From assembly GCA_900100325.1 (NCBI GenBank), contig LT629697.1:2787423-2851422 (forward strand): DNA of 64,000 bases, in the 5' to 3' direction. The notes under the pieces are model-generated. The model was given only the letters and a program-made list of their open reading frames with translations, searched no databases and had not been told where the DNA came from. Source of the DNA: Frankineae bacterium MT45 (GTDB lineage Bacteria > Actinomycetota > Actinomycetes > Mycobacteriales > Jatrophihabitantaceae). This document shows positions 1-64,000 of the stretch, piece after piece. Position numbers and translations under genes: made by a program. How positions within the stretch are numbered: the first letter of the stretch is position 1; every line of letters begins with the position of its first letter.

Positions 1-75
1 CCACGACCAGGGGCGCCAAACCGGACCCTGATCGGGAACCTCGGCGAGCTGCTGCAATTTCACGTCGGAGAGCAT
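1..75 (-). CDS. Partial CDS, N-terminal 25 residues of an unknown protein
   Basis: An ATG on the minus strand at 75-73 opens a frame that runs off the left edge with no stop. It begins MLSDVKLQQLAEVPDQG. A weak GAGG lies about 9 bases upstream. It would be read in the same direction as nusB, after the hairpin repeat array. Too little is present to identify a family, and the reading frame itself is only probable. Confidence 0.35.
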   Translation of the reverse strand, partial: MLSDVKLQQLAEVPDQGPVWRPWSW

Positions 76-144
76 CGCAGAACCCTCGACGGATCGCGAG
101 GCAGAGCGACCGCATTGTCGCCGACGACTCACCCGCTACTTCAA

Positions 145-261
145 GGGCTTAGCCCGCAGAGCTGAACGGCGGGCTCAGCCCGCGGAGTTGAACGGCGGGC
201 TCAGCCCGCAGAGCTGAACAGCGGGCTCAGCCCGCTGAGTTGAACGGCGGGCTCAGCCCGC
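145..261. repeat. Tandem 26-bp repeat array, each unit a mini-hairpin, at the 3' end of nusB
   Basis: Four and a half direct copies of a 26-bp unit (145-170, 171-196, 197-222, 223-248, partial 249-261) differ by only a few bases. Every unit contains GCGGGCTCAGCCCGC or a close variant, a 6-bp stem with a 3-base loop, joined by GAGYTGAACRGC. The copy nearest nusB contains the nusB stop codon in its loop. Transcribed from nusB, this would be a row of five short GC hairpins, which could act as an mRNA 3' end or terminator. It may equally be slipped-strand expansion of one terminator hairpin. Confidence 0.85.
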
Positions 262-669
262 GATGTCCACGCTCGGGGCTTCGCGCATCACCCTGGCCAG
301 CAGGCCATTCACGAAGCGCGGCGACTCGTCGGTGGAGAGCGTCTTGGCCAACTCGACGGCCTCGTCGATCACCACCGCGTCCGGGACATCGTCGCGCCAG
401 AGCAGCTCATACAGCGCGATCCGCAGCAGAGCCCGATCCACCCCGGGCATCCGGTCGATGGTCCAGCCGTCGGAGAACTCGGCCAGAATCTGGTCGATCC
501 GAGTGACGTTCGCCGTCACACCCTCGACCAGCTCGGTGGTGTACTCGTTGATCGGAATCTCGCTGAGCTGGACCCGGTCGGCCAGCGTTGTGACCGCGTC
601 GGCATCTCGCATGTCCGCCTCGTAGAGGACGTCCAGCGCCCGCTTGCGGGCCTTGCCCCGAGCAGTCAC
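253..669 (-). CDS. nusB: Transcription antitermination factor NusB
   Basis: The 138-residue product matches NusB in size and layout. The N-terminus is TARGKARKRALDVLYEADMR, and the C-terminal half carries the conserved DRALLRIALYELLWRDDVPDAVVIDEAVELAK block followed by FVNGLLARV. NusB binds boxA RNA with NusE (S10) during rRNA transcription antitermination. It starts at GTG 669-667, one base after the efp stop codon, so it is translationally linked to efp at the end of the aro-efp-nusB transcript. The stop codon lies inside the first unit of the 26-bp hairpin array. Confidence 0.96.
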   Translation of the reverse strand: MTARGKARKRALDVLYEADMRDADAVTTLADRVQLSEIPINEYTTELVEGVTANVTRIDQILAEFSDGWTIDRMPGVDRALLRIALYELLWRDDVPDAVVIDEAVELAKTLSTDESPRFVNGLLARVMREAPSVDIAG

Positions 670-670
670 G

Positions 671-1234
671 TCAGCTGTTCACTCGACCCAGATAGCGACC
701 GTCGCGGGTGTCGACCTTGACCTTCTCACCGGTGCTGACGAAGAGCGGCACCTGGATCTCGGCGCCGGTCTCAACCGTGGCCGGCTTCGTGCCGCCGGTG
801 GCCCGGTCACCCTGCAGGCCCGGGTCGGTGTGCGAGATGATCAGTTCGACGCTGACCGGAAGCTCGATGTAGAGGGCGTTTCCTTCGTGGATCGCCACCG
901 TCGCCTCGGCGTTGTCGAGCAGGTAGTTCGCCGCGTCGCCGACGGTCGCCTCGGGGACCGTCATCTGCTCGTAGGTCTCGCCGTCCATGAAGACGAAGTC
1001 GTTGCCCTCGCGGTACAGGAAGGTCATACCCCGCTTGTCGACGGTGGCCGTCTCGACCTTGGTGCCGGCGTTGAAGGTCCGGTCGACCACCTTGCCGGTG
1101 AGGACGTTCTTCAGCGTCGTGCGCACGAAAGCGCCACCCTTGCCGGGCTTGACGTGCTGGAACTCCACCACGCTCCAGAGCTGACCGTCGATGTTGAGGA
1201 CCAGGCCGTTCTTGAGGTCGTTTGTGCTCGCCAC
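671..1234 (-). CDS. efp: Translation elongation factor P
   Basis: The 187-residue protein has the three-domain size of EF-P, which enters the ribosomal E site and relieves stalling at polyproline stretches. Visible features are the N-terminal [20 protein letters not shown], the loop [11 protein letters not shown] with Lys32 at its tip, and the C-terminal HTDPGLQGD...[11 protein letters not shown]...[17 protein letters not shown]. No EpmA-type modification gene is nearby. In many actinobacteria an Xaa-Pro peptidase gene lies between aroQ and efp. Here only 86 bases separate them. Confidence 0.97.
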
Positions 1235-1320
1235 AGCGGATACAACTTTCTTGTCGATTGAAATGTCGCTCGTCTTCGAGCCGCACGCGATCGCAACCGC
1301 GCCACGGCCAACTCGTGAGT

Positions 1321-3505
<2,185 letters not shown>

Positions 3506-3524
3506 CGCCCGGCATCCTCGTCGG

Positions 3525-4775
3525 TCACGGCCGGTCGGTGCCGGCGGCCGCCGACGGCGCGCTTGGGTGCTCGAGTCCGGGCGCAGGCGTGAGGCCGCGA
3601 TCATCGAGGTGCTTGAGGTACGCATCGAGGTTGCGCGATGTCTCGGCCACCGAGTCGCCGCCGAACTTCTCCAGCACCGCGTCGGCCAGCACCAGCGCGA
3701 CCATGGCCTCGGCGACGACGCCGGCGGCCGGCACGGCACAGACGTCCGAGCGCTGGTTGATCGCGACAGCCGGTTCGCCGGTGGCGGTGTCGACGGTGGC
3801 CAGCGCCCGGGGCACGGTCGAGATCGGCTTCATAGCCGCCCGCACCCGAAGCGTCTCTCCCGTGCTGATGCCGCCCTCGGTACCACCGGCCCGCCCCGAG
3901 ACGCGCCGAATAGCGCCGTCGACTTCGCGGATGATCTCGTCGTGGGCTTGCGAGCCCCGGATTCGGGCCAGCTCGAAGCCGTCGCCGACCTCGACACCCT
4001 TGATCGCCTGGATGCCCATCAGGGCTGCGGCCAGGCGCGCGTCGAGGCGGCGATCGCCCTGGACGTGGCTGCCCAGCCCCGGCGGCAGTCCGTAGGCCAG
4101 CACCTCAACGACGCCACCGAGCGTGTCGCCCGCCGTCTTGGTCGCATCGATCTCGGCGACCATCGCCGCCGATGTCGCCGCGTCCAGGCAGCGGACGGGT
4201 GACGCGTCGACCACATCCTCCTCGCCGGGCTGCGGGACAACTCCGGCCGGCGCACTCACCGAACCGATGCTCACCACATGGCTGACGATCTCGACGCCCA
4301 CGCTCTGACGCAGGAAGGCCCGGGCGACCGTGCCAAGCGCAACGCGGGCCGCCGTCTCACGGGCGCTGGCGCGCTCGAGCACCGGACGGGCGTCGTCGAG
4401 GTCGTACTTCTGCATACCGGCGAGGTCGGCATGTCCGGGGCGCGGACGGGTCAGCGGGGCGTTGCGAGCCTGAGCGGCCAGCACCTCCGGTGCCACCGGG
4501 TCGGCGCTCATCACCGTCTCCCATTTGGGCCACTCCGTGTTGCCGACGCGCACCGCGATGGGGCCGCCCATGGTGACGCCGTGCCGGACTCCCCCGGTCA
4601 ACTCCACCTCGTCAGCCTCGAACTTCATCCGCGCGCCCCGGCCGTAGCCAAGGCGGCGCCGGGCCAGATCCTTGGCCAGGTCACCGGTCGTCACTGCCAC
4701 ACCCGCCGGCAGCCCATCGAGCATCGCTACCAGAGCGGGGCCGTGGGACTCGCCTGCTGTCATCCATCGCAACAC
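3525..4775 (-). CDS. aroC: Chorismate synthase
   Basis: The 416-residue protein makes chorismate from EPSP with reduced FMN. The family signatures are [26 protein letters not shown] at the N-terminus, [51 protein letters not shown], and [11 protein letters not shown] further on. The last ~20 residues are a low-complexity Pro/Ala tail. It is the first gene of the aroC-K-B-Q-efp-nusB run. The promoter probably lies in the 75-base gap before the prepilin peptidase gene. Confidence 0.97.
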
Positions 4776-4850
4776 GCAGACAGTCTCTCATCGACCAGGT
4801 AATTCATTCTTAGCTGGGCGGCGGTCGTTGCGCCGCCGCGGAGCACCGCC

Positions 4851-5513
4851 TCAGAGCACCCGGTGAAGCCCGGTGACCAGGAAGGCCCCGAAGATAAGCG
4901 AGGGACCGAGCGGGATCGTGCTCTTCATGGTGGCCCGGCGCGTCAGCAGTCGCCCGAGGGCCACGACCGAGCCGAGCAGGAAGCCGGCCAGGACGCCGTA
5001 GTACACCTCGCGCCAGCCGAACCACCCGAGCATTCCGGCCAGCACCCCGAGCAACTTCACGTCCCCGAACCCGAAGGATCTCGGGGAGATCATGATGACG
5101 GCGAAGAAGATCGCGTACACCAGCGCCGCCGCTTCAAACGTCCGCAGCAGCGCCGAGGAGTCACCGTCTACGAGCGCCGCCAACCCGAAGAGGAGCGCCC
5201 CACCGATGGCCGCCGGGAAGACCAGCCGATTCGGCAGGCGCTTCGTCTCGAAGTCGATCACGACCAGCGGGGTGTGGACCAGGGCCAGGAAGATCAGTGC
5301 CGGAAAGAGCGCGGTGAGGGCAGCGCCGGCACCGGCCAGAGCGGTGAGCGCCACCGCGACCGCGGCCGTGGCCAGATAGCGACGGCCTCCGACTGCGGCC
5401 GGACGCCACCAGCGGTGATCCTCGCGATCGGGCACGCTGACGGTCAGTCGGGCCAGGTACGGCGAGAGCGCGCCGCCGCAGATCGCGGCGACCACGGTGG
5501 CGGCAGCGATCAC
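4851..5513 (-). CDS. A24-family prepilin peptidase (single-domain)
   Basis: The 220-residue, very hydrophobic protein has about six membrane segments. It carries the two aspartate sites of A24 aspartic peptidases: VVIDFETKRLPNRL (Asp87) and FGFGDVKLLG (Asp151, GxGD motif). Such enzymes cleave type IV pilin-like signal peptides. There is no N-terminal Cys-rich methylase domain, as is usual for actinobacterial versions. It lies upstream of aroC on the same strand, a position often seen in actinobacteria, but no pilin genes are in this window. It could share a transcript with the aro operon. Confidence 0.9.
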   Translation of the reverse strand: MIAAATVVAAICGGALSPYLARLTVSVPDREDHRWWRPAAVGGRRYLATAAVAVALTALAGAGAALTALFPALIFLALVHTPLVVIDFETKRLPNRLVFPAAIGGALLFGLAALVDGDSSALLRTFEAAALVYAIFFAVIMISPRSFGFGDVKLLGVLAGMLGWFGWREVYYGVLAGFLLGSVVALGRLLTRRATMKSTIPLGPSLIFGAFLVTGLHRVL

Positions 5514-5629
5514 GCCTGTGAGCGTAGAGGTCGGCCGGATGGCTGCCGACGAGCGGCCGCACTGCTCTGGCCGAGCGGCTGGGTTGCCCCCAGCTTGCCC
5601 TGGCTGAGCCGCCGGGGAAGGCTAACGAG

Positions 5630-6241
5630 GTGACCGGGACCGCACAGCCACAGGACGTCGAGTTCGACGCGGTGGTGATCGCCGGCGGGGGTGGTCGCCG
5701 TCTGGGTGGGGTCGACAAGCCCGGGCTATTGCTCGGTGACCGGCAACTTCTCGACCACGTACTCGACGCCGCGGCCGAGGCAAGCCTGCGGGTGGTGGTG
5801 GCCGCTGCGACCCAGCCGAGCGCGGCCCGAGCTGAGGCCTCCGGGCGGTATCCGAACCTGCGGCGCTGCACCGAGGAGCCCCCCGGCTCCGGGCCGCTCG
5901 CCGCGCTGGCGGCCGGTGCGCGGCTCACCACGGCGCCCGTCGTCCTCGTCCTGGCCGCCGATCTCCCCTTCATCGCCCCGGCCATCGCGCTCCTCATCGC
6001 GGGTGCCGGAGCCGGTAGGCCCACGGTTCTCGTCGATCCCGAGGGGCGGAGCAACCTGCTCGCCTCGGCCTGGCCCCGGGACGTGCTCCTGACCCGGCTC
6101 ACGGCCATCGGCGATCCGGCCGGCCAGGCGATGCGGCGACTGGCCGACGGAGTCGAGTACCAATCCGTCGCCGACGAGGGCGGCTGGGGTGAGGACTGCG
6201 ACCGCTGGCCCGACGTCGAGCGGGCCCGGGCGCGGCGCTAG
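5630..6241 (+). CDS. mobA: Molybdenum cofactor guanylyltransferase (MobA-like)
   Basis: The 203-residue protein starts at GTG 5630 after CGAGG. It has the nucleotidyltransferase signature VVIAGGGGRRLGGVDKPGLL (residues 15-34) and a later VVLVLAADLPFIAPA (the metal-binding Asp of the family). It would attach GMP to molybdopterin to make the bis-MGD cofactor. This fits the adjacent formate-dehydrogenase-type oxidoreductase. The coding end overlaps the convergent fdhD gene by four bases. Confidence 0.88.
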   Translation: MTGTAQPQDVEFDAVVIAGGGGRRLGGVDKPGLLLGDRQLLDHVLDAAAEASLRVVVAAATQPSAARAEASGRYPNLRRCTEEPPGSGPLAALAAGARLTTAPVVLVLAADLPFIAPAIALLIAGAGAGRPTVLVDPEGRSNLLASAWPRDVLLTRLTAIGDPAGQAMRRLADGVEYQSVADEGGWGEDCDRWPDVERARARR

Positions 6242-7026
6242 TCGGTGACGCGATCGGCGCGCGAGTAGAGATTCATCCGGCCGCCGCGCACCATGCCAGC
6301 CAGCAGCAACTCATGCTCACGGGCCAGATCCAGGGCCAGGCTGGTCGGGGCGGAGACGGCCACGATGGCGGCTACTCCGGCGGCGACCGCCTTCTGCACG
6401 ATCTCGAAGGAGACCCGGCCACTCACCACCAGCACGTGATCGGTGAGCGGGAGCCGGTCGGCCAGCAGCGCCCAGCCGATGACCTTGTCGGTCGCGTTGT
6501 GGCGGCCGACGTCCTCACGGACCACGAGCAACTCCCCAGCGTCCGTCGCGAGCGCCGCCGCGTGGACACCGCCGGTACGGGCAAAGGCCCGCTGCTGCTC
6601 CTGCATCGACTCGGGCAACTGTTCGACCACACCGCGGGGAATGCTCCAGTCGGGTGTGGCGGCCGGCCAGCGTCGCTGCAGCGCCGTCTCCAACACGTCG
6701 GCGCTGCAGACCCCGCAGGAGGCGGAGGTGACGAAGGCGCGGGGCCGGGGCGGCTCGACCCCGGGCGCCAGCGAGACGAGGACACGCTCACCGTCGCGGG
6801 ATTCACGAAGCCACTGGATGTCCTGGCGTGATCGGACGCCGGACTCGACTGTGAGCCAGCCGGCCGCCAACTCCAGGTCATGCCCCGGCGAGCGCATCAG
6901 AGTGGCCAGCGGTTCGTCATCGAGGAGCAGCGTCAGCGGCGCCTCCACCGCGACGTCATCGGCCACACTGACGCGCGGGGCCTGCCGCAGCCGGACCACC
7001 GCGCGGCGAGTTGTACTCACCGGCAT
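6238..7026 (-). CDS. fdhD: Formate dehydrogenase accessory sulfurtransferase FdhD
   Basis: The 262-residue protein shows FdhD signatures. These are EAPLTLLLDDEPLATLMRSPGHDLELAAGWL, the SASCGVC motif with Cys104 and Cys107 that passes sulfur to the molybdenum cofactor, GGVHAAAL, VVREDVGRHNATDKVIGWAL and VVSGRVSFEIVQKAVAAG. It sulfurates the bis-MGD cofactor before insertion into formate-dehydrogenase-like enzymes. It is divergent from the oxidoreductase gene at 7094, with only 67 bases between the start codons, so both promoters share that gap. Confidence 0.95.
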   Translation of the reverse strand: MPVSTTRRAVVRLRQAPRVSVADDVAVEAPLTLLLDDEPLATLMRSPGHDLELAAGWLTVESGVRSRQDIQWLRESRDGERVLVSLAPGVEPPRPRAFVTSASCGVCSADVLETALQRRWPAATPDWSIPRGVVEQLPESMQEQQRAFARTGGVHAAALATDAGELLVVREDVGRHNATDKVIGWALLADRLPLTDHVLVVSGRVSFEIVQKAVAAGVAAIVAVSAPTSLALDLAREHELLLAGMVRGGRMNLYSRADRVTD

Positions 7027-7093
7027 GCTGCCGACTGTAACCGCTGATCACGAAACTTGAACGCCCGAGCAATCGGCGTCCTATGGTGGGGAT

Positions 7094-9397
7094 ATGTCCA
7101 AGCGCGACCGGATCGATCCCGTACCGACCGAGGTGAGCGAACCGAAGCACAGCGCCGTCGGCCTGCCGGGAATCCTGCACTCGATGCAGTACGCACTCAC
7201 CGAGATGGGTCCGACCCGTTCGGTCCGGACGCTCTCGAAGATGAACCACGTCGACGGTTTCGACTGCCCCAGCTGCGCGTGGCCGGACCCGGATCGTCGC
7301 AAGGCCGCCGAATTCTGCGAGAACGGCGCGAAGGCGGTCTCCTGGGAGGCGACCCGCAAACACATCGGCGCCGACTTCTTCGCCGAGCACCCAGTGGCCG
7401 AACTACGGGAGATGACCGACCACTGGCTGGAGGCCCAGGGGCGCCTCACCGAGCCGCTGTTCCTGGCCGACGGCGACACGCACTACCGGCCGATCAGCTG
7501 GGAGGCCGCCACCTCGATGGTCGCCGATACCCTGCGAAACCTGACGAATCCCGACCGCGCCGCCTTCTACACCAGTGGACGGGCCAGCAACGAAGCCGCC
7601 TTCGTGTACCAGCTGCTGGCTCGGCGGTTCGGCACCAACAACCTGCCGGACTGCTCGAACATGTGCCACGAATCGAGTGGTTCGGCGCTGAACGAGACGC
7701 TCGGCATCGGCAAGGGGAGCGTCACCCTGGAGGACCTGACCCTGCACGCCGAACTGATCGTCATCGTCGGGCAGAACCCGGGGACGAACCACCCCCGGAT
7801 GCTCACCGCCCTGGAGGACGCGAAACGCCGGGGCGCTCGGATCGTGGCCATCAATCCGCTCCCCGAGGCCGGGCTGCAGCGCTTTCGCAATCCGCAGCGG
7901 GTCAATGGCCTGGTCGGGACCGGAACGAAGTTGGCCGACCGGTACCTGGCGGTGCGGGTGAACGGCGACCTGGCGCTCTTCAATGCGGTCAACCGCCTCC
8001 TGGTCGAACGGGACTCCGCCGGGGCGACCCCAGTGCTGGACCACGACTTCATCGCCGACTACACCGACGGCTTCGAGCAGGCCCGGGCCGCGTGGTTGGC
8101 GACGGACTGGCAGACGCTGCAGCAGCAGTCGGGCCTGGAGCGTGCCGAGCTCGAAGCCTTCGTCGATGACGTCGTGGCGGCGAAGAGCATCACGGTCTGC
8201 TGGGCGATGGGGCTGACGCAGCACAAGAACGCGGTGGCGACGATCCGCGAGATCACCAACTTCCTGCTGCTGCGGGGAAACATCGGCCGGCCCGGCGCGG
8301 GCGCCTGCCCGGTGCGGGGGCACAGCAACGTGCAGGGCGACCGCACAATGGGCATCTACGAGAAGCCGGCGCCGGCGTTTCTTGACGCATTGCAGGGCGA
8401 GTTCGGGTTCGATCCGCCGCGCGAACACGGCTACGACACCGTCGACACGATCCGGTCCATGCGCGACGGGGCGATCGACGTCTTCGTCGGGTTGGGCGGC
8501 AACTTCGCGCTCGCCACTCCCGACACCGCGGTCACGGAGGCGGCGATGCAGCGCTGCGACCTGACCGTGCAGATATCGACGAAACTCAACCGGTCTCATC
8601 TGCGGGGCGGGCGGCAGGCGCTCATCCTCCCCTGCCTCGGCCGGACCGAGCGGGACGTCCGCGCGGGCACCGAACAGTTCGTCACGGTCGAGGACTCGAT
8701 GAGCATGGTGCACTCCTCGCGCGGACGGCTGGCCCCCGGCTCCGACCAGCTGCGTAGCGAGGTGGCCATCATCACCGGAATCGGTGACGCCCTCTTCGGG
8801 GGCGCCGATGAGTCCGTTGCCTGGCAGCAGATGGGCAATGATTATCGGATCATTCGCAAGCACATCGAGCACGTCGTCCCGGGATTTCACGCCTTCGAGG
8901 AGCGGGTCGCTAACCCGGGCGGGTTCCTCCTGCCCAACCCGCCACGCGACGCCCGCGAGTTCAAGACCGACAACGGGAAGGCCCACATCACGGTGAACCC
9001 GCCGACGGCAGTGGTCGCACCGCCGGGGCACCTCATCCTGCAGACGCTGCGATCCCACGATCAGTTCAACACCACGATCTACGGCCTCGACGATCGGTAC
9101 CGCGGCATCCACGGCGGCCGCATGGTCGTCTTCGTCAACGCCGAAGACCTGCGGGAATTGGGGATCGCCGACGGGTCGATGGTCGACATCGTCGGCGTCT
9201 GGGGGTCGGAAGAGCGGCGCGCCCACGGGTTCCGGGTCGTCAGCTACGCCACGCCCAAGGGGTGTGCCGCGGCGTACTACCCGGAGACGAACGTCCTCGT
9301 GCCGCTCGACTCCACGGCCGACACCAGTAACACCCCGACGTCGAAGTCGATCGTCGTCCGGCTGGAGCCCAGCGTGGCACTGTCCGGATCTGACTAG
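7094..9397 (+). CDS. FdhF/YdeP-family molybdopterin-dependent oxidoreductase
   Basis: The 767-residue protein belongs to the formate-dehydrogenase-alpha-like group that includes E. coli YdeP. An N-terminal Cys pair (CPSCAWPDPDR, Cys58/Cys61) is followed by molybdopterin-binding segments: AFYTSGRASNEAAFVYQLLARRFGTNN, IVIVGQNPGTNHPRML, ITVCWAMGLTQHKNAVATI, LLLRGNIGRPGAGACPVRGHSNVQGDRTMGI. The C-terminal MopB domain has TLRSHDQFNTTIYGLDDRYRGI. The electron acceptor and substrate are unknown for most of this family. Adjacent mobA and fdhD supply the cofactor. Confidence 0.93.
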   Translation: MSKRDRIDPVPTEVSEPKHSAVGLPGILHSMQYALTEMGPTRSVRTLSKMNHVDGFDCPSCAWPDPDRRKAAEFCENGAKAVSWEATRKHIGADFFAEHPVAELREMTDHWLEAQGRLTEPLFLADGDTHYRPISWEAATSMVADTLRNLTNPDRAAFYTSGRASNEAAFVYQLLARRFGTNNLPDCSNMCHESSGSALNETLGIGKGSVTLEDLTLHAELIVIVGQNPGTNHPRMLTALEDAKRRGARIVAINPLPEAGLQRFRNPQRVNGLVGTGTKLADRYLAVRVNGDLALFNAVNRLLVERDSAGATPVLDHDFIADYTDGFEQARAAWLATDWQTLQQQSGLERAELEAFVDDVVAAKSITVCWAMGLTQHKNAVATIREITNFLLLRGNIGRPGAGACPVRGHSNVQGDRTMGIYEKPAPAFLDALQGEFGFDPPREHGYDTVDTIRSMRDGAIDVFVGLGGNFALATPDTAVTEAAMQRCDLTVQISTKLNRSHLRGGRQALILPCLGRTERDVRAGTEQFVTVEDSMSMVHSSRGRLAPGSDQLRSEVAIITGIGDALFGGADESVAWQQMGNDYRIIRKHIEHVVPGFHAFEERVANPGGFLLPNPPRDAREFKTDNGKAHITVNPPTAVVAPPGHLILQTLRSHDQFNTTIYGLDDRYRGIHGGRMVVFVNAEDLRELGIADGSMVDIVGVWGSEERRAHGFRVVSYATPKGCAAAYYPETNVLVPLDSTADTSNTPTSKSIVVRLEPSVALSGSD

Positions 9398-9400
9398 CTG

Positions 9401-10492
9401 TCAGTGAATGGGTGTGAACCAGTCGATCACCCAGGACCAGTCGAACCCACCGTCGAAGACGCGCGGCGCCCAGGGTGGAGTGGCCCGAATGCGTAGCGGC
9501 TGGGATGGCGCGATCAACGCGTCAGCCGTTACGAGCAAGGCAATCCCCCCATGCCGCAACGCCCCAAGTAGGACAGCATCCTGCAGGGTGGGGCGATACG
9601 AATCCTCGGAGCTCCGGTACTCGATGTGCTCGACCCCGTCTACCTCGCGAATCTCCGATCCGAGAGGTCGCGACCAGCGACCGACCCCCGGGGAAGTTGC
9701 GAAGACCCCGATCTCGTCGGCGACCTTGTCTCGCAGACGCGACTGGTTCGTCGCGAAAATGCTCCAACTGTCGAGGCCGTCGTGACTCGTCCGAACGGCG
9801 ATCCCAGGGTGTTCTCCCACGAGCAGACGTTGCACGGCGCGGCGGCGGAGCAGCTCGCGCCCAACCAGCACAGAAGCGAGAAGTATCGCGAGCCACGCCC
9901 CCGTTTCCCACATGGTGACGTCCTGAGGTTCAGCCCGCAGCCGAACCCACCCGCTGTCGGCGGGGTCGTCGAGGATCGGGACCACTCCGCCGATGTGATA
10001 CGGCGCGGTGTCGACGACGTCGACCTTCACCGGGCGCGACCTGCCGGTCGGATCGAGAACATTCAGCGTGACTACGACGTTGTTGGCATCGATCCCGATG
10101 ACGTTCGCAAGCGCGTGCCTCGCACGGGCAATGTGATGCTCCTCGGCCTGAGTCTCCTGGTGATACCGGGCGAGCATCGTGCTTCCTACAGCAACCAGCA
10201 GCGCCGCCACAATGAACGGGACACGTCGATATCCGGCACGGAGCGGCTCAGCCCGGGTGCGCGGCACCGCCAACTGTTGGCCGCCCGCGTAATCGGAGAG
10301 CATCGCCTCCTGAGCGCGGCGCGAGCGGAGTATCCAGATGGCGACGAAGCCGCAAGCCAGTCCGAAGCATGCGAACCCCACCTCGCCGGCTAGCACGTCG
10401 TCGTACCGCAGCTCCGCCAATGTGAACGCGACACTCAGCGCGCAGCCGAGGAGCGGGAGAACATAGAAGAGTGCTATCCCAATGCCAAGCAC
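9401..10492 (-). CDS. DUF3592-like membrane protein, 5' end uncertain
   Basis: From GTG 10492 the product is 363 residues with about four membrane segments. A central extracytoplasmic part (VVDTAPYHIGGVVPILDDPADSGWVRL) resembles the DUF3592 pattern. The function is unknown. The same frame stays open upstream to about 10847 and there encodes another convincing membrane helix (VALPLLALIAIVAAVAG, codons near 10600) and a Cys-containing loop. I find no ATG, GTG or TTG in that extension. The true start may be non-standard, or a frameshift may hide it. The stop is only 3 bases from the oxidoreductase stop. Confidence 0.7.
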   Translation of the reverse strand: MLGIGIALFYVLPLLGCALSVAFTLAELRYDDVLAGEVGFACFGLACGFVAIWILRSRRAQEAMLSDYAGGQQLAVPRTRAEPLRAGYRRVPFIVAALLVAVGSTMLARYHQETQAEEHHIARARHALANVIGIDANNVVVTLNVLDPTGRSRPVKVDVVDTAPYHIGGVVPILDDPADSGWVRLRAEPQDVTMWETGAWLAILLASVLVGRELLRRRAVQRLLVGEHPGIAVRTSHDGLDSWSIFATNQSRLRDKVADEIGVFATSPGVGRWSRPLGSEIREVDGVEHIEYRSSEDSYRPTLQDAVLLGALRHGGIALLVTADALIAPSQPLRIRATPPWAPRVFDGGFDWSWVIDWFTPIH

Positions 10493-10802
10493 GGCCAGCC
10501 AACGCGCGAAGTTCTGATCCGGCCCGCAGATGCTCGGGTCGTCGGCCGCGCAAGACGAATTGTCACCGGCGACCGCGGCAACAATCGCGATGAGAGCAAG
10601 TAAGGGAAGTGCGACCCGTGGTACCCAATTCGGTACACCGACCGCAGTCCACCGGACTGCGAGATCTTTGGTGAGCGGACGGGCCGGGGGTAGCAGGGCA
10701 GACTCCAGAAACGTAATGAGGGCCCTGGAGCGTAACCCGGCTCCGGCCCACTGTCCCCTCGAGAATTCGGTGTCGGGTCGGCTGGTGTCACAGAATGGGG
10801 GC

Positions 10803-11198
10803 GTGACGATCGCAGGAACCCCGCTGCGCTGCCCGTGCGGATCGGGCGAGACCTATCCGAACTGCTGTGGCCGATTCCACTCGGGGTCGACACCGGCACC
10901 GACGGCGAAGGCACTGATGCAATCGCGGTTCAGCGCCTTCGCGCTCGGCGACGCCGGCTACCTGCTCGCGACCTGGGACCCCTCGACGCGTCCGGGCGAT
11001 CTGGAACTCGATGCCGAGACGCGATGGACCCGCCTCGACATCGTGACGACATTACGAGGCGGGCCCTTCGACGACCGGGGCGTCGTGGAGTTCAAGGCAC
11101 ATTTCCGCGGCCCCGACGGGCGCGGCGTACTCCACGAGCGAAGTCTCTTCGCCCGGCAGCAGCAGCGATGGTTCTACGTCAGCGGTGAGAACCTATGA
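10803..11198 (+). CDS. YchJ-family (UPF0225) SEC-C motif protein
   Basis: I start at GTG 10803, giving 131 residues. The longer open frame upstream reads as non-coding. The N-terminus [19 protein letters not shown] is a Cys-rich metal-binding motif related to SEC-C, followed by [25 protein letters not shown]. The C-terminal half is an NTF2-like fold segment ([16 protein letters not shown]), as in YchJ. The molecular role is unknown. It is convergent with msrA and overlaps it by six bases. Confidence 0.85.
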
Positions 11199-11714
11199 CG
11201 TCACCGTCTCGGCCCGATGCGGCAGCCGCCAACCCGGTCGCGGGTAGTGGCAGGTGTAGCCATTCGGGTACTTCTCCAGGTAGTCCTGGTGCTCCGGCTC
11301 GGCCTCCCAGAAGGGGCCGGCCGCCGCGACCTCGGTGACGACCTTCCCCGGCCAGAGACCGGAGGCGTCCACGTCGGCGATGGTGTCCTCCGCGACCCGC
11401 TTCTGCTCATCACTGGTGTAGAAGATGGCCGATCGGTAGCTCGCCCCGACGTCGTTGCCCTGACGGTTCTTCGTCGACGGGTCGTGCACCTGGAAGAAGA
11501 ATTCGAGAAGATCACGGTAGGACGTCTGCGTGGGATCGAAGACGATCTCCAATGCCTCGGCATGTGTTCCGTGGTTTCGGTAGGTCGCGTTCGGGGTGTC
11601 TCCCCCGCTATACCCGACCCGGGTTGAGATGACTCCGGGACGGCGTCGGAGAAGATCCTGCATGCCCCAGAAGCAGCCGCCGGCCAGGATCGCGGTCTCA
11701 GTGGTAGCTGTCAT
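11193..11714 (-). CDS. msrA: Peptide methionine sulfoxide reductase MsrA
   Basis: The 173-residue protein has the catalytic [17 protein letters not shown] motif near residue 12. It also has [49 protein letters not shown], and the C-terminal [28 protein letters not shown]. It reduces methionine-S-sulfoxide in free or protein-bound form. It sits directly downstream of msrB on the same strand (29-base gap), so the two stereospecific repair enzymes are likely co-transcribed. Confidence 0.97.
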
Positions 11715-11743
11715 TTGCTATCTCCCAATCTTTTCGGTGGAAA

Positions 11744-12175
11744 CTACGGCGTGGTGGGTTCGGCATCCTCGAAGGTCATCGAGATCGAGTTGATGCAGTA
11801 CCGCAGGTCGGTGGGCGTCTCGTACCCCTCGCCCGCGAAGACGTGCCCCAGGTGGCTGTGACAGTTGGCGCAGACGACTTCGGTGCGCACCGTTCCCATG
11901 CTGCGATCCTCGACCTCGATCACAGCCTCTCCGGCCAGCGGCGTGAAGAAGCTCGGCCACCCGCAGTGCGAGTCGAACTTGGCGTCGCTTCGGAACAGCT
12001 CACTGCCACAGGCCCGGCACCGGTAGACGCCGGTGCGGTGATTGTCGGTGTACTCGCCGACGAACGGCCTCTCGGTCGCTGCCTGGCGGAGCACGGCGTA
12101 TTCGGCGGGGCTCAACTCGGCCCGCCACTGCTCATCGGTCTTGACGACCGGCGCGGAACTTTTAATTGTGGCCAT
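11744..12175 (-). CDS. msrB: Peptide methionine-R-sulfoxide reductase MsrB
   Basis: I take ATG 12175-12173 as start (143 residues), because upstream codons in frame overlap the ROK kinase promoter and do not look like MsrB. The enzyme reduces methionine-R-sulfoxide. Two zinc-binding CxxC pairs are visible (CRACGSEL, CANCHSHLGHVF). Others are SHCGWPSFFTPL and the catalytic RYCINSISMTF. It is first of the msrB-msrA pair and is divergent from the ROK kinase gene at 12297. Confidence 0.95.
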   Translation of the reverse strand: MATIKSSAPVVKTDEQWRAELSPAEYAVLRQAATERPFVGEYTDNHRTGVYRCRACGSELFRSDAKFDSHCGWPSFFTPLAGEAVIEVEDRSMGTVRTEVVCANCHSHLGHVFAGEGYETPTDLRYCINSISMTFEDAEPTTP

Positions 12176-12296
12176 GTCTACTGAACTGTCGAGCACCCGA
12201 ATGTGTTCCACTGTCTGATGGTTGCCGCGCACCACTTCCGCGACGAGAGGACACCGGCATGGGCACTGCCCGTGGGCCAGAGCTAGGAGGGACGCT

Positions 12297-13361
12297 GTGA
12301 GAGAACCGCACGCCGCCGGCGCCGGGCACACCGCCGCCGGGCACTGGGTCGTCGTCGGCCTGGACAACGGCGGGACGAGCAACAATGCGACCGTCCTGGA
12401 CTCCCGTGGCGTCTTCCTCGTCGATCGCCTGGTCGAGAACGCCTCGTTCGTGCAGGAGGGTCCAGACGTTGCCATCGACGCGCTGGCGTCCGCGTTCGTC
12501 CACGTCCTGTCGCTGACCGGCACGCCACTCTCGGCGGTACGCGCGGTGGGACTCGACACCCCGGGGCCGACCAACGCCGAGGGCGTCATCTCCTCGAAGG
12601 GCGCCACGAACTTCTCCGCCCCGGAGTGGCGCGGATTCGACTTCCGAGCCGGGCTGCAGAACAAGCTGCAACTGCCGGTGATCTACAACAACGACGGGAA
12701 CTCGGCCGCGCTCTACGCCCACCACCAGTTCTTCGGTCCGCGCGCACCGGAGGAGTCGTCGATCTCGGCGATCGTCGGCACCGGCCTCGGTGGCGGGGTA
12801 ATCGTGGCCGGGCAAGTCGTGCAGGGCGTCGCCGGGATGGGTGGCGAACTGGGGCACGTGCACATCCCGATGCAGGGACTGCTGGAGTCCGACCAGCCGC
12901 TGCCTCAGTGCAACTGCGGCTTCGCCGGTGACGCCGAGAGTGTCGCGTCACTGAAGGGCATCGAGAAGAACCTGCTCCCCTACTGGCTGTCGCGCTACCC
13001 CGACCACGACCTGAACCAGCTCGGCGCGATCTCCCAGGCCGCGAAGCAGGTACGCAGTTACGCCGAGAAGGGCGACCCGATGGCGCTGCGGATATTCGAG
13101 CAGCAGGCGATGGCCCTTGGACGTCTCTTCACGATCGCGGCCAACTTCACCGATCCCAGCGCGTACTTCCTCGGCGGCGGCGTGGTCGAGACGACGCCCC
13201 AGCTCCGGGACTGGTTCATGGGAGTTGTGCGAGCCAATACCGTGCTGCGCGAGGAGCAGGTGCAGCGCACGGCGATGGCGCTGGTGCCGGAATTGGATAT
13301 GGCCGGCGCCCGCGGTTCGGCGATCGCGGCGATGCGTTACGTCAACGCCGCGTTGGGCTGA
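12297..13361 (+). CDS. ROK-family sugar kinase
   Basis: A perfect AGGAGG (12285-12290) six bases before GTG 12297 fixes the start, giving 354 residues. ROK features: the phosphate loop VGLDNGGTSNNATVLD, VGLDTPGP, the active-site region VIYNNDGNSAALYAH with catalytic Asp, GTGLGGGVIVAGQVVQG and GELGHVHIP. The zinc site is degenerate. It reads CNCGFAGDAES where the family has CxCGxxGCxE, so the third Cys is an Asp. The substrate is probably glucose or a related hexose. No helix-turn-helix is present, so it is a kinase and not a repressor. Confidence 0.88.
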   Translation: MREPHAAGAGHTAAGHWVVVGLDNGGTSNNATVLDSRGVFLVDRLVENASFVQEGPDVAIDALASAFVHVLSLTGTPLSAVRAVGLDTPGPTNAEGVISSKGATNFSAPEWRGFDFRAGLQNKLQLPVIYNNDGNSAALYAHHQFFGPRAPEESSISAIVGTGLGGGVIVAGQVVQGVAGMGGELGHVHIPMQGLLESDQPLPQCNCGFAGDAESVASLKGIEKNLLPYWLSRYPDHDLNQLGAISQAAKQVRSYAEKGDPMALRIFEQQAMALGRLFTIAANFTDPSAYFLGGGVVETTPQLRDWFMGVVRANTVLREEQVQRTAMALVPELDMAGARGSAIAAMRYVNAALG

Positions 13362-13426
13362 GGCTCAGCCGCCGCCTGCGCTGGAGTTGCCGTTCGCGGC
13401 ACCGAGCTGTATCGAAACCCCCGCAC

Positions 13427-14467
13427 TCACGGGAGGGTACGGAAGTTCCGATACAGCTGCGGCAGGATGTTCGCGAGGTGGTTCATCTCCGCCCCGCAGT
13501 GCTGCATGAGGTCGGCGGCGAAGGTGGCGTTGAAGGGCAGCGGCGCATCGAGGGTGTGCTGCGCCCCGCGCTCCACCGCGCAGACCGTCTGCCCTGGGTC
13601 TGGAAGATGCAGGCCGGGCTTGTTGAGGAAGAACCGGCTGCGCATCTCCACACCTCCGGGGATGGGACGAACCTGATGACACAGGTAGCCCAGATCCACT
13701 GGCAGCACCGAACTCCCCACCCGTCCGTAGATGACCGTGCTGCCGTTCGGAACCTTGATGCCGTGGTCGGTCGGCGGCTGGAACTCGATGGCCAGCTGTT
13801 CCAGGTAGGGGCCGATGTACTCGTCCACATAGGTGGTGTTGCCGACGTAGCGCTGCCTATCGGTGAGGAACGGGTTGCCCCGGTAGTCGGCGTGGAGGCT
13901 GGCGTAGGCGTGGGCGTCCGGGTGCCAGAGCTTGTAGCGGGCTGATTCGGTGGAGTGCCAGCCGAACCACCAGTCCCACATCGCGGCCGAGACGCCTGGC
14001 ATCGTGGTGAGCGCGGCCGCCCAGGCCGTCCCGTCGCTGGCCATGCCGTACCCGGTCTCGACAGCTGAGTAGCCGCTGGAGTTCATCTCGTCGGGCAGCG
14101 TCGAGAAGAGTGGCACCTGATCGGTCGGTGTCGCGGGACCCGCGAATGCCGCGGTGATCTGCGGCTGCGGCGGGCGGGTACGGCCGGCGAAGAAGCTCGC
14201 ATACGGCTGGGACCAGTCGCTCCCCTGGTAGCCCAGGTAGCGAACCGAGCAGTCCTGCTGCGGAGCGTTGGCGGCACCGGCGGCCGGAGCGTCGACGGCG
14301 GATCCAGCGACGGCCACCGCCGTCGCGCCGAGCGCTAGCGCGGCGACTCCGCCCACTCCACCCTTGAGCAGCGTGCGCCGGGTTGGAGTCCCCTCCGTGA
14401 GCCTGCGGGTCAGGCCGGGCGTGAGCTCGGTTGCGCTGTCCTTCGTCATAGCCACCGCTTTCGTCAT
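13427..14467 (-). CDS. Tat-exported DAPG-hydrolase-like (PhlG/PhiG domain) protein
   Basis: The ~346-residue protein has an N-terminal twin-arginine signal (TRRTLLKGGVGGVAALALG) ending near an AxA. The mature part resembles the 2,4-diacetylphloroglucinol/phloretin hydrolase family. It has SAAMWDWWFGWHSTESARYKLWHPDAH, a later YVDEYIG, and CHQVRPIPGGVEMRSRFFL. Those enzymes cleave carbon-carbon bonds of acylated phloroglucinols using zinc, so an aromatic ketone substrate is plausible but unproven. Two ATGs compete, 14467 and 14449. They lie in two copies of an 18-bp repeat. A TetR regulator is divergent, as in known phlG regulation. Confidence 0.75.
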   Translation of the reverse strand: MTKAVAMTKDSATELTPGLTRRLTEGTPTRRTLLKGGVGGVAALALGATAVAVAGSAVDAPAAGAANAPQQDCSVRYLGYQGSDWSQPYASFFAGRTRPPQPQITAAFAGPATPTDQVPLFSTLPDEMNSSGYSAVETGYGMASDGTAWAAALTTMPGVSAAMWDWWFGWHSTESARYKLWHPDAHAYASLHADYRGNPFLTDRQRYVGNTTYVDEYIGPYLEQLAIEFQPPTDHGIKVPNGSTVIYGRVGSSVLPVDLGYLCHQVRPIPGGVEMRSRFFLNKPGLHLPDPGQTVCAVERGAQHTLDAPLPFNATFAADLMQHCGAEMNHLANILPQLYRNFRTLP

Positions 14468-14478
14468 AGCCACCGCTT
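14443..14478. repeat. Perfect 18-bp tandem duplication carrying the start codon
   Basis: Two identical 18-bp units (14443-14460 and 14461-14478) are adjacent. Each carries, on the minus strand, an in-frame ATG with the same upstream bases, coding for MTKAVA then MTKDSA. The duplication adds six codons to the N-terminus of the DAPG-hydrolase-like gene without disturbing its frame. Confidence 0.9.
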
Positions 14479-14487
14479 TCGTTTTCT

Positions 14488-14499
14488 CAACAGGTGTTG
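14488..14499. promoter_or_regulatory. Candidate TetR operator
   Basis: The inverted repeat CAACAGGTGTTG (arms CAACA/TGTTG) lies in the short gap between the divergent DAPG-hydrolase-like gene and the TetR gene, the expected place for an autoregulatory operator. No binding data exist; the call rests on symmetry and position. Confidence 0.4.
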
Positions 14500-14551
14500 G
14501 AAAGCTAGCATGCGTCTGGCCGAGGAACAAGGACGATATGGTCAGCGGGTG

Positions 14552-15136
14552 ATGTCGCAAGGCAGTGCCGAACGAGGCGCACGGAAGAACAACTCCCCGG
14601 CGCGGCGCCGACAGCTCGCCGACGCCACGCTTGAGGTGCTCGGTACCAGCGGCTCGCGGGGGCTCACCCACCGAGCCGTCGATCAGGCGGCCGGGTTGCC
14701 GACCGGATCGGTCAACTACTTCGGCCCGACCCGAGAGGAACTACTCCGCCTCGCGCTGGAGGAGGTCTTCCGCTACGACCTCACGCTGACGTCCGAAGCC
14801 GCCCGAGACGGCGACGAGTTGGTCCTCGGCGTCGTCGCGCTGATCGAGGCGATGACCGACGAACGCTCCAAGACCCGCACGATCGCCCGTATGGAACTGC
14901 TCCTCGAAGCCCAGCGACGCCCAGAGTTTCGTGCCATCTTCGACCGGCAGCGCGAGGAGTTCGTCCGCCTCGCCGCCACCATCCTCGGCACCACCGGCTG
15001 CCGTCACGCGGAGCTGCACGCCGACGCCCTGGTGAGCTTCATCGACTCTCTGGTGAAGCGTCAGTTGCTCATCGCCGAACCGATGAGCTCAGCCGACCTC
15101 GAGAACGTGGTCGCCGCCCACCTCGGCTCCTGCTGA
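14552..15136 (+). CDS. TetR-family transcriptional regulator
   Basis: From ATG 14552 the protein is about 194 residues; an in-frame ATG at 14510 is an alternative. The N-terminal HTH is recognisable: RRRQLADATLEVLGTSGSRGLTHRAVDQAAGLPTGSVNYFGPTREELLRLALEEVF. It is followed by a helical ligand-binding domain with conserved RMELLLEAQRRPEFRAIFDRQREEF. It is divergent from the DAPG-hydrolase-like gene and probably represses it and itself, with the hydrolase substrate as a candidate ligand. Confidence 0.9.
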   Translation: MSQGSAERGARKNNSPARRRQLADATLEVLGTSGSRGLTHRAVDQAAGLPTGSVNYFGPTREELLRLALEEVFRYDLTLTSEAARDGDELVLGVVALIEAMTDERSKTRTIARMELLLEAQRRPEFRAIFDRQREEFVRLAATILGTTGCRHAELHADALVSFIDSLVKRQLLIAEPMSSADLENVVAAHLGSC

Positions 15137-15309
15137 GGCTGATGGCCGCCCATCACACGGGCACTACAGGCGACCAACTCCTCAATACGGTCAACGAGTT
15201 ACAAGCCGCCGGGTAGACACGCCGGGGTCTCTTGACGGGCACCGGTCCCCCAGTGTCATCATCGGGCAGTTGCAGCTGCCAGTGGGTACTCACTCGGGGG
15301 AGTCAGCAG

Positions 15310-15657
15310 ATGGACGTTTCGGTCGGTGGCGAGAGCGCCATCGGCCCCACCGTCCCCGCACCGAGTTGTGATCGCCGCCCGCGGCCGGCCGAACTGCCCG
15401 AGGTGCGACTCCGCCGGCCCGCCTTCGACCAGGCCCTGGCCCAGGTCGGCGTGACGTCCTACCAGTCCATGGCCGGAACCTTCGGGATCGATGTCGACGA
15501 GATCATGGCGGCGATGCAGGGCCGGCCAGTGACCCCGAGCTTCGTCGCCACCGTGACGATGGCCCTGCCCCAGCTCCGCTTCAACGAGCTATTTCAGTTG
15601 AACCTCGGGCGCCCGGTTGGCCGAGTCGCCGAGAGCCGGTCGCTCGAGCGTCGCTGA
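15310..15657 (+). CDS. Small helix-turn-helix-like protein of unknown function
   Basis: I start at ATG 15310, preceded by GGGGGAG, giving 115 residues. The central segment QSMAGTFGIDVDEIMAAMQGRPVTPSFVATVTMALPQ has the spacing of a Cro/XRE-type HTH: a helix ending in a small residue, a turn, a recognition helix, and a third helix with PSFVATV. The N-terminal 40 residues are Pro/Arg rich and probably disordered. No partner gene is obvious; it precedes the phospholipase D-like gene by 38 bases. DNA binding is my inference. Confidence 0.65.
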   Translation: MDVSVGGESAIGPTVPAPSCDRRPRPAELPEVRLRRPAFDQALAQVGVTSYQSMAGTFGIDVDEIMAAMQGRPVTPSFVATVTMALPQLRFNELFQLNLGRPVGRVAESRSLERR

Positions 15658-15695
15658 ATCCTCGCTGCGCTGGATGATCGCGGCGCCACGGCTGA

Positions 15696-16856
15696 ATGTC
15701 AGCCGATGTTCACGTCAAGCCGGTTGCACGACGGGCGACCGGGGAGTCTGCTGAAGGTGTGACGAATCCGATCAACGTCCATCTCCTCCGCGACATCGAG
15801 CATGGCGGCCCCAGCGACCAGTTGAGCACGATCGCCAATGATCTTGCGGCATATCTCGCTGCTGCCCGCACTACGATCGACGTCGCCATCTACGACTTCC
15901 GGCTCGACGACACCTCAGCGATCGACAGCGTCATCGGAGCGTTCACCGATGCCGTCGATCGTGGTGTTGCCGTACGCATCGCCTACGACGCCGGCAAACC
16001 GGCCGACGGGAGCGCGGCTGCCTTCGCCGCCCTCGGGGCCGACCCGGCACCGATCGGCACCGGCGACTTCCTCAACCAGCACCTGGGGTCGACCAAGGTG
16101 GCGCTGAAGCCCATCCGCGCGGGCGGTCAACTGATGCACTCCAAGTACATCGTCCGCGACGCCGGCGACGGATCGACCACGACCGGCATCTGGACTGGCT
16201 CGACGAACTTCACCGACGATGCCTGGACGCGCCAGGAGAACAACATCATCACGGTCGCCGACCCGGTGATCGCCCAGTCCTATCTCGCCGACTTCGAGCA
16301 GATGTGGTCAACCGGTGGCATCCACAACGCCGGCGCACACGGCGCCGGGTCGAGCACGGTCGGCGGCGCCGAGATCGGGTGGGACTTCTGTCCGGGTGAC
16401 GGGGCGGCCGTCAACACCGCGCTCGCCGCTCGGGTGGCGGCCGCTCGCGAGCGTCTGGTCGTGGCCAGCATGGTGCTCACCTCGCACGAGGTGCTGGCCG
16501 CGCTCGCCGCCGCGGTGACGCAGGGAGTGCCGCTGAGCGGGATCTATGACGGCGGCCAGATGGATCCGATCGTGCGCCAGTGGCGCTCCAACCCGGGGTC
16601 ACGCCAGGTGCTCGCCGACTGGGAGAGCGTCTCGGCCCAACTGAGCCGTAAGAATTCGGCGCCGTACACACCAACCAGCGTGCACGACTTCATGCACCTG
16701 AAGGTGCTGATCTCCGACGACACGTTGACGACCGGCAGCTACAACTTCTCCAGCAATGCCGAGCGAAACGCCGAGAATCAGCTTCACCTGCTCGATCCGA
16801 CGACGCTCGACGCGTACGCCGGCTACGTGGACACGGTGATCGCCGAGTACCGGTAA
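15696..16856 (+). CDS. Phospholipase D-like protein with two HKD motifs
   Basis: The 386-residue protein carries both halves of the PLD active site. The first is MHSKYIVRD followed by GIWTGSTNFTDDA. The second is MHLKVLISDDTLTTGSYNFSSNAERNAENQ. The family includes phospholipases, cardiolipin synthases and nucleases, and the substrate cannot be read from sequence. There is no evident signal peptide. The sequence IDVAIYDFRLDD near residue 65 is typical of the phosphodiesterase/nuclease-like branch. It may follow the HTH-like gene on one transcript. Confidence 0.85.
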   Translation: MSADVHVKPVARRATGESAEGVTNPINVHLLRDIEHGGPSDQLSTIANDLAAYLAAARTTIDVAIYDFRLDDTSAIDSVIGAFTDAVDRGVAVRIAYDAGKPADGSAAAFAALGADPAPIGTGDFLNQHLGSTKVALKPIRAGGQLMHSKYIVRDAGDGSTTTGIWTGSTNFTDDAWTRQENNIITVADPVIAQSYLADFEQMWSTGGIHNAGAHGAGSSTVGGAEIGWDFCPGDGAAVNTALAARVAAARERLVVASMVLTSHEVLAALAAAVTQGVPLSGIYDGGQMDPIVRQWRSNPGSRQVLADWESVSAQLSRKNSAPYTPTSVHDFMHLKVLISDDTLTTGSYNFSSNAERNAENQLHLLDPTTLDAYAGYVDTVIAEYR

Positions 16857-16881
16857 CGCGCGACCCGAGTTACACCCGGCC

Positions 16882-17676
16882 TCAGTAGCCGGGGAATACG
16901 CGGCGGAGCAGGTCGAGGTCAGCCGCTCCGGTGGCCGTCACCTCGGCCGGCGTCCGCTCCTGCGGCAGGCGGCCGGCGACGAGTCGCAGCCAGGCCTCGG
17001 CCGGCAGCGAGAGCGTTCCGTCGACCTCCCCCGGCACCTCGAAGTCGATGCTGACCGGCGCGTCCAGCGTCAACGAGAACTCTGATTCGGTGCCGGTGGT
17101 GAGCACCCGAATCACCGCCCGCTGACCGTCGAGCTGGTCGGGCTTGCTGATCCAGGCCAACATGTTCGGGGCACCGTGCAGCAGTGCGTCGGCGGCGTCG
17201 GCCGGCAGCGTGTTGTCGCCCTCCCCCAACCCGACGCGGACGTCCCAGGCGTGCAGGGTCAGTTCATTCAGCCGAAGCCGGCCGGCCGTCGCCAGATCCA
17301 CCGGAGCCGGCAGGAACCCCATCTCGATGCGCATTGTTTCGCGGGTGGCGTCGTCGATCGATTCGTAGAGTTCCGTCAGCTCGCTGCTGGCCGCGACGAA
17401 CCCATCGGCCTGTTCGCGCGGGGACATGGCGTTCCAACGGTCCCAGACCGAGGGGTTGAAGTCAGCGCCCGGCACCTCGCGACGGCCAAGCGCCGCCTCC
17501 AATGTCGCGCGGTTGATCTCGGCGCCACTGCCGAGGTGGCTCAGGACCTGGGCGATCTCCCACTCGGAGGCCGCGGACGGGCGGGCCAGGTCGTCGTCAC
17601 TCAGTTCTACGACGATCGCCTGCAGATCGTCGTGGCCGGTTCGCAGTGCGGCGATGATCGGATCGGCGGTGCTCAA
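16882..17676 (-). CDS. Maleylpyruvate isomerase/DinB-like family protein
   Basis: I choose TTG 17676 as start because GGAGG lies five bases upstream, giving 264 residues. An upstream open stretch is Arg/Pro rich and unlikely. The N-terminal four-helix part (LRTGHDDLQAIVVELSDDDLARPSAASEWEIAQVLSHLGSGAEI) has the DinB/maleylpyruvate isomerase pattern with a conserved His. Residues around NELTLHAWDVRVGLG match the family called TIGR03083. Members in actinobacteria often use mycothiol. The C-terminal ~90 residues form an SCP2-like region. The substrate is unknown. Confidence 0.8.
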   Translation of the reverse strand: MSTADPIIAALRTGHDDLQAIVVELSDDDLARPSAASEWEIAQVLSHLGSGAEINRATLEAALGRREVPGADFNPSVWDRWNAMSPREQADGFVAASSELTELYESIDDATRETMRIEMGFLPAPVDLATAGRLRLNELTLHAWDVRVGLGEGDNTLPADAADALLHGAPNMLAWISKPDQLDGQRAVIRVLTTGTESEFSLTLDAPVSIDFEVPGEVDGTLSLPAEAWLRLVAGRLPQERTPAEVTATGAADLDLLRRVFPGY

Positions 17677-17761
17677 GGTGGCCTCCAGCGGCAGCGGTCG
17701 GACTCGACACCCAAGTAAACCGCCGCCATGCCGAGGCCGGTCCAGTGGGGCCCGCCGCACC

Positions 17762-18556
17762 CTAGGGCCGGCGTGCGGAGACGACGTGGGCAACGAGTTC
17801 ACCCTCAAGCGGCCCCTTGCCCAGCAGTGTCATCATCTCCACTGACAAGGCCTCGGTCACCGACGCCAGCTCACCCCGCGCCTCGAGGGCGAAGCGCAGC
17901 GGGGTCCCCAGGCAGAAGCCCTCGGTGAGCGATCGAGCAGACTCGGCACGGCCACGCAGCACGACCGAACTGACCGCAACCTCAGCGAAGCCAGCTGACC
18001 GGACGTCGGAGCTCAGCTGCTCCGGATCGCTGTAGCCGTGCGGGATCCGGGCGAGGAAGTCGGGCGGATCGTCCGGGAAGAGCGTGCCGAGCGCCGTCGT
18101 CATCGCGGCTGGAAAGGTCGACTTCTCAACGACGTCCCACGACGAGAAGAGCATGCCGCCGCCAGGAGCGAGGACTCGGAGCGCCTCGACATAGGCCCGC
18201 CGCCGGTCCGGGAAGAACATCACGCCGAACTGGCAGACGACGAGGTCGAATGCGGTATCGGGGAAGTCGAGCTCCTCGGCATCGGCGGCCTGCCACTGGG
18301 CCAGCGGCGCGTTGGCCTGACCCCACGCCACCATGGACGGATTGAGATCAGTCGCGGTGAGACGGGCCGACGGCAGGTGACGCAGCAACTGTGCCGTGGT
18401 GATGCCGGTTCCGGCCGCCAGTTCCAGGATGCGTCGCGGACCCGACGCTTCGGCCAACCCGGCCAGGTGATCGGCAAACGGCGCAAAGAGCGCTGGACCG
18501 AGGCAGCGGTCGTAGGTCTCCGGCATGGACCCGACCCAGCTCGACTCGCTCCCCAT
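17762..18556 (-). CDS. SAM-dependent class I methyltransferase
   Basis: The 264-residue protein starts at ATG 18556. The SAM-binding motifs are in order: ILELAAGTGITTAQLLRHLP (motif I), LTATDLNPSMVAWGQ (acidic motif II), AADAEELDFPDTAFDLVVCQFGVMFFPD (motif IV) and LRVLAPGGGMLFSSWD. It resembles small-molecule or ubiquinone/menaquinone-type methyltransferases. The substrate is unknown. It is divergent from the SDR gene at 18670. Confidence 0.88.
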   Translation of the reverse strand: MGSESSWVGSMPETYDRCLGPALFAPFADHLAGLAEASGPRRILELAAGTGITTAQLLRHLPSARLTATDLNPSMVAWGQANAPLAQWQAADAEELDFPDTAFDLVVCQFGVMFFPDRRRAYVEALRVLAPGGGMLFSSWDVVEKSTFPAAMTTALGTLFPDDPPDFLARIPHGYSDPEQLSSDVRSAGFAEVAVSSVVLRGRAESARSLTEGFCLGTPLRFALEARGELASVTEALSVEMMTLLGKGPLEGELVAHVVSARRP

Positions 18557-18669
18557 CGCCTTAGTATGCCGACGAGATTGAGGCGACGATCTCCGGTGTC
18601 CTCCCTCCACGGCGAGCGCAAGGCTGAGAGACTGACATCGCACACGCCAACGACCCAGAAGGAGAATCG

Positions 18670-19449
18670 ATGGAACTCGGGCTACAGGGTCGGCGGGCTG
18701 TCGTCACCGGAGCAAGTAAGGGGATCGGCCTGGCCATCGTTCGGGCGCTGGTCGCCGAAGGCGTGCACGTGATCGCCGGAGCCCGCACCTCCTCAACCGA
18801 GCTTGACGAACTGAGCCGCGGTGGAGCGGTCGAGATCGTGACACTGGACCTCGCCGAGCCCGACGCCCCGGCTGAGTTGATCGCCCAGGCCGGTGAGAGT
18901 CTCGACATTCTGGTGAACAACGTCGGGCTCGCCTCGGTCCGCCTCGGCGGCTTCCTCGAGATCACCGACGACCAGTGGTCGAAGTCGATCAACCTGAACC
19001 TGATGGCCGCTGTCCGGGCAACCCGAGCCGCCCTGCCGATCATGCTCGCCGGCGGCCGGGGCGTCATCGTCAACACCGGGTCGGTGAATGCGTTCCTGCC
19101 CGACCCGGCGGTCCTCGACTACAGCGCCGCTAAGGCGGCCGTCACCAACTTCGCCAAGTCGATCTCGAAGGAGTTCGGGCCGCGGGGCATCCGGATCAAC
19201 ACGGTCACGCCGGGCCCGGTCGAGACCGACCTCTGGCTGGGCGACCAGGGAGTGGCCGCCACCGTCTCGCGAGCCAGCGGGGCCAAGCCGGAGGACGTGG
19301 CCAAGAGCGCGGTCGCCACCACGGCGACCGGTCGCTTCTCCACACCGGCCGAGGTCGCCGATCTCGTCGTGCTGCTGGCCAGCGACCGCACGGCGAACGT
19401 CACCGGCTCCAGTGTGACCATCGATGGCGGCCTGATCAGCACGATCTGA
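18670..19449 (+). CDS. Short-chain dehydrogenase/reductase
   Basis: The 259-residue classical SDR has the cofactor motif VVTGASKGIGLAI (residues 11-23), NNVG (residue ~89), a catalytic Ser in VNTGSVNAF, and DYSAAKAAVTNFAKS with catalytic Tyr and Lys. The C-terminus GSSVTIDGGLI is typical of FabG-like enzymes. AGAAGGAG lies before the ATG. It may belong with the beta-oxidation genes that follow, although 190 bases separate them and the substrate is unknown. Confidence 0.93.
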   Translation: MELGLQGRRAVVTGASKGIGLAIVRALVAEGVHVIAGARTSSTELDELSRGGAVEIVTLDLAEPDAPAELIAQAGESLDILVNNVGLASVRLGGFLEITDDQWSKSINLNLMAAVRATRAALPIMLAGGRGVIVNTGSVNAFLPDPAVLDYSAAKAAVTNFAKSISKEFGPRGIRINTVTPGPVETDLWLGDQGVAATVSRASGAKPEDVAKSAVATTATGRFSTPAEVADLVVLLASDRTANVTGSSVTIDGGLISTI

Positions 19450-19475
19450 GCCGTTCCCCGGGGCGTGCCGGTATA

Positions 19476-19489
19476 GTTGGACGTCCTAC
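19476..19489. promoter_or_regulatory. Imperfect palindrome and -10-like element upstream of the beta-oxidation genes
   Basis: GTTGGACGTCCTAC is a 14-bp palindrome with one mismatched pair, centred on GGACGTCC. TATAGT (19473-19478) overlaps its left edge as a possible -10 box. It lies in the 174-base gap before the 3-hydroxyacyl-CoA dehydrogenase gene and could be the operator of that two-gene unit. Confidence 0.3.
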
Positions 19490-19638
19490 CATTATTTTCT
19501 GCTGCGCGGCACAAATCTGCCGTATTTCACCCAGCGACGTGATTCACAGCGCCGCGCTTCGGCCTACTCATCAGTAACGAGTCATAGTGGAGACCGATCG
19601 GATGTAACGCCGCCAACTGAACTATGAAGGGAACGACC

Positions 19639-20484
19639 GTGGAGAAGATCGGAGTCGTCGGCTGCGGCCTGATGGGGTCGGGCATCGCGGAGGTCTTCGC
19701 GCGGGCCGGACTGGATGTGGTGGTCGCAGAGTCCGGCGTAGCCGCCGCCGAGGCCGGACAGGCGCGGCTGGAGGCAGCACTTCGCCGGGCCGAGAGTCGC
19801 GGCAAGATCGAGTCGGCCGACGAGGTTCTGGCCCGGATTCGCGTGGTCACCGAGCTCACCCAGCTGGCTGATCGCGACCTGGTGGTCGAGGCGATCGTCG
19901 AGGACGAGGCGGCCAAGGTCGCGCTCTTCAAGCAGCTCGACGAGATCGTCACCTCGCCCGACGCGATCCTCGCCTCCAATACCTCCTCCATCCCGATCAT
20001 GAAGCTGGCCGTCGCGACGAGCCGACCCAGTCACGTGTTGGGTGTGCACTTCTTCAACCCAGTTCCGGTGCTCTCGCTGGTCGAACTCGTCCCGAGCCTG
20101 CTCACCGACCCGAAGACGACCCAGCGGGCCCGCGAGCTCGTCGAAGACACCCTGGGAAAGAAGGCCATCGACTGCCAGGACCGCGCCGGCTTCGTCGTCA
20201 ACGCTTTGCTGATTCCCTTCATTCTTTCGGCGATTCGGATGCTCGAGTCCGGTTTCGCTACCGCGTCGGACATCGACGAGGGACTGGTCCGCGGCTGTGC
20301 CCACCCGCAAGGGCCGCTGGCGCTGGCCGACCTCATCGGCCTCGACACCACCAAGGCCGTGGCCGAGTCGCTCTACGAGGAGTTCAAGGAGCCCCTCTAC
20401 GCCGCCCCTCCGCTTCTGGCTCGCATGGTCGACGCCAACCTCCTCGGTCGTAAGTCGGGCCGGGGCTTCTACACCTACTCCTGA
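19639..20484 (+). CDS. 3-hydroxybutyryl-CoA dehydrogenase
   Basis: I favour GTG 19639, because AAGGGA sits eight bases upstream, over the ATG at 19624 that lacks a ribosome site. This gives 281 residues. It has the NAD-binding motif IGVVGCGLMGSGIAEVFARAG. It also has SNTSSIPIMKLA, the catalytic HFFNPVPVLSLVEL (His) and DRAGFVVNALLIPFILSAIRMLESGFAT, and ends in the Gly-Arg-Lys-Ser-Gly-Arg-Gly-Phe-Tyr pattern. It oxidises 3-hydroxyacyl-CoA to the ketoacyl form or runs the reverse reaction. The acyl-CoA dehydrogenase gene follows after 15 bases. Confidence 0.93.
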   Translation: MEKIGVVGCGLMGSGIAEVFARAGLDVVVAESGVAAAEAGQARLEAALRRAESRGKIESADEVLARIRVVTELTQLADRDLVVEAIVEDEAAKVALFKQLDEIVTSPDAILASNTSSIPIMKLAVATSRPSHVLGVHFFNPVPVLSLVELVPSLLTDPKTTQRARELVEDTLGKKAIDCQDRAGFVVNALLIPFILSAIRMLESGFATASDIDEGLVRGCAHPQGPLALADLIGLDTTKAVAESLYEEFKEPLYAAPPLLARMVDANLLGRKSGRGFYTYS

Positions 20485-20499
20485 TCGGCAACGCAGCGA

Positions 20500-21675
20500 A
20501 TGCACAGCAAAAACAGCACCTTTGGCCTCTTCCGAATCTCGGACGACCACGAGCAACTGCGCGAAGCGGTGCGTCTGGTGGCCGAGAAGAAGATCGCACC
20601 CTTCGCCGCCCAGGTCGATGAAGAGGCAACCTTCCCGCAGGTGGCCTACGACGCGCTAATCGCCTCCGACTTCCACGCCCCGCACGTTCCCGCCGAGTAC
20701 GACGGGGTCGGGGCTGACGCCCTGGCCACCTGCATCGTCATCGAGGAGGTGGCCCGGGTCTGCGCATCCTCGTCGCTCATTCCGGCCGTGAACAAGCTCG
20801 GGTCCATGCCGCTGATCCTGGCCGGATCCCCGGAACTCAAAGGCAAATACCTGCCACCACTGGCTCGGGGCGAGGCCGCTTTCGCCTACGGTCTCTCCGA
20901 GCGGGAGGCCGGAAGTGACACCGCGTCCATGAAGACCCGCGCGGTGGCCGACGGCGACGAGTGGGTCCTCAACGGGCAGAAGTCCTGGATCACCAACGCC
21001 GGCGTGGCCGAGTACTACACCGTCCTCGCCGTCACCGACCCCGAGGCCCGGCGCGGGTCGAACGTCAGCGCATTCGTCGTCGAGAAGTCCGACGCCGGCT
21101 TCGACTTCGGGGCCAAGGAGCGCAAGCTCGGCATCAAGGGATCCCCGACCCGTGAGCTGCACTTCGACGACGTCCGGATCCCGGCCGACCGGATGATCGG
21201 CAACCGCGGCGAGGGGCTGAAGATAGCCCTGCGCACGCTCGACCACACGCGCGTCACCATCGGCGCCCAGGCCGTCGGCATTGCCCAGGGGGCGCTCGAC
21301 TTTGCGCTGGGTTATGTGAAGGAGCGCTCGCAGTTCGGCAAGCACCTGGCCGAGTTCCAGGGACTGCAGTTCATGCTGGCCGATATGGCGATGACGCTGG
21401 AGGCGGCCCGCAATATGGTCTACGTCGCGGCGGCCAAGTCCGAACGGGGCGACAGCGATCTGCCCTTCTTCGGTGCCGCCGCCAAGTGCTACGCCTCCGA
21501 CGTTGCCATGCAGATCACCACCGACGCCGTGCAGCTACTCGGTGGCTACGGCTACACCCGCGACTTCCCGGTCGAGCGGATGATGCGCGACGCCAAGATC
21601 ACCCAGATCTACGAAGGCACAAACCAGATCCAGCGAGTGGTAATGGCCCGGGAATTGCTGGCCGGACGGGTCTGA
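20500..21675 (+). CDS. Acyl-CoA dehydrogenase
   Basis: The 391-residue FAD enzyme shows [20 protein letters not shown] (FAD-binding), [75 protein letters not shown], and [43 protein letters not shown]. That last block carries the usual catalytic Glu in the YEGTNQI context. It is the first oxidation step of fatty acid or branched acyl-CoA breakdown. It is co-directional with and 15 bases after the hydroxyacyl-CoA dehydrogenase gene. Confidence 0.95.
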
Positions 21676-21703
21676 GCCAACAACCGAACGCTACCGCCGA
21701 AGA

Positions 21704-21741
21704 CGAATGGGCCGCCGACAGTGCAGTCGGCGGCCCATTCG
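21704..21741. terminator. Bidirectional terminator hairpin
   Basis: A perfect 16-bp inverted repeat (CGAATGGGCCGCCGAC and its complement) encloses a 6-base loop between the convergent acyl-CoA dehydrogenase and GH3 genes. Without a long U-tract it is typical of GC-rich actinobacterial terminators and can serve both strands. Confidence 0.85.
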
Positions 21742-21755
21742 CTTCTCCCGACGCG

Positions 21756-24374
21756 TCAGACGCGGATGCTCGTCTGCAGCGTGAGGTTTCGGGACGAGTC
21801 GCCTAGGTACAGCGTGTAGGTGCCCTTAGCGACGACCCACCCGGTGTCACTGTTCATCCAGGCGGCCAGTGCGCTGCGCGGGAGACTCAGCCGGACCTCG
21901 GTTGACTGGCCCGGACGCAGCGCCACCTTCGTGTAGCCCTTCAGCTGATGGGGCGGTTCATTGGCGCTGCTGGGTGAGCCGACGTACAGCTGGGCGACCT
22001 CGGAGCCGGCGACGCTACCCGTGTTGGTCACCCGGGCACTCACCTCGTACCCGTCGTGCGTCCGCCTCACCTTCAGCTTCGAGAAGTCGAAGCTGGTGTA
22101 GGAGAGGCCGAAGCCGAACGGGAAGAGCGGCTTCTGACCGGTGGAGTCGTACCAGCGATAGCCGACCAGCGTCCCCTCGCTGTAGTACACGTCGGTGCCG
22201 TCTCCGGGGTAGTCGATCTTCGTTCGGGCCGGCCCCTGCTGGTCACTGGCCGGGAAGGTCACCGGAAGCTTCCCGGATGGGTTCACGTCGCCGAAGAGGA
22301 CGCTGGCGATCGCCGTCCCCGCCGTCTGTCCAGGGAACCAGACCTCCATCACGCCGGCCACCTTGGAGAGCCACGGCATCGTCACCGCACCGGCGGTGTT
22401 GAGTACCACGATGGTGCGCGGGTTGGCCGCGGCGACCGCGGCGATCAGCGCATTCTGGTCGGCCGGCAGCGCGAGGGTGCTGCGGTCCCAGCCCTCACTG
22501 GCCGGGGCGGAGGCCACGACCACCGCGACGTCGGCCGCCTTGGCCGCCGCTGCCGCCTTGGCCACGAGCAGGTTCTCCTGTGGCTGCCACCCCAGGTGCA
22601 GGCCGGCGGTCACGGCGAAAGCATCCACCGTCACCGCGGTATGCACATAGGGCGTGACGGTTACCCGGATGCTGTGCCGGCCGGCCGCCAGCTGGATCAG
22701 CCCGTTCTGGGTCGGCTCGAACGTCGGCAGGAAGGCGACGACCTTCTTGTTGTCGATGTAGACCGTCGCGTATGCACCCGCCTGGAGCGAGAACCGGTAC
22801 GTTCCAGCAGCCGTGGTGGTGAGTGTCCCGGTGTAGCGGGCCGACCAGACCTTCGTCGTGCCCACGGCCGCCGGGTTCCCCTGGTAGTCGAGGTTCGGGA
22901 CGGTCTCGGTGGCGATCGGTGCACCCGAGAGATCGGTGCTCGCGTAGTACGTCGCCTTCAGACCGCCGCCGAACGCGGACGCCGGAACGGCCGGTAGCGG
23001 GTTCGTCCCGAGCGTGCCCTGGGCGTACGTCACCGACGCACCACCGGCTCGAGCGGTGATCCCGTCCAGCGGGCTCACCACCGGGACCGACGGTGTAACC
23101 GCGGCCGACCCACCACCGGCGGTGAGCGGGTTCTTGGCGGCGTCACCGATGACGGCGATGGAACCCACCGAGTGGCTGTTCAGCGGGAGCACGCTCTTCG
23201 CGTTCTTCAGCAGCACCGTCCCCTGCTCGGCGATCTGAGTCGAGAGGGCCTGGTGGGCGGGCGTGCTGACGTCCAGACCCTTCACCGTCGCCGGGTCGGC
23301 CAGCGGGTGGTCGAATAGCCCGATCCGGAACATCGCGGTGAGAACGTGCCCGACCATGCCATTGAGTTCGGCGACCGTCACGTCACCGTCCTGTACTGCG
23401 GCCTTCAGCTTGCTGTTGAAGTAGGAGCCGAAGAGCTGGTCGATGGGACCCAGGTTGCTGTCGTCGGCCGCGCCGGGCATCTCCAGGTCGAGACCGGACT
23501 TGGCCGCCTGCACCGTGCTGTGCACCGCACCCCAGTCCGACATGACCATGCCGTCGAAGTTCCAGGCGTCGCGCAGCGTGCCGATGAGGGTGTCCGCGTT
23601 CTGGCAGGCGTAGCTGCCGCCGATCTGGTTGTAGGAGCACATGATCGCGCCGACGCCGCCCTGTACCGCGGCCTTGAACGCGGGCTCGTAGATCTCCTCC
23701 CGTGCCTTCTGGCTGGCGATCACGTTGATCGAGGAGCGCTGCACCTCCTGGTTGTTGGCCAGGAAATGCTTGGCCGTCGCGATGACGTGGTTACTCTGGA
23801 TGCCCTTGATCTCAGAGGCGGCCTGCTGCGCGGTGAGGTATGGGTCCTCGCTGAACGTCTCGGGCGAGCGACCCCACGTCGGCAGCCGCAGGATGTTGAT
23901 GGTCGGCGCGAGGGCGACGTTGTGCCCCTTGCCGGCCTGCTCCGCTCCGTAGGCCTCGCCGTACCGGTTGGCGATCTGGGTGTCCCAGGTCGAGGCGAGG
24001 GCGGAGGTGTCGGCCCACTGCGTCACGCCGACCGAGTTGTTCCCGACCCCGAGCGGAGAGTCGGCGAGGTAGACCGCCGGTATCCCGAGCCGGGTATTGG
24101 CCGGAATCTTCCCGGCGTAGCCCGTAGTCGGGTCGGCGAAGAGCGGATAGCCGGCGCCGTGTACCTCGGCGATCTTCTCGTCGAGGGTCATCTTGGCGAC
24201 CAGCGCGGCCGCTCGCTCTTCTGGACTATGCCGCGGATCCATCCAGGGACGATTGGCGTACAGCCCGCTTGACGCGTTCGACTTGGCCGGGGAACCCACG
24301 GCGGCTGCACTGGGCAGCGAGACCGCTATCAGCGCCGCAATCGGCGCGGCGAACCACAAGTTTCGACGTTTCAT
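21756..24374 (-). CDS. Secreted GH3 beta-glucosidase with PA14 domain
   Basis: The 872-residue protein starts with a signal peptide (MKRRNLWFAAPIAALIAVSL). A GH3 N-terminal barrel follows, with nucleophile Asp280 in VMSDWGAVHS. The GH3 C-terminal domain is interrupted by a PA14 domain (GLKATYYASTDLSGAPI to VTVDAFAV, about 470-600). An FnIII-like domain ends the protein (FPFGFGLSYTSFDFSKLKVRR onward). PA14 inserts in GH3 enzymes reshape the active-site entrance and favour oligosaccharides. Likely substrates are beta-glucosides or plant cell-wall oligosaccharides. GAGGAG precedes the ATG. A TetR gene is divergent. Confidence 0.95.
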   Translation of the reverse strand: MKRRNLWFAAPIAALIAVSLPSAAAVGSPAKSNASSGLYANRPWMDPRHSPEERAAALVAKMTLDEKIAEVHGAGYPLFADPTTGYAGKIPANTRLGIPAVYLADSPLGVGNNSVGVTQWADTSALASTWDTQIANRYGEAYGAEQAGKGHNVALAPTINILRLPTWGRSPETFSEDPYLTAQQAASEIKGIQSNHVIATAKHFLANNQEVQRSSINVIASQKAREEIYEPAFKAAVQGGVGAIMCSYNQIGGSYACQNADTLIGTLRDAWNFDGMVMSDWGAVHSTVQAAKSGLDLEMPGAADDSNLGPIDQLFGSYFNSKLKAAVQDGDVTVAELNGMVGHVLTAMFRIGLFDHPLADPATVKGLDVSTPAHQALSTQIAEQGTVLLKNAKSVLPLNSHSVGSIAVIGDAAKNPLTAGGGSAAVTPSVPVVSPLDGITARAGGASVTYAQGTLGTNPLPAVPASAFGGGLKATYYASTDLSGAPIATETVPNLDYQGNPAAVGTTKVWSARYTGTLTTTAAGTYRFSLQAGAYATVYIDNKKVVAFLPTFEPTQNGLIQLAAGRHSIRVTVTPYVHTAVTVDAFAVTAGLHLGWQPQENLLVAKAAAAAKAADVAVVVASAPASEGWDRSTLALPADQNALIAAVAAANPRTIVVLNTAGAVTMPWLSKVAGVMEVWFPGQTAGTAIASVLFGDVNPSGKLPVTFPASDQQGPARTKIDYPGDGTDVYYSEGTLVGYRWYDSTGQKPLFPFGFGLSYTSFDFSKLKVRRTHDGYEVSARVTNTGSVAGSEVAQLYVGSPSSANEPPHQLKGYTKVALRPGQSTEVRLSLPRSALAAWMNSDTGWVVAKGTYTLYLGDSSRNLTLQTSIRV

Positions 24375-24513
24375 GTGAAGCTCCTCAATGGACGGGGGAT
24401 GCCCGCGACCATATGCTTACTGACCACTCAGGAAACACCGCTGCTATACCCATCGTTACATAATCGTTACCAACGTTGGCCCGGGGTGTGGCGTTGAGCT
24501 GGAGGGAATTCCC
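24375..24513. promoter_or_regulatory. Divergent promoter region of GH3 and TetR genes with operator-like repeats
   Basis: The 139-base gap holds a perfect 10-bp palindrome CCAACGTTGG (24470-24479) just after two direct copies of ATCGTTAC (about 24453-24470). The mix of direct repeats and a palindrome in a divergent TetR gap points to the operator, but the exact bases contacted cannot be fixed by eye. Confidence 0.45.
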
Positions 24514-25113
24514 ATGGTGCTAACCGCCCGAGAAGAGGCCGGCGATGCCCGCCGCGCCGAGATCGTCCAGGCCGCGCTTGAACTCTTTGCCGAACGCGGC
24601 TACAAGGGCGCCTCACTGGCCCAGATCGCCCAGCGCGTCGGCATTACTCAGCAGGCTGTCCTCTACCACTTTCAGACCAAGCAGCAGCTGCTGGTGGCGG
24701 CTTTGGAGGACCGTGACCGGCAGGACCGGGCGTGGTGGGCCGAGACCTCCGAAGCCGCCCAGGGTTCACTCGATTTCCTGCAGCTCTGCCAGCGATTGGT
24801 GGAGCACAATGCGCAGCGCGCCGCCTACGTCCGGATGTTCACCGTGCTGGCCGGCGACAGCGTGACCGAAGGGCATCCGGCCCACGCGTTCTTCCGAGCC
24901 CGGTACAGCCGGCTCCGCGAACTCTTCGCACCGGCGCTGGCCGCGGTATACAGCCGCACCGGGCAGCAGGGACCGTCCGTCGCGGTTGTCCTGGCCATAC
25001 TGGACGGCCTGCAGCTGCAGTGGCTGCTGGACCCCGAGACCTTCGACATGGCGGCCGAGTTCGACAGCTTCGCCCAGTGGCTTCAGGCCTCGGGCTCGAA
25101 CCGCACCGATTGA
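24514..25113 (+). CDS. TetR-family regulator, likely controls the divergent GH3 gene
   Basis: The 199-residue protein has a strong N-terminal HTH: RRAEIVQAALELFAERGYKGASLAQIAQRVGITQQAVLYHFQTKQQLLVAALEDRD. Its effector domain has RMFTVLAGDSVTEGHPAHAFFRARY and the C-terminal LDGLQLQWLLDPETFDM, seen in TetR regulators of carbohydrate or secondary metabolism genes. GGAGGG precedes the ATG. The head-to-head arrangement with the secreted GH3 gene suggests it represses that enzyme until a sugar signal is present. Confidence 0.92.
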   Translation: MVLTAREEAGDARRAEIVQAALELFAERGYKGASLAQIAQRVGITQQAVLYHFQTKQQLLVAALEDRDRQDRAWWAETSEAAQGSLDFLQLCQRLVEHNAQRAAYVRMFTVLAGDSVTEGHPAHAFFRARYSRLRELFAPALAAVYSRTGQQGPSVAVVLAILDGLQLQWLLDPETFDMAAEFDSFAQWLQASGSNRTD

Positions 25114-25129
25114 TCGCCCGGCAGCCGGG

Positions 25130-25861
25130 CTAGCTGGTGAGGCAGAACGGATGACCGGCGGGGTCGGCGAAGACGCGGAAGGTCTGACCTCCGCCCTCCA
25201 GCCGGGTCGCGCCGAGAGCTAGTGCCCGCGCCTCACCGACGTCGAGGTCCTCGACCATGACGTCCAGATGGGCCTGTTGGGGCCGACTCGGGTCAGGCCA
25301 GGCCGGTGCCGTGTAGTCAGCCACCTGCTGGAATATGACGCTCCGATCGTCGCCGGAGATCATGGCCCCTTCGGGCCCGTCGTAGGTCACCTCCATCCCC
25401 ATGAGCTCGCTGTAGAAGCGCGCGAGGGCCGACGCGTCCGGGGCGTCGATCGTTACGGCGAAGAGCTTCATCGCCGGCCCGACCCCCTCGGCCTGACAGA
25501 GGTCGAAGGGGTGGCCGGCCGGATCGGCGAGCGTGATCCAGGTGGCGCCGTCGCCCAGCCGAGTGGCCCCGAGTTCGACCGCTCGCGCGGCCGCCGCCTC
25601 GATGCCATCCACCTGTAAATCCAGGTGAAACTGCTGCGGCTGCTGCTGCCCCGGCCACTGCGGGGGTAGGTGATCAGGAGCGAGTTGGAAGGCGAGCTCC
25701 TGGCCGTCGGTGGTCCGGATCGTGATCCAGTCCGACTCCTGGCGCGCGACCTCCCACCCGGCCAGCGTCGTGTAGAACGAGGCCAGCGTGTCGATGTCGC
25801 GGGCGTCGATTGCGGCGAGTTCCATACGTCCGATTGGTGTTGTGCGTCCGATAGTTGCCAT
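25130..25861 (-). CDS. VOC-family (glyoxalase-like) protein, two tandem domains
   Basis: Two VOC modules of ~115 residues each are visible. The first starts at MELAAIDARDIDTLASFYTTLAGWEVARQE. The second starts at KLFAVTIDAPDASALARFYSELMGMEVTYDG. Each ends with ADPAGHPF, the position of a metal ligand in glyoxalase-fold proteins. I start at ATG 25861, but 25825 is also possible. The substrate is unknown; such proteins act on or bind small molecules, including antibiotics. The gene overlaps the 3' end of the EamA gene in another frame by more than 150 bases. Confidence 0.82.
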   Translation of the reverse strand: MATIGRTTPIGRMELAAIDARDIDTLASFYTTLAGWEVARQESDWITIRTTDGQELAFQLAPDHLPPQWPGQQQPQQFHLDLQVDGIEAAAARAVELGATRLGDGATWITLADPAGHPFDLCQAEGVGPAMKLFAVTIDAPDASALARFYSELMGMEVTYDGPEGAMISGDDRSVIFQQVADYTAPAWPDPSRPQQAHLDVMVEDLDVGEARALALGATRLEGGGQTFRVFADPAGHPFCLTS

Positions 25862-26726
25862 GCCTTCGATCATGCACCGACCCACCGACAACGAGCGGGG
25901 CACCGACCCCGGCGACTACCAGCGCCAGGCCGGCGAGCTGCCGCGGGCCGAATGGCTCTCCGGCCACCAGCGTGCCCAGCAGCACGGCCGCCACCGGGTT
26001 GAGGAGGCCGACGAGCCCGACCGTTCCAGCCGGCAGGTGGCGCAGCCCGCTGAACCAGGCCACGAATGCCACCGCCGTCGCTACCACGGTCACGTACGCG
26101 AATCCCAGGAGCGCACCGGAGTCGAGGTGCGGGGGTGCCCCCTCGTAAATCACGGCGACCGGCAGTACCAGCAGCCCGCCGGCGATCAGCTGCCAGCTCG
26201 TCAGGGCGAGGACGGGCACCTCCCCCGCCCAGCGGCGCGCCAGGATGTAGCCGACGGACGAGAGGAGCATCGCCGTCACCGCGGCCAGCACGCCGACGCC
26301 ATTCACGGCACTGAGGTCAGACAGCAGCATTACGCAGACACCGGCGAATCCGGTAGCCGCCCCGACTAGCGAGAGAAGGCGCGGTCGCTCGCAGAGAAGT
26401 CCCCAGGCCAGCAGCGTCATCACCGTGGCCGAGAGAGCCATCAGCGTGGAGGCGACGCTCGAGGGAAGTAGCTGTGCCGAGACATAGATCAACACGAAGA
26501 ATGCTCCGACGTTCATCAATCCGAGCAGCACCGAGCGCCACCACCATGCGCCGCGCGGTCGCCGCCTGGTGCCGGCCAGGAGCAGCAGCCCGGCCGGAAG
26601 CGCCCGAAGCCAGGCGCCGAAGAGCGGATAGCCGGACGGGAGGAGGTGCCTAGTCACGTAGTAGTTCGTTCCCCAGGCCACCGGAGCCATCGCGGTGATC
26701 AGCACCCAGCGAAATTTCGCTTCCAT
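25674..26726 (-). CDS. EamA-family (DMT) transporter with aberrant C-terminal overlap
   Basis: From ATG 26726 the protein is 350 residues. About ten hydrophobic helices in two EamA repeats start at WVLITAMAPVAWGTNYYVTRHLLP and reach LALVVAGVGAPLVVGG. That is the normal end for this family. The frame then continues about 60 more residues, Arg/His rich, into the VOC gene in a different frame, where it looks like out-of-frame translation of VOC codons. The start codon lies inside a MarR-type palindrome, so a divergent MarR protein probably represses it. The likely role is drug or metabolite export. Confidence 0.85.
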   Translation of the reverse strand: MEAKFRWVLITAMAPVAWGTNYYVTRHLLPSGYPLFGAWLRALPAGLLLLAGTRRRPRGAWWWRSVLLGLMNVGAFFVLIYVSAQLLPSSVASTLMALSATVMTLLAWGLLCERPRLLSLVGAATGFAGVCVMLLSDLSAVNGVGVLAAVTAMLLSSVGYILARRWAGEVPVLALTSWQLIAGGLLVLPVAVIYEGAPPHLDSGALLGFAYVTVVATAVAFVAWFSGLRHLPAGTVGLVGLLNPVAAVLLGTLVAGEPFGPRQLAGLALVVAGVGAPLVVGGSVHDRRHGNYRTHNTNRTYGTRRNRRPRHRHAGLVLHDAGRVGGRAPGVGLDHDPDHRRPGARLPTRS

Positions 26727-26760
26727 GGAAGCGACTATAGCTTCCGTGGAAGCTATAGTC
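26719..26760. promoter_or_regulatory. Paired MarR-type operators in the EamA/MarR divergent gap
   Basis: Two palindromes share the core GCTTCCRTGGAAGC. The first (26719-26732) is perfect over 14 bp and contains the EamA ATG. The second (26733-26760) has 13-bp perfect arms GACTATAGCTTCC/GGAAGCTATAGTC around GT. Their centres are 21 bp apart, two helical turns, so two dimers could bind the same face. The MarR GTG start follows at 26767. Confidence 0.85.
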
Positions 26761-26766
26761 ATCGTC

Positions 26767-27273
26767 GTGACCGAAAATCTCGACCATGTAGGGCGAATCC
26801 AACAGCAGTGGCGCCGCGAGCGACCCGATCTTGACGTTGCCCCACAGGGGATCATCGGACGCCTGCACCGCCTCGCGGCGTTCCTCACCGACGAGCTCAC
26901 CGCCGTCTACTCCGACTACGGCCTCAGCGAGGGTGAGTTCGATGTGCTTGCCACCCTCCGGCGCGCAGGGGCGCCCTTTGAACTCGCCCCGCACGAACTG
27001 GCCGGACAGACGATGGTCACCACCGGCGCGATGACGAAGCGTCTGGACCGTCTCGTCGCGGCCGGCCTGGTCACCCGTCAACCGTCGGTCAGCGACGGAC
27101 GGCGGCGGGTCGTAGCTCTCACCAAGCGGGGGCGTCGGACCATCGATGACGCCTTCAGCGATCACATGGCCAACGAGCACCGACTAGTCGAAGACCTCAC
27201 TCCCAGAGAAGCCCAGCAACTGCAGGCCATCCTGACCAGGTGGCTGAAACAGTACGAGCCCGCAGCCGACTGA
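26767..27273 (+). CDS. MarR-family regulator, divergent from EamA transporter
   Basis: Starting at GTG 26767 the protein is 168 residues; the upstream open frame overlaps the operator and is not coding. The winged-helix core is FDVLATLRRAGAPFELAPHELAGQTMVTTGAMTKRLDRLVAAGLVTRQPSVSDGRRRVVALTKRGRRTIDDA, the full MarR pattern with recognition helix and DGRRR wing. It is expected to bind the paired GCTTCC-N2-GGAAGC sites and repress both itself and the EamA exporter, with derepression by a phenolic or drug-like ligand. Confidence 0.93.
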   Translation: MTENLDHVGRIQQQWRRERPDLDVAPQGIIGRLHRLAAFLTDELTAVYSDYGLSEGEFDVLATLRRAGAPFELAPHELAGQTMVTTGAMTKRLDRLVAAGLVTRQPSVSDGRRRVVALTKRGRRTIDDAFSDHMANEHRLVEDLTPREAQQLQAILTRWLKQYEPAAD

Positions 27274-27345
27274 TCGGTCGCAACTGCCTGCGACGGCGCC
27301 AGTGCTAGTGCAGACCGCACTGCGGTCCGGGGAGGCGTACAGTGA

Positions 27346-27372
27346 TGAGGTACCTCACCATGAGGTACCTCA
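27346..27372. promoter_or_regulatory. Two tandem MarR operators upstream of the MarR-MFS-LLM operon
   Basis: Two perfect copies of the palindrome TGAGGTACCTCA occur at 27346-27357 and 27361-27372, centres 15 bp apart. They lie 51 bases before the MarR start in an AT-richer patch that also contains likely promoter elements. They match the expected symmetric site of a MarR dimer and imply autoregulation of the operon. Confidence 0.85.
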
Positions 27373-27423
27373 TTTTATTTCGAAGACTTTGCATTCGAAG
27401 ATGCTGCGCTTGGGAGATATTGC

Positions 27424-27879
27424 ATGGCACCGCAGGACGTCTCGCCGATCGAGGTCGGCCAGACCTATCTGGAACTGCACCACCAACTACATCGTCACGT
27501 CGATCAGGTGATGTCCTCGGCCGGCCTCTCGCTGGCCCGGGCCAAGGTCCTGATGCGCCTCAGTGAGGGTGGCCCGATGAATCAGGCGAAACTGGCCGGC
27601 GTCCTCGGATTCGCGCCGCGCTCCGTCACCGACACCATCGACGCCCTGGAGCGCGACGGCCTGGTTACCCGTACCGAGGACGAACGCGATCGGCGGGCCC
27701 GCATCGTCTCGATGACGGCGGCCGGGAGCGCTGCCCTCGAAGCGGCGCTGATCGTCCGGGGCAAGGCGATGGATGAGATCTTCGGCAGCCTTCCGGCGGG
27801 GGATCGAGCCACTCTGGTCGATCTGCTCCGCACCGTAAAGACGAACTTCCCCTCAGGAGAGAGCAACTGTGTCCAATAA
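27424..27879 (+). CDS. MarR-family regulator of the MFS operon
   Basis: The 151-residue protein has the MarR winged helix: KVLMRLSEGGPMNQAKLAGVLGFAPRSVTDTIDALERDGLVTRTEDERDRRARIVSMTAAGSAALEAA. The DERDRRAR wing is clear. Its 3' end overlaps the MFS start by 11 bases. Paired TGAGGTACCTCA palindromes upstream are the probable binding sites. It differs from the neighbouring MarR at 26767, and its site is unrelated to that one's, so the two are not recent duplicates. Confidence 0.93.
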   Translation: MAPQDVSPIEVGQTYLELHHQLHRHVDQVMSSAGLSLARAKVLMRLSEGGPMNQAKLAGVLGFAPRSVTDTIDALERDGLVTRTEDERDRRARIVSMTAAGSAALEAALIVRGKAMDEIFGSLPAGDRATLVDLLRTVKTNFPSGESNCVQ

Positions 27880-29392
27880 CGTAGCCACCTCACCCCCCGG
27901 TACGAGTTCTCGCAATCGCTGGCTCGTGCTCGTCGTCGTCTCCATCGCGCAATTGATGGTCGTCCTCGACGCCACCGTCGTGAACATCGCACTCCCCTCC
28001 GCTCAGGCCGACCTGGGTTTCCAGGACAGCCAGCGGCAGTGGATCGTCACCGCGTACGCCCTGGCCTTCGGCAGCCTGCTGCTCCTCGGTGGGCGCGTCG
28101 GCGACCTGGTCGGACGTAAGCGGGTCTTCCTCATCGCGTTGGTCGCGTTCGCCGCGGCCTCGGCCCTCGGTGGTGCCGCGCCCTCCTTCGCCGTGCTGGT
28201 CACCGCGCGGGCACTGCAGGGTGTGGCCGGCGCAATGCTGGCGCCGGCGGCGCTGAGCACGCTCGTGACGACGTTCCGCGACCCCAAAGAACGCGGCAAA
28301 GCCTTCGGCGTCTTCGGCACGGTCGCCGTGGGCGGCGGCGCCGTCGGGCTGATCCTCGGCGGCATCCTCACCGAGTACCTCTCCTGGCGCTGGTGCATGT
28401 ACGTCAACGTGGTCTTCGCCGCGGCCGCCTTCATCGGCGCCCTGATCTACATGGCCGAGGCCAAGCCACCTGTTCACCCGCGCATCGACATCGTCGGCAC
28501 GCTGCTCGCCGGCGGCGGCCTCTTCGGGGTCGTCCTCGGCTGCTCGCAGGCGGCCACCGACGGCTGGGCGTCGACCATCACGATCACGTCGTTGGTCATC
28601 GGGGGCGTGCTGCTGATCGCCTTCGTGCTGGTCGAGCAGCGAGTCGCGCATCCGCTTCTCCCGCTGCGCATCGTGAGCGATCGCTCGCGGGGCATGGCGT
28701 TTGCGGCGGTCGGCATCGCCGGTGTTGCGATGTTCGGGCTCTTCCTCTTCCTGACCTACTACCTGCAGGTTGTGAAGCACTTCAGCCCGGTCACCTCCGG
28801 CCTGGCGTTCCTGCCGATGATCGCCTGCATCATGATCAGCTCGAACACCTCGAACATCGTCACCCTGCCTCGCTACGGCCCGCGCATCGTGATCACCATC
28901 GGGATGGCTCTCGGCTTCCTGGGGCTCGGGTATCTGAGCCGCCTGGACGTCGAATCCTCCTATGTCGGCGGGGTGTTACCGGCTCTCATTCTGATGGGAC
29001 TGGCGATGGGCATGGTGATGGCTCCCTCGATGAACACCGCGACCGCCGGGGTGCAGCCACAGGATTCCGGAGTCGCCGCCGCACTGGTCAGCACCATGCA
29101 GCAGGTCGGTGGATCGATCGGGACCGCCGTGATGAGCACCATCGCGGCCACCGTCACCGCCTCCTACGCCGCGTCCCATTCGCCGGTGACCGGCTTCGAC
29201 GCAGAGGCGGCCACCCACGGATATGCCACAGTTTTCAGGGTGTCGTCGTTGATCTTCGCCGCCGGCGGGGTGCTGGCGGCTACCTTCTTCCCGTCCCGGG
29301 CCCGGCTGGAGACGATGCGGGCCTCCGTCGCCCATGACGCTCCCCCGGCCGCGGTGGCCGCTGAGGGTGAGATGCTGCCGGTCGAGGCCTGA
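27869..29392 (+). CDS. DHA2-type MFS drug exporter (EmrB/QacA-like, 14 helices)
   Basis: The 507-residue protein has the length and helix count of 14-TMS drug:H+ antiporters. It shows the motif D1-like VVLDATVVNIALPSAQADLG in helix 1, GGRVGDLVGRKRVF in the first cytoplasmic loop, and LAPAALSTLVTTF with GAVGLILGGILTEYLSWRWCMYVN (motif C region). It starts at GTG 27869 inside the MarR gene and follows AGGAGAG. MarR control and the luciferase-like enzyme downstream suggest export or detoxification of a small molecule. Confidence 0.94.
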   Translation: MSNNVATSPPGTSSRNRWLVLVVVSIAQLMVVLDATVVNIALPSAQADLGFQDSQRQWIVTAYALAFGSLLLLGGRVGDLVGRKRVFLIALVAFAAASALGGAAPSFAVLVTARALQGVAGAMLAPAALSTLVTTFRDPKERGKAFGVFGTVAVGGGAVGLILGGILTEYLSWRWCMYVNVVFAAAAFIGALIYMAEAKPPVHPRIDIVGTLLAGGGLFGVVLGCSQAATDGWASTITITSLVIGGVLLIAFVLVEQRVAHPLLPLRIVSDRSRGMAFAAVGIAGVAMFGLFLFLTYYLQVVKHFSPVTSGLAFLPMIACIMISSNTSNIVTLPRYGPRIVITIGMALGFLGLGYLSRLDVESSYVGGVLPALILMGLAMGMVMAPSMNTATAGVQPQDSGVAAALVSTMQQVGGSIGTAVMSTIAATVTASYAASHSPVTGFDAEAATHGYATVFRVSSLIFAAGGVLAATFFPSRARLETMRASVAHDAPPAAVAAEGEMLPVEA

Positions 29393-29448
29393 TCCAGACA
29401 CAGCCTGACCCAGTCACAGCCTGATCCGGTCGCAGCCGAAGGGACACT

Positions 29449-30477
29449 ATGCATATTGGCATCGATAGTTTCGTCTCGTCCGTCACCGAACCGGGCAGCG
29501 AGCGCCTCATCGGCCCGCAGGAGCGGATCGAGCACCTGCTCGAGGAGATAATGCTGGCCGACGCCAGCGGCCTGTACTCCTTCGGCATCGGCGAACATCA
29601 CCGCGAGGAGTACTACGACTCCGCACCGCCGGTGATCCTGGCCGCGGCGGCGGCACGGACCACGCGAATCCGGCTCGGAAGTGCCGTGACGGTGCTCAGC
29701 GCCGCCGATCCGGTGCGGGTCTTTCAGCAGTTCGCCACGCTGGACCTGATCTCGAAGGGTCGGATTGATCTCGTCGTCGGACGAGGCTCCTTCACCGAGG
29801 CATTCCCGCTATTCGGCCTGGATCTGCGTGACTACGACTCCCTCTTCACCGAGAAACTCGACCTGTTGCTCAGAATCCGGGACTCCGCCCACGTCACCTG
29901 GTCCGGCCGGCACCGCCCGGCACTCACCGGGCAGGGCATCTACCCGAGGCCCGTGCAGCAACCGCTGCCGATCTGGGTGGGCGTCGGCGGCACCCCGGAG
30001 TCTTTCGTTCGTGCCGGGCTGCTCGGGCTGCCGCTGATGGTCGCCATCATCGGCGGGGAACCACGGCGCTTCGCCCCTCTGGTTGACCTCTACCGTCGAG
30101 CCGGCGCCGAGGCCGGGCATGCACCCGACGCTCTCAAGGTCGGGCTGCACGTTTTCGGCTACGTCGGCGAGAGCGTCAAGGCGGCGGCCGACACGATCTA
30201 CCCCGGCTGGCTCCAGATGTTCACGAAGGTCTCGGCTGAGCGTGGCTTCCCGACCCCCACCCGGGCCCAGTTCGACGAGACCTCCGGCCCGGACGGCGCG
30301 TTCTTCCTCGGTGATCCCGACACGGTCACGGCGAAGCTCCGCCGGGTGTCGGAGCAACTCGGCGGGATCGACCGCGTCGCGATGCAGATGACCAATCCCC
30401 GACTTGCTCACCGCGATCTGCTCCGGGGCATCGAGTTGCTCGGTACGGAAGTAGCCCCCAAGATCCACGATCTGTGA
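29449..30477 (+). CDS. LLM-class flavin-dependent oxidoreductase
   Basis: The 342-residue protein has the bacterial-luciferase-like barrel: HIGIDSFVSSV, YSFGIGEHHREEYYDSAPPVILAAAAARTTRIRLGSAVTVLSAADPVRVFQQFATLDLISKGRIDLVVGRGSF. That order matches the group with an Atu2307-like annotation. It uses reduced flavin, and the substrate is unknown. It lies 56 bases after the MFS gene, third in the MarR-MFS-LLM operon. An 11-bp-stem terminator follows. Confidence 0.92.
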   Translation: MHIGIDSFVSSVTEPGSERLIGPQERIEHLLEEIMLADASGLYSFGIGEHHREEYYDSAPPVILAAAAARTTRIRLGSAVTVLSAADPVRVFQQFATLDLISKGRIDLVVGRGSFTEAFPLFGLDLRDYDSLFTEKLDLLLRIRDSAHVTWSGRHRPALTGQGIYPRPVQQPLPIWVGVGGTPESFVRAGLLGLPLMVAIIGGEPRRFAPLVDLYRRAGAEAGHAPDALKVGLHVFGYVGESVKAAADTIYPGWLQMFTKVSAERGFPTPTRAQFDETSGPDGAFFLGDPDTVTAKLRRVSEQLGGIDRVAMQMTNPRLAHRDLLRGIELLGTEVAPKIHDL

Positions 30478-30482
30478 TCGAG

Positions 30483-30522
30483 CCGTCCGCGCCCGCCGGA
30501 GCGGACCGGCGGGCGCAGACGG
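30483..30522. terminator. Terminator hairpin between LLM and lipase genes
   Basis: A 16-bp stem with one mismatch (CCGTC, then GCGCCCGCCGG) closes over the 6-base loop AGCGGA. It separates the convergent LLM gene and secreted lipase gene and probably stops both. Confidence 0.8.
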
Positions 30523-30533
30523 AGATCGGGCGA

Positions 30534-31892
30534 CTAGCTCGGGATCGGAGCCAGCGAGTTACCGGCCGCGAACTGACCACAGTTGGTCGGAGCCGGCGTC
30601 GTGCCGAAGCGATCCTTCAACCAGCCGAGAGCGGCCGGGAGCCAGGTCGGGACACTGGTGACGTGGCTGGTCGTGTCGTACTCGTCGTACTGCACGGTGA
30701 CGCCACTGGCGCAGTACTGGTTGGCCATCGCCCGGACGTCCCCGGTGACCATGACACCATCGCCCGGACCGAAGGTCGGCGAGACCGGGGTGCCCTCCAG
30801 CGTCCCCTTCGCCCCCTGCCCGATGAAGAGCGGAATCGTCGGCGTCCCACCGGTGCCCATGATGAGCTTGTTCACCACCTGCACGTAGAGCGGCACGCTC
30901 TCCGGCGTCGCGTACTGCGGCTTCGCCAGCTGGGTCCAGGTGAGGCCCGAGTACTGGCCGAGGACGTTGATGATCGACGCGGTCTGCAGTTTCTTGTAGA
31001 TCTGCAGGCCGTAGTCACTGAGGTACGGGGTCAGGTCGATGTTGAAGCTGCGTGATACGCCGATGATCGCCATCGGCATGACGCCGGCCCAGATCGAGCT
31101 GCCGTCCACGTAGTGCAGGTTGTGAGCGGGGTCGACCAGCACTCCACCCATCGCCGCACCGACGAGATGCCGGTTCACGTCCGGTGCATACGTCGGCGCC
31201 AACTCGCTTGCCCACTCGGTGGCGATGGCGCCGCCGGAGTAGCCGATCATTCCGACCTTGGTGTCGGAGCGGAAGCCGAGGGACGGCGACGCGAAGGAGG
31301 CCCGCAGGCCGTCCAGCGTGTTCGTCCCGTACTCCGGGCCGGCGGCGAAGTCTGCGGCCTGACCCTCGGTGTCGGGGATCTCGACGCTATAGCCAGAGAG
31401 GAGCGCTGGCGCGATGAGCAGCGTCTCGATGTTCGGGATGACCCCGCCGAGCGACACGTTGCCGGCGATGGAGACCGACGGCTCGTCGGCCGGGTTCAGC
31501 GAATCGTAGAACGACTGGTACGAGACGATCTTCGGCGGACCGAGGCGGAACGGCGGTTGGATCACCGTCGTCACGTTCGTCGTCGCCTGGCCGAGCGAAC
31601 CGGTCGAGCGGTACAGCAACTGGGTCGCGCCGAGCGGGATCGGGATGCCGACTACGTGGTAGGCCAGCGTGCGGGTCTTCAGGACGGTGCCCGGCGCGAT
31701 GCTGGTCAACGGCGTGGAGCCGCTGTAGGCGTAGAACGACCCGCCGGATGCGCTGGCGCCGAGCGGGTTCGCCACGACGCCGACAACCGCCGCCGACGTG
31801 AGGGCGACTGTGGTGACGAGGGCCTTCGCACGTCGGCTGCGGCGCGGTGCCGAACCTTCGGTTGATCTCTTGCTGGGAATCGCGACTCTCAT
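30534..31892 (-). CDS. Secreted triacylglycerol lipase/esterase (LIP family)
   Basis: The 452-residue protein has a long cationic signal sequence (RRSRRAKALVTTVALTSAAVVGVVA, cleavage likely near ASA). Its alpha/beta-hydrolase nucleophile motif is GMIGYSGGAIATEWASELAP, the GYSGG form of secretory (LIP) lipases found in actinobacteria and fungi. Flanking QLLYRSTGSLGQATTNVTTVIQPP and a C-terminal QYDEYDTTSHVTS (likely Asp/His region) also fit. It probably hydrolyses lipid or ester substrates outside the cell. AGGGG lies before the ATG. Confidence 0.88.
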   Translation of the reverse strand: MRVAIPSKRSTEGSAPRRSRRAKALVTTVALTSAAVVGVVANPLGASASGGSFYAYSGSTPLTSIAPGTVLKTRTLAYHVVGIPIPLGATQLLYRSTGSLGQATTNVTTVIQPPFRLGPPKIVSYQSFYDSLNPADEPSVSIAGNVSLGGVIPNIETLLIAPALLSGYSVEIPDTEGQAADFAAGPEYGTNTLDGLRASFASPSLGFRSDTKVGMIGYSGGAIATEWASELAPTYAPDVNRHLVGAAMGGVLVDPAHNLHYVDGSSIWAGVMPMAIIGVSRSFNIDLTPYLSDYGLQIYKKLQTASIINVLGQYSGLTWTQLAKPQYATPESVPLYVQVVNKLIMGTGGTPTIPLFIGQGAKGTLEGTPVSPTFGPGDGVMVTGDVRAMANQYCASGVTVQYDEYDTTSHVTSVPTWLPAALGWLKDRFGTTPAPTNCGQFAAGNSLAPIPS

Positions 31893-32060
31893 CGTTTCCC
31901 CTCTGAGCAGGTGGACATTCCGTAACCCCGTATCGGTAGAAGTTGGACGGCGAGATGCAGGTCACATCCGCCGTTCGCTACCGTATCCGATCGCGGTACG
32001 TTGCGGTACCACCAATTGGCGGCGCTTCCAACAGACGGGTCGGGCGCGATACTGGAGCTC

Positions 32061-33236
32061 GTGAGAGTCCTCATCGCCTCCGACAAATTCAAGGGCTCTC
32101 TCACCTCGGCCGAGGTGGCTCACGGCCTCGCTCACGGGATGCGTCGCGTCGACCCGTCGGTCGAGGTGATTCAGACGCTCATCGCCGACGGTGGGGACGG
32201 GACCATCGACGCCGCCCTGGCGGCGGGGTTCGAGGCCTGCCCGGTCGAGGTGCCCACTCCCCTCGGCGATGGCCGATTGGCGGCCCGGTTCGCCCGACGC
32301 GGCCCGACCGCGCTGGTCGAGCTGGCGGAGGTGGCCGGGACCGCCCGCCTCCCCGACGGGCCGGAGCCCTTGGCGGCCAGCACCCTCGGCGTCGGCCTCG
32401 CTATCCGGGCCGCTCTCGATGCTGGCTGTACCGAGATCATCGTTGGGCTCGGCGGCAGTTGCTCGACCGATGGGGGCGCCGGAATCCTGCTGGGATTGGG
32501 AGCGGTGATCCTCGATGCTGGCGGTCGACCGGTGCCGCTAGGTGCGGCCGGACTCTCGCGGGTGGCATCGGTCGACCTCTCACCGCTGCGGGCTGGTATG
32601 TCGGGGCGGCGATTCATCGCGGCCAGCGACGTGACGAACCCGCTGCTGGGGCCGGCCGGTGCGGCCCACGTCTTCGGGCCACAGAAGGGTGCCTCGGCGG
32701 CTGACCTGCCGCAGCTGGATGCGGCCCTGGCCAACTGGGCCGACGTCCTCGACGCCGCGGTTGGATCGTCGGCCCAGACAGACCAGACGGCCGAGGCAGC
32801 CCAGACAGACCGGACGGCCCGCGATGCTCCGGGGGCCGGTGCCGCAGGAGGTTCGGGGTACGCCCTTCGAGCCGCGCTGGACGCCGAACTCGTCTCCGGC
32901 GCGCAGTGGCTGCTGGAGCTGATCGGCTTCTCCGACCAGCTCGCCGGCGTGGATCTGGTCATCACCGGGGAGGGGTCCCTGGATACCCAGAGTCTGGGCG
33001 GCAAGGCCTCCGTCGCGGTGGCACAGGCCGCGCGCGCCGCCTCCGTGCCGGTGGTCGCCGCCTGCGGCATCAACGAGCTCTCGGCCGCCGAGTCGATGTC
33101 GGCCGGGTTCAGCGGAGTCTGGGCGCTGCACGATCTGGAGCCGGACCTCGCGCGCTGCCGGGCCGAGGCGTCCACCCTGATCATCACCCTCGGCGAGGCT
33201 CTGCTGCGTGAGTACCGTGATCCGCGCTTCGCGTAA
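32061..33236 (+). CDS. Glycerate kinase (GK-I/GarK-type)
   Basis: I begin at GTG 32061 (GGAG five bases upstream), giving 391 residues. Family signatures are RVLIASDKFKGSLTSAEVAHGLAHGM, IADGGDGTIDA, STLGVGLAIRAALDAGCTEIIVGLGGSCSTDGGAG, SDVTNPLLGPAGAAHVFGPQKGA, and VITGEGSLDTQSLGGKA. It phosphorylates D-glycerate to 2-phosphoglycerate. An Ala/Asp/Gln-rich segment near residue 240 (TDQTAEAAQTDRTAR) looks like a lineage-specific insertion. The GlcD-like oxidase follows, suggesting a glycolate/glyoxylate salvage unit. Confidence 0.94.
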   Translation: MRVLIASDKFKGSLTSAEVAHGLAHGMRRVDPSVEVIQTLIADGGDGTIDAALAAGFEACPVEVPTPLGDGRLAARFARRGPTALVELAEVAGTARLPDGPEPLAASTLGVGLAIRAALDAGCTEIIVGLGGSCSTDGGAGILLGLGAVILDAGGRPVPLGAAGLSRVASVDLSPLRAGMSGRRFIAASDVTNPLLGPAGAAHVFGPQKGASAADLPQLDAALANWADVLDAAVGSSAQTDQTAEAAQTDRTARDAPGAGAAGGSGYALRAALDAELVSGAQWLLELIGFSDQLAGVDLVITGEGSLDTQSLGGKASVAVAQAARAASVPVVAACGINELSAAESMSAGFSGVWALHDLEPDLARCRAEASTLIITLGEALLREYRDPRFA

Positions 33237-33248
33237 CTTGGTTCCGGT

Positions 33249-33270
33249 CGGCCGTCCGCGCGGACGGCCG
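33249..33270. repeat. Perfect 22-bp palindrome between glycerate kinase and oxidase genes
   Basis: CGGCCGTCCGC and its complement are joined without a loop, so the RNA would form a strong short hairpin. It sits just after the glycerate kinase stop and 26 bases before the oxidase ATG. It may be a partial terminator or 3'-end stabiliser that uncouples expression of the two genes. Confidence 0.6.
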
Positions 33271-33296
33271 CTCAAAGCACCGGAGGTGAGGCAGCC

Positions 33297-34691
33297 ATGA
33301 CCATCGAGCCATCAGCCAAGCTTGCGACGGAGGTCGACCTCACGGAGCTGGAGCGTGACCTGCCGCCGGGGATCGTCGTCCGCGACGAGACGCGCAAGTC
33401 CGCATACCGCTGGGACCGGGCCAACGACCCGGACGCGGGAATGCCGCTGGCCGTTGTCCGAGTCACCTCCACCGCCGACGTGCAGACGGTGCTCCGCTTC
33501 GCCGCGGCCCGCGACCTCGCCGTCATCCCGCGTGGTGCCGGCTCCGGGCTCTCCGGCGGAGCGTCGGCCCTGGACGGATGCATCGTCATCTCGCTGGAGA
33601 ACATGCGCGCGCTGGAGATCGATCCGGTGACCCGCACGGCCGTCGTCGGCCCGGGTGTCTTCAACGCCGAGCTCAAGGCGACGGTGGCCGAGCACGGACT
33701 CTGGTACCCACCCGACCCGTCCTCCTTCGAGTTCTGCTCGATCGGTGGGAATGTGGCCACGAACGCCGGTGGATTGTGCTGCGTCAAGTACGGGGTCACC
33801 ACCGACTACGTCCTCGGCCTCACCGTCGTGCTGGCCGACGGATCGGCCGTCCAGCTGGGTGGTCCACGGTTGAAGGACGTCGCCGGGCTTTCGCTCACGA
33901 AGCTCTTCGTCGGCAGCGAGGGCACCCTCGGCGTGATCACCGAGGTGATCCTGCGCCTGGTGCCGGCCCAGCGCCCGCCGTCGACTCTGGTCGCCAGCTT
34001 CGCATCCCTGGCCGGGGCGACGACCGCGGTACTGCAGATCACCCGGCGGATGCGCCCATCCATGCTGGAGTTCATGGACAAGGCGTCGATCAACGCCGTC
34101 GAAGATCTACTGAAGATGGGACTCGACCGCAGCGCCCAGGGAATGCTTCTCGTCCAGAGCGACGAGGCGGCCGGGCCGGCGGCGGCCGAGATCGCGGAGA
34201 TCATGGCCATCTGCGAGGCGAACGGCGCCACCGAAGCCTTCTCGACCGACGACGAAGAGACCGGCCGGGCCTTCGTCCACGCCCGACGGATGGCGATCCC
34301 GGCCGTCGAGCAGAAGGGATCGCTGCTGCTGGAAGACGTCGGCGTTCCCCTAACTGAATTGGGCGCCCTAGTCGAGGGGATCGAGCAGATCGCTGCGGCA
34401 CGCGAGCTGACGATCGCGGTCATCGCGCACGCCGGCGACGGCAATACCCACCCGCTCATCGTCTTCGACCCGATGGACGCCGACGCCCAGGCCAGGGCGC
34501 AGGTCGCCTACGGTGAGGTGATGGCGCTGGCGATCAGGCTCGGCGGCACGATCACCGGCGAGCACGGCGTCGGGCGGCTGAAGAAGCCCTGGCTGGGTGA
34601 CTACCTAGGCCCAGACGTACTGGCCCTGAACCAGCGGATCAAGGATGCGCTGGATCCGCAGGGAATCCTCAACCCCGGGGCCGTCTTCTAA
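33297..34691 (+). CDS. GlcD-like FAD-linked oxidase (glycolate/lactate oxidase type)
   Basis: The 464-residue protein is a PCMH-type FAD oxidase: AVVRVTSTADVQTVLRFAAARDLAVIPRGAGSGLSGGA (FAD-binding). It also has NPGT-like CSIGGNVATNAGGLCCVKYGVTTDYVLGLTVVLADG, KLFVGSEGTLGVITEVILRLVPA, and the C-terminal IAHAGDGNTHPLIVFDP...GGTITGEHGVGRLKKPWLGDYLG...LDPQGILNPG. It oxidises 2-hydroxy acids such as glycolate or D-lactate. A strong GGAGGTGAGG is upstream. No GlcE/GlcF partners are here, so it may work alone or with distant partners. Confidence 0.94.
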   Translation: MTIEPSAKLATEVDLTELERDLPPGIVVRDETRKSAYRWDRANDPDAGMPLAVVRVTSTADVQTVLRFAAARDLAVIPRGAGSGLSGGASALDGCIVISLENMRALEIDPVTRTAVVGPGVFNAELKATVAEHGLWYPPDPSSFEFCSIGGNVATNAGGLCCVKYGVTTDYVLGLTVVLADGSAVQLGGPRLKDVAGLSLTKLFVGSEGTLGVITEVILRLVPAQRPPSTLVASFASLAGATTAVLQITRRMRPSMLEFMDKASINAVEDLLKMGLDRSAQGMLLVQSDEAAGPAAAEIAEIMAICEANGATEAFSTDDEETGRAFVHARRMAIPAVEQKGSLLLEDVGVPLTELGALVEGIEQIAAARELTIAVIAHAGDGNTHPLIVFDPMDADAQARAQVAYGEVMALAIRLGGTITGEHGVGRLKKPWLGDYLGPDVLALNQRIKDALDPQGILNPGAVF

Positions 34692-34718
34692 AGCCCCCGC
34701 GGCACCACGCGAGCAGAC

Positions 34719-34762
34719 GGGGTTGGCCGGTCATACCCCCAGCGGCATGACCGGCCAACCCC
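34719..34762. terminator. Bidirectional terminator between oxidase and phosphoesterase genes
   Basis: A perfect 16-bp inverted repeat (GGGGTTGGCCGGTCAT and its complement) encloses a 12-base loop in the convergent gap. It is well placed to end both transcripts. Confidence 0.88.
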
Positions 34763-34782
34763 AGCAGACGTCAGGGCGTCGC

Positions 34783-37617
34783 TCAGTGCAGGTCGGCCGC
34801 CGGCATATCCCAGCCCGGAACCTCATACGGACCGAGGATCCGCTTGTCGCCCGGGTACGGCTTGCTCCATCCGGTAGCGCTGTACCAGTCGAGGCGGTTG
34901 AGCTGCGCCGGGTTGGCCCGGTCCTGCGCCGGCTGCGACCCACCGAAGTTCTGGTGGGTGCTCCAGACCGACCACTGCTTCTGTACTGAGGCGAGCTTGC
35001 CACTCGGTGCCGCCGCCGGAGCTGCCGCGGCGTTCGCGCTGGCATTCGCCCCGGCCGCTGCCGCCGGGGTGGCGGCTTTCAGCCCGTAGGTGAGCGGGAT
35101 CTGGTTCGGCATCACCGTGAACGGCTTGAGGTTGGCCTTGTTGGTGAAGGCGTCCGTCATGGCCACGGCGGCCCGATCCTCCTGGTTCATCGGGGCAATG
35201 CCGAGGATCTGCTCGATCGTCTTGACCACGTTCAGCTGGCTGTAGTAGGTCGAGTCGATCACCCCGCGCTTGGCGTAGGGGCTGGCTACGTAGAGCGGTG
35301 CGCGATGTCCGTCGACGTGATCGGCGCCGGCCTGGGAGTCATCCTCGACCACGAAGATCGCCGAGTCCTTCCAGAACTGCGAGTGGCTGATCGTGTCGAT
35401 GATCCGCCCCACGGCGAGGTCATTGTCGGCCACCTGGGCGGTGGGGTACGGATCGGTTCCGCTGGTGCCGGCGGTGTGATCGTCCGGAACCCAGAGCATG
35501 TTCAGGTTGGCCAGCTTGCCGGTCTTCTCCGACTGGGCGAAGGCCTTGTTCCAGATGTCGACGCGGTACTGATCCGGGATGTCGGTGTTGAACTTGGGGT
35601 AGGCCTGGTCGATGATCGCGTTCAAGGACGGGATGTCGGAGTAGGTCGGGTACTGCCCGTCGCTGATGGGCGATGGTCCGGCCGCCTTCCCCTCCATCAC
35701 CTGGCTGGCCTTGTACCAGTCGGCCCAGGTCGGTCCCCCGGTCGCCGGGAGCGTCTGGAAGTTGGCGTACTCGCCGAAGTCGGCCACCGTCTTGCCGGCG
35801 GCCTGCGCCGCGTTCCAGATGAAGCCGTCGCGCTGGTAGGCCAGTGCGTCGCCACCCTGAGCGGGGTAGCTGCGGTAGAAGGCGCCGAACTCCTTCTCGA
35901 TGTAGTCGTTGGCGTCGGCCTGCATCAGCCAGTTGTGCCCGTCGGCCGAGAGCGTTCCCTCGTCGTAGAAGTTGTCGAAGAGGCCGAACTGGTTGGCCAG
36001 CGAGTGCTGGTTCGGCGTGACGCTGCCGCCGAACTGGGTCAGGCTCGGGTCACCGTTGCCCTTGCCGATGTCGCCCAGCACCTGGTCGTAGGTCCGGTTC
36101 TCCTTGACGAGCAGGAAGACGTGCTTGATCGTCGAGGGTTGACCCAGCTGGGTCGGGATCGCCACCGGCGCCGCCTTCGCGGCCTCGGCGAGCGGGGTGC
36201 TAGCAAGCAGGCGCTGCCAGTCGTTGTTCACGAAGACCTGGTGGGTGAGCGCGCCCAGAGCTGCCTCGGTCGGCGGCGTGAAGGTGGTCAGAGTTCCCGT
36301 GTCGTCATAAGTGTTGTGACCGGTTACCACGTTGGCGTCCGGTCCCTCGCTGATGGTGCTACCCGGACCGCGAGCGCCGATGCCCTTGTCGTTGGTGACG
36401 ACGAGCTTGCCGAGCGCCTTGTCCATCGCGACGTTCACCGGGTACCAGTCGGTGGGGATGAGTCCTTCGTACTGCATCGGCGCGGTCGGGCCGTTGAAGC
36501 GGAAGACGGCCACTGCGTTGTCCCGGCCGATCGTGACCAGCACGTGGCTCGCGTCCGGCATGGTGATCGAGTTCGGGTTGCTGCCGACGGTCGAGCCAGG
36601 CAGCGGGGCGACGTTGACCGTCTGGGTGACCCGACCAGTCGCCGTGTTTATCAGCGAGATCGAGTCGTCGTTGGAGTTCGCCACCAGCAGCGTCGTCCCG
36701 TTGGCATAGAGCGCCGTCGGTTCCAGGCCGACCTTGATCGTGCTGGTCGCACCGGTGGCCGGGGTGACGACGGAGACGGTGCCGTTGTTCACCGCGCCGG
36801 TCGACGGGTTCGCCACGACCGGGGTGCTGGTGTTGGTCAGATTGGTGACGTCGTTCTTGGTGGCCTGCCGCCCACCCTCGTTGCTCACGTAGACGCGTCC
36901 GCCGACAATCGCGACCTGGCGGGGGGCAACGCCGACCGGGATCTGCTTGACCAGGGTGTTCGTCGTCGTGTCGAGGACACCGAGCTTGTCGGCACCGTTG
37001 AGGGCGACATATGCGGTCTTGCCATCCGGGGTGAAAGCCATCCCCGAAGGCAGGTACGCGCCGGCCTCGCCGCTTCCGGTGCCGGTCATCGCGATGCTGG
37101 TCGGGCCGGCGGCCACCGTGCCGTTGGCCTGCACCGCGAACCGCTCGAGATCGATCGTCTGCGGGAGCCAGAGGGACTTGCCGTCGGGGCTGTAGAACGG
37201 CCCGTCGGCGGCGACCGTGCCGTCACCGATGGTCGGGTCAGCGGGTGTGGCGCCGGTGCCGATCTGCTGCAGCACCTTGCCTGACTTCAGGTCGAAGAGG
37301 GTGAGAAAGCCGGTGAAGTTGTTCCAGCTCAACGCAGCGAGCGTCTTGCCGTCCGGGCTGATGGTGCTGGAGAGGAGGCGGCCGTTGTCGATCTCGATCC
37401 GCTGGCCGAGGGGACTGATGCGCTGGTTGTCCGGCAGCAGGATCCCGTTCTTGTTGGACGTCCCGACGGTCTCCTGACCGAAGCCGCCCCCGGCGTGGGC
37501 GACGACCGCGGCGGAGGCGGCACCGCCGACCGCGAGGACGGTGAGCACGACTCCCGCGCTGACGGTGAGACCACGGGTACGGCGTGCGGTGTTGCGGCGT
37601 ATCGAAAAGACCTTCAT
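34783..37617 (-). CDS. Secreted YncE-type beta-propeller fused to phosphoesterase domain
   Basis: GGGGAGAGCG before ATG 37617 sets the start (944 residues). A signal peptide (RRTRGLTVSAGVVLTVLAVGG) leads to a beta-propeller rich in YncE repeats such as YVALNGADKLGVLDTTTNTLVKQIPVGVAP. The second half is a phosphoesterase domain: KENRTYDQVLGDIGKGNGDPSLTQFGG, FDNFYDEGTLSADGHNW, VEDDSQAGADHVDGHRAPLYVASPYAKRG. This matches the alkaline phosphatase/phospholipase-C-like superfamily. These bifunctional proteins are common in actinobacteria; their substrate is unknown, but a phosphate ester is likely. Confidence 0.9.
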   Translation of the reverse strand: MKVFSIRRNTARRTRGLTVSAGVVLTVLAVGGAASAAVVAHAGGGFGQETVGTSNKNGILLPDNQRISPLGQRIEIDNGRLLSSTISPDGKTLAALSWNNFTGFLTLFDLKSGKVLQQIGTGATPADPTIGDGTVAADGPFYSPDGKSLWLPQTIDLERFAVQANGTVAAGPTSIAMTGTGSGEAGAYLPSGMAFTPDGKTAYVALNGADKLGVLDTTTNTLVKQIPVGVAPRQVAIVGGRVYVSNEGGRQATKNDVTNLTNTSTPVVANPSTGAVNNGTVSVVTPATGATSTIKVGLEPTALYANGTTLLVANSNDDSISLINTATGRVTQTVNVAPLPGSTVGSNPNSITMPDASHVLVTIGRDNAVAVFRFNGPTAPMQYEGLIPTDWYPVNVAMDKALGKLVVTNDKGIGARGPGSTISEGPDANVVTGHNTYDDTGTLTTFTPPTEAALGALTHQVFVNNDWQRLLASTPLAEAAKAAPVAIPTQLGQPSTIKHVFLLVKENRTYDQVLGDIGKGNGDPSLTQFGGSVTPNQHSLANQFGLFDNFYDEGTLSADGHNWLMQADANDYIEKEFGAFYRSYPAQGGDALAYQRDGFIWNAAQAAGKTVADFGEYANFQTLPATGGPTWADWYKASQVMEGKAAGPSPISDGQYPTYSDIPSLNAIIDQAYPKFNTDIPDQYRVDIWNKAFAQSEKTGKLANLNMLWVPDDHTAGTSGTDPYPTAQVADNDLAVGRIIDTISHSQFWKDSAIFVVEDDSQAGADHVDGHRAPLYVASPYAKRGVIDSTYYSQLNVVKTIEQILGIAPMNQEDRAAVAMTDAFTNKANLKPFTVMPNQIPLTYGLKAATPAAAAGANASANAAAAPAAAPSGKLASVQKQWSVWSTHQNFGGSQPAQDRANPAQLNRLDWYSATGWSKPYPGDKRILGPYEVPGWDMPAADLH

Positions 37618-37722
37618 CGCTCTCCCCTTCATCCGGCGTACCGATCAACCGTGGCAAATGAAGGTGGCCCGTCGTTGGCCAGAAGGTGAACTTCTCCTAC
37701 TCGTCTGTAGGAGATCGCGCCG

Positions 37723-38211
37723 CTAGTGCAGGTTCAGGCAACCGTCGAATTCGAAGAGGGGGTTCGTCACGGTTCGTCCGCTCGCGGCCTTGAAGGTCTG
37801 CGGGCCAACCACCGAGGAGGGCCCCGTTGCCACGTAACAGCCGGTGGCCTCGACCGAAAGGTCATAGACGATCGGCTCGATGTGCCCGTCCGGGTAAGGG
37901 AAATTCACCACGCACGACCAGTCGTCCCCCGCTCCGGAGTAACTGCTGGCTGAGCTGCCGGAGCGCGGGGCCGGTGCGACGTTGCTGGCGATCACGCCGC
38001 GGGTGCACTGGGCATAGCCATCGGGCGTTTTGTCGGATCCGCGATTGCCCAGCGCCTGCTGATCGAGCACGTAGAGGCGGGCGAAGGTGGGGCCGACGGC
38101 CGCCTCCAGGCCGTGACCGGTGATCTGCGACGTGCCACAGCCGGCCAGCGAGAACGCCAGAGCGGCACTGAGGGCGGCCGCTGCAGCTGCTGAGAAGTGG
38201 CGTCGGCTCAT
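37723..38211 (-). CDS. Putative lipoprotein coupled to ABC transporter
   Basis: The 162-residue protein has a classic lipobox: a hydrophobic signal ending ALAFSLAGCGTS, so Cys25 would be lipidated. The mature part is small, with two conserved-looking Cys residues (QCTRGV, WSCVVNFPYPDG) and the pattern FEFDGCLNLH at the end. No family was recognised. It overlaps the ABC permease by four bases, so it is part of that operon and may be a surface partner of the transporter. Confidence 0.72.
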   Translation of the reverse strand: MSRRHFSAAAAAALSAALAFSLAGCGTSQITGHGLEAAVGPTFARLYVLDQQALGNRGSDKTPDGYAQCTRGVIASNVAPAPRSGSSASSYSGAGDDWSCVVNFPYPDGHIEPIVYDLSVEATGCYVATGPSSVVGPQTFKAASGRTVTNPLFEFDGCLNLH

Positions 38212-39065
38212 CGGTTGGTCTCGTCACGACGAGCGAGCACTGTCAGCGTCACCGCGCAGAATGCCACGAGATAGACGGCACTCCACACCTCTCCCCGATG
38301 CAGCGAACCGAGCGCCTGCGGATCCATGAAGTACCCGTGCCAGGCGATGAAGGTCGTCGACGGGAGTGCGTCGCGTATCACCGAGATGCTCTCCAGCATG
38401 AGCAGTAGCTGCAGGAGGAGACCAACCACCGTCGGGCCGATGATCCCGGCCAGTGAGTTGCGAGTCAGCACCGAGACACTCGTCGCGAAGGCGGCGAAGG
38501 CTAGCGACGGCAGCAGCACGGACGCCCAACTGAGCGCGATCTTGGAGAGCGCTCCGGCGCCGGTGACCGTGCCCCCGGAGAGCGTCACCAGTGGATGGGC
38601 GCCCTCGACGAGCAGGCCGGCCGCGGTGCTGGAGACGGCCAGGATGCTGATCATCGCCACCGAGTAGCAGGCGACCGCCAGCAGCTTCGCGACGTAGATC
38701 GTCATCGGGCGCACCGAGCGCGTCAGTAGCAGCGGCCAGGTGCCGAGATGATCCTCGGTCGAGAAGATGTCTCCGGCGACGATCGCGACCAGCAGTGGCA
38801 GCGCCCAGGCGCCGGCGAAGCCGAGCACCACCAACGGCACCGCGAACCCGGAGTCGTGAATCCAGCGGCCGAAGAGCGTGTCCGAGGGGAGCGACTGGCT
38901 CACCCGCATCGCCCCGGCAAAGGCGAACGGGCCCACGAGGCAGACGACGAAGGCCAGCCGGGTTCGCCACTGGGCCGCCAGTTTCTCCAGCTCCCAGAGC
39001 AGCACCGCTCCGGTACCGGGGGCGCGGGTGCGCCGGACCGGTGTGGCCTCGACGAGCGCGGTCAC
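38208..39065 (-). CDS. ABC-2-type permease
   Basis: The 285-residue protein has six predicted membrane helices, starting after a basic N-terminus (RTRAPGTGAVLLWELEKLAAQWRTRLAF). Visible blocks are VPLVVLGFAGAWALPLLVAIVAGDIFSTEDHLGTWPLLLTRSV and YVAKLLAVACYSVAMISIL. That is the NosY/bacitracin-immunity type of ABC-2 permease that works with a single ATPase. It overlaps the ATPase gene by four bases. It sits directly beside the RiPP-like locus, so self-protection or peptide transport is possible, but this is inference. Confidence 0.88.
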   Translation of the reverse strand: MTALVEATPVRRTRAPGTGAVLLWELEKLAAQWRTRLAFVVCLVGPFAFAGAMRVSQSLPSDTLFGRWIHDSGFAVPLVVLGFAGAWALPLLVAIVAGDIFSTEDHLGTWPLLLTRSVRPMTIYVAKLLAVACYSVAMISILAVSSTAAGLLVEGAHPLVTLSGGTVTGAGALSKIALSWASVLLPSLAFAAFATSVSVLTRNSLAGIIGPTVVGLLLQLLLMLESISVIRDALPSTTFIAWHGYFMDPQALGSLHRGEVWSAVYLVAFCAVTLTVLARRDETNR

Positions 39066-40069
39066 GGCGCCTCTCCGATTGCCGGCACTCGCAAGTCGGC
39101 ATCGCCGTCGGCGGCGATGAGTTGGAGGAACATGGCCTCCAGTGCGCTGTCCTGCCGCTGCAACTCCCGGATCGCAACTGACGCCCGGCCGAGCTCGATC
39201 GTCAGCCTGTCCAGCTGCGGGACGTCACCTCGTATCAGCAGCCCACCGTCTCGGTGCCGCGTCGCATGCAGTGATTGCCCCACGATTCTCAGGGCCGCCT
39301 CGTCGTCGGACGTGATGAGGCGGTAGGTCGGATCGGGGGCCTGCGCCCGCAGCCCGTCCATCGACCCGGTGTAGCTCGTCCGGCCGTGGTTGAGCACCGT
39401 CACCGCATCGCAGACGAGCTCGACCTCGCTCATGTCGTGGCTGCTCAGCAGCACCGCGGCCCCGGATCCGGCGATGGCCCGCAGAATCACGTGTAGATCG
39501 ATCACGCCGAGCGGGTCGAGACCGGTGGTGGGCTCATCGACGATCAGCAGCCTCGGCTGGCGCAGCAGTGCCGCGGCCAGGGCCAGACGCTGGCGCTGCC
39601 CGGTGCTGAAGGCGCCGACCCGCCGGCGCTGCACCTCCAGCAGCCCGCACTGCTCCAGCACCTCCTGGATAGCCTCGTCACTGCGCTCACCGTCCAGCGC
39701 GGCCAGCAGCTCAAGATTCTTCCGGGCCGAGAAATACGGGTAAAAGCGGGGTGAATCGACGAAGCCGGCGACACCCCCGGTGCGGGCCACCGCCGAGCTC
39801 GGCGGTCCACCGAGCACTTCGATGAGGCCATTGTCTGGTCGCACCAGCCCGAAGATGACCCGCAGCAGCGTGGTCTTTCCCGCGCCATTCGGCCCGAGCA
39901 AGCCATGGATTGATCCAGGTTTTACGGCAAGTTCGGCTCCGGCCAGGGCGGTGACTGAACCGAAGCACTTGCCGACGCCCACCACCGAGAGCAGCGGTTC
40001 GGGGTCAGGCTCCTGCTCCACCAGCCGCAGCCTCGAGCCCGGTACGGCGGCGGCTCCCGACAGCGTCAC
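39062..40069 (-). CDS. ABC transporter ATPase (CcmA/BcrA-like)
   Basis: The 335-residue ATPase has Walker A GLLGPNGAGKTTLLR, a Q-loop-like segment, the signature AFSTGQRQRLALAAALLRQPRLLIVDEPTTGLDPLG (Walker B included) and the switch His in LLSSHDMSEVELVCDAV. The N-terminal 25 residues and a C-terminal ~110-residue tail are variable, as in drug- or lantibiotic-export ATPases. It pairs with the overlapping ABC-2 permease. It begins 87 bases downstream of the BlaI-like gene on the same strand. Confidence 0.93.
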   Translation of the reverse strand: MTLSGAAAVPGSRLRLVEQEPDPEPLLSVVGVGKCFGSVTALAGAELAVKPGSIHGLLGPNGAGKTTLLRVIFGLVRPDNGLIEVLGGPPSSAVARTGGVAGFVDSPRFYPYFSARKNLELLAALDGERSDEAIQEVLEQCGLLEVQRRRVGAFSTGQRQRLALAAALLRQPRLLIVDEPTTGLDPLGVIDLHVILRAIAGSGAAVLLSSHDMSEVELVCDAVTVLNHGRTSYTGSMDGLRAQAPDPTYRLITSDDEAALRIVGQSLHATRHRDGGLLIRGDVPQLDRLTIELGRASVAIRELQRQDSALEAMFLQLIAADGDADLRVPAIGEAP

Positions 40070-40156
40070 GTTCGCGACGCTAGTCCGGCGAGGCCGCGTC
40101 AGAGTGAATTCAAGTTGAACGTCGAGTTGCCTTCGGCTGAAACCGACTCCAGCGGA

Positions 40157-40537
40157 CTAGGCCTGCAACTCGCTATGAGCCGTCACGTGCTGCAGCCGCG
40201 CGCGTAACGCCTGCCTGAGATGGGGGTCCAGGGTGTCGACGAACCGGGAGAGCACCAGTTCCACGTCGTCGGCACCCTGGAGCTGGTCGTACATGCGCCG
40301 AGCGACCAGACCGGCGTCGTCAAAGACCGGAAGATACGCATGCGCCCGCCCGACGAGTTCTCGCCGCACCACGCCCTTGTCGAAGAGCCGGATCAGGATC
40401 GTCTGCACAGTGTTGTAGGCAAGCGTGCCGCCGAACTCGACGACCAGATCACCGGCAGTCATCGGCCGATCAGCCGCCCACAGCAGGGCGAGCACTTCAG
40501 CCTCCAGGCCACCGGCCGCCCGACGCTGACCGGCCAT
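40157..40537 (-). CDS. BlaI/MecI/CopY-family transcriptional regulator
   Basis: From ATG 40537 the protein is 126 residues, the normal size. The winged helix is visible: GGLEAEVLALLWAADRPMTAGDLVVEFGGTLAYNTVQTILIRLFDKGVVRRELVGRAHAYLPV. It is followed by a short dimerisation region (ELVLSRFVDTLDPHLRQALRARL). A BlaR1/MecR1 sensor protease is not adjacent, so signal input is unknown. It is divergent from the MFS-S9-RiPP operon and upstream of the ABC operon, so it could repress either or both. Confidence 0.9.
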   Translation of the reverse strand: MAGQRRAAGGLEAEVLALLWAADRPMTAGDLVVEFGGTLAYNTVQTILIRLFDKGVVRRELVGRAHAYLPVFDDAGLVARRMYDQLQGADDVELVLSRFVDTLDPHLRQALRARLQHVTAHSELQA

Positions 40538-40759
40538 GTCGAGGGTGATCCTTCCGCCAGATGTCCAGACAGACAGGCCTGAATCGTACCTGCGGAACGT
40601 GCTGGTGATCTGACGACGTCCCCATCGCCCAGCAGATTCGTAGCCGTCGCTGGGGCGATGCGTTGCCGATGTCGGGGCGAACCGCGTTCGCCCTGCTACT
40701 CGCTGTATCAGCACCGGTGGCACCACCTCGTCTCTTGTGACAGCGAGGAGGTGGACGAA
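40538..40759. promoter_or_regulatory. Divergent promoter region of BlaI-like and RiPP-operon genes
   Basis: The 222-base gap should hold promoters for both directions. It contains GGGCGAAC-CGC-GTTCGCCC (40675-40693), an 8-bp-arm inverted repeat, and a bulged repeat CATCGCCCAGC...GCTGGGGCGATG (40623-40660). I see no TACA-N-TGTA sequence of the classical BlaI/MecI operator type. Whether these inverted repeats are operators or RNA hairpins cannot be told by reading alone. Confidence 0.4.
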
Positions 40760-42181
40760 TTGGTAGCGAACGTCGATACCGTCGGGACGACCACGCAAGC
40801 GCGTGGCGATGACGTGAATGATGACGTGAATCCGGCCAAGGACGAGTTCCTTATGCCCGCTACCGATCGTCGCCGAGCCAAGGACTTCCGCCGCTACTGG
40901 GTGGCCGGTGCCATCGACGCGATGGGTTCGCATGCCGCCACGATCGTCGTCCCGCTGATCATCCTCGGCGCTGGTGGCTCGGTGACCCTGGCTGGCGCGG
41001 TCGCAACAATCAGCATCGCTGTCGAGACCGCGGTTGAACCGGTCGCCGGCGTGGTGGCCGACCGGGTGTCACGCCGCTCGATGATGATCCTCGCCGCGCT
41101 CTTCGCCGCCGCCGCCGCCCTCGCGCTGGCGATCGTGGTGGCCCAGGATCACTACCGGCTCGACGTCGTCATTGCCCTCGTACTGGCCGAGTCGATCTCC
41201 ACCGCCTGCTACGGCGCCGCGGCCCAGGGGGCGATCCGCCAACTCCTGCCACCGGATGATCCGCAGCCCGCCCTGGCCGCACTGCAGGCGCGGGATCAGG
41301 GAGCCGCCCTCGTCGGCCCGCCGGTCGGCGGGCTGCTCTTCAGCCTCACCCGCTGGGCCCCGCTGCTGCTCAACGCCGTCTCCTACGTCGTGACGGCGGT
41401 CCTCGTCGCCACCATCCGCACCGACCTCTCGCCCACTGCGGAATTGGATGGCCAGAGCAACGAACTCTGTGACGACGATTGCCAAGACCCGTGCCGGGAG
41501 CATGCCGGCGACCTCCCGCGAGAGAGCCTTCTCGAGTCGAGCAAGGCGGGGCTGCGACTGGCCTTCGGCCACCCTTTCCTGCGCTTCGCGCTGACCTGGG
41601 GCGCCGGGATCAACGCCGTCTTCTCCACCGTCTACTACGTGATCCTCCTCAACGCCGGCGCGGCCGGCTCCTCGGCCGCCGCGATCGGGGTGCTCCTCGG
41701 CGTCGCCTCCGGCCTCGGGTTGATCGGCTCGCTGGCCGCCCCGGCGGTACTGCGCCGAGTCACACCGACGAGGCTGATCCCCTTTACTTCTTGGCTAATG
41801 GTGCTCCTCGTAGCGGCCATGGGCTTCACCGGCGAGCTCTTTGCCCGCGGCGTGCTGTTAGGCGCGGTACTGCTGGTCTCCCCCGCCGTCAGCATCCTCT
41901 TCCAGTCCTACGCCATCGCCACCATCCCGGTGGAGCTGCAGGGACGCGTCGGCGGGGTGATGGGCTTCTTCCTCGGGGTTTCGCTGCTCGTCGCACCGAT
42001 CAGCGCCGGACTCATGGTGCAGTGGCTCTCCGGTTGGGTCATCACCACAGTGCTCGCGGTACTCCTGGCCGCGCTGGCGATCTATGCCCGCACCGGAACC
42101 AAGGCGCTGCTGGAATGCGCGGCGGCAGCGGCTGAAGCTAGTGACGCAACCGATCCGTCCCAGTCGACGGTGGAGGTCTGA
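40760..42181 (+). CDS. MFS exporter, first gene of the RiPP-like operon
   Basis: I choose TTG 40760 because AGGAGG (40746-40751) lies eight bases upstream; ATG 40853 is an alternative. The product is ~473 residues with twelve helices. Visible MFS elements are DAMGSHAATIVVPLIILGAGGSVTLAGAV, GVVADRVSRRSMMILAAL (loop 2-3 motif A) and ARDQGAALVGPPVGGLLFSLTRWAPLLLNAVSY. A central loop is acidic and Cys-containing (DDDCQDPCREH). It belongs to the MFS type used for antibiotic efflux. The stop lies two bases before the S9 peptidase ATG, so it likely exports the mature peptide or confers immunity. Confidence 0.88.
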   Translation: MVANVDTVGTTTQARGDDVNDDVNPAKDEFLMPATDRRRAKDFRRYWVAGAIDAMGSHAATIVVPLIILGAGGSVTLAGAVATISIAVETAVEPVAGVVADRVSRRSMMILAALFAAAAALALAIVVAQDHYRLDVVIALVLAESISTACYGAAAQGAIRQLLPPDDPQPALAALQARDQGAALVGPPVGGLLFSLTRWAPLLLNAVSYVVTAVLVATIRTDLSPTAELDGQSNELCDDDCQDPCREHAGDLPRESLLESSKAGLRLAFGHPFLRFALTWGAGINAVFSTVYYVILLNAGAAGSSAAAIGVLLGVASGLGLIGSLAAPAVLRRVTPTRLIPFTSWLMVLLVAAMGFTGELFARGVLLGAVLLVSPAVSILFQSYAIATIPVELQGRVGGVMGFFLGVSLLVAPISAGLMVQWLSGWVITTVLAVLLAALAIYARTGTKALLECAAAAAEASDATDPSQSTVEV

Positions 42182-42183
42182 CG

Positions 42184-43989
42184 ATGGAACTGTCGATCGA
42201 ACTCGTCCCGCCGACGCTCCCCAGCGCGGCCGAAGCCGCCCCGAACCGGCAGTGCACGATCGCCGACGCGGGTGGACGCTGTGAGGTCTTTACCCTCGAC
42301 GCGACGAGTGGCCGCCGGCGACAGGTGACGCGCCGTTCGAATGGCACCACGATGGGCGACATCAGCCCCTCCGGCGCCACCATCTGGTGGTTCGACGACG
42401 ACCTTGCCGGAGTCGGCCGCTGGATGGTCCAGCCCTTCGGTGGCGGCCCGGACGTAGTCGCGCTCCCCGGCGTCGCCGGCGGCCGCCACGCGGGGCTCGC
42501 GATGTCGGCCGACGACAGTGCCGCGATCGGAGTCGCCGACGAAACCGGCTTCGACGTCTACCTGCGCCGTAGCAACAGCGACGGGTTCACCCACCTGCTG
42601 CGCCGTCACGGTGCCGGTGAAGTGGTGGACCTTAGCCCGGACGCCTCCCGCCTGGTCATCGCCTCGGTTCCGCAGTCCCCCACCGCGCTCGAGGTCCACG
42701 ACCTCACCGGTGGCGTACCGACGGTGCTCTCCGGAGCCGAAATGCCCTTGTGGAGCAGCGGATTCCGGATCGGCGACGGGCCGGCCACCCTGCTGCTGAC
42801 CCGTCAGACCGAGGCCGGGTACCAGGTGGGGACATGGAGTGCCGCCGACGGTAGCCACTTCTGGCCCGAGGTCTTCGATACGGAGATCTCGACCAGTTGG
42901 GGCCCGGACGGCTCAGCGTTGATCCGCCAGGATCGCCATGCCCGCAGCCGCCTGCTGCGCCTCGACCTCAGCAATGGTCGGCGGCAGTTGCTGCCGACTC
43001 CACCCGGCACCATCCTGGACGCGAATCCACACGCCGACGGCGAGATCCACTACCTCTGGACCGACGTCCAGACCCCTCCGGTCGCGCGACGGGTACTCCT
43101 CCGCGACGCGGTCAGCGACACCCTCAGCGGCAGTGTCAGCGACACCGTGAGCGGACGGCCGGCGGCCGACTCGGGCGCGGACGAGATCTGGGCGGAGACC
43201 GCGGGCGGGCCCGTCCACGTGCTCTGGAACCCACCGACCGGCGAGGCCGGCGAGTCAACCGGGCAGCCCTGGCCGACCGTCTTCCTGCTCCACGGCGGCC
43301 CCCACCAGCAGGATCGCGACGCCTACGACCCGGCGATCGCCATGTGCAACGCGGCCGGGTTGGCCGTCGCGCGGGTGAACTACCGCGGTTCCAGCGGATA
43401 CGGCCCACAGTGGCGCAGCGACTTCAGCGCCGGCGTCGGCTTGACCCAACTCGAAGATCTGGCCGCCGCCCGCGAGGAGCTAGTACGGCGGGGGCTGGCC
43501 GATGCGCAGGCCGTGGCCGTCGCCGGCTGGTCGTGGGGTGGCTACCTCAGCCTGCTGGCCGCCGGGGTACAACCCACCCTCTGGCGCGCGGCCGCCGCCG
43601 CCTACCCGATCGCCGACTACCCACAGGCCTACGCCGGAGGTACGACCGAACTTCGGGCCTTGGACGAACACCTCTTCGGGGGCACCCCGCAGCAGCATCC
43701 GCAGCGCTACCGGGACGCGTCACCGGCCACCTACGTCGCACAGGTCAAGGCGCCGGTCCTGCTCATCGCCGGGGTCCACGATCCTCGCTGCCCGGCGGCC
43801 CAGATCGAGTCCTACGCCGACCAACTGCGTAGCGGCGGCGGGTCGGTCCGGCTGATCCGCAGCGAAGCCGGCCACGGCGTCCAATCCGGACAGGCGTCGG
43901 TGGATGAGCTCATCGAACTCGTCACGTTCCTGGCCGGTGAATTGCACGACCAGAACGTCACCGCCCTAGTCGGCAGTGAGGCGCCCTGA
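42184..43989 (+). CDS. S9-family prolyl oligopeptidase-like serine peptidase
   Basis: The 601-residue protein has a seven-bladed-propeller-type N-terminal region (about 1-330) and a C-terminal alpha/beta-hydrolase. Family signatures are FLLHGGPHQQDRDAYDPAIAMCNAAGLAVARVNYRGSSGYG, then AGWSWGGYLSLLAA with Ser450, VHDPRC with Asp533, and EAGHGV with His564. Such enzymes cleave short peptides, often after Pro. It is a candidate leader peptidase for the precursor, which has one Pro just before the valine run. It is two bases after the MFS gene and 83 bases before the precursor. Confidence 0.92.
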   Translation: MELSIELVPPTLPSAAEAAPNRQCTIADAGGRCEVFTLDATSGRRRQVTRRSNGTTMGDISPSGATIWWFDDDLAGVGRWMVQPFGGGPDVVALPGVAGGRHAGLAMSADDSAAIGVADETGFDVYLRRSNSDGFTHLLRRHGAGEVVDLSPDASRLVIASVPQSPTALEVHDLTGGVPTVLSGAEMPLWSSGFRIGDGPATLLLTRQTEAGYQVGTWSAADGSHFWPEVFDTEISTSWGPDGSALIRQDRHARSRLLRLDLSNGRRQLLPTPPGTILDANPHADGEIHYLWTDVQTPPVARRVLLRDAVSDTLSGSVSDTVSGRPAADSGADEIWAETAGGPVHVLWNPPTGEAGESTGQPWPTVFLLHGGPHQQDRDAYDPAIAMCNAAGLAVARVNYRGSSGYGPQWRSDFSAGVGLTQLEDLAAAREELVRRGLADAQAVAVAGWSWGGYLSLLAAGVQPTLWRAAAAAYPIADYPQAYAGGTTELRALDEHLFGGTPQQHPQRYRDASPATYVAQVKAPVLLIAGVHDPRCPAAQIESYADQLRSGGGSVRLIRSEAGHGVQSGQASVDELIELVTFLAGELHDQNVTALVGSEAP

Positions 43990-44057
43990 CCCGTTAGAGC
44001 GCGTGGCCAACAGACCATCAACAAAACTCGGGCGTTCCGCCCGCGAACTAGCATCTG

Positions 44058-44066
44058 AAGGAGGTG
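44058..44066 (+). promoter_or_regulatory. Strong ribosome binding site of the small peptide gene
   Basis: AAGGAGGTG lies six bases before ATG 44073, an almost full complement to the 16S rRNA anti-SD. It is far stronger than the sites of the flanking genes, consistent with high production of a short precursor peptide. Confidence 0.85.
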
Positions 44067-44072
44067 AGAGCG

Positions 44073-44171
44073 ATGCGCAAGACAATTGTGAAGAACGACC
44101 CCCTGGACATGATCAACCAGAACCGAGCCCGGCCGGTCGTCGTCGTGGTCGTCATCATCGTACGGCGCTAG
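44073..44171 (+). CDS. RiPP-like precursor peptide with polyvaline core
   Basis: A 32-residue peptide, missed by length cut-offs. It has a strong SD six bases upstream. Residues 1-17 (MRKTIVKNDPLDMINQN) form a basic/acidic leader-like part; residues 18-20 are Arg-Ala-Arg. Residue 21 is Pro, followed by six Val (22-27), two Ile (28-29), Val30 and two Arg. It lies in the same operon as, and 159 bases before, a B12-radical-SAM enzyme, a genomic link typical of C-methylated RiPPs such as bottromycin and polytheonamide. Beta-methylated valine (tert-leucine) is the expected product if so. Cleavage at Pro21 by the S9 peptidase is possible. The role is inferred. Confidence 0.82.
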   Translation: MRKTIVKNDPLDMINQNRARPVVVVVVIIVRR

Positions 44172-44230
44172 TTCGCCGGCGCCGGCCGACGATCCGCTGG
44201 CGGATCCGGACCGGCAATTGCCCAACGAGG

Positions 44231-44263
44231 GCTGTCGGGGCGAGATGAGTTCGCCCCGACAGC
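44231..44263 (+). terminator. Strong hairpin between precursor peptide and radical SAM genes
   Basis: A perfect 13-bp inverted repeat (GCTGTCGGGGCGA, 44231-44243, and its complement 44251-44263) encloses the loop GATGAGT. It is in the 159-base gap after the peptide stop. No U-tract follows. It is a plausible leaky terminator or RNA stabiliser that keeps peptide mRNA in excess over the enzyme mRNA, as seen in many RiPP operons. Confidence 0.75.
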
Positions 44264-44330
44264 TCTCCGGCCAGATTACCCGTTCCCACCTCGAATTCAC
44301 CCGCAAACTCGATGCCCGAAGGGGCCGATC

Positions 44331-46325
44331 ATGCAGATCGCACTCGTCAACATGCCATGGGCGCTCATCGACGTGCCCTCCCTAGCCGTCGGGATTCTCG
44401 GCCGATCGGCCCGCCAGACGCTCCCCGATGCCCGGGTCAACGTGGTGCACGCAAACCTGGAGTACGTCGACTGGCTCTGCGAGCGCCGCGAGTTCACCCT
44501 GGGCGAGTACCACTTCCTCGCCCTCGAGTCCTACTTCGCCGGCCTCGGGGACTGGGTCTTCTCCTCGGCGCTCTACGACGACCCGCAGTGGCGCAACGAG
44601 CACATCGGCCACGAACTCGCCTACACCCCGGAGCAGGAGAAGCTCAGCCTCGAACTGCACGCCAGCGCCTGCGAGTTCATCGACGATCTGGTGACGCGCA
44701 TCCTGGCCGACAACCCCGATGTGGTCGGGTTTACCTCGACATTCCAGCAGAACACGGCCTCGCTGGCCGCGGCTCGCGTACTCAAGGCGCGGGCACCGCA
44801 CGTCATCACCATGATGGGCGGGGCCAACTGCGATGGCGCGCAGGGCGCGGCCGTCGCCCGCAACTTCGGCTTCGTCGACTTCGTGGTGCGCGGTGAGGGG
44901 GAACACGCCTTCCCGGCCCTGCTGCTTGCCCTCGACGACGCGCGCCGCGAAGGGCGGCCGGCAGCACCCGAGGCGCTGGCCCGCATCGATGGACTCTGCT
45001 GGCGCGATGGGTCGGGGAGTGTCGTGGCCAACGACATGAGCCGCACTCCCCTGGCCCCGGCCGAGATCGTCGCCCCGGACTACGACGGGTACTTCGAGCG
45101 GCTGGAGGCCTCGATCGCCCATGACTGGGTGGAGCCGAAACTCGTCCTCGAAGGGGCCCGGGGCTGCTGGTGGGGCGAGAAGCATCACTGCACTTTCTGC
45201 GGATTGAACGGCACATTCATGCAGTTCCGCAGCAAGAGCCCGAGCAAGTTCTACGACGAGATCATCGACCAGGTGCGGCGCCACCAGGTGATGGACATGT
45301 TCATCGTCGACAACATCCTCGACATGAACTACCTGCGCTCGCTCATCCCAGCCCTGGCCGAATCGGGCTACGACCTGCGCCTGCAGTACGAGATCAAGTC
45401 CAACCTCAAACGCCCGCAACTGGCCGCACTGGCCGATGCCGGCCTGGTGAACGTGCAGCCCGGCATCGAGAGCCTGAGCACGAGTGTCCTGAAAATCATG
45501 GACAAAGGGGTCACCGGGGCGCTCAACGTCCGGATGCTGCGGGACGCCGCCACCGTCGGGTTGTCGGTCTCATGGAACTACCTCTACGGCTTCCCGGGCG
45601 AGCAGAGTCAGGACTACGAGGACGTCCTGGCCCAGCTGCCGGCTCTGCACCACCTGCCACCACTGGAGGCGGTCGCCCGCATCGCGATCGAGCGCTTCAG
45701 CCCCTTCTTCGACCGCCCGGAACTCGGATTCGGCGACGCCCGCCCCGACCCGCAGTATCGCCGCACCTACGACCTGCCCGAAGAGGAACTGCGAGAACTG
45801 GCCTACCTCTTCACGGCCGACCCCCACGGCATCGATGACGAACTCTCCGACCGTCTCCGCGCCGCGGCCCGGCTCTGGCAGGACGGCTACCCGGACTCGA
45901 CCCTGACCCACGTCGACCTCGGCGAGGAGATCCTGCTGGTCAGTCACCGCAAGTCCTTCGACTGGTCGGTGCATTGGCTGCGCGACCCGCTGGAGACGGC
46001 GATGTTCCGGCTGCTCGACCAGCCGCACTCGGTCGCCTCGCTGCTCGAACACCTGCGTAAGGGCGGGGACGGGGTGATCGAGACGACCGACGTCGAGGCC
46101 GTACTGGGTGAGTGGCGCGACCTCGGCATCGTCTTCACCGACAACGGCCAGTACATCCAAGTGGCGCCGGAGGCGACCAATCAGGAGCTGGTGCGGTTCG
46201 CCCGTACCTATGAGTTCGACCCTGAGCCAGAGACGGGCGCTGACCCTGATAGTCCCGACTCAGACGGCGATCCCGACGGGGCGCGGCAACAAGCCGACGC
46301 ACCGGTACTGGAGGCAGCGCGATGA
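44331..46325 (+). CDS. B12-binding radical SAM enzyme, RiPP C-methyltransferase type
   Basis: The 664-residue protein has an N-terminal cobalamin-binding-like region (ALVNMPWALIDVPSLAVGILG; VVGFTSTFQQNTASLAAARVLKARAPHVITMMGGANCDG; VVRGEGEHAFPALL). It also has a radical SAM core with Cys279-x7-Cys287-x2-Cys290 in ARGCWWGEKHHCTFCGLNG. That context is the pattern of the RiPP maturation radical SAM protein 1 family. Further core parts are SNLKRPQLAALADAGLVNVQPGIESLS and SVSWNYLYGFPGEQ. A C-terminal ~130 residues is acidic and DUF-like. Family members install methyl groups on unactivated carbons; here the target is probably valine/isoleucine of the adjacent peptide. ATG follows a short GGGG. Confidence 0.93.
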   Translation: MQIALVNMPWALIDVPSLAVGILGRSARQTLPDARVNVVHANLEYVDWLCERREFTLGEYHFLALESYFAGLGDWVFSSALYDDPQWRNEHIGHELAYTPEQEKLSLELHASACEFIDDLVTRILADNPDVVGFTSTFQQNTASLAAARVLKARAPHVITMMGGANCDGAQGAAVARNFGFVDFVVRGEGEHAFPALLLALDDARREGRPAAPEALARIDGLCWRDGSGSVVANDMSRTPLAPAEIVAPDYDGYFERLEASIAHDWVEPKLVLEGARGCWWGEKHHCTFCGLNGTFMQFRSKSPSKFYDEIIDQVRRHQVMDMFIVDNILDMNYLRSLIPALAESGYDLRLQYEIKSNLKRPQLAALADAGLVNVQPGIESLSTSVLKIMDKGVTGALNVRMLRDAATVGLSVSWNYLYGFPGEQSQDYEDVLAQLPALHHLPPLEAVARIAIERFSPFFDRPELGFGDARPDPQYRRTYDLPEEELRELAYLFTADPHGIDDELSDRLRAAARLWQDGYPDSTLTHVDLGEEILLVSHRKSFDWSVHWLRDPLETAMFRLLDQPHSVASLLEHLRKGGDGVIETTDVEAVLGEWRDLGIVFTDNGQYIQVAPEATNQELVRFARTYEFDPEPETGADPDSPDSDGDPDGARQQADAPVLEAAR

Positions 46326-47047
46326 CCAGCCAACTACTCACCGATCCGAGCTCACTCGGAACCGACGCCGACGCTGATTCCGGCTCCGGCTCCGGCTCCG
46401 CAGCTCTTCAGCTACGACTGTGGCGCCACCACGACCCGGAGACGACCCAGTTGCCCGCTGTCTCGGCCGGAACTGAGCTGGTCCGACCAGGTGCTGACCC
46501 GGCGGCCACCGCCGCCCGGCTCTTCGCCGCCGGCGCGCGCCGCGTGGAGATCGGAGAGCCGATCGACCTCTCCGGAGACACGGATCCGCACCTGCTGATC
46601 ACGTCCATGCTCCTGCTCGGCGAGCTCACGGCGCTGCGGGTCGTCCTCGACTGGGAGCTGGACCTGGGTGACCTACCCGACGTCTGGACCTCGATCAGCC
46701 ATCTCACCCCGCCGCGGCACCTGGTCGGGATGAGCGAGGAGGCCGAGGAGAAGATCCTCGGTCCGTGGCGGTCAACCTTCTACCTCGACAAGTGCGTCTT
46801 CCGGCAGGGGCCGGGGTTCATCCAGGTCCGCGATCGCCGTGACTCGACGCTGCACCGGCTCACTATCGATGACCCGCGCTACCTCGACGCGGTGGCCAAC
46901 CTGAGCCGCGGCTGCGCTATCGCTTCGGTCCCGTCCGATGTCTGGGAGGCGCTACTGGGCGAACAGCTGGTCGGAGTCGTCGGCGACCTGGCGTGGTGGA
47001 TGCCCTACCGGGTGCGGCGCTGGCCCTGGCCGTCGTTTGCGGTCTGA
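46322..47047 (+). CDS. DUF5825-like partner of RiPP radical SAM enzymes
   Basis: The 241-residue protein overlaps the radical SAM stop by four bases (ATGA), so the two are translated together. Recognisable segments are LRLWRHHDPETTQLPAVSAGTELVRPGADPAATAARLFAAGARRVEIGEPIDLSGD and HLTPPRHLVGMSEEAEEKILGPWRSTFYLDKCVFRQGPGFIQVRDRRD. From memory this resembles the DUF5825 family that accompanies RiPP C-methyltransferases in actinobacteria. Its role is unknown. It may bind the precursor or the enzyme. No catalytic motif is visible. Confidence 0.75.
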   Translation: MTSQLLTDPSSLGTDADADSGSGSGSAALQLRLWRHHDPETTQLPAVSAGTELVRPGADPAATAARLFAAGARRVEIGEPIDLSGDTDPHLLITSMLLLGELTALRVVLDWELDLGDLPDVWTSISHLTPPRHLVGMSEEAEEKILGPWRSTFYLDKCVFRQGPGFIQVRDRRDSTLHRLTIDDPRYLDAVANLSRGCAIASVPSDVWEALLGEQLVGVVGDLAWWMPYRVRRWPWPSFAV

Positions 47048-47106
47048 CGGACCAGGGCGGACCATCGGTCCCCTTTGTCGCGCGACACACCGGAGCGCCT
47101 AGCTGT

Positions 47107-47122
47107 TCGAACACCTGTGCGA
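47107..47122 (+). promoter_or_regulatory. LexA-box-like site upstream of a small gene
   Basis: TCGAAC-ACCT-GTGCGA matches the actinobacterial SOS box TCGAAC-N4-GTTCGA except for one base in the right arm. It lies 13-28 bases before ATG 47135 and overlaps a likely promoter. SOS control of the small gene is my inference. Confidence 0.5.
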
Positions 47123-47134
47123 TATCGTTGGAGC

Positions 47135-47350
47135 ATGCCGACCACCGAAGACAGCACCTGCGACTCGACGAGCCCCGGCGGGCAATCATGCAAGCTCACG
47201 GCGAACCATGGCTGGATCCATGGCGCCTGGGTCGACGACTACGTCCTGCGCTGGGATCACACCGGCCATAGCTGGATCGTCGAGCCGCCGGTGGCGGCCA
47301 TCGTCGCGAAGCGCCTGCCGTGGGTTGAGCGCGTCCGACGTATCGCCTGA
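47135..47350 (+). CDS. Small hypothetical protein, possibly SOS-controlled
   Basis: I start at ATG 47135 (71 residues); the in-frame TTG at 47075 would run through the LexA-like box. The product has three Trp residues and two Cys in its N-terminal half (SCKLTANHGWIHGAWVDDYVLRWDHTGHSW) and a basic C-terminus (KRLPWVERVRRIA). No family was recognised. It is separated from the DUF5825-like gene by 87 bases and has its own probable promoter. Confidence 0.55.
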   Translation: MPTTEDSTCDSTSPGGQSCKLTANHGWIHGAWVDDYVLRWDHTGHSWIVEPPVAAIVAKRLPWVERVRRIA

Positions 47351-47371
47351 ACCACGCCTTAGCCTGGCTGA

Positions 47372-47393
47372 GCCTGAGCGGCTCCGCTCAGGC
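47372..47393. terminator. Hairpin at the convergent end of the small gene and L,D-transpeptidase gene
   Basis: GCCTGAGCG and its complement (9-bp arms, loop GCTC) overlap the last codons and stop of the L,D-transpeptidase gene. It is a likely bidirectional terminator. Confidence 0.65.
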
Positions 47394-48524
47394 GGCGGCC
47401 GGCGAGTTGTTGAAGCTGGAGGTCGGCAGGTTCCACTCACCGAAACCGTCGTAGGGCTTCATCGCCGGGCCGCCGGTGTTGGTGTAAATGACGACATCGC
47501 CGATCCGGCTGAAGTTGTAGAACCACTTCGCGTCCGGCGTGTTGAGGTTCGTGCAGCCGTCGGAGGTTGAGCGTGCACCGATGTTGCGTCCGTTCCACGC
47601 CGCGGCATGGACGAACTCACCACCGTTGGTGAGGCGGACCGACCAAGGCACGATCAGGTCGTAGTTGCCGAGGAGTCCACCGCCGCCGACCATCCGGACC
47701 GCGCCGTTGGGACGCAGCTTGTCGGTCCCGGGCGCGGACTCACCGAGCTGCTGGACCACCTTGATTCCATTGGCCGTCGGCGTGATCGGCGCGCCGCAGG
47801 AGGTCAGCATCGGCGTCCGCACGGCCACACCATTCGACTTCACCACCATGCGCTCGGTCGCACAATTCACGTAAGAAATATGGGCATCGCCGGTGGCCAT
47901 CGAGAGCGTGAGACTGTCGTCGAAGGCCAGCCCGGCTCCGGCCGACACGCCCTGAGTCGCCATGTTCATGGTGATCGAGGCGTTCGCGGGCCAGAACTGG
48001 TTGGCGACCCCCGGCGTCGGTGCGGGACGATAGTGCGCCTCGATTGGGTATCCGGCGTTGATGGATGAGGCTTCGAAGTACCACGAACCGTGGTTCACGG
48101 CTCCGTTGACCTTCACCACGGTCGCCGCCGCGAAGGCGTTGCCGTCGGTGATCTTTGAGGAGAAGTAGGCGACGATCGGCATGCCCACGCCGTAGGTAGC
48201 GCCGTCGCTGTTCAGGAGTCGAATGTGGACGGTCTGAGCGGTGACCGGCTTCGGACTCGGGGTGGGGGTCGCGGCCGCGGTCGTCGCGGCGGGCGAGGTG
48301 TCACTCGGGGAGGCCGACACAGCGGTGGAGGGCGCGGTCGTCGGCGATGACGACTGGGTCGACGGTCCGGAGGAACCACCGCAGGCAGCGAGGGCAAGGC
48401 TCAGGGCCAGTCCAGCCGCCACCAGGATGCCGAAACGTCCAGCCTTCGTCTGGCGAGACGATCCGAGTGCTCGGCTGATCCCCTTCGCGCGATTCGGCGG
48501 CAGCTCTCCTTGACGACCCGACAT
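47388..48524 (-). CDS. L,D-transpeptidase lipoprotein (YkuD, mycobacterial type)
   Basis: From ATG 48524 the protein is 378 residues. A lipobox (LALSLALAACGGS) is followed by a Ser/Thr/Pro-rich linker. Two Ig-like domains follow (VHIRLLNSDGATYGVGMPIVAYFSSKI onward), and then a C-terminal YkuD domain with VHAAAW and TSDGCTNLNTPDAKWFYNFSRIGDVVIYTN. These enzymes make 3-3 cross-links in peptidoglycan with a catalytic Cys. The canonical His in S-H-G-C is Asp here (S-D-G-C), an unusual substitution. The mature protein would be anchored outside the membrane. Confidence 0.9.
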   Translation of the reverse strand: MSGRQGELPPNRAKGISRALGSSRQTKAGRFGILVAAGLALSLALAACGGSSGPSTQSSSPTTAPSTAVSASPSDTSPAATTAAATPTPSPKPVTAQTVHIRLLNSDGATYGVGMPIVAYFSSKITDGNAFAAATVVKVNGAVNHGSWYFEASSINAGYPIEAHYRPAPTPGVANQFWPANASITMNMATQGVSAGAGLAFDDSLTLSMATGDAHISYVNCATERMVVKSNGVAVRTPMLTSCGAPITPTANGIKVVQQLGESAPGTDKLRPNGAVRMVGGGGLLGNYDLIVPWSVRLTNGGEFVHAAAWNGRNIGARSTSDGCTNLNTPDAKWFYNFSRIGDVVIYTNTGGPAMKPYDGFGEWNLPTSSFNNSPAAA

Positions 48525-48910
48525 ACCCGGCCCCACATCCTCAGACTAGTTGAATGTTCAATCATAGCTAGCGAACGCGTCGATCACCCTTCTCCACATC
48601 GACGCCGGCACGCAGTGCCACAGCAATGGTCCTACAGATTCGGCCGTCACAGTGCCGGGGTGCTCGGGGCACCGCCGACCGAGTTCGGCCCGGCCGCATC
48701 CAGGTCAGGGGCACCAAGACAGCACCAACCCGCAGGAAGCCGTATCAAATAGGCACCTTCGTGCGTCTTTCCTGTATCGGACCACGCGGTCGACCGCGAC
48801 AGCGCCGGCCTGGCCCGTTCGACAAATCTGTATGAATTCACAGCTGGCGACTGGCCGGCGATCAGGCAACCCGAGTGATTCCCGCGCTTTTCAGACCCTG
48901 GAGGTTGGCA
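48525..48910. other. 386-base divergent intergenic region
   Basis: No gene found. It contains TTGAATGTTCAA (48550-48561, 5-bp arms), a perfect 14-bp palindrome CGCGGTCGACCGCG (48785-48798), and a short hairpin GGTGC-TCGGG-GCACC near 48658. It should hold promoters for the L,D-transpeptidase and the cysteine peptidase. Nothing identifies a specific regulator. Confidence 0.5.
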
Positions 48911-50923
48911 ATGCCCGTATCAGATCTCGCCGCACTGCGGACGGCGGTGGAAGCGGCCGGTTCCTCCTGGAGAGTGCGAGAACTGCCGGCGGACGAACCC
49001 GGTCACGGCTTGGGATGGGAGCCCTCCCCGGAGCCGCTGCGCACAGCGGCGCTGGAGCGCGGCAGCCGACTACTCACGGCGATCCGGCGCAGATCAGCTG
49101 GGGCGCTGGGAGCCGGCGGTCCAGGGATCGCCTCGGCCTTCGATTGGCGCTCGCGCGGGGTCGTCGGTGATGTGCAGGACCAGGGGTGGTGCGGATCCTG
49201 CGTCTCCTTCGCCACGACCGGCCTCCTCGGCGCCCAGGCCGGGATTGAACTCGGCCAGAACGGACTGCATTTCTCTGAGGCCGACCAGCACTTCTGCTCC
49301 AGCCACGGAGCGAACTGTGGTGGCTGGAACAATGCGACCGCACTCGGGCAGGTTCAGTCCCGCGGTGTCGTGCTGGACGCCGTCTTCCCCTACATGACGG
49401 CCTTCGACAATCCGCCCCAGGGCGATCCGAATGACCCCGAGCACCTGTGGCTGGCCTACTGCCGCGACGAGGGCGATCGAGTCCATGAGGCCTACAAGGC
49501 GAACACGTTCACCGCGCACACGGGGGATGATCGCAAGGCCTACCTCTCCACCGTCGGCCCGATGGTCTGCGGCTTCACCGTCTACGAGGACTTCGACAAC
49601 TACGGCGGCGGCGTGTACCGGCACACCTACGGCGATGTCCGGGGCGGTCACGCGGTCCTGGTCATCGGCTACAGCGACGCTGATCAGGCCTGGATCTGCC
49701 GTAATTCATGGGGACTCACCTTCGGTGGTGCCGCGCACCCGGACGGCACCGGCGCCGGCTTCTTCAAGATGGGCTACGGCGAGTGCGGCATCGACGACGA
49801 GGCCTTCTATGGCCTCACCGGTGTCACCCTCCCGCCGGCTCGATGGCTGGTGCCGACACTGCAGGTTCCGGCCCTCGCCGAGATCTCGCCGGTCTCGCGC
49901 AGCACCGACCACCTCGACATCTTCGTGACCGACGTCAATGGCGCGATCTACACGGCGGCCTGGGAGCCGGACTTCCCGGACTGGTGGCATGGCTGGTGGC
50001 GGTTGAACAACGGTTCGGCTGCACCGGGCGCGCCGGTGCACGGAGTCTCGCGAAGCACCGACAAACTCGACGTATTCGTCACCGGCACTGACAACCACAC
50101 CTACACGGCGGCCTGGGAGCCGGACTTCCCGGACTGGTGGCATGGCTGGTGGGTGGTCAATGGCGGCGTGGTCGCCCCCGGTGCGCACATCACGGCGGTG
50201 TCGCGAAGCACCGATCATCTGGACATCTTCGCCGTCGGCACCGACGGCGGCGTCTACACCGCAGCCTGGGAACCCGACTTCGCTGACGGCTGGCACGGCT
50301 GGTGGCGCATCGGCGACGTGGTGGCGCCACAGGGTGCCGCCGTCTACGGCGTCTCCAGAAGTACCGACAAACTCGACATCTTCGTCACTGACGTCAACGG
50401 CTCGATCCAGACCGCGGCCTGGGAGCCCGGCTCCAACGGCTGGCAGGGGTGGTGGAGCCTCAACGGTGGTCAGGCCGCCCCGGGGGCGCCGGTGACCGTG
50501 GTCTCCCGGAGCACCGACAAGCTCGATGTCTTCGTGACCGGGACCGACGGCGGCGTCTACACCGCGGCCTGGGAACCGGACTTCACCGATTGGTGGCACG
50601 GCTGGTGGCGCATCGGGAGCCTGGTGGCGCCGCAGGGTGCACCGGTGCACTGCGTGTCGCGAAGCACCGACAAACTCGACATCTTCGCCACCGACGTCAA
50701 CGGCTCGATCCAGACTGCGGCCTGGGAGCCCGGCTCCAACGGCTGGCAGGGGTGGTGGAGCCTCAACGGTGGCCGCGCAGCCCCGGGAGCGCCGGTCACC
50801 GCGGTCTCCCGGAGCACCGACAAACTCGATGTCTTCGTCGTCGGCACCGATTCCTGCATCTACACCGCGGCCTGGGAACCGGACTTCACCGACTGGTGGC
50901 ACGGCTGGTGGCGGATGGGGTAG
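48911..50923 (+). CDS. Papain-like C1 cysteine peptidase with seven propeller-type repeats
   Basis: GGAGG before ATG 48911 fixes the start (670 residues). Residues 1-80 look like a short propeptide. The C1 domain follows (about 85-300): QDQGWCGSCVSFA with oxyanion Gln91 and nucleophile Cys97, GGHAVLVIGYSD with His247, and CRNSWG with Asn265. The rest is seven repeats of 50-51 residues, each VSRSTDxLDxFxxxxxxxxxTAAWEPxxxxWxGWWxxx, as in sugar-binding seven-bladed propellers (PLL-like). No clear signal peptide is seen. Substrate and target are unknown; a lectin-targeted protease is inferred. A chagasin-like inhibitor gene follows. Confidence 0.88.
   Translation: MPVSDLAALRTAVEAAGSSWRVRELPADEPGHGLGWEPSPEPLRTAALERGSRLLTAIRRRSAGALGAGGPGIASAFDWRSRGVVGDVQDQGWCGSCVSFATTGLLGAQAGIELGQNGLHFSEADQHFCSSHGANCGGWNNATALGQVQSRGVVLDAVFPYMTAFDNPPQGDPNDPEHLWLAYCRDEGDRVHEAYKANTFTAHTGDDRKAYLSTVGPMVCGFTVYEDFDNYGGGVYRHTYGDVRGGHAVLVIGYSDADQAWICRNSWGLTFGGAAHPDGTGAGFFKMGYGECGIDDEAFYGLTGVTLPPARWLVPTLQVPALAEISPVSRSTDHLDIFVTDVNGAIYTAAWEPDFPDWWHGWWRLNNGSAAPGAPVHGVSRSTDKLDVFVTGTDNHTYTAAWEPDFPDWWHGWWVVNGGVVAPGAHITAVSRSTDHLDIFAVGTDGGVYTAAWEPDFADGWHGWWRIGDVVAPQGAAVYGVSRSTDKLDIFVTDVNGSIQTAAWEPGSNGWQGWWSLNGGQAAPGAPVTVVSRSTDKLDVFVTGTDGGVYTAAWEPDFTDWWHGWWRIGSLVAPQGAPVHCVSRSTDKLDIFATDVNGSIQTAAWEPGSNGWQGWWSLNGGRAAPGAPVTAVSRSTDKLDVFVVGTDSCIYTAAWEPDFTDWWHGWWRMG
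49892..50920 (+). repeat. Seven in-frame ~150-bp repeats encoding propeller blades
   Basis: Repeats start at 49892, 50045, 50198, 50351, 50501, 50654 and 50804. They alternate between two blade types (WHGWW and WQGWW forms). The block 50198-50500 (blades 3-4) closely resembles 50501-50803 (blades 5-6), pointing to a recent 303-bp duplication of a two-blade unit. Confidence 0.85.
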
Positions 50924-50964
50924 CTCCTCGCTCGTCGGAGTAGCGTCCGATCAGAGGAGGCCCG

Positions 50965-51252
50965 ATGGAGGAGTTCGAGGTGACCGGGACCGCCGGCGAG
51001 CCTATAGAGCTGCCGATCGGTCCCGGCCCCGCTACCGGTCACGTCTGGCGGCTGCGGCTGCCCGACGGCGTCCAGCGAGTCGACGACACCCCGTCGACCA
51101 CGCCCGACCCGTTACGGGCCCTCGGCTCGTCAATGGGGCGCAAATTCCAAGTCATCGCCCCGGCGGGTGACCATCAGATCGAAGCCGAGCTGGCCCGTCC
51201 GAACGAGGATCACTCCGTCCGCGTCGTACGCATCACGCTTCACGCCCACTAA
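50965..51252 (+). CDS. Chagasin-like (I42) cysteine peptidase inhibitor
   Basis: The 95-residue protein starts at ATG 50965 after AGAGGAGG. Chagasin inhibitors use three loops. Here GPATGHVW (residues 21-28) resembles the NPTTGYxW loop, LGSSMGRKF (53-61) the GxGG loop, and ARPNED (77-82) the RPW loop. Flanking beta-strand spacing also fits. No signal peptide is seen. It follows the papain-like peptidase by 41 bases on the same strand, so it is likely its intracellular protective inhibitor. The loop matches are imperfect, so the family call is moderate. Confidence 0.65.
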   Translation: MEEFEVTGTAGEPIELPIGPGPATGHVWRLRLPDGVQRVDDTPSTTPDPLRALGSSMGRKFQVIAPAGDHQIEAELARPNEDHSVRVVRITLHAH

Positions 51253-51292
51253 TGAGGGCCGCGCTGGCGTGTGACGTTCAGCGATTCGCCCG

Positions 51293-52312
51293 TCAGCGCC
51301 AGCCGAGTGCCGGCGCGACGTGAGTCAGTAGTGACTCCAGGACGTGGGCGCAGTAGTCGACACCGAGCTGATTGGGGACCGTGAGCAGCAGGGTGTCGGC
51401 GGCAGCGATCGCCTCGTCCTCAGCCAACTCCTCGATGAGCCGGTCGGGTTCGCCGGCGTAGGTCTTGCCGAATCGGGCGGTGCCCCCGTCGAGGAAGCCG
51501 ACCTGATCCTGCGACCGCGACTCCCGGCCGAAGTAGGCCCGATCGACGTCGTTGACGATCGGGAAGATGCTCCGGCTCACCGAAACGCGTGGTTCACGGA
51601 CATGGCCGGCCTCGACCCAGGCTTTGCGGAATCGCTCGATCTGCTCGGCCTGCAGTTGATGAAACGGCACGCCGGTGTCCTCGCTCAGCAGCGTGGAACT
51701 CATCAGGTTCATCCCCTGCTGGGCCGTCCACTCAGCCGTCTTTCGGGTGCCGGCACCCCACCAGATCCGATCCCGCAGGCCCTCGGAGTGCGGTTCGATA
51801 CGCAGCAGGCCCGGCGGGTTCGGGAACATCGGCCGCGGATTCGGCTGGGCGAAGCCCTCGCCGGAGAGGACGTCCAGGAAGACCCGGGTGTGCTCCCGCG
51901 CCATCTCGGCGTGGTCGGTCCCGTCGGCCGGGACGTAACCGAAGTAGCGGTACCCGTCGATCACCTGCTCCGGTGATCCCCGGCTGATGCCGAGTTGGAG
52001 CCGCCCGCCCGAAATGAGGTCGGCGGAGCCGGCGTCCTCAGCCATGTAGAGCGGGTTCTCGTAGCGCATATCGATCACGCCGGTGCCGATCTCAATTCGG
52101 CTGGTCCGCGCGCCGACCGCCGCGAGCAGCGGGAAGGGCGAGGAGAGCTGGTTCGCGAAGTGGTGAACGCGGAAGTACGCCCCGTCGGCCCCCAGCTCTT
52201 CGGCAGCGACCGCAAGGTCGATGGACTGCAGCAGGACGTCCGCGGCAGAACGCGTCTGCGACTGCGGCGAGGGTGACCAGTGACCGAAGGAGAGGAACCC
52301 GATGCGCTTCAT
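51293..52312 (-). CDS. LLM-class flavin-dependent oxidoreductase
   Basis: The 339-residue luciferase-like protein has RIGFLSFGHWSPSP at the N-terminus, ELGADGAYFRVHHFANQLSSPFPLLAAVGARTSRIEIGTGVIDMRYENPLYMAEDAGSADLISGGRLQLGISRGSPEQV and WWGAGTRKTAEWTAQQGMNLMSS. It uses FMNH2 or F420-like chemistry; the substrate is not evident. It is unrelated to the LLM enzyme at 29449 beyond the fold. It is convergent with the inhibitor gene and upstream of nothing obvious. Confidence 0.9.
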   Translation of the reverse strand: MKRIGFLSFGHWSPSPQSQTRSAADVLLQSIDLAVAAEELGADGAYFRVHHFANQLSSPFPLLAAVGARTSRIEIGTGVIDMRYENPLYMAEDAGSADLISGGRLQLGISRGSPEQVIDGYRYFGYVPADGTDHAEMAREHTRVFLDVLSGEGFAQPNPRPMFPNPPGLLRIEPHSEGLRDRIWWGAGTRKTAEWTAQQGMNLMSSTLLSEDTGVPFHQLQAEQIERFRKAWVEAGHVREPRVSVSRSIFPIVNDVDRAYFGRESRSQDQVGFLDGGTARFGKTYAGEPDRLIEELAEDEAIAAADTLLLTVPNQLGVDYCAHVLESLLTHVAPALGWR

Positions 52313-52393
52313 GACTCCCCCAACACCTCGCGGTCCTCGCCTCTTCCCGGGCCGTTTCAGATCACAGACGCCCGCACGCCGGTTTCACCGGGC

Positions 52394-53302
52394 TCAGCTC
52401 CAGAAGGGCGAGAGTTGCTCGGCCAGCGCGCGGCCCTGGTCGAAGCCGGCTCGCGCGGCCGGGGCCCGCGCCGAGAGATCCATCATGTTGGATCCGAATG
52501 CCTCGAGGGACCGGCTGTCCGGAGCGATCGTCTCGACCGTGCTACCGCCGGCGCGCAGTTCGTCGACCTGCGCCGACAGCTGCATCCCCCACTCCAGCGG
52601 ATGGCGGGTACGGCCGCCGAACGGCGAGAGCACCAGGACCCGCCGGTACCCGGCGGCCAGGTCGGCATTCTCATTGCGCCGGTAGCCGCCGTCGAGATAC
52701 CGCCTCGCGCCGATGGAGTACGGAGGGACGCCGAAGCCGTTGGAGGTGCTGGCGGCGACCGCATCCACCAAGTCGACCCCGCAGTCGCGGTCGAAGACCA
52801 GCGGTTCGCCGGTGACCGCATCGACCGCCGTGACGAGCAGCCGCCGCTGCGGCCAGTGCGGGCTGGGCAGCCGGGCGGCGACGGTGCTGCGCCAGCGGGC
52901 CTGCGCCGATCCGTCGGACGACGCGTCGAGTTCGAGTGCGGCGGCGCCCATCCGCCGGCGCATATCGGCCGCATCGGTGGCGGCGGCGATGATGCGACCT
53001 GACCGCTCCATGTGGTCGGCGGCCGGCCCGACCGGGGCGCCGCCGGGGCGTCCCGGGCCTCGTTGCTGCGGAACCGGCGCGGTGAGGATGGCCTCGAAGA
53101 GTTGCGTCGAAGTCGCCCCGCTGAGCTGAGCCGCGGCGGTCGCTCCAGCCGACGTCCCGATGATCAGGTCGGGCTCGGTGACGTCCAGGCCAGCATCGAG
53201 CAGCCCCGCCAGGACGCCGATCAACCAGGCGTTTCCCGCCGACCCGCCCCCACCGAGGACGAGGGCGCGCTCCCCCCTTGGGAGCGCTCCGGTCTGGTTC
53301 AT
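52394..53302 (-). CDS. Patatin-like phospholipase
   Basis: I start at ATG 53302 (302 residues). The family has an oxyanion GGGGSAG loop (ALVLGGGGSAGNAWLIGVLAGLLDAGLD), the nucleophile GTSAGATAAAQLSG, and the catalytic Asp in RRYLDGGYRRNENADLAAGY. These are all three hallmark motifs. It would hydrolyse acyl ester bonds in lipids. A weak AAAGG precedes the ATG. It is 91 bases upstream of the LLM gene on the same strand; no functional link is visible. Confidence 0.93.
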   Translation of the reverse strand: MNQTGALPRGERALVLGGGGSAGNAWLIGVLAGLLDAGLDVTEPDLIIGTSAGATAAAQLSGATSTQLFEAILTAPVPQQRGPGRPGGAPVGPAADHMERSGRIIAAATDAADMRRRMGAAALELDASSDGSAQARWRSTVAARLPSPHWPQRRLLVTAVDAVTGEPLVFDRDCGVDLVDAVAASTSNGFGVPPYSIGARRYLDGGYRRNENADLAAGYRRVLVLSPFGGRTRHPLEWGMQLSAQVDELRAGGSTVETIAPDSRSLEAFGSNMMDLSARAPAARAGFDQGRALAEQLSPFWS

Positions 53303-53455
53303 GAAAGCCTTTCGCAAGTGCCCGGCGGGCATTCAGCAGGCATTGAGCGGACCTTCGCACATCGGTACCGCGGTCGGCAACCGATATTCGCTGCGCACGC
53401 GACGAGCGGCGGCGAGCAGGTTGCCCCGCCCGCCGCCGCTGGAGTCACCGCTCGA

Positions 53456-56143
53456 TCAGCTGTGCACCACCCGGCCCGTGGTCACCGGGTCGTTGGTGAT
53501 CTCGACCATCGCCGTCAGGTTCGATGAGCGCTCGTTCGACGAGACGATCAACTGCCTGGTGCCCGTCGCCGTCGTCCAACCGGAGGCGTCCGACCAGTAC
53601 TGCAGTTGCCGAACCGGCACGTGCAGCACCAGCGTCTTGGTCTGCCCAGCGGCCAGCGACACCCGTCCATATGCGGCTAAGGCCCGCTTGGCGAACTGCG
53701 CCCCGCTCGGCAGCGTCTTCGGCGTGCCGAGGTAGACCTGCGGCACGGCGGATCCCGTGGCCGTCCCGGTGTTGGTTACCCGGAGGCTGACGTTGAGGCC
53801 GCCATCCGTCGCCGCCGAACTCTGCAGCGACGAGTACTGGAACGCCGTGTACGACAACCCGTACCCGAACGGGTAGAGCGGCGTCTCATTGGTGGCATCG
53901 AAGTACCGGTAGCCGATGTTCACGCCTTCGGAGTACGTGGTGACGCAGGTCGGGTCCGGGACGAACCCGCCGGGACCACAGGCGGTGCCATCAGGGTGCA
54001 CACCGTTGCTGCTCCGCTCCGGATGGGCCGCGGAGTGCGCGACCTCCTGATTGAGCGTTGCCGGCCACGTGAACGGGAGCCGGCCGGAGGGATTCGCCTT
54101 ACCCAGCAGCAGTTCCGCCGCCGCCTCGCCGGCCCGGTCGCCGCCGTAGTAGGTGTCGAGCACCGACTTCACCTTGCCGAGCCAGGGCATCGCGATCGGC
54201 TGGTTCGCCTGCAGCACCACCACAGTGTTCGGGTTCACCGCGGCCACGTCGGCGATCAGTTGGTCCTGACCGTCGGGAAGCGGCGCCGAGAGGTCACCCG
54301 ACCCGGTGTCCCAGGCGAAGACGACGGCCGTCTTGGCGTTCTTGGCCGCCGCCACCGCCGCATTGCGGTTGGCCTGCTGCTGGGCCGGCGTGACCCAGTT
54401 CAGGCGCACCTGCACCGGACGGCCGGAGACGTCTGGGGTCTCGACCACCGAGAGCGTGTGCGCACCAGCGGTGAGGGCGACCAGTGTGCGGCCGTTGGCG
54501 AGCCCGTCCGTGGTGGACGTCGGGGCGTTGCCGTCGGTCGGGTGGACGACACCGTAACGCGGCGCCGGTCCGAAGCCGCCGCCGACGGTGGTGAGCGACT
54601 TGCCGTCGACCGTCAGGTTCGCGGTACCGCCCAGGGCCTGGATGTTCAGCCAATACGAGCCCGCGGACTTCACGGTCAGCGTGCCGCTCCAGGTGTCAGC
54701 CGCACCGACCGCGAGGGCATTTCCCTTTGCGGTGGTGAAGTTCAACTGCGCGTCGACGTGGGTGGCGTTGGTCTTGGTGTTGGTCCGCAGCAGGCCCGGG
54801 CTGCCAAGGTGTGACAGCGCGGAGGCCGGGACCGCGGTGCCGGTGAGGTCATCGGCCACCGCGTAGTTGACCTTCGCGCCTGTGCCAGCCGTCAGCTTCT
54901 TCACCGTGGCGAGCGCGCTCGGCTGCTGATTGAGCAGGCCACCGGCCGCCTCTCCACCCGAGTTGGTGGCGATCGTCTGCCCGGCACCGGGGCCGATCAT
55001 GGCAAGGCCCGAGAGTGCGGTCGTGCTCAGCGGCAGTGCGTTGTTCTTATTTTGCAGGAGGGTTGCCGAGTCCAGCGCCGTCTGCAGGACCGTCTGCTCG
55101 TCCGCGCTGGTGTTCTCGGGCGTCACCGAGTGCTTGGAACTGCCGGTCAACAGGCCGAACCGGTCCATCTCGTAGAGGATTCGCCCGGCGGCCTGGGTGG
55201 CCCGTGACTCAGCGATGGAGCCGCTGGCGATCGCGGCCTTGATCGCCGTCTTGGAGAAGTAGGACGGCAATGAGATCCCGCTGGGGCCTCCGCCGCCGGG
55301 CATCTCCATATCCAGACCAGCATTCAGGTAGGTGGTGCCGTGAGTGGCACCCCAGTCGGAGGTCACGAATCCCTTGAATCCCAGTTCATTGCGCAGAATC
55401 TGAGTCAGCGTCGTCGAGTTTCCGCAGGCCTGGTAGCCGTTGACGATGTTGTAGGAGCACATCACCGAACTCACCCCGGCTCCGATCGCGTCCGCGAAGG
55501 GCTGCAAGTAAATCTCGTGCAGGGTCTGGGAGTCGACGTTGACGTTGTTGGCGCCGTCGTAGGCGATGTAGTGCTTTACCTGGGCCATCGTGCCCTGGCT
55601 CTGGATGCCGGTGATCTCGGCGGCCCCGGTCTGACCGGTGAGTAGCGGGTCTTCGCCGAAGGTGTTGAAGCCACGGCCCCAGGACGTGTCGCGGTCCATG
55701 TTCACGAACGGCTCGAGGACGACGTCCTGGCCGAGCGCCTTGGCGTCAGCGCCGATGGTCTTACCGTTGGCAGTGGCGTCCGACTGGCTGAATGTGGCGG
55801 CGACGCCCATCGTGGATGTCATCCCGGTGGAGTCCTGCCGGGTGATCACCCCGGGCGGGCCGTCGGTCAGTTTCAGCGACGGTATGCCCAACCGCGGGAT
55901 GCCGGGCAGATAGCCTGCCTGGTACTGCCGGTCGGTGGCCGTCTCGGCCTCACCCTGCAGCAGGGTCAGCTTCTCGTCGAGGGTCATCCTCGCCAGTAGC
56001 CCGTCGACCCGTACGTCGCCGGTGACTGTTGGCGGCGGGTTTGGCGACGAGTAGGCGGCACCCGTGCCGAGCACGCCAACGGCCAGGACGGTCACCGCAC
56101 CTGCGACAAGGCAGGCGCGGCGTGTGATTCGCGTTGTTCCCAC
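53456..56143 (-). CDS. Secreted GH3 beta-glucosidase
   Basis: AAGGAGG six bases before GTG 56143 sets the start (895 residues). A signal peptide (RACLVAGAVTVLAVGVLGTGA) is followed by the GH3 barrel with nucleophile Asp263 in FVTSDWGATHG. The C-terminal GH3 domain carries an inserted region (about 450-600, PASALSHLG... to VRLNWVTPAQQQAN) resembling PA14 insertions. It ends in an FnIII-like domain (LYPFGYGLSYTAFQYSSLQS onward). It is probably another beta-glucoside-cleaving exoenzyme. It is a different type from the 21756 enzyme, since the insert and loops differ. Confidence 0.94.
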   Translation of the reverse strand: MGTTRITRRACLVAGAVTVLAVGVLGTGAAYSSPNPPPTVTGDVRVDGLLARMTLDEKLTLLQGEAETATDRQYQAGYLPGIPRLGIPSLKLTDGPPGVITRQDSTGMTSTMGVAATFSQSDATANGKTIGADAKALGQDVVLEPFVNMDRDTSWGRGFNTFGEDPLLTGQTGAAEITGIQSQGTMAQVKHYIAYDGANNVNVDSQTLHEIYLQPFADAIGAGVSSVMCSYNIVNGYQACGNSTTLTQILRNELGFKGFVTSDWGATHGTTYLNAGLDMEMPGGGGPSGISLPSYFSKTAIKAAIASGSIAESRATQAAGRILYEMDRFGLLTGSSKHSVTPENTSADEQTVLQTALDSATLLQNKNNALPLSTTALSGLAMIGPGAGQTIATNSGGEAAGGLLNQQPSALATVKKLTAGTGAKVNYAVADDLTGTAVPASALSHLGSPGLLRTNTKTNATHVDAQLNFTTAKGNALAVGAADTWSGTLTVKSAGSYWLNIQALGGTANLTVDGKSLTTVGGGFGPAPRYGVVHPTDGNAPTSTTDGLANGRTLVALTAGAHTLSVVETPDVSGRPVQVRLNWVTPAQQQANRNAAVAAAKNAKTAVVFAWDTGSGDLSAPLPDGQDQLIADVAAVNPNTVVVLQANQPIAMPWLGKVKSVLDTYYGGDRAGEAAAELLLGKANPSGRLPFTWPATLNQEVAHSAAHPERSSNGVHPDGTACGPGGFVPDPTCVTTYSEGVNIGYRYFDATNETPLYPFGYGLSYTAFQYSSLQSSAATDGGLNVSLRVTNTGTATGSAVPQVYLGTPKTLPSGAQFAKRALAAYGRVSLAAGQTKTLVLHVPVRQLQYWSDASGWTTATGTRQLIVSSNERSSNLTAMVEITNDPVTTGRVVHS

Positions 56144-56396
56144 AGAAATCCTCCTTGGATCGGAACCTCTGTGCGCACGGGGAATTCACTCACACTCCCC
56201 GAACGAACTCGAGGCATGACTGTTCGCTCGGGAAGCGCAACGGGTTCCGTCGGAGAGATGCGTCTGTATTGGCCAGACTGGGCGGCGTCAGACGTTGAGC
56301 AGATTCAGCGTGGATTTGGGGGATCCTGGCCGGATGTCCCGGGCTGAAGAGAAGGATGCCCGCATCCCTCGCGAGCTAAACCACGGGTCCGCGAAT

Positions 56397-56987
56397 CTAG
56401 ACCGTCCCCAACGGCTTCTCGAACTCGTAGCTGAATGCGCCCTGTGACAGTGACGTCAGGAGGACGAGTTTCGTCGCAGAAGATGATCGCATCTGGCAGT
56501 CCAGCGAATAGTGCTGCTTCGCTATGGTCGGCATACCTGGAACAGACGACGCCTCGGTTGCCAGAGCGGCGATATTGCAGCCGACGACGTTCCCGGACGA
56601 GTCCCGCACCCGAAACGTCGCCGCGTCTGGGCCGAGGAACTTCAACGTCACTATTTGGCCGGATCGCACGACGGAATCCAGTCGGACGTCCTGCGGTCCG
56701 AAGTCCGCTTCGGTGGGCTTGGCCTGGGTCGTCGGCGCTGCGCTAGGGCTCACAGCTGTGCCGGGCATGCGGGTTCCGAACCCTGGAGCCGTCGAGAGTT
56801 CCGGGATCGAATTCGTGCTTCTGGCCGACGGACTCTTGCTCGTGCAGCTTGTCGTGCTGACTACGAGTAGGGACGTAGCGGCCACGGCGACGACGAGACG
56901 CGAGCGCCTCCGGCTCGCCGACTCGGCCGGCGGCCGAGTACCGGCCTGCGGGTTTGACCGTCGCCAAAGCTGCTTGTTCTCCCGCAT
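56397..56987 (-). CDS. Hypothetical secreted protein
   Basis: The 196-residue protein has a basic N-terminus and one hydrophobic segment (RLVVAVAATSLLVVSTTSC), a possible but weak lipobox. A Ser/Thr/Pro-rich linker follows, and then a ~100-residue domain (LDSVVRSGQIVTLKFLGPDAATFRVRDSSGNVVGCNIAALATE) with two Cys. No family was recognised. It is upstream of the GH3 gene on the same strand but with a 253-base gap; the link to carbohydrate metabolism is unproven. Confidence 0.6.
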   Translation of the reverse strand: MRENKQLWRRSNPQAGTRPPAESASRRRSRLVVAVAATSLLVVSTTSCTSKSPSARSTNSIPELSTAPGFGTRMPGTAVSPSAAPTTQAKPTEADFGPQDVRLDSVVRSGQIVTLKFLGPDAATFRVRDSSGNVVGCNIAALATEASSVPGMPTIAKQHYSLDCQMRSSSATKLVLLTSLSQGAFSYEFEKPLGTV

Positions 56988-57159
56988 GATTTCCTCCCGG
57001 ATCGCTCAGGTCGTCCCGAGCAAGCCCACAGGATAGCTGAACGCTTCTCTCACTTGACCGGCACTCCGTGTCAGGAGCGCCGCATTTTGTTAGGGTTTCT
57101 AGGTAGGCATGATGCTGGGGGCGGGAATCGCAGCCCAGCTGAACTGGGGGGGATTCAGT

Positions 57160-58215
57160 ATGCGTAGGTCATTTTCTCTGCGACAAATAATCACGGTAGG
57201 TCTCACGGTTGGGATCAGCACTGCTGTACTTCAGACGTCGCCCGCGGCGGCAGCCGCGGCGGTGAGCGGCCCGACCGTGGACCAGTGCGCGTCGGCCATC
57301 AGTAGGTCGACGGTGTCGGTGCAGGTCCACCCCGCACAGCGAGAACTCGCGGTGGCCTACGTCGCTGCGGATGACACCTCGAGCGGTCAGACTGCGACGG
57401 TCAGCAGCCCGGGCGCAACCTGGCACTTCATTGGACGCAGCAATGGTCAACGCGGCGACGCGGAGGCCTGGTTCACCTGGACGTCGTCGGCCACTCTGCA
57501 GGTGAGCGCGACGGCACACCAAGCAGGCAGCGGCATCGCCTTGACGGTCCAGACGTACCGCGACGCCAGCGGGATCGGGGCCTGGGGAGCCACCTCCGCA
57601 CCCTCCGGCGCGCCGAGCATCGGGATCATCCCGAACTCGACGGGTTCGAAGATCTATGGCGTGGGGATGGACTGGGACCACGCCCAGCGCCGCACGCTCA
57701 GCAATGGCCAGGTTCTCGATAGCCAGTACCTAGACACCGCGCAGGACACGTACTGGGTGCAGCACGCTTCAGCGAGCACCAGTGTCGGTAGCCCGGCGAC
57801 CATAAGCGACCTCGGGCCGACCCAGGATCAATGGAACCTGATCGCGATTGAGATCCTGCCGCCGCCGTCGGGAACCTGCACCACTGCGTCGCGCACGGTG
57901 AAGGACAACTCCGGCGTGACGCAGACGCTCACGGTCAAGGCATGCACGAGCGCCACGGCCGTCATCTCAACGACCGCGACCTCTTCCTACACTCCCGCCC
58001 CACCCCCCAGCTGGCACACCCTGCCGATCACCGACTACCGGTCCTATCTCGGCGAGACCGCGTTCAAGCCCGGACTGGATATCGGGTTCTACTCCGGCGT
58101 CAGCTACGACTACTTCAACTCCGACCTCGGCATCATCGAGCCCGCGTATCTCGTCCTGAACGCCGATGTGGAACCCAATGGAGTCATCGAGTTCAACCAG
58201 CTCACCGGCGGGTGA
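57160..58215 (+). CDS. Hypothetical secreted protein
   Basis: From ATG 57160 the product is 351 residues. It has a signal peptide (RQIITVGLTVGISTAVL, cleavage near AAA). The first domain (about 40-230) looks like a beta-sandwich, with AVAYVAADDTSSGQTATVSSPGATWHFIGRSNGQRGDAEAWFTW and WNLIAIEILPPPSG. The second (about 280-350, ITDYRSYLGETAFKPGLDIGFYSGVSYDYFNSDLGIIEP) has many aromatic residues. No family was recognised. It is convergent with the GH3 gene behind a strong hairpin. A carbohydrate-binding role is a guess only. Confidence 0.65.
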   Translation: MRRSFSLRQIITVGLTVGISTAVLQTSPAAAAAAVSGPTVDQCASAISRSTVSVQVHPAQRELAVAYVAADDTSSGQTATVSSPGATWHFIGRSNGQRGDAEAWFTWTSSATLQVSATAHQAGSGIALTVQTYRDASGIGAWGATSAPSGAPSIGIIPNSTGSKIYGVGMDWDHAQRRTLSNGQVLDSQYLDTAQDTYWVQHASASTSVGSPATISDLGPTQDQWNLIAIEILPPPSGTCTTASRTVKDNSGVTQTLTVKACTSATAVISTTATSSYTPAPPPSWHTLPITDYRSYLGETAFKPGLDIGFYSGVSYDYFNSDLGIIEPAYLVLNADVEPNGVIEFNQLTGG

Positions 58216-58243
58216 CCCGTTTGGCGAGCGACCGATCCGATGA

Positions 58244-58279
58244 TTCGGCCGGCACCCCCACGTGGGGGTGCCGGCCGAA
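58244..58279. terminator. Perfect 36-bp palindromic terminator
   Basis: TTCGGCCGGCACCCCCAC and its complement are directly joined, an 18-bp stem that would fold as a hairpin with a short loop. It lies between the convergent secreted protein gene and the large GH3 gene and is the longest perfect inverted repeat I found in the window. Confidence 0.88.
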
Positions 58280-58293
58280 GGATTCAGACGAGA

Positions 58294-61200
58294 TCAGCTA
58301 AGCACGAGGCTGACACTGACCTTCGCGCCGCCAGCGAGAGCAATCCAGGGTTGGAGTGCACCACAGCCGGTGAACGCTCCCAGACTCACTGATCCGCTGT
58401 AGGTGTCGGTTCCGGACTGGGTCAGCACGAGCTTGGCCGGAGTTGCTGTCCCGCATTTGGCGTTGGGTGCCAGTACGGGGAAGCCCAGCAATTTCAGGTC
58501 AGTGACCTGAGCCGACAGCGGCACGTTGATCACGCCTTTGGTGTAGCCAACGGTTCCACTGAGCGCTCCCGCCGACAGACTCACCTTGGCCGTCACCGGT
58601 AGCACGCCATAGATTCGGCTGGATACGTTCAGGGGTGCGAAGGACGCGCTGCCGCTGACGGCGCCGGCGGCAGTGACGTCGATGCTCGCTTTCCCTGTCT
58701 CCGGTACCGAACCGCTGGATGAGCTAACCGTTGCTTTCACGGCGACGGTGTGGTGGCCCTGGTGAGGGCTGGTCACCGGACCGCTGGCGACGGTGGCGAA
58801 CTGCGGCAGCTTGTTGCCAAACTGCGCCTCGTAGGAGGCCACGTGGATTCCCTTGACTCCCTGCTGCTTGGCGAGCTGTGCGAACGGCTCGCTCTGCATT
58901 GCCTGGGTAAGTACCCGACCGGCACTGCGTTGCAGGTCGCCGAGGCGCATGTCGTAGCTCGCCGGGTAGCTGCCCTTCACCACCACCGTGTACGAGGTCA
59001 CCGGGCTGCTGCTGTCGCCCGGTGTTGCGTTCACGACGTTGGTGATGCTGATGGCCGCTTTCTGGCTGGCGTTCAAGGCGGTTCCGGCCAGGAAGGCCGT
59101 CGTTGTCCGGTACGCGTCGTCCACCGAGGTGAACTTGGCGTTGGGCGTGAACACCGGGTTTCCGGCGGCATTGGTGACCGTCGATCCCGACAGCGGCGTC
59201 TTGCTCAGATCGGTCGAGGAGTTCACCGTGGACGATAGCGTCTGGTCGCCGGTTGCCGAGAGGGTGAGGCTGCCGAGCGAGAAGGCGTAGTTGGTGAACG
59301 TCAGCGTCCCGAAGCTGATCGTTGTCTTGTTGTAGACCGGTAGTCCATTGATGTCGAGCTGCGGGGTGACTTGCTTCGCAGCGTTGATGACCTCGTTCGG
59401 GTTGCCACCGGGTTCGATGAGATCGTTGCCGGAGTACATCGAGGCGACGGCGCTGTGCGAGCCTCCCCAGTCACTCATGACCAGGCCCTTGAAGCCCCAC
59501 TCTCCGCGCAGGACGTCGGTAAGCAGGTCGTAGTTCATGGAGGACCAGGTGCCGTCGATCTTGTTGTAGGAGCTCATGACCGCCATTGGCTGGGCGGACT
59601 TGACCACATACTCGAAGGCTTGGAGTTCGATCTCCCGCAGCGCCCGCTCGCTGACGACGGCGTTGTCCGCGTTGCGGTTGGCTTCCTGGCTGTTCTCGGC
59701 GAAATGCTTGATGGTCACGCCTACGCCAGGGTTGCTCTGCACGCCGAGGGTCATCGCCGCCGCCGACAGGCCGGCGACCAGTGGGTCCTCCGAGTAGTAC
59801 TCGAAGTTGCGGCCGTTGAGCGGGTCGCGGTGGATGTTCATTCCCGGGGCGAGCCACATCGTGACGCCGTACTCCAGCATCTCCTTGCCGACTGCGTCCC
59901 CGACCTGGGTGATCAGATCCCGGTTCCAGGTCTGGGCGAGCATCGTGCCGACCGGCCAGGCCGTGGCCCACTGGTAGGTCGTCGGCGTCGTCGCGATCTG
60001 CTGAGTCAGTCGCAGACCGGCCGGTCCGTCCGAGAGCACCATGCCTGGAATCCCCAAGCTTTCGTAGCTCGCCGTGGTGTAGCCGGCCGCTCCCACAGCC
60101 GACGGTGTCGACCCGAGAGTGCTGGATCCTTCGACGATGTTGGCCAACTGCGTCACATTGAGCCCAGCGACGAACTGCGCCATGCTGAGCTTGCCCTTGG
60201 CGACGTCGTAGAGCGTCGCGTTCGGATCCGTCTTCACCGTCTTCATGGTCTCACCGGCCTTGGCCTTGTACGGCGCCCCGGTGCCTTCCCAGTTGGCCGG
60301 GTCGTTGCCCGAGCTGAGGTAGGCCGTGGTCGAGGAGATGGTGGTGCCATCGATCGCCGCGTAAGGCGAGGTTGAGGCGACACTGACGTTCTGCTCGTAG
60401 GGCGAGCGGTCGTCTTTCGTCTTGAACGCCTTGGACGACAAGGCGATGTGAGGCGCCGCCGTCAACTCCGCCTTCTCCGCGGCGTAGCTGTAGAAGTTTG
60501 CCGGTGTGCTCTTCAACTCTGAGGCCGGCGACTGGTCGGCCAGTTCGTGGTTGACCAGTTCGGTGGCGACACCCGCCTTGAGGTCCAGCGAGGCAGCGAC
60601 GTGGGTGTCACGCGACGAGTCGCCGACACGCACGACGTAGGCACCCGGGTCCATCAGATAGGCCGAACCGGTCGGGTTGTAGGACGCCATCTGCGTTGTG
60701 TCGTAGGAGATCGTCAGAACCTGCGACTGGCCGGGGGCCAAGGTGTCGGTCTTGCCGTACGCCGCGAGCTCCTGGTAGGGCTTGTCGATCCCAGTCTGCG
60801 GCGCCGAGAAGTAGACCTCGACAACCTGCTTTCCGCTGTAGTTGCCGGTGTTCGTGACCTTCGTCTGGACAGTGACCGTCTTCGCGTTGGCCTTCACACT
60901 CTGGGCCTGGATGTCGAACGTGGAGTAGGAGAGCCCGTATCCAAAGGGGTAATTGACGACACCGGCCGGGTCGGCCGCGTTGATCGTCTTGTAAAAGGAG
61001 TCGAAGTATCGGTACCCGACGTAGATTCCCTCGCCATACGGCTCGGTGGTGGTGTCCCCGTCGTTGGCGCCGAATGTCGCCGACGCCGGGTAGTACGAGT
61101 ACTGCGACGCCCAGGTGTCGGTGAGGTGACCCGATGGGTCCACGGTGCCGTTGAGCACCTTGACCAGCGCATCGCCTGCCGTCTCGCCGGGTTGGCTCAT

Positions 61201-61938
61201 CAACAGCAGCGAGTCGATGGCCGTGCCACCGGCCGGGTCCTTCTCGGCGGCGTTGATCGTCTTCACGAACGAGGTGTCCATGATTCCGCCACTGTTGAGC
61301 ACGACGATGACGTGCCGGTAGGTCTCGCCGATCAGGGCAATATCTGCCTTCTCGGTGTTGCCGAGGAGGTAGTCACCGGCTCCTGAGGAACGGTCGGCCC
61401 CTTCGCCTGAGTTGCGGGCGACCACATAGATCGCGGTGTCGGTGGCGGCGGCGGGGGCAACCGTCGTCGGGGTCAGCAACTGCTCGACCGAGGAATAGTC
61501 GACGGCCGGTCCGAAGAGACTATTGGCCGAGCTCCCGTACTTCGTGTCGTAGGCGCTCGTCATGGCGGACCAGTACGCATCACTGGTGGTGACGTGGTAG
61601 CCCGCCTTCTCCAGACCTTGGCGCACGGTCACGGTGGAGCGGTTGTTCACCGAACCGGAGCCGGTGCCGCCTTTGACCGTCTTGTAGGCGCCGACGCCGA
61701 AGACGGCAACGTTCCCCGACTTGGCCATCGGGAGGGCGTTCTCCTGATTCTGGAGGAGGACCATGCCCTCCGTCGCCGCCGTCTCGGACAACGCGGTGTT
61801 GGCGGTTTCGAGCGCATTCGGGTTGGGGTCGGTGGTTGCGGCGTTCGCCGGAACGGCGCCACTTACTACGAGCGCGGACGCGACGGTCAGCACCAGTGCT
61901 GACCGTCCGATCGCGGACCTGGGGTTGCGGAAATGCAT
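58294..61938 (-). CDS. Large secreted GH3 enzyme with reversed domain order
   Basis: ATG 61938 follows AAGGA, giving 1214 residues with a signal peptide (SALVLTVASALVVSGAVPA). The C-terminal type of GH3 domain comes first (residues ~60-330: GAYKTVKGGTGSGSVN onward) with an FnIII-like part (FGYGLSYSTFDIQ to ASLDL). The GH3 barrel with nucleophile Asp823 in LVMSDWGGSHS lies near 620-900, and ~300 extra C-terminal residues follow. That reversed order exists in some GH3 enzymes (e.g. from ruminal bacteria). The substrate is probably a plant oligosaccharide. A divergent ROK repressor suggests sugar control. Confidence 0.92.
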   Translation of the reverse strand: MHFRNPRSAIGRSALVLTVASALVVSGAVPANAATTDPNPNALETANTALSETAATEGMVLLQNQENALPMAKSGNVAVFGVGAYKTVKGGTGSGSVNNRSTVTVRQGLEKAGYHVTTSDAYWSAMTSAYDTKYGSSANSLFGPAVDYSSVEQLLTPTTVAPAAATDTAIYVVARNSGEGADRSSGAGDYLLGNTEKADIALIGETYRHVIVVLNSGGIMDTSFVKTINAAEKDPAGGTAIDSLLLMSQPGETAGDALVKVLNGTVDPSGHLTDTWASQYSYYPASATFGANDGDTTTEPYGEGIYVGYRYFDSFYKTINAADPAGVVNYPFGYGLSYSTFDIQAQSVKANAKTVTVQTKVTNTGNYSGKQVVEVYFSAPQTGIDKPYQELAAYGKTDTLAPGQSQVLTISYDTTQMASYNPTGSAYLMDPGAYVVRVGDSSRDTHVAASLDLKAGVATELVNHELADQSPASELKSTPANFYSYAAEKAELTAAPHIALSSKAFKTKDDRSPYEQNVSVASTSPYAAIDGTTISSTTAYLSSGNDPANWEGTGAPYKAKAGETMKTVKTDPNATLYDVAKGKLSMAQFVAGLNVTQLANIVEGSSTLGSTPSAVGAAGYTTASYESLGIPGMVLSDGPAGLRLTQQIATTPTTYQWATAWPVGTMLAQTWNRDLITQVGDAVGKEMLEYGVTMWLAPGMNIHRDPLNGRNFEYYSEDPLVAGLSAAAMTLGVQSNPGVGVTIKHFAENSQEANRNADNAVVSERALREIELQAFEYVVKSAQPMAVMSSYNKIDGTWSSMNYDLLTDVLRGEWGFKGLVMSDWGGSHSAVASMYSGNDLIEPGGNPNEVINAAKQVTPQLDINGLPVYNKTTISFGTLTFTNYAFSLGSLTLSATGDQTLSSTVNSSTDLSKTPLSGSTVTNAAGNPVFTPNAKFTSVDDAYRTTTAFLAGTALNASQKAAISITNVVNATPGDSSSPVTSYTVVVKGSYPASYDMRLGDLQRSAGRVLTQAMQSEPFAQLAKQQGVKGIHVASYEAQFGNKLPQFATVASGPVTSPHQGHHTVAVKATVSSSSGSVPETGKASIDVTAAGAVSGSASFAPLNVSSRIYGVLPVTAKVSLSAGALSGTVGYTKGVINVPLSAQVTDLKLLGFPVLAPNAKCGTATPAKLVLTQSGTDTYSGSVSLGAFTGCGALQPWIALAGGAKVSVSLVLS

Positions 61939-62166
61939 CTGAGCGTCCTTCCGACAGACGGTTGTGGGGGTCACTGAAGAAACCGCAGATACTCGGGGCT
62001 GCGGCTGCATTTTGTACGAGAAGTGGTTCGATCGGGACCCTACCGACGCCCTTTTGAGCGGTCAATGGTTTTGAACAAGCGATTTATGCTCATTCATGGA
62101 CCATTATTAATCGATTAATGGAGCCATGATGAGCCGAACTGCGGGCCAGTGACATAGGGTTCGAGC
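61939..62166. promoter_or_regulatory. Divergent GH3/ROK promoter region with AT-rich palindrome
   Basis: The 228-base gap contains the perfect palindrome ATTAATCGATTAAT (62106-62119), unusually AT-rich for this genome. It sits in a patch also holding the likely promoters of both the GH3 gene and the ROK gene. ROK repressors bind such AT-rich inverted repeats, so this is the likely operator. Confidence 0.7.
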
Positions 62167-63321
62167 ATGAGAGCGACAGACAACGTGTCTCCACGGGATC
62201 GCACCCGAGAGGATCTGTATCAGCTGGTCCGTAGCGGCGATGAGGTAACTCGCGCGGAACTGGCGGAGCGAACTGGGCTGTCCCGCAGCACGGTCAATCA
62301 CTGCGTCGGTCGACTCCTCGCCGAGGGAAGGATCGTGGAGGTCGAGACGCGAACGAAGGGTCGGGGCTCGGGCAGCGGCCGTCCCGGCGTGAGCCTCTCC
62401 GCCGTCGCCTCTGGCGCACCGGTCGCCGGCATCGACTTCGGCCACAGCCACGTCACGGTGGCCCTCGCTGACGCTCTGGGCCGCGAGCTGGGCGAGGCCC
62501 ACCTGCTCCTGGACGTCGACCTGAACGCCCGCGATGCGCTCGAGTTTGCGGCGACGTCGTTGGCCGAACTGTGCCAGGAGCACTCGGTTGAACGTCTCGC
62601 GTCCGTGGTGGCCGGAGTCCCCGGACCGGTTGACAGACGGACGGGAACCGTCCGGTCGCCGACCATTCTCATGAGCTGGGTCGGCCTCACTCCAGGTCAG
62701 GAACTGCAGAGTCGCCTTGGCGTTCCCGTGCACGTCGAGAACGACGCCGTCCTCGGCGCATACGGCGAACAGCAGGCCGGGGCGGGACGGCATCACGCAG
62801 ACTTCCTCTACGTCAAGGCATCTGACGGAATCGGCGCGAGCATGGTGCTGGGCGGACAGCCCTATACGGGCGCGAATGGACTGGCCGGGGAGATCGGTCA
62901 TACGAAACTTCCGGGACGCAACGAGCTCTGTCGCTGCGGCGACCTTGGCTGCCTGGAGGCGGTCATATCCGTAAAATCGGTGCGCGACCAGATCGCACAT
63001 ACCCACCCGAGTCTCGAGCCGCGCAAGGTTGAGTTGCACGAGTTTCACGACGCCATCACCGATCGCATTCTCAATGAGGCTGGTCGCACGCTCGGACGAC
63101 CATTGGCCGAACTCTGCAACTTGCTCAACCCTTCGGCGCTCATCATCGGCGGTGAACTCGGCGCCGCCGGAAGTGCCTTGATCGATGGCGTGGAGGCCTC
63201 CGTTCGCCGATACGCCCAGCCGGCGACAGCCGCCAACATCGAGATCGTCGCGGCAGAACTATCCGTACGGGCCGAGCTGACGGGAGCCATCCGACTCGCA
63301 GCGAAGCGAGCATCGCGGTGA
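62167..63321 (+). CDS. ROK-family transcriptional repressor
   Basis: The 384-residue protein has an N-terminal winged helix (EDLYQLVRSGDEVTRAELAERTGLSRSTVNHCVGRLLAEGRIVEVETRTKGRG). The C-terminal ROK domain has VAGIDFGHSHVTVALAD, VAGVPGPVDRRTG, VHVENDAVLGAYGE, GLAGEIGHTKLPG and an intact CRCGDLGCLE zinc motif. It probably senses a sugar released by the divergent GH3 enzyme and represses that gene. ATG 62167 has a weak ribosome site; the next gene overlaps its stop by four bases. Confidence 0.93.
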   Translation: MRATDNVSPRDRTREDLYQLVRSGDEVTRAELAERTGLSRSTVNHCVGRLLAEGRIVEVETRTKGRGSGSGRPGVSLSAVASGAPVAGIDFGHSHVTVALADALGRELGEAHLLLDVDLNARDALEFAATSLAELCQEHSVERLASVVAGVPGPVDRRTGTVRSPTILMSWVGLTPGQELQSRLGVPVHVENDAVLGAYGEQQAGAGRHHADFLYVKASDGIGASMVLGGQPYTGANGLAGEIGHTKLPGRNELCRCGDLGCLEAVISVKSVRDQIAHTHPSLEPRKVELHEFHDAITDRILNEAGRTLGRPLAELCNLLNPSALIIGGELGAAGSALIDGVEASVRRYAQPATAANIEIVAAELSVRAELTGAIRLAAKRASR

Positions 63322-63806
63322 CGGCCGACTCGACTGCAGATGTCGTTCAGGCGCTCGTCAACCTGGCCGAGGCGCTTGATTCGGTGAATACCACCGTTCG
63401 GCAGCAAGCTGAGGAGAGGATGGACCAAGCGCTGGTCCCGATCATCGAAGTTGCCATCCTCTCGTATTTGCTGCGCCACCCCGGAGCGAATCTTCGGTCC
63501 ATCGTCAACGACACCGGCCTGCCGCCGGCGACGGTGCCCGGTGCGCTGCGCGCTCTCGAAGGGCGCCGCCTCATCATCAACGCCGACGCAGGCGCAGACT
63601 CCACGGTGGCTGGATACTGGGCGACCCAGGCAGGCATCGATCTTCGGGCTGAGGCTCGCGCCCATTCAGCCAAGCAGATGCGATACGCGCTGGCCGGCAT
63701 CCGCGTCGGTGATCAGGCCGGCCTTGAAGCAGCGACCGACGCGATCAACTCATTGGCTACTGCACTGGGATATCAGGACATCGATCCCGCCTACAGATCG
63801 TCCTAG
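63318..63806 (+). CDS. Winged-helix (MarR-like) protein coupled to the ROK repressor
   Basis: The 162-residue protein starts at GTG 63318 inside the ROK stop codon (GTGA overlap), so it is translationally coupled. The middle segment LVPIIEVAILSYLLRHPGANLRSIVNDTGLPPATVPGALRALEGRRLIINADAG fits a winged helix of the MarR/PadR type. The C-terminal part is helical. The exact family is unclear. It may be a second regulator in the same sugar response. Confidence 0.7.
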   Translation: MTADSTADVVQALVNLAEALDSVNTTVRQQAEERMDQALVPIIEVAILSYLLRHPGANLRSIVNDTGLPPATVPGALRALEGRRLIINADAGADSTVAGYWATQAGIDLRAEARAHSAKQMRYALAGIRVGDQAGLEAATDAINSLATALGYQDIDPAYRSS

Positions 63807-63900
63807 TCGCAGAGCTGGGTGCACCGCAGGTCGACCACGCCCCGACGAGGCCGAACGGTTGCTCGTGGGAAACGCACACGCCTCGCATTCGTTCATCGGT

Positions 63901-64000
63901 CTACGCCCGCCGATAATGTACGTACACCGCGCCGCCGTCGAAAGCCTTCGACTCGACGAGGTCCAAGTCCATTGCCGCGCCCACTGGAAACAGCGGCGTG
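63901..64000 (-). CDS. Partial CDS, C-terminus of a dihydrofolate-reductase-like (RibD C-terminal domain) protein
   Basis: On the minus strand a frame enters from the right edge and ends at a TAG (63903-63901). The last residues, LDLVESKAFDGGAVYVHYRRA, match the typical C-terminal end of dihydrofolate reductase-family proteins with a RibD C-terminal domain. The rest is outside the window. It lies downstream and convergent to the winged-helix gene, with 94 bases between. Confidence 0.55.
   Translation of the reverse strand, partial: TPLFPVGAAMDLDLVESKAFDGGAVYVHYRRA

Follow-up and report, generated by a model that had tools for sequence, protein, structure and literature searches.

The window analysed here is a stretch of 64,000 nucleotides from Frankineae bacterium MT45, whose genome is a single contig of 4,228,602 bases. 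Five adjacent genes on the plus strand of the window, together with a ribosome-binding region and an intercistronic hairpin, make up the locus:

40760..42181, plus strand: MFS exporter gene (PF07690, MFS_1, 105.9 bits); probable export of the mature peptide
42184..43989, plus strand: S9 (prolyl oligopeptidase family) peptidase gene (PF00326, 136.3 bits); by position a candidate MpcP-like leader peptidase
44060..44068, plus strand: Shine-Dalgarno region of the precursor gene, GGAGGTGAG, identical in the genus sister
44073..44171, plus strand: precursor peptide gene, translated as MRKTIVKNDPLDMINQNRARPVVVVVVIIVRR (32 aa); predicted leader, residues 1-21; predicted core VVVVVVIIVRR, residues 22-32
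44227..44267, plus strand: intercistronic hairpin, folded as an 18-pair stem (two G-U pairs) with a 5-nt loop and no T run
44331..46325, plus strand: B12-dependent radical SAM C-methyltransferase gene (TIGR03975, PF02310, PF04055)
46322..47047, plus strand: DUF5825 partner protein gene (PF19142, 221.6 bits, cut-off 25, E 8.4e-66)

The original prediction had read these five genes as one operon, and its coordinates, the 2-base gap between the MFS and S9 peptidase genes, and the 4-base overlap between the radical SAM and DUF5825 genes are all borne out. Its 32-residue peptide and strong ribosome site are both seen in the sequence, and the two enzyme-side assignments, a radical SAM protein of the RiPP C-methyltransferase type and a DUF5825-like fifth protein, agree with the family matches described here. 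The MFS reading frame spans 40658-42181, and either TTG 40760 or GTG 40763, downstream of GAGGAGG, would be a plausible start codon. The precursor gene starts at ATG 44073, its stop codon ends at 44171, and the upstream sequence is GAAGGAGGTGAGAGCG. Between 30000 and 56000 no Rfam element, such as a cobalamin riboswitch, reaches the gathering threshold. Between 40300 and 47400 neither a sigma-70-type promoter (shuffles give a mean of 0.5, and the consensus is uninformative for actinomycetes) nor a plus-strand terminator-like site was found.

The short third gene is supported by comparison with relatives. A leave-out profile built from 66 distinct peptides, all from the homologous operons found here and with the window and its genus sister excluded, picks the window peptide among 712 short window ORFs with an E-value of 5e-8, the next best candidate scoring 0.95. 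The genus sister (genome G001, locus L022) carries the same five-gene operon, and its precursor gene differs from that of the window at 6 of 99 bases: three of the differences are silent, one alters the stop codon (TAG/TAA), and two swap V and I, the sole changes in the core. Neither NCBIfam nor Pfam has a match to the window peptide; the precursors of six relatives also have no NCBIfam match, and four of these six have no Pfam match either. Judged by these comparisons, the 32-residue peptide is a genuine RiPP precursor, as had been proposed. The original prediction had also suggested that homologous V/I-rich peptides should be kept beside the enzyme in relatives, and such peptides were found.

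The composition of the peptide is extreme. Apart from its own, no V/I run in the six reading frames of the 64-kb window reaches six residues. In a set of 12,535 ORFs (18-200 aa) from 166 sequences, runs of at least seven V/I residues are confined to this peptide and its counterparts in the genus sister and S. xylophagus. Counted behind residue 12, the longest V/I run of the window and sister peptides has nine residues and that of S. xylophagus seven; none of the remaining 73 of the 76 distinct peptides has more than three V/I residues in a row. Cleavage most likely falls after Pro21, making the last eleven residues the core, because Pro directly precedes them and is frequent at residues 15-24 in S9-bearing loci. 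The core thus predicted from sequence has a computed [M+H]+ of 1250.867 when unmodified, and each methylation would add 14.016.

The relation between Pro and the S9 enzyme was tallied over 97 peptides of 96 loci (L149, shorter than 7 kb, was left out, L111 gives two peptides, and duplicate contigs were kept). Of the 86 peptides whose locus has an S9 homologue, 68 have Pro within residues 15-24, that of the window included, and 18 do not; in loci with no S9 homologue, six peptides have such a Pro and five do not. With 18 exceptions in 86, a strict pairing of the S9 enzyme with Pro ahead of the core was rejected as a rule, and the association is a tendency only. S. xylophagus, the sole poly-V/I member found outside the genus, is among the exceptions. 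The best solved relatives of the S9 peptidase are acylamino-acid-releasing enzymes, not strict prolyl oligopeptidases. Passages of one paper describe MpcP, an enzyme of the prolyl-oligopeptidase family, as taking part in clavusporin leader removal (PMC12951456). By analogy, cutting off the leader is the most likely function of the S9 peptidase of the window, for which the original prediction proposed none.

The radical SAM protein matches TIGR03975 (rSAM_ocin_1, 'RiPP maturation radical SAM C-methyltransferase') with 582.5 bits against a cut-off of 281.85 (E 1e-174), and both its B12-binding (PF02310) and Radical_SAM (PF04055) domains score above their cut-offs. The B12 domain occupies residues ~113-198 and the radical SAM core ~278-434, followed by a predicted RRE-like domain at ~523-606. 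Cys279, Cys287, and Cys290, which form a CX7CX2C motif, are invariant in all 78 rows of an alignment of the window protein with 77 relatives taken from the loci of the best 80 of 195 places.

The C-terminal domain was examined by modelling residues 460-640 alone with AF2 from 35 sequences; overall pLDDT was 80, and most of the part aligned below exceeded 90. In VIA-align, this model matched two TbiB1 entries with leader peptide bound ahead of all others, at Z 10.1 (rmsd 2.4 over 80 residues) and Z 10.0 (rmsd 2.2 over 78 residues), with residues ~523-606 of the radical SAM protein aligned. Unrelated winged-helix proteins scored only about one Z unit lower. TbiB1 is an RRE protein that binds the leader of a lasso peptide. 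Foldseek ranked different proteins first, many with a winged-helix fold and all at E 0.002 or worse, and a sequence-profile search of the C-terminus against the PDB gave nothing usable (best E 0.26). Taken together, the models suggest that the radical SAM protein probably carries a built-in RRE-like, leader-binding domain at its C-terminus.

The DUF5825 protein was modelled from 52 sequences with a pLDDT of 90, and its fold has no clear match among solved structures (best Foldseek E 0.17); a sequence-profile search against the PDB also gave nothing usable (best E 0.67). The best VIA-align score, Z 5.6 to NifB over residues 40-154, lies within the range of common arrangements, as does Z 4.4 between residues 156-218 and the cyanobactin oxidase ThcOx. 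No fold is therefore claimed for DUF5825, attractive though a second RRE-like half would be.

DUF5825 (PF19142) was found in 6 of 61 genomes comprising the host's own and its relatives, in 16 of 394 genomes of the class, and in 27 of 397 of the order. A contig scan yielded 195 places encoding a relative, of which the best 80, mostly Streptomyces, were kept. Gene order was judged in 105 loci in which the radical SAM gene lies at least 3.6 kb into the locus; these count the window and its sister, exclude three duplicate contigs, and keep near-duplicates (Streptomyces with identical peptides). The full order MFS-S9-precursor-rSAM-DUF5825 on one strand is present in 80 of them, mostly Streptomyces, and DUF5825 follows the radical SAM gene in 100, a count that partly reflects how most loci were retrieved, namely via DUF5825. 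A recognisable precursor is found in 93; in 10 of the 12 loci where none was found, the radical SAM protein is less than 48% identical.

Before removal of duplicates, a related leader peptide precedes the radical SAM gene in 97 loci, window slice included, which yield 76 distinct peptides; three contigs are present twice in this set (L024/L090, L028/L124, L032/L164). A regular expression gave a peptide in 86 loci, one of which (L076) was false and was replaced by eye, and 12 by-eye additions in all bring the count to 97. The leaders follow roughly the pattern M-[RQEK]-K-x-[IV]-[IV]-x-N-D-P, with NNP, GDP, and HDP among the exceptions. The cores vary by clade and include GIGITITIPFR, SVGITVTVPFR, and GVGVVVYLR in Streptomyces, VEVSVSVSVGF in Saccharothrix/Actinokineospora, NVTVTVTVKVSF in another family of the order, GPVGVRISLK in one genus of the order, and VIVVIIVSS in S. 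xylophagus.

The radical SAM protein of the window is ~55-64% identical to those of full-operon loci outside the genus. In a tree of 46 loci, the window pairs with its sister (100/100). S. xylophagus is added to this pair with weak support (90/68), then come Austwickia (96/88) and Saccharothrix/Actinokineospora (99/97); both S. xylophagus and Austwickia sit on long branches, and their placement is unsure. The S. xylophagus NRRL B-12029 locus (L086) has the same gene order as the window and a precursor ending in NQERANRVIVVIIVSS, with a 7-residue V/I run, and its radical SAM protein shows the highest identity seen outside the genus (64%). Unlike the window, it has no Pro before the core and ends in Ser-Ser instead of Arg-Arg.

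The closest known system is that of the clavusporins. These are reportedly peptide surfactants promoting bacterial development, to follow the title as cited of the 2025 Nat Chem Biol article by Zhang, Li, Overton, and Seyedsayamdost, and they are said to lower surface tension, to help Streptomyces raise aerial hyphae, and to occur widely in actinomycetes. In passages of a paper citing that work, a B12-radical SAM and DUF5825 pair is described as C-methylating amino acids in clavusporin biosynthesis and as homologous to the pair in the citing paper's own clusters (PMC12257519). As far as such passages of citing papers describe them, clavusporins share with the window this enzyme pair and a POP-type leader peptidase. 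The operon on S. clavuligerus plasmid pSCL4 (L166), which we infer from the name to be the clavusporin locus, has the same order as the window: MFS, hydrolase, precursor, radical SAM, and DUF5825. Its unannotated precursor, MQKDVIHNDPLAGDEENRKPSVGITITVPFRNAEDADED (ending in NRKPSVGITITVPFRNAEDADED), was read between the annotated hydrolase and radical SAM genes. In contrast to the window operon, it is plasmid-borne and its core, SVGITITVPFR, is followed by an acidic tail.

The window operon is thus best viewed as a member of a kind already known, its enzymes being of the families described for clavusporins. The original prediction of an undescribed RiPP system holds for the RiPP operon but not for its novelty, since the combination of B12-radical SAM, DUF5825, and prolyl-oligopeptidase machinery is of the clavusporin type published in 2025, as passages of two papers indicate (PMC12257519, PMC12951456). 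The window system is unusual in its nine-residue V/I core and in its host, where SsgA gave no match. The core is an unbroken V6-I2-V run, unlike the common Streptomyces cores, and it ends in Arg-Arg with no acidic tail following it; the host has no chaplin match either. No description of a poly-V/I core was found in our searches of the open-licence PMC literature.

We assign a probability of about 0.86 to the reading of the window as a clavusporin-type RiPP operon with a pathway of leader binding, C-methylation, S9 cleavage, and MFS export. Its proposed steps are: 1) the 32-residue precursor, whose gene is seen, would be expressed and translated; 2) its leader (MRKTIVKNDPLD...) would be bound by the RRE-like winged-helix domain predicted from the model at the C-terminus of the radical SAM protein, aided by DUF5825, a pairing drawn from the literature; 3) the cobalamin-dependent radical SAM enzyme would, as its family suggests, methylate unactivated core carbons, most likely the C-beta of Val and Ile to give tert-leucine-type residues; 4) the enzyme of the S9/prolyl-oligopeptidase family would cut after Pro21 to release VVVVVVIIVRR with up to nine C-methylations; and 5) the MFS protein would export the product. 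Such a strand, short and very hydrophobic but with two terminal arginines, would be amphiphilic. C-beta methylation of the V/I run is what we infer by analogy. Precedent for the chemistry comes from the B12-radical SAM C-methyltransferases of polytheonamide (PoyC) and bottromycin biosynthesis, which convert Val to tert-leucine by C-beta methylation in a ribosomal peptide. These enzymes belong to another subfamily and act with other leaders in other clusters, and we know of no DUF5825 associated with them.

Three other readings were weighed against the clavusporin-type pathway. The 32 codons might represent a chance frame or a regulatory leader peptide, a view that draws on the small size of the gene and on the lack of a sigma-70-type promoter consensus or plus-strand terminator-like site between 40300 and 47400. 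This was ruled out by the leave-out profile together with the pattern of changes relative to the genus sister, which, stop codon aside, are silent or V/I swaps; the strong ribosome site and the related peptides adjoining the enzyme in 93 of the 105 judged loci make it barely credible. The radical SAM enzyme could instead act on the core in another way, by cross-linking it, epimerising it, or methylating it once at a different place, and without using cobalamin for methyl transfer. The TIGR03975 name is an annotation, not a test, and the B12-radical SAM enzyme of the biphenomycin-like pbs cluster is described in part of one paper as forming a C-C cross-link between ortho-tyrosines (PMC12257519). 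However, the predicted core consists of V, I, and R only and hence offers no aromatic partner for such a cross-link, and the same source, in the passage concerned, reports C-methylation by a DUF5825-paired enzyme (PMC12257519), so that a different reaction appears improbable.

The remaining alternative returns to the undescribed system of the original prediction, in the sense of a RiPP class distinct from clavusporins that shares only enzyme families with them. The unbroken nine-residue V/I run differs from the alternating G/S/T-V/I cores of other members, only 3 of 76 distinct peptides having a run longer than three, and radical SAM identities of ~55-64% to full-operon loci outside the genus fall below orthologue level. 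On the other hand, gene order, leader family, and all three enzymes are shared, and in the tree of 46 loci the radical SAM protein groups with those of S. xylophagus, Austwickia, and two Pseudonocardiaceae. We consider a separate class very improbable and retain the clavusporin-type assignment.

Within that assignment, the window, its genus sister, and S. xylophagus may constitute a poly-V/I branch, although we are more doubtful than convinced of this proposal. The product would carry contiguous C-beta-methylated V/I residues, approaching poly-tert-leucine; the radical SAM enzyme's own RRE would allow it to work iteratively along the unbroken run and not on alternate residues; and in the window's genus the peptide would have a role beyond aerial growth, for example in surface wetting, biofilm, or membrane attack. 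Nine consecutive beta-branched residues offer a clean test of the reach and spacing rule of an enzyme that methylates unactivated carbons; the alternating cores of Streptomyces cannot tell a one-in-two register from a residue preference.

The biology of the host was addressed through developmental markers in 23 of the 41 DUF5825-positive genomes, chosen mostly for strong DUF5825 matches. SsgA is present in 20 of these; those without it are the window genome, that of the genus sister, and G022, the third genome of the host's family to carry DUF5825 (85% complete, with the precursor not on the contig). Across the host's family, SsgA was found in 1 of 24 genomes and in none of the 12 with completeness of 90% or more and contamination of 5% or less. 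All seven tested genomes of the genus Streptomyces encode chaplins, 6 to 12 each, and no chaplin match was found in the window genome, the genus sister, or G022. Absence of chaplins was rejected as a family-specific marker: 14 of the 16 tested non-Streptomyces DUF5825 genomes have none, and the other two have one marginal match each. Between the two markers, only SsgA sets the window's family apart.

A Streptomyces-like developmental role is less likely in the window host because it has no SsgA match, although the absence of SsgA and chaplins is no proof of life without aerial growth. Action at the cell surface, at the air/water interface, or on competitor membranes is more likely. A host without SsgA or chaplin matches makes the role of such peptide surfactants outside development testable.

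The intercistronic hairpin at 44227-44267 consists of the same letters in the genus sister, whereas the rest of the spacer 3' of the precursor gene has diverged. All of the 20 loci that were folded (chosen from the 97) have a long stem after the precursor, in DNA that is very G+C-rich, and the z-score of the stem against shuffles lies above -1 in two of them (L109, L116). The hairpin is probably an attenuator or a transcript-stabilising element, and it could permit more precursor than enzyme to be made from one transcript.

The precursor and the radical SAM enzyme gene of the window operon are separated by an interval that contains an inverted repeat:

44227-44267, between the precursor and radical SAM genes: hairpin with an 18-pair stem that includes two G-U pairs, without a T run

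Its letters are identical in the genus sister, and comparable stems lie 3' of the precursor in all 20 loci folded, which were chosen by us from the 97 loci with a precursor and of which two have a z-score above -1 relative to shuffled sequences.

Both sides of the operon are occupied by other genes:

38208-40069, minus strand: pair of ABC transporter genes, oriented divergently to the operon
40157-40933, minus strand: BlaI/MecI-type repressor (PF03965), divergent from the operon
47388-48536, strand opposite to that of the C1 protease frame: YkuD L,D-transpeptidase
48875-50923: frame of 682 residues that encodes a protease domain of the papain family (C1)

The BlaI/MecI-type repressor is a possible regulator of the operon.

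The precursor gene of the S. clavuligerus pSCL4 operon (L166, 4812 onwards) is absent from the PLSDB gene table, and NCBIfam models gave no match for any of the six relatives of the precursor peptide tested.

Four Streptomyces loci (L101, L104, L140 and L159) form one sub-branch in the radical SAM tree, have cores of the form GM-x-x-I-D/N-I-P-I, and contain no MFS or S9 homologue that could be found within them. Streptomyces sp. CBMA152 (L111) has a tandem pair of differing precursor genes 5' of the radical SAM gene, one ending in AVGVSVKVTIPLRNAEGGEEE and the other in SVGVSVSVSRRRNDPGAEE.

The operon seems to be decaying in two genomes of a single genus (G543 and G725): their DUF5825 copies (L055, L056) contain in-frame stops, and the surrounding stretches (L079, L080) gave no match to the radical SAM enzyme.

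Short basic peptides (MKIKKVAIKKVTHGSCKYHVVLKQQGK and a relative) are encoded immediately 5' of TIGR03975-like enzymes at two further loci (L082, L083). These enzymes are more distant (40-43% identical), and the peptides possibly represent a separate precursor family.
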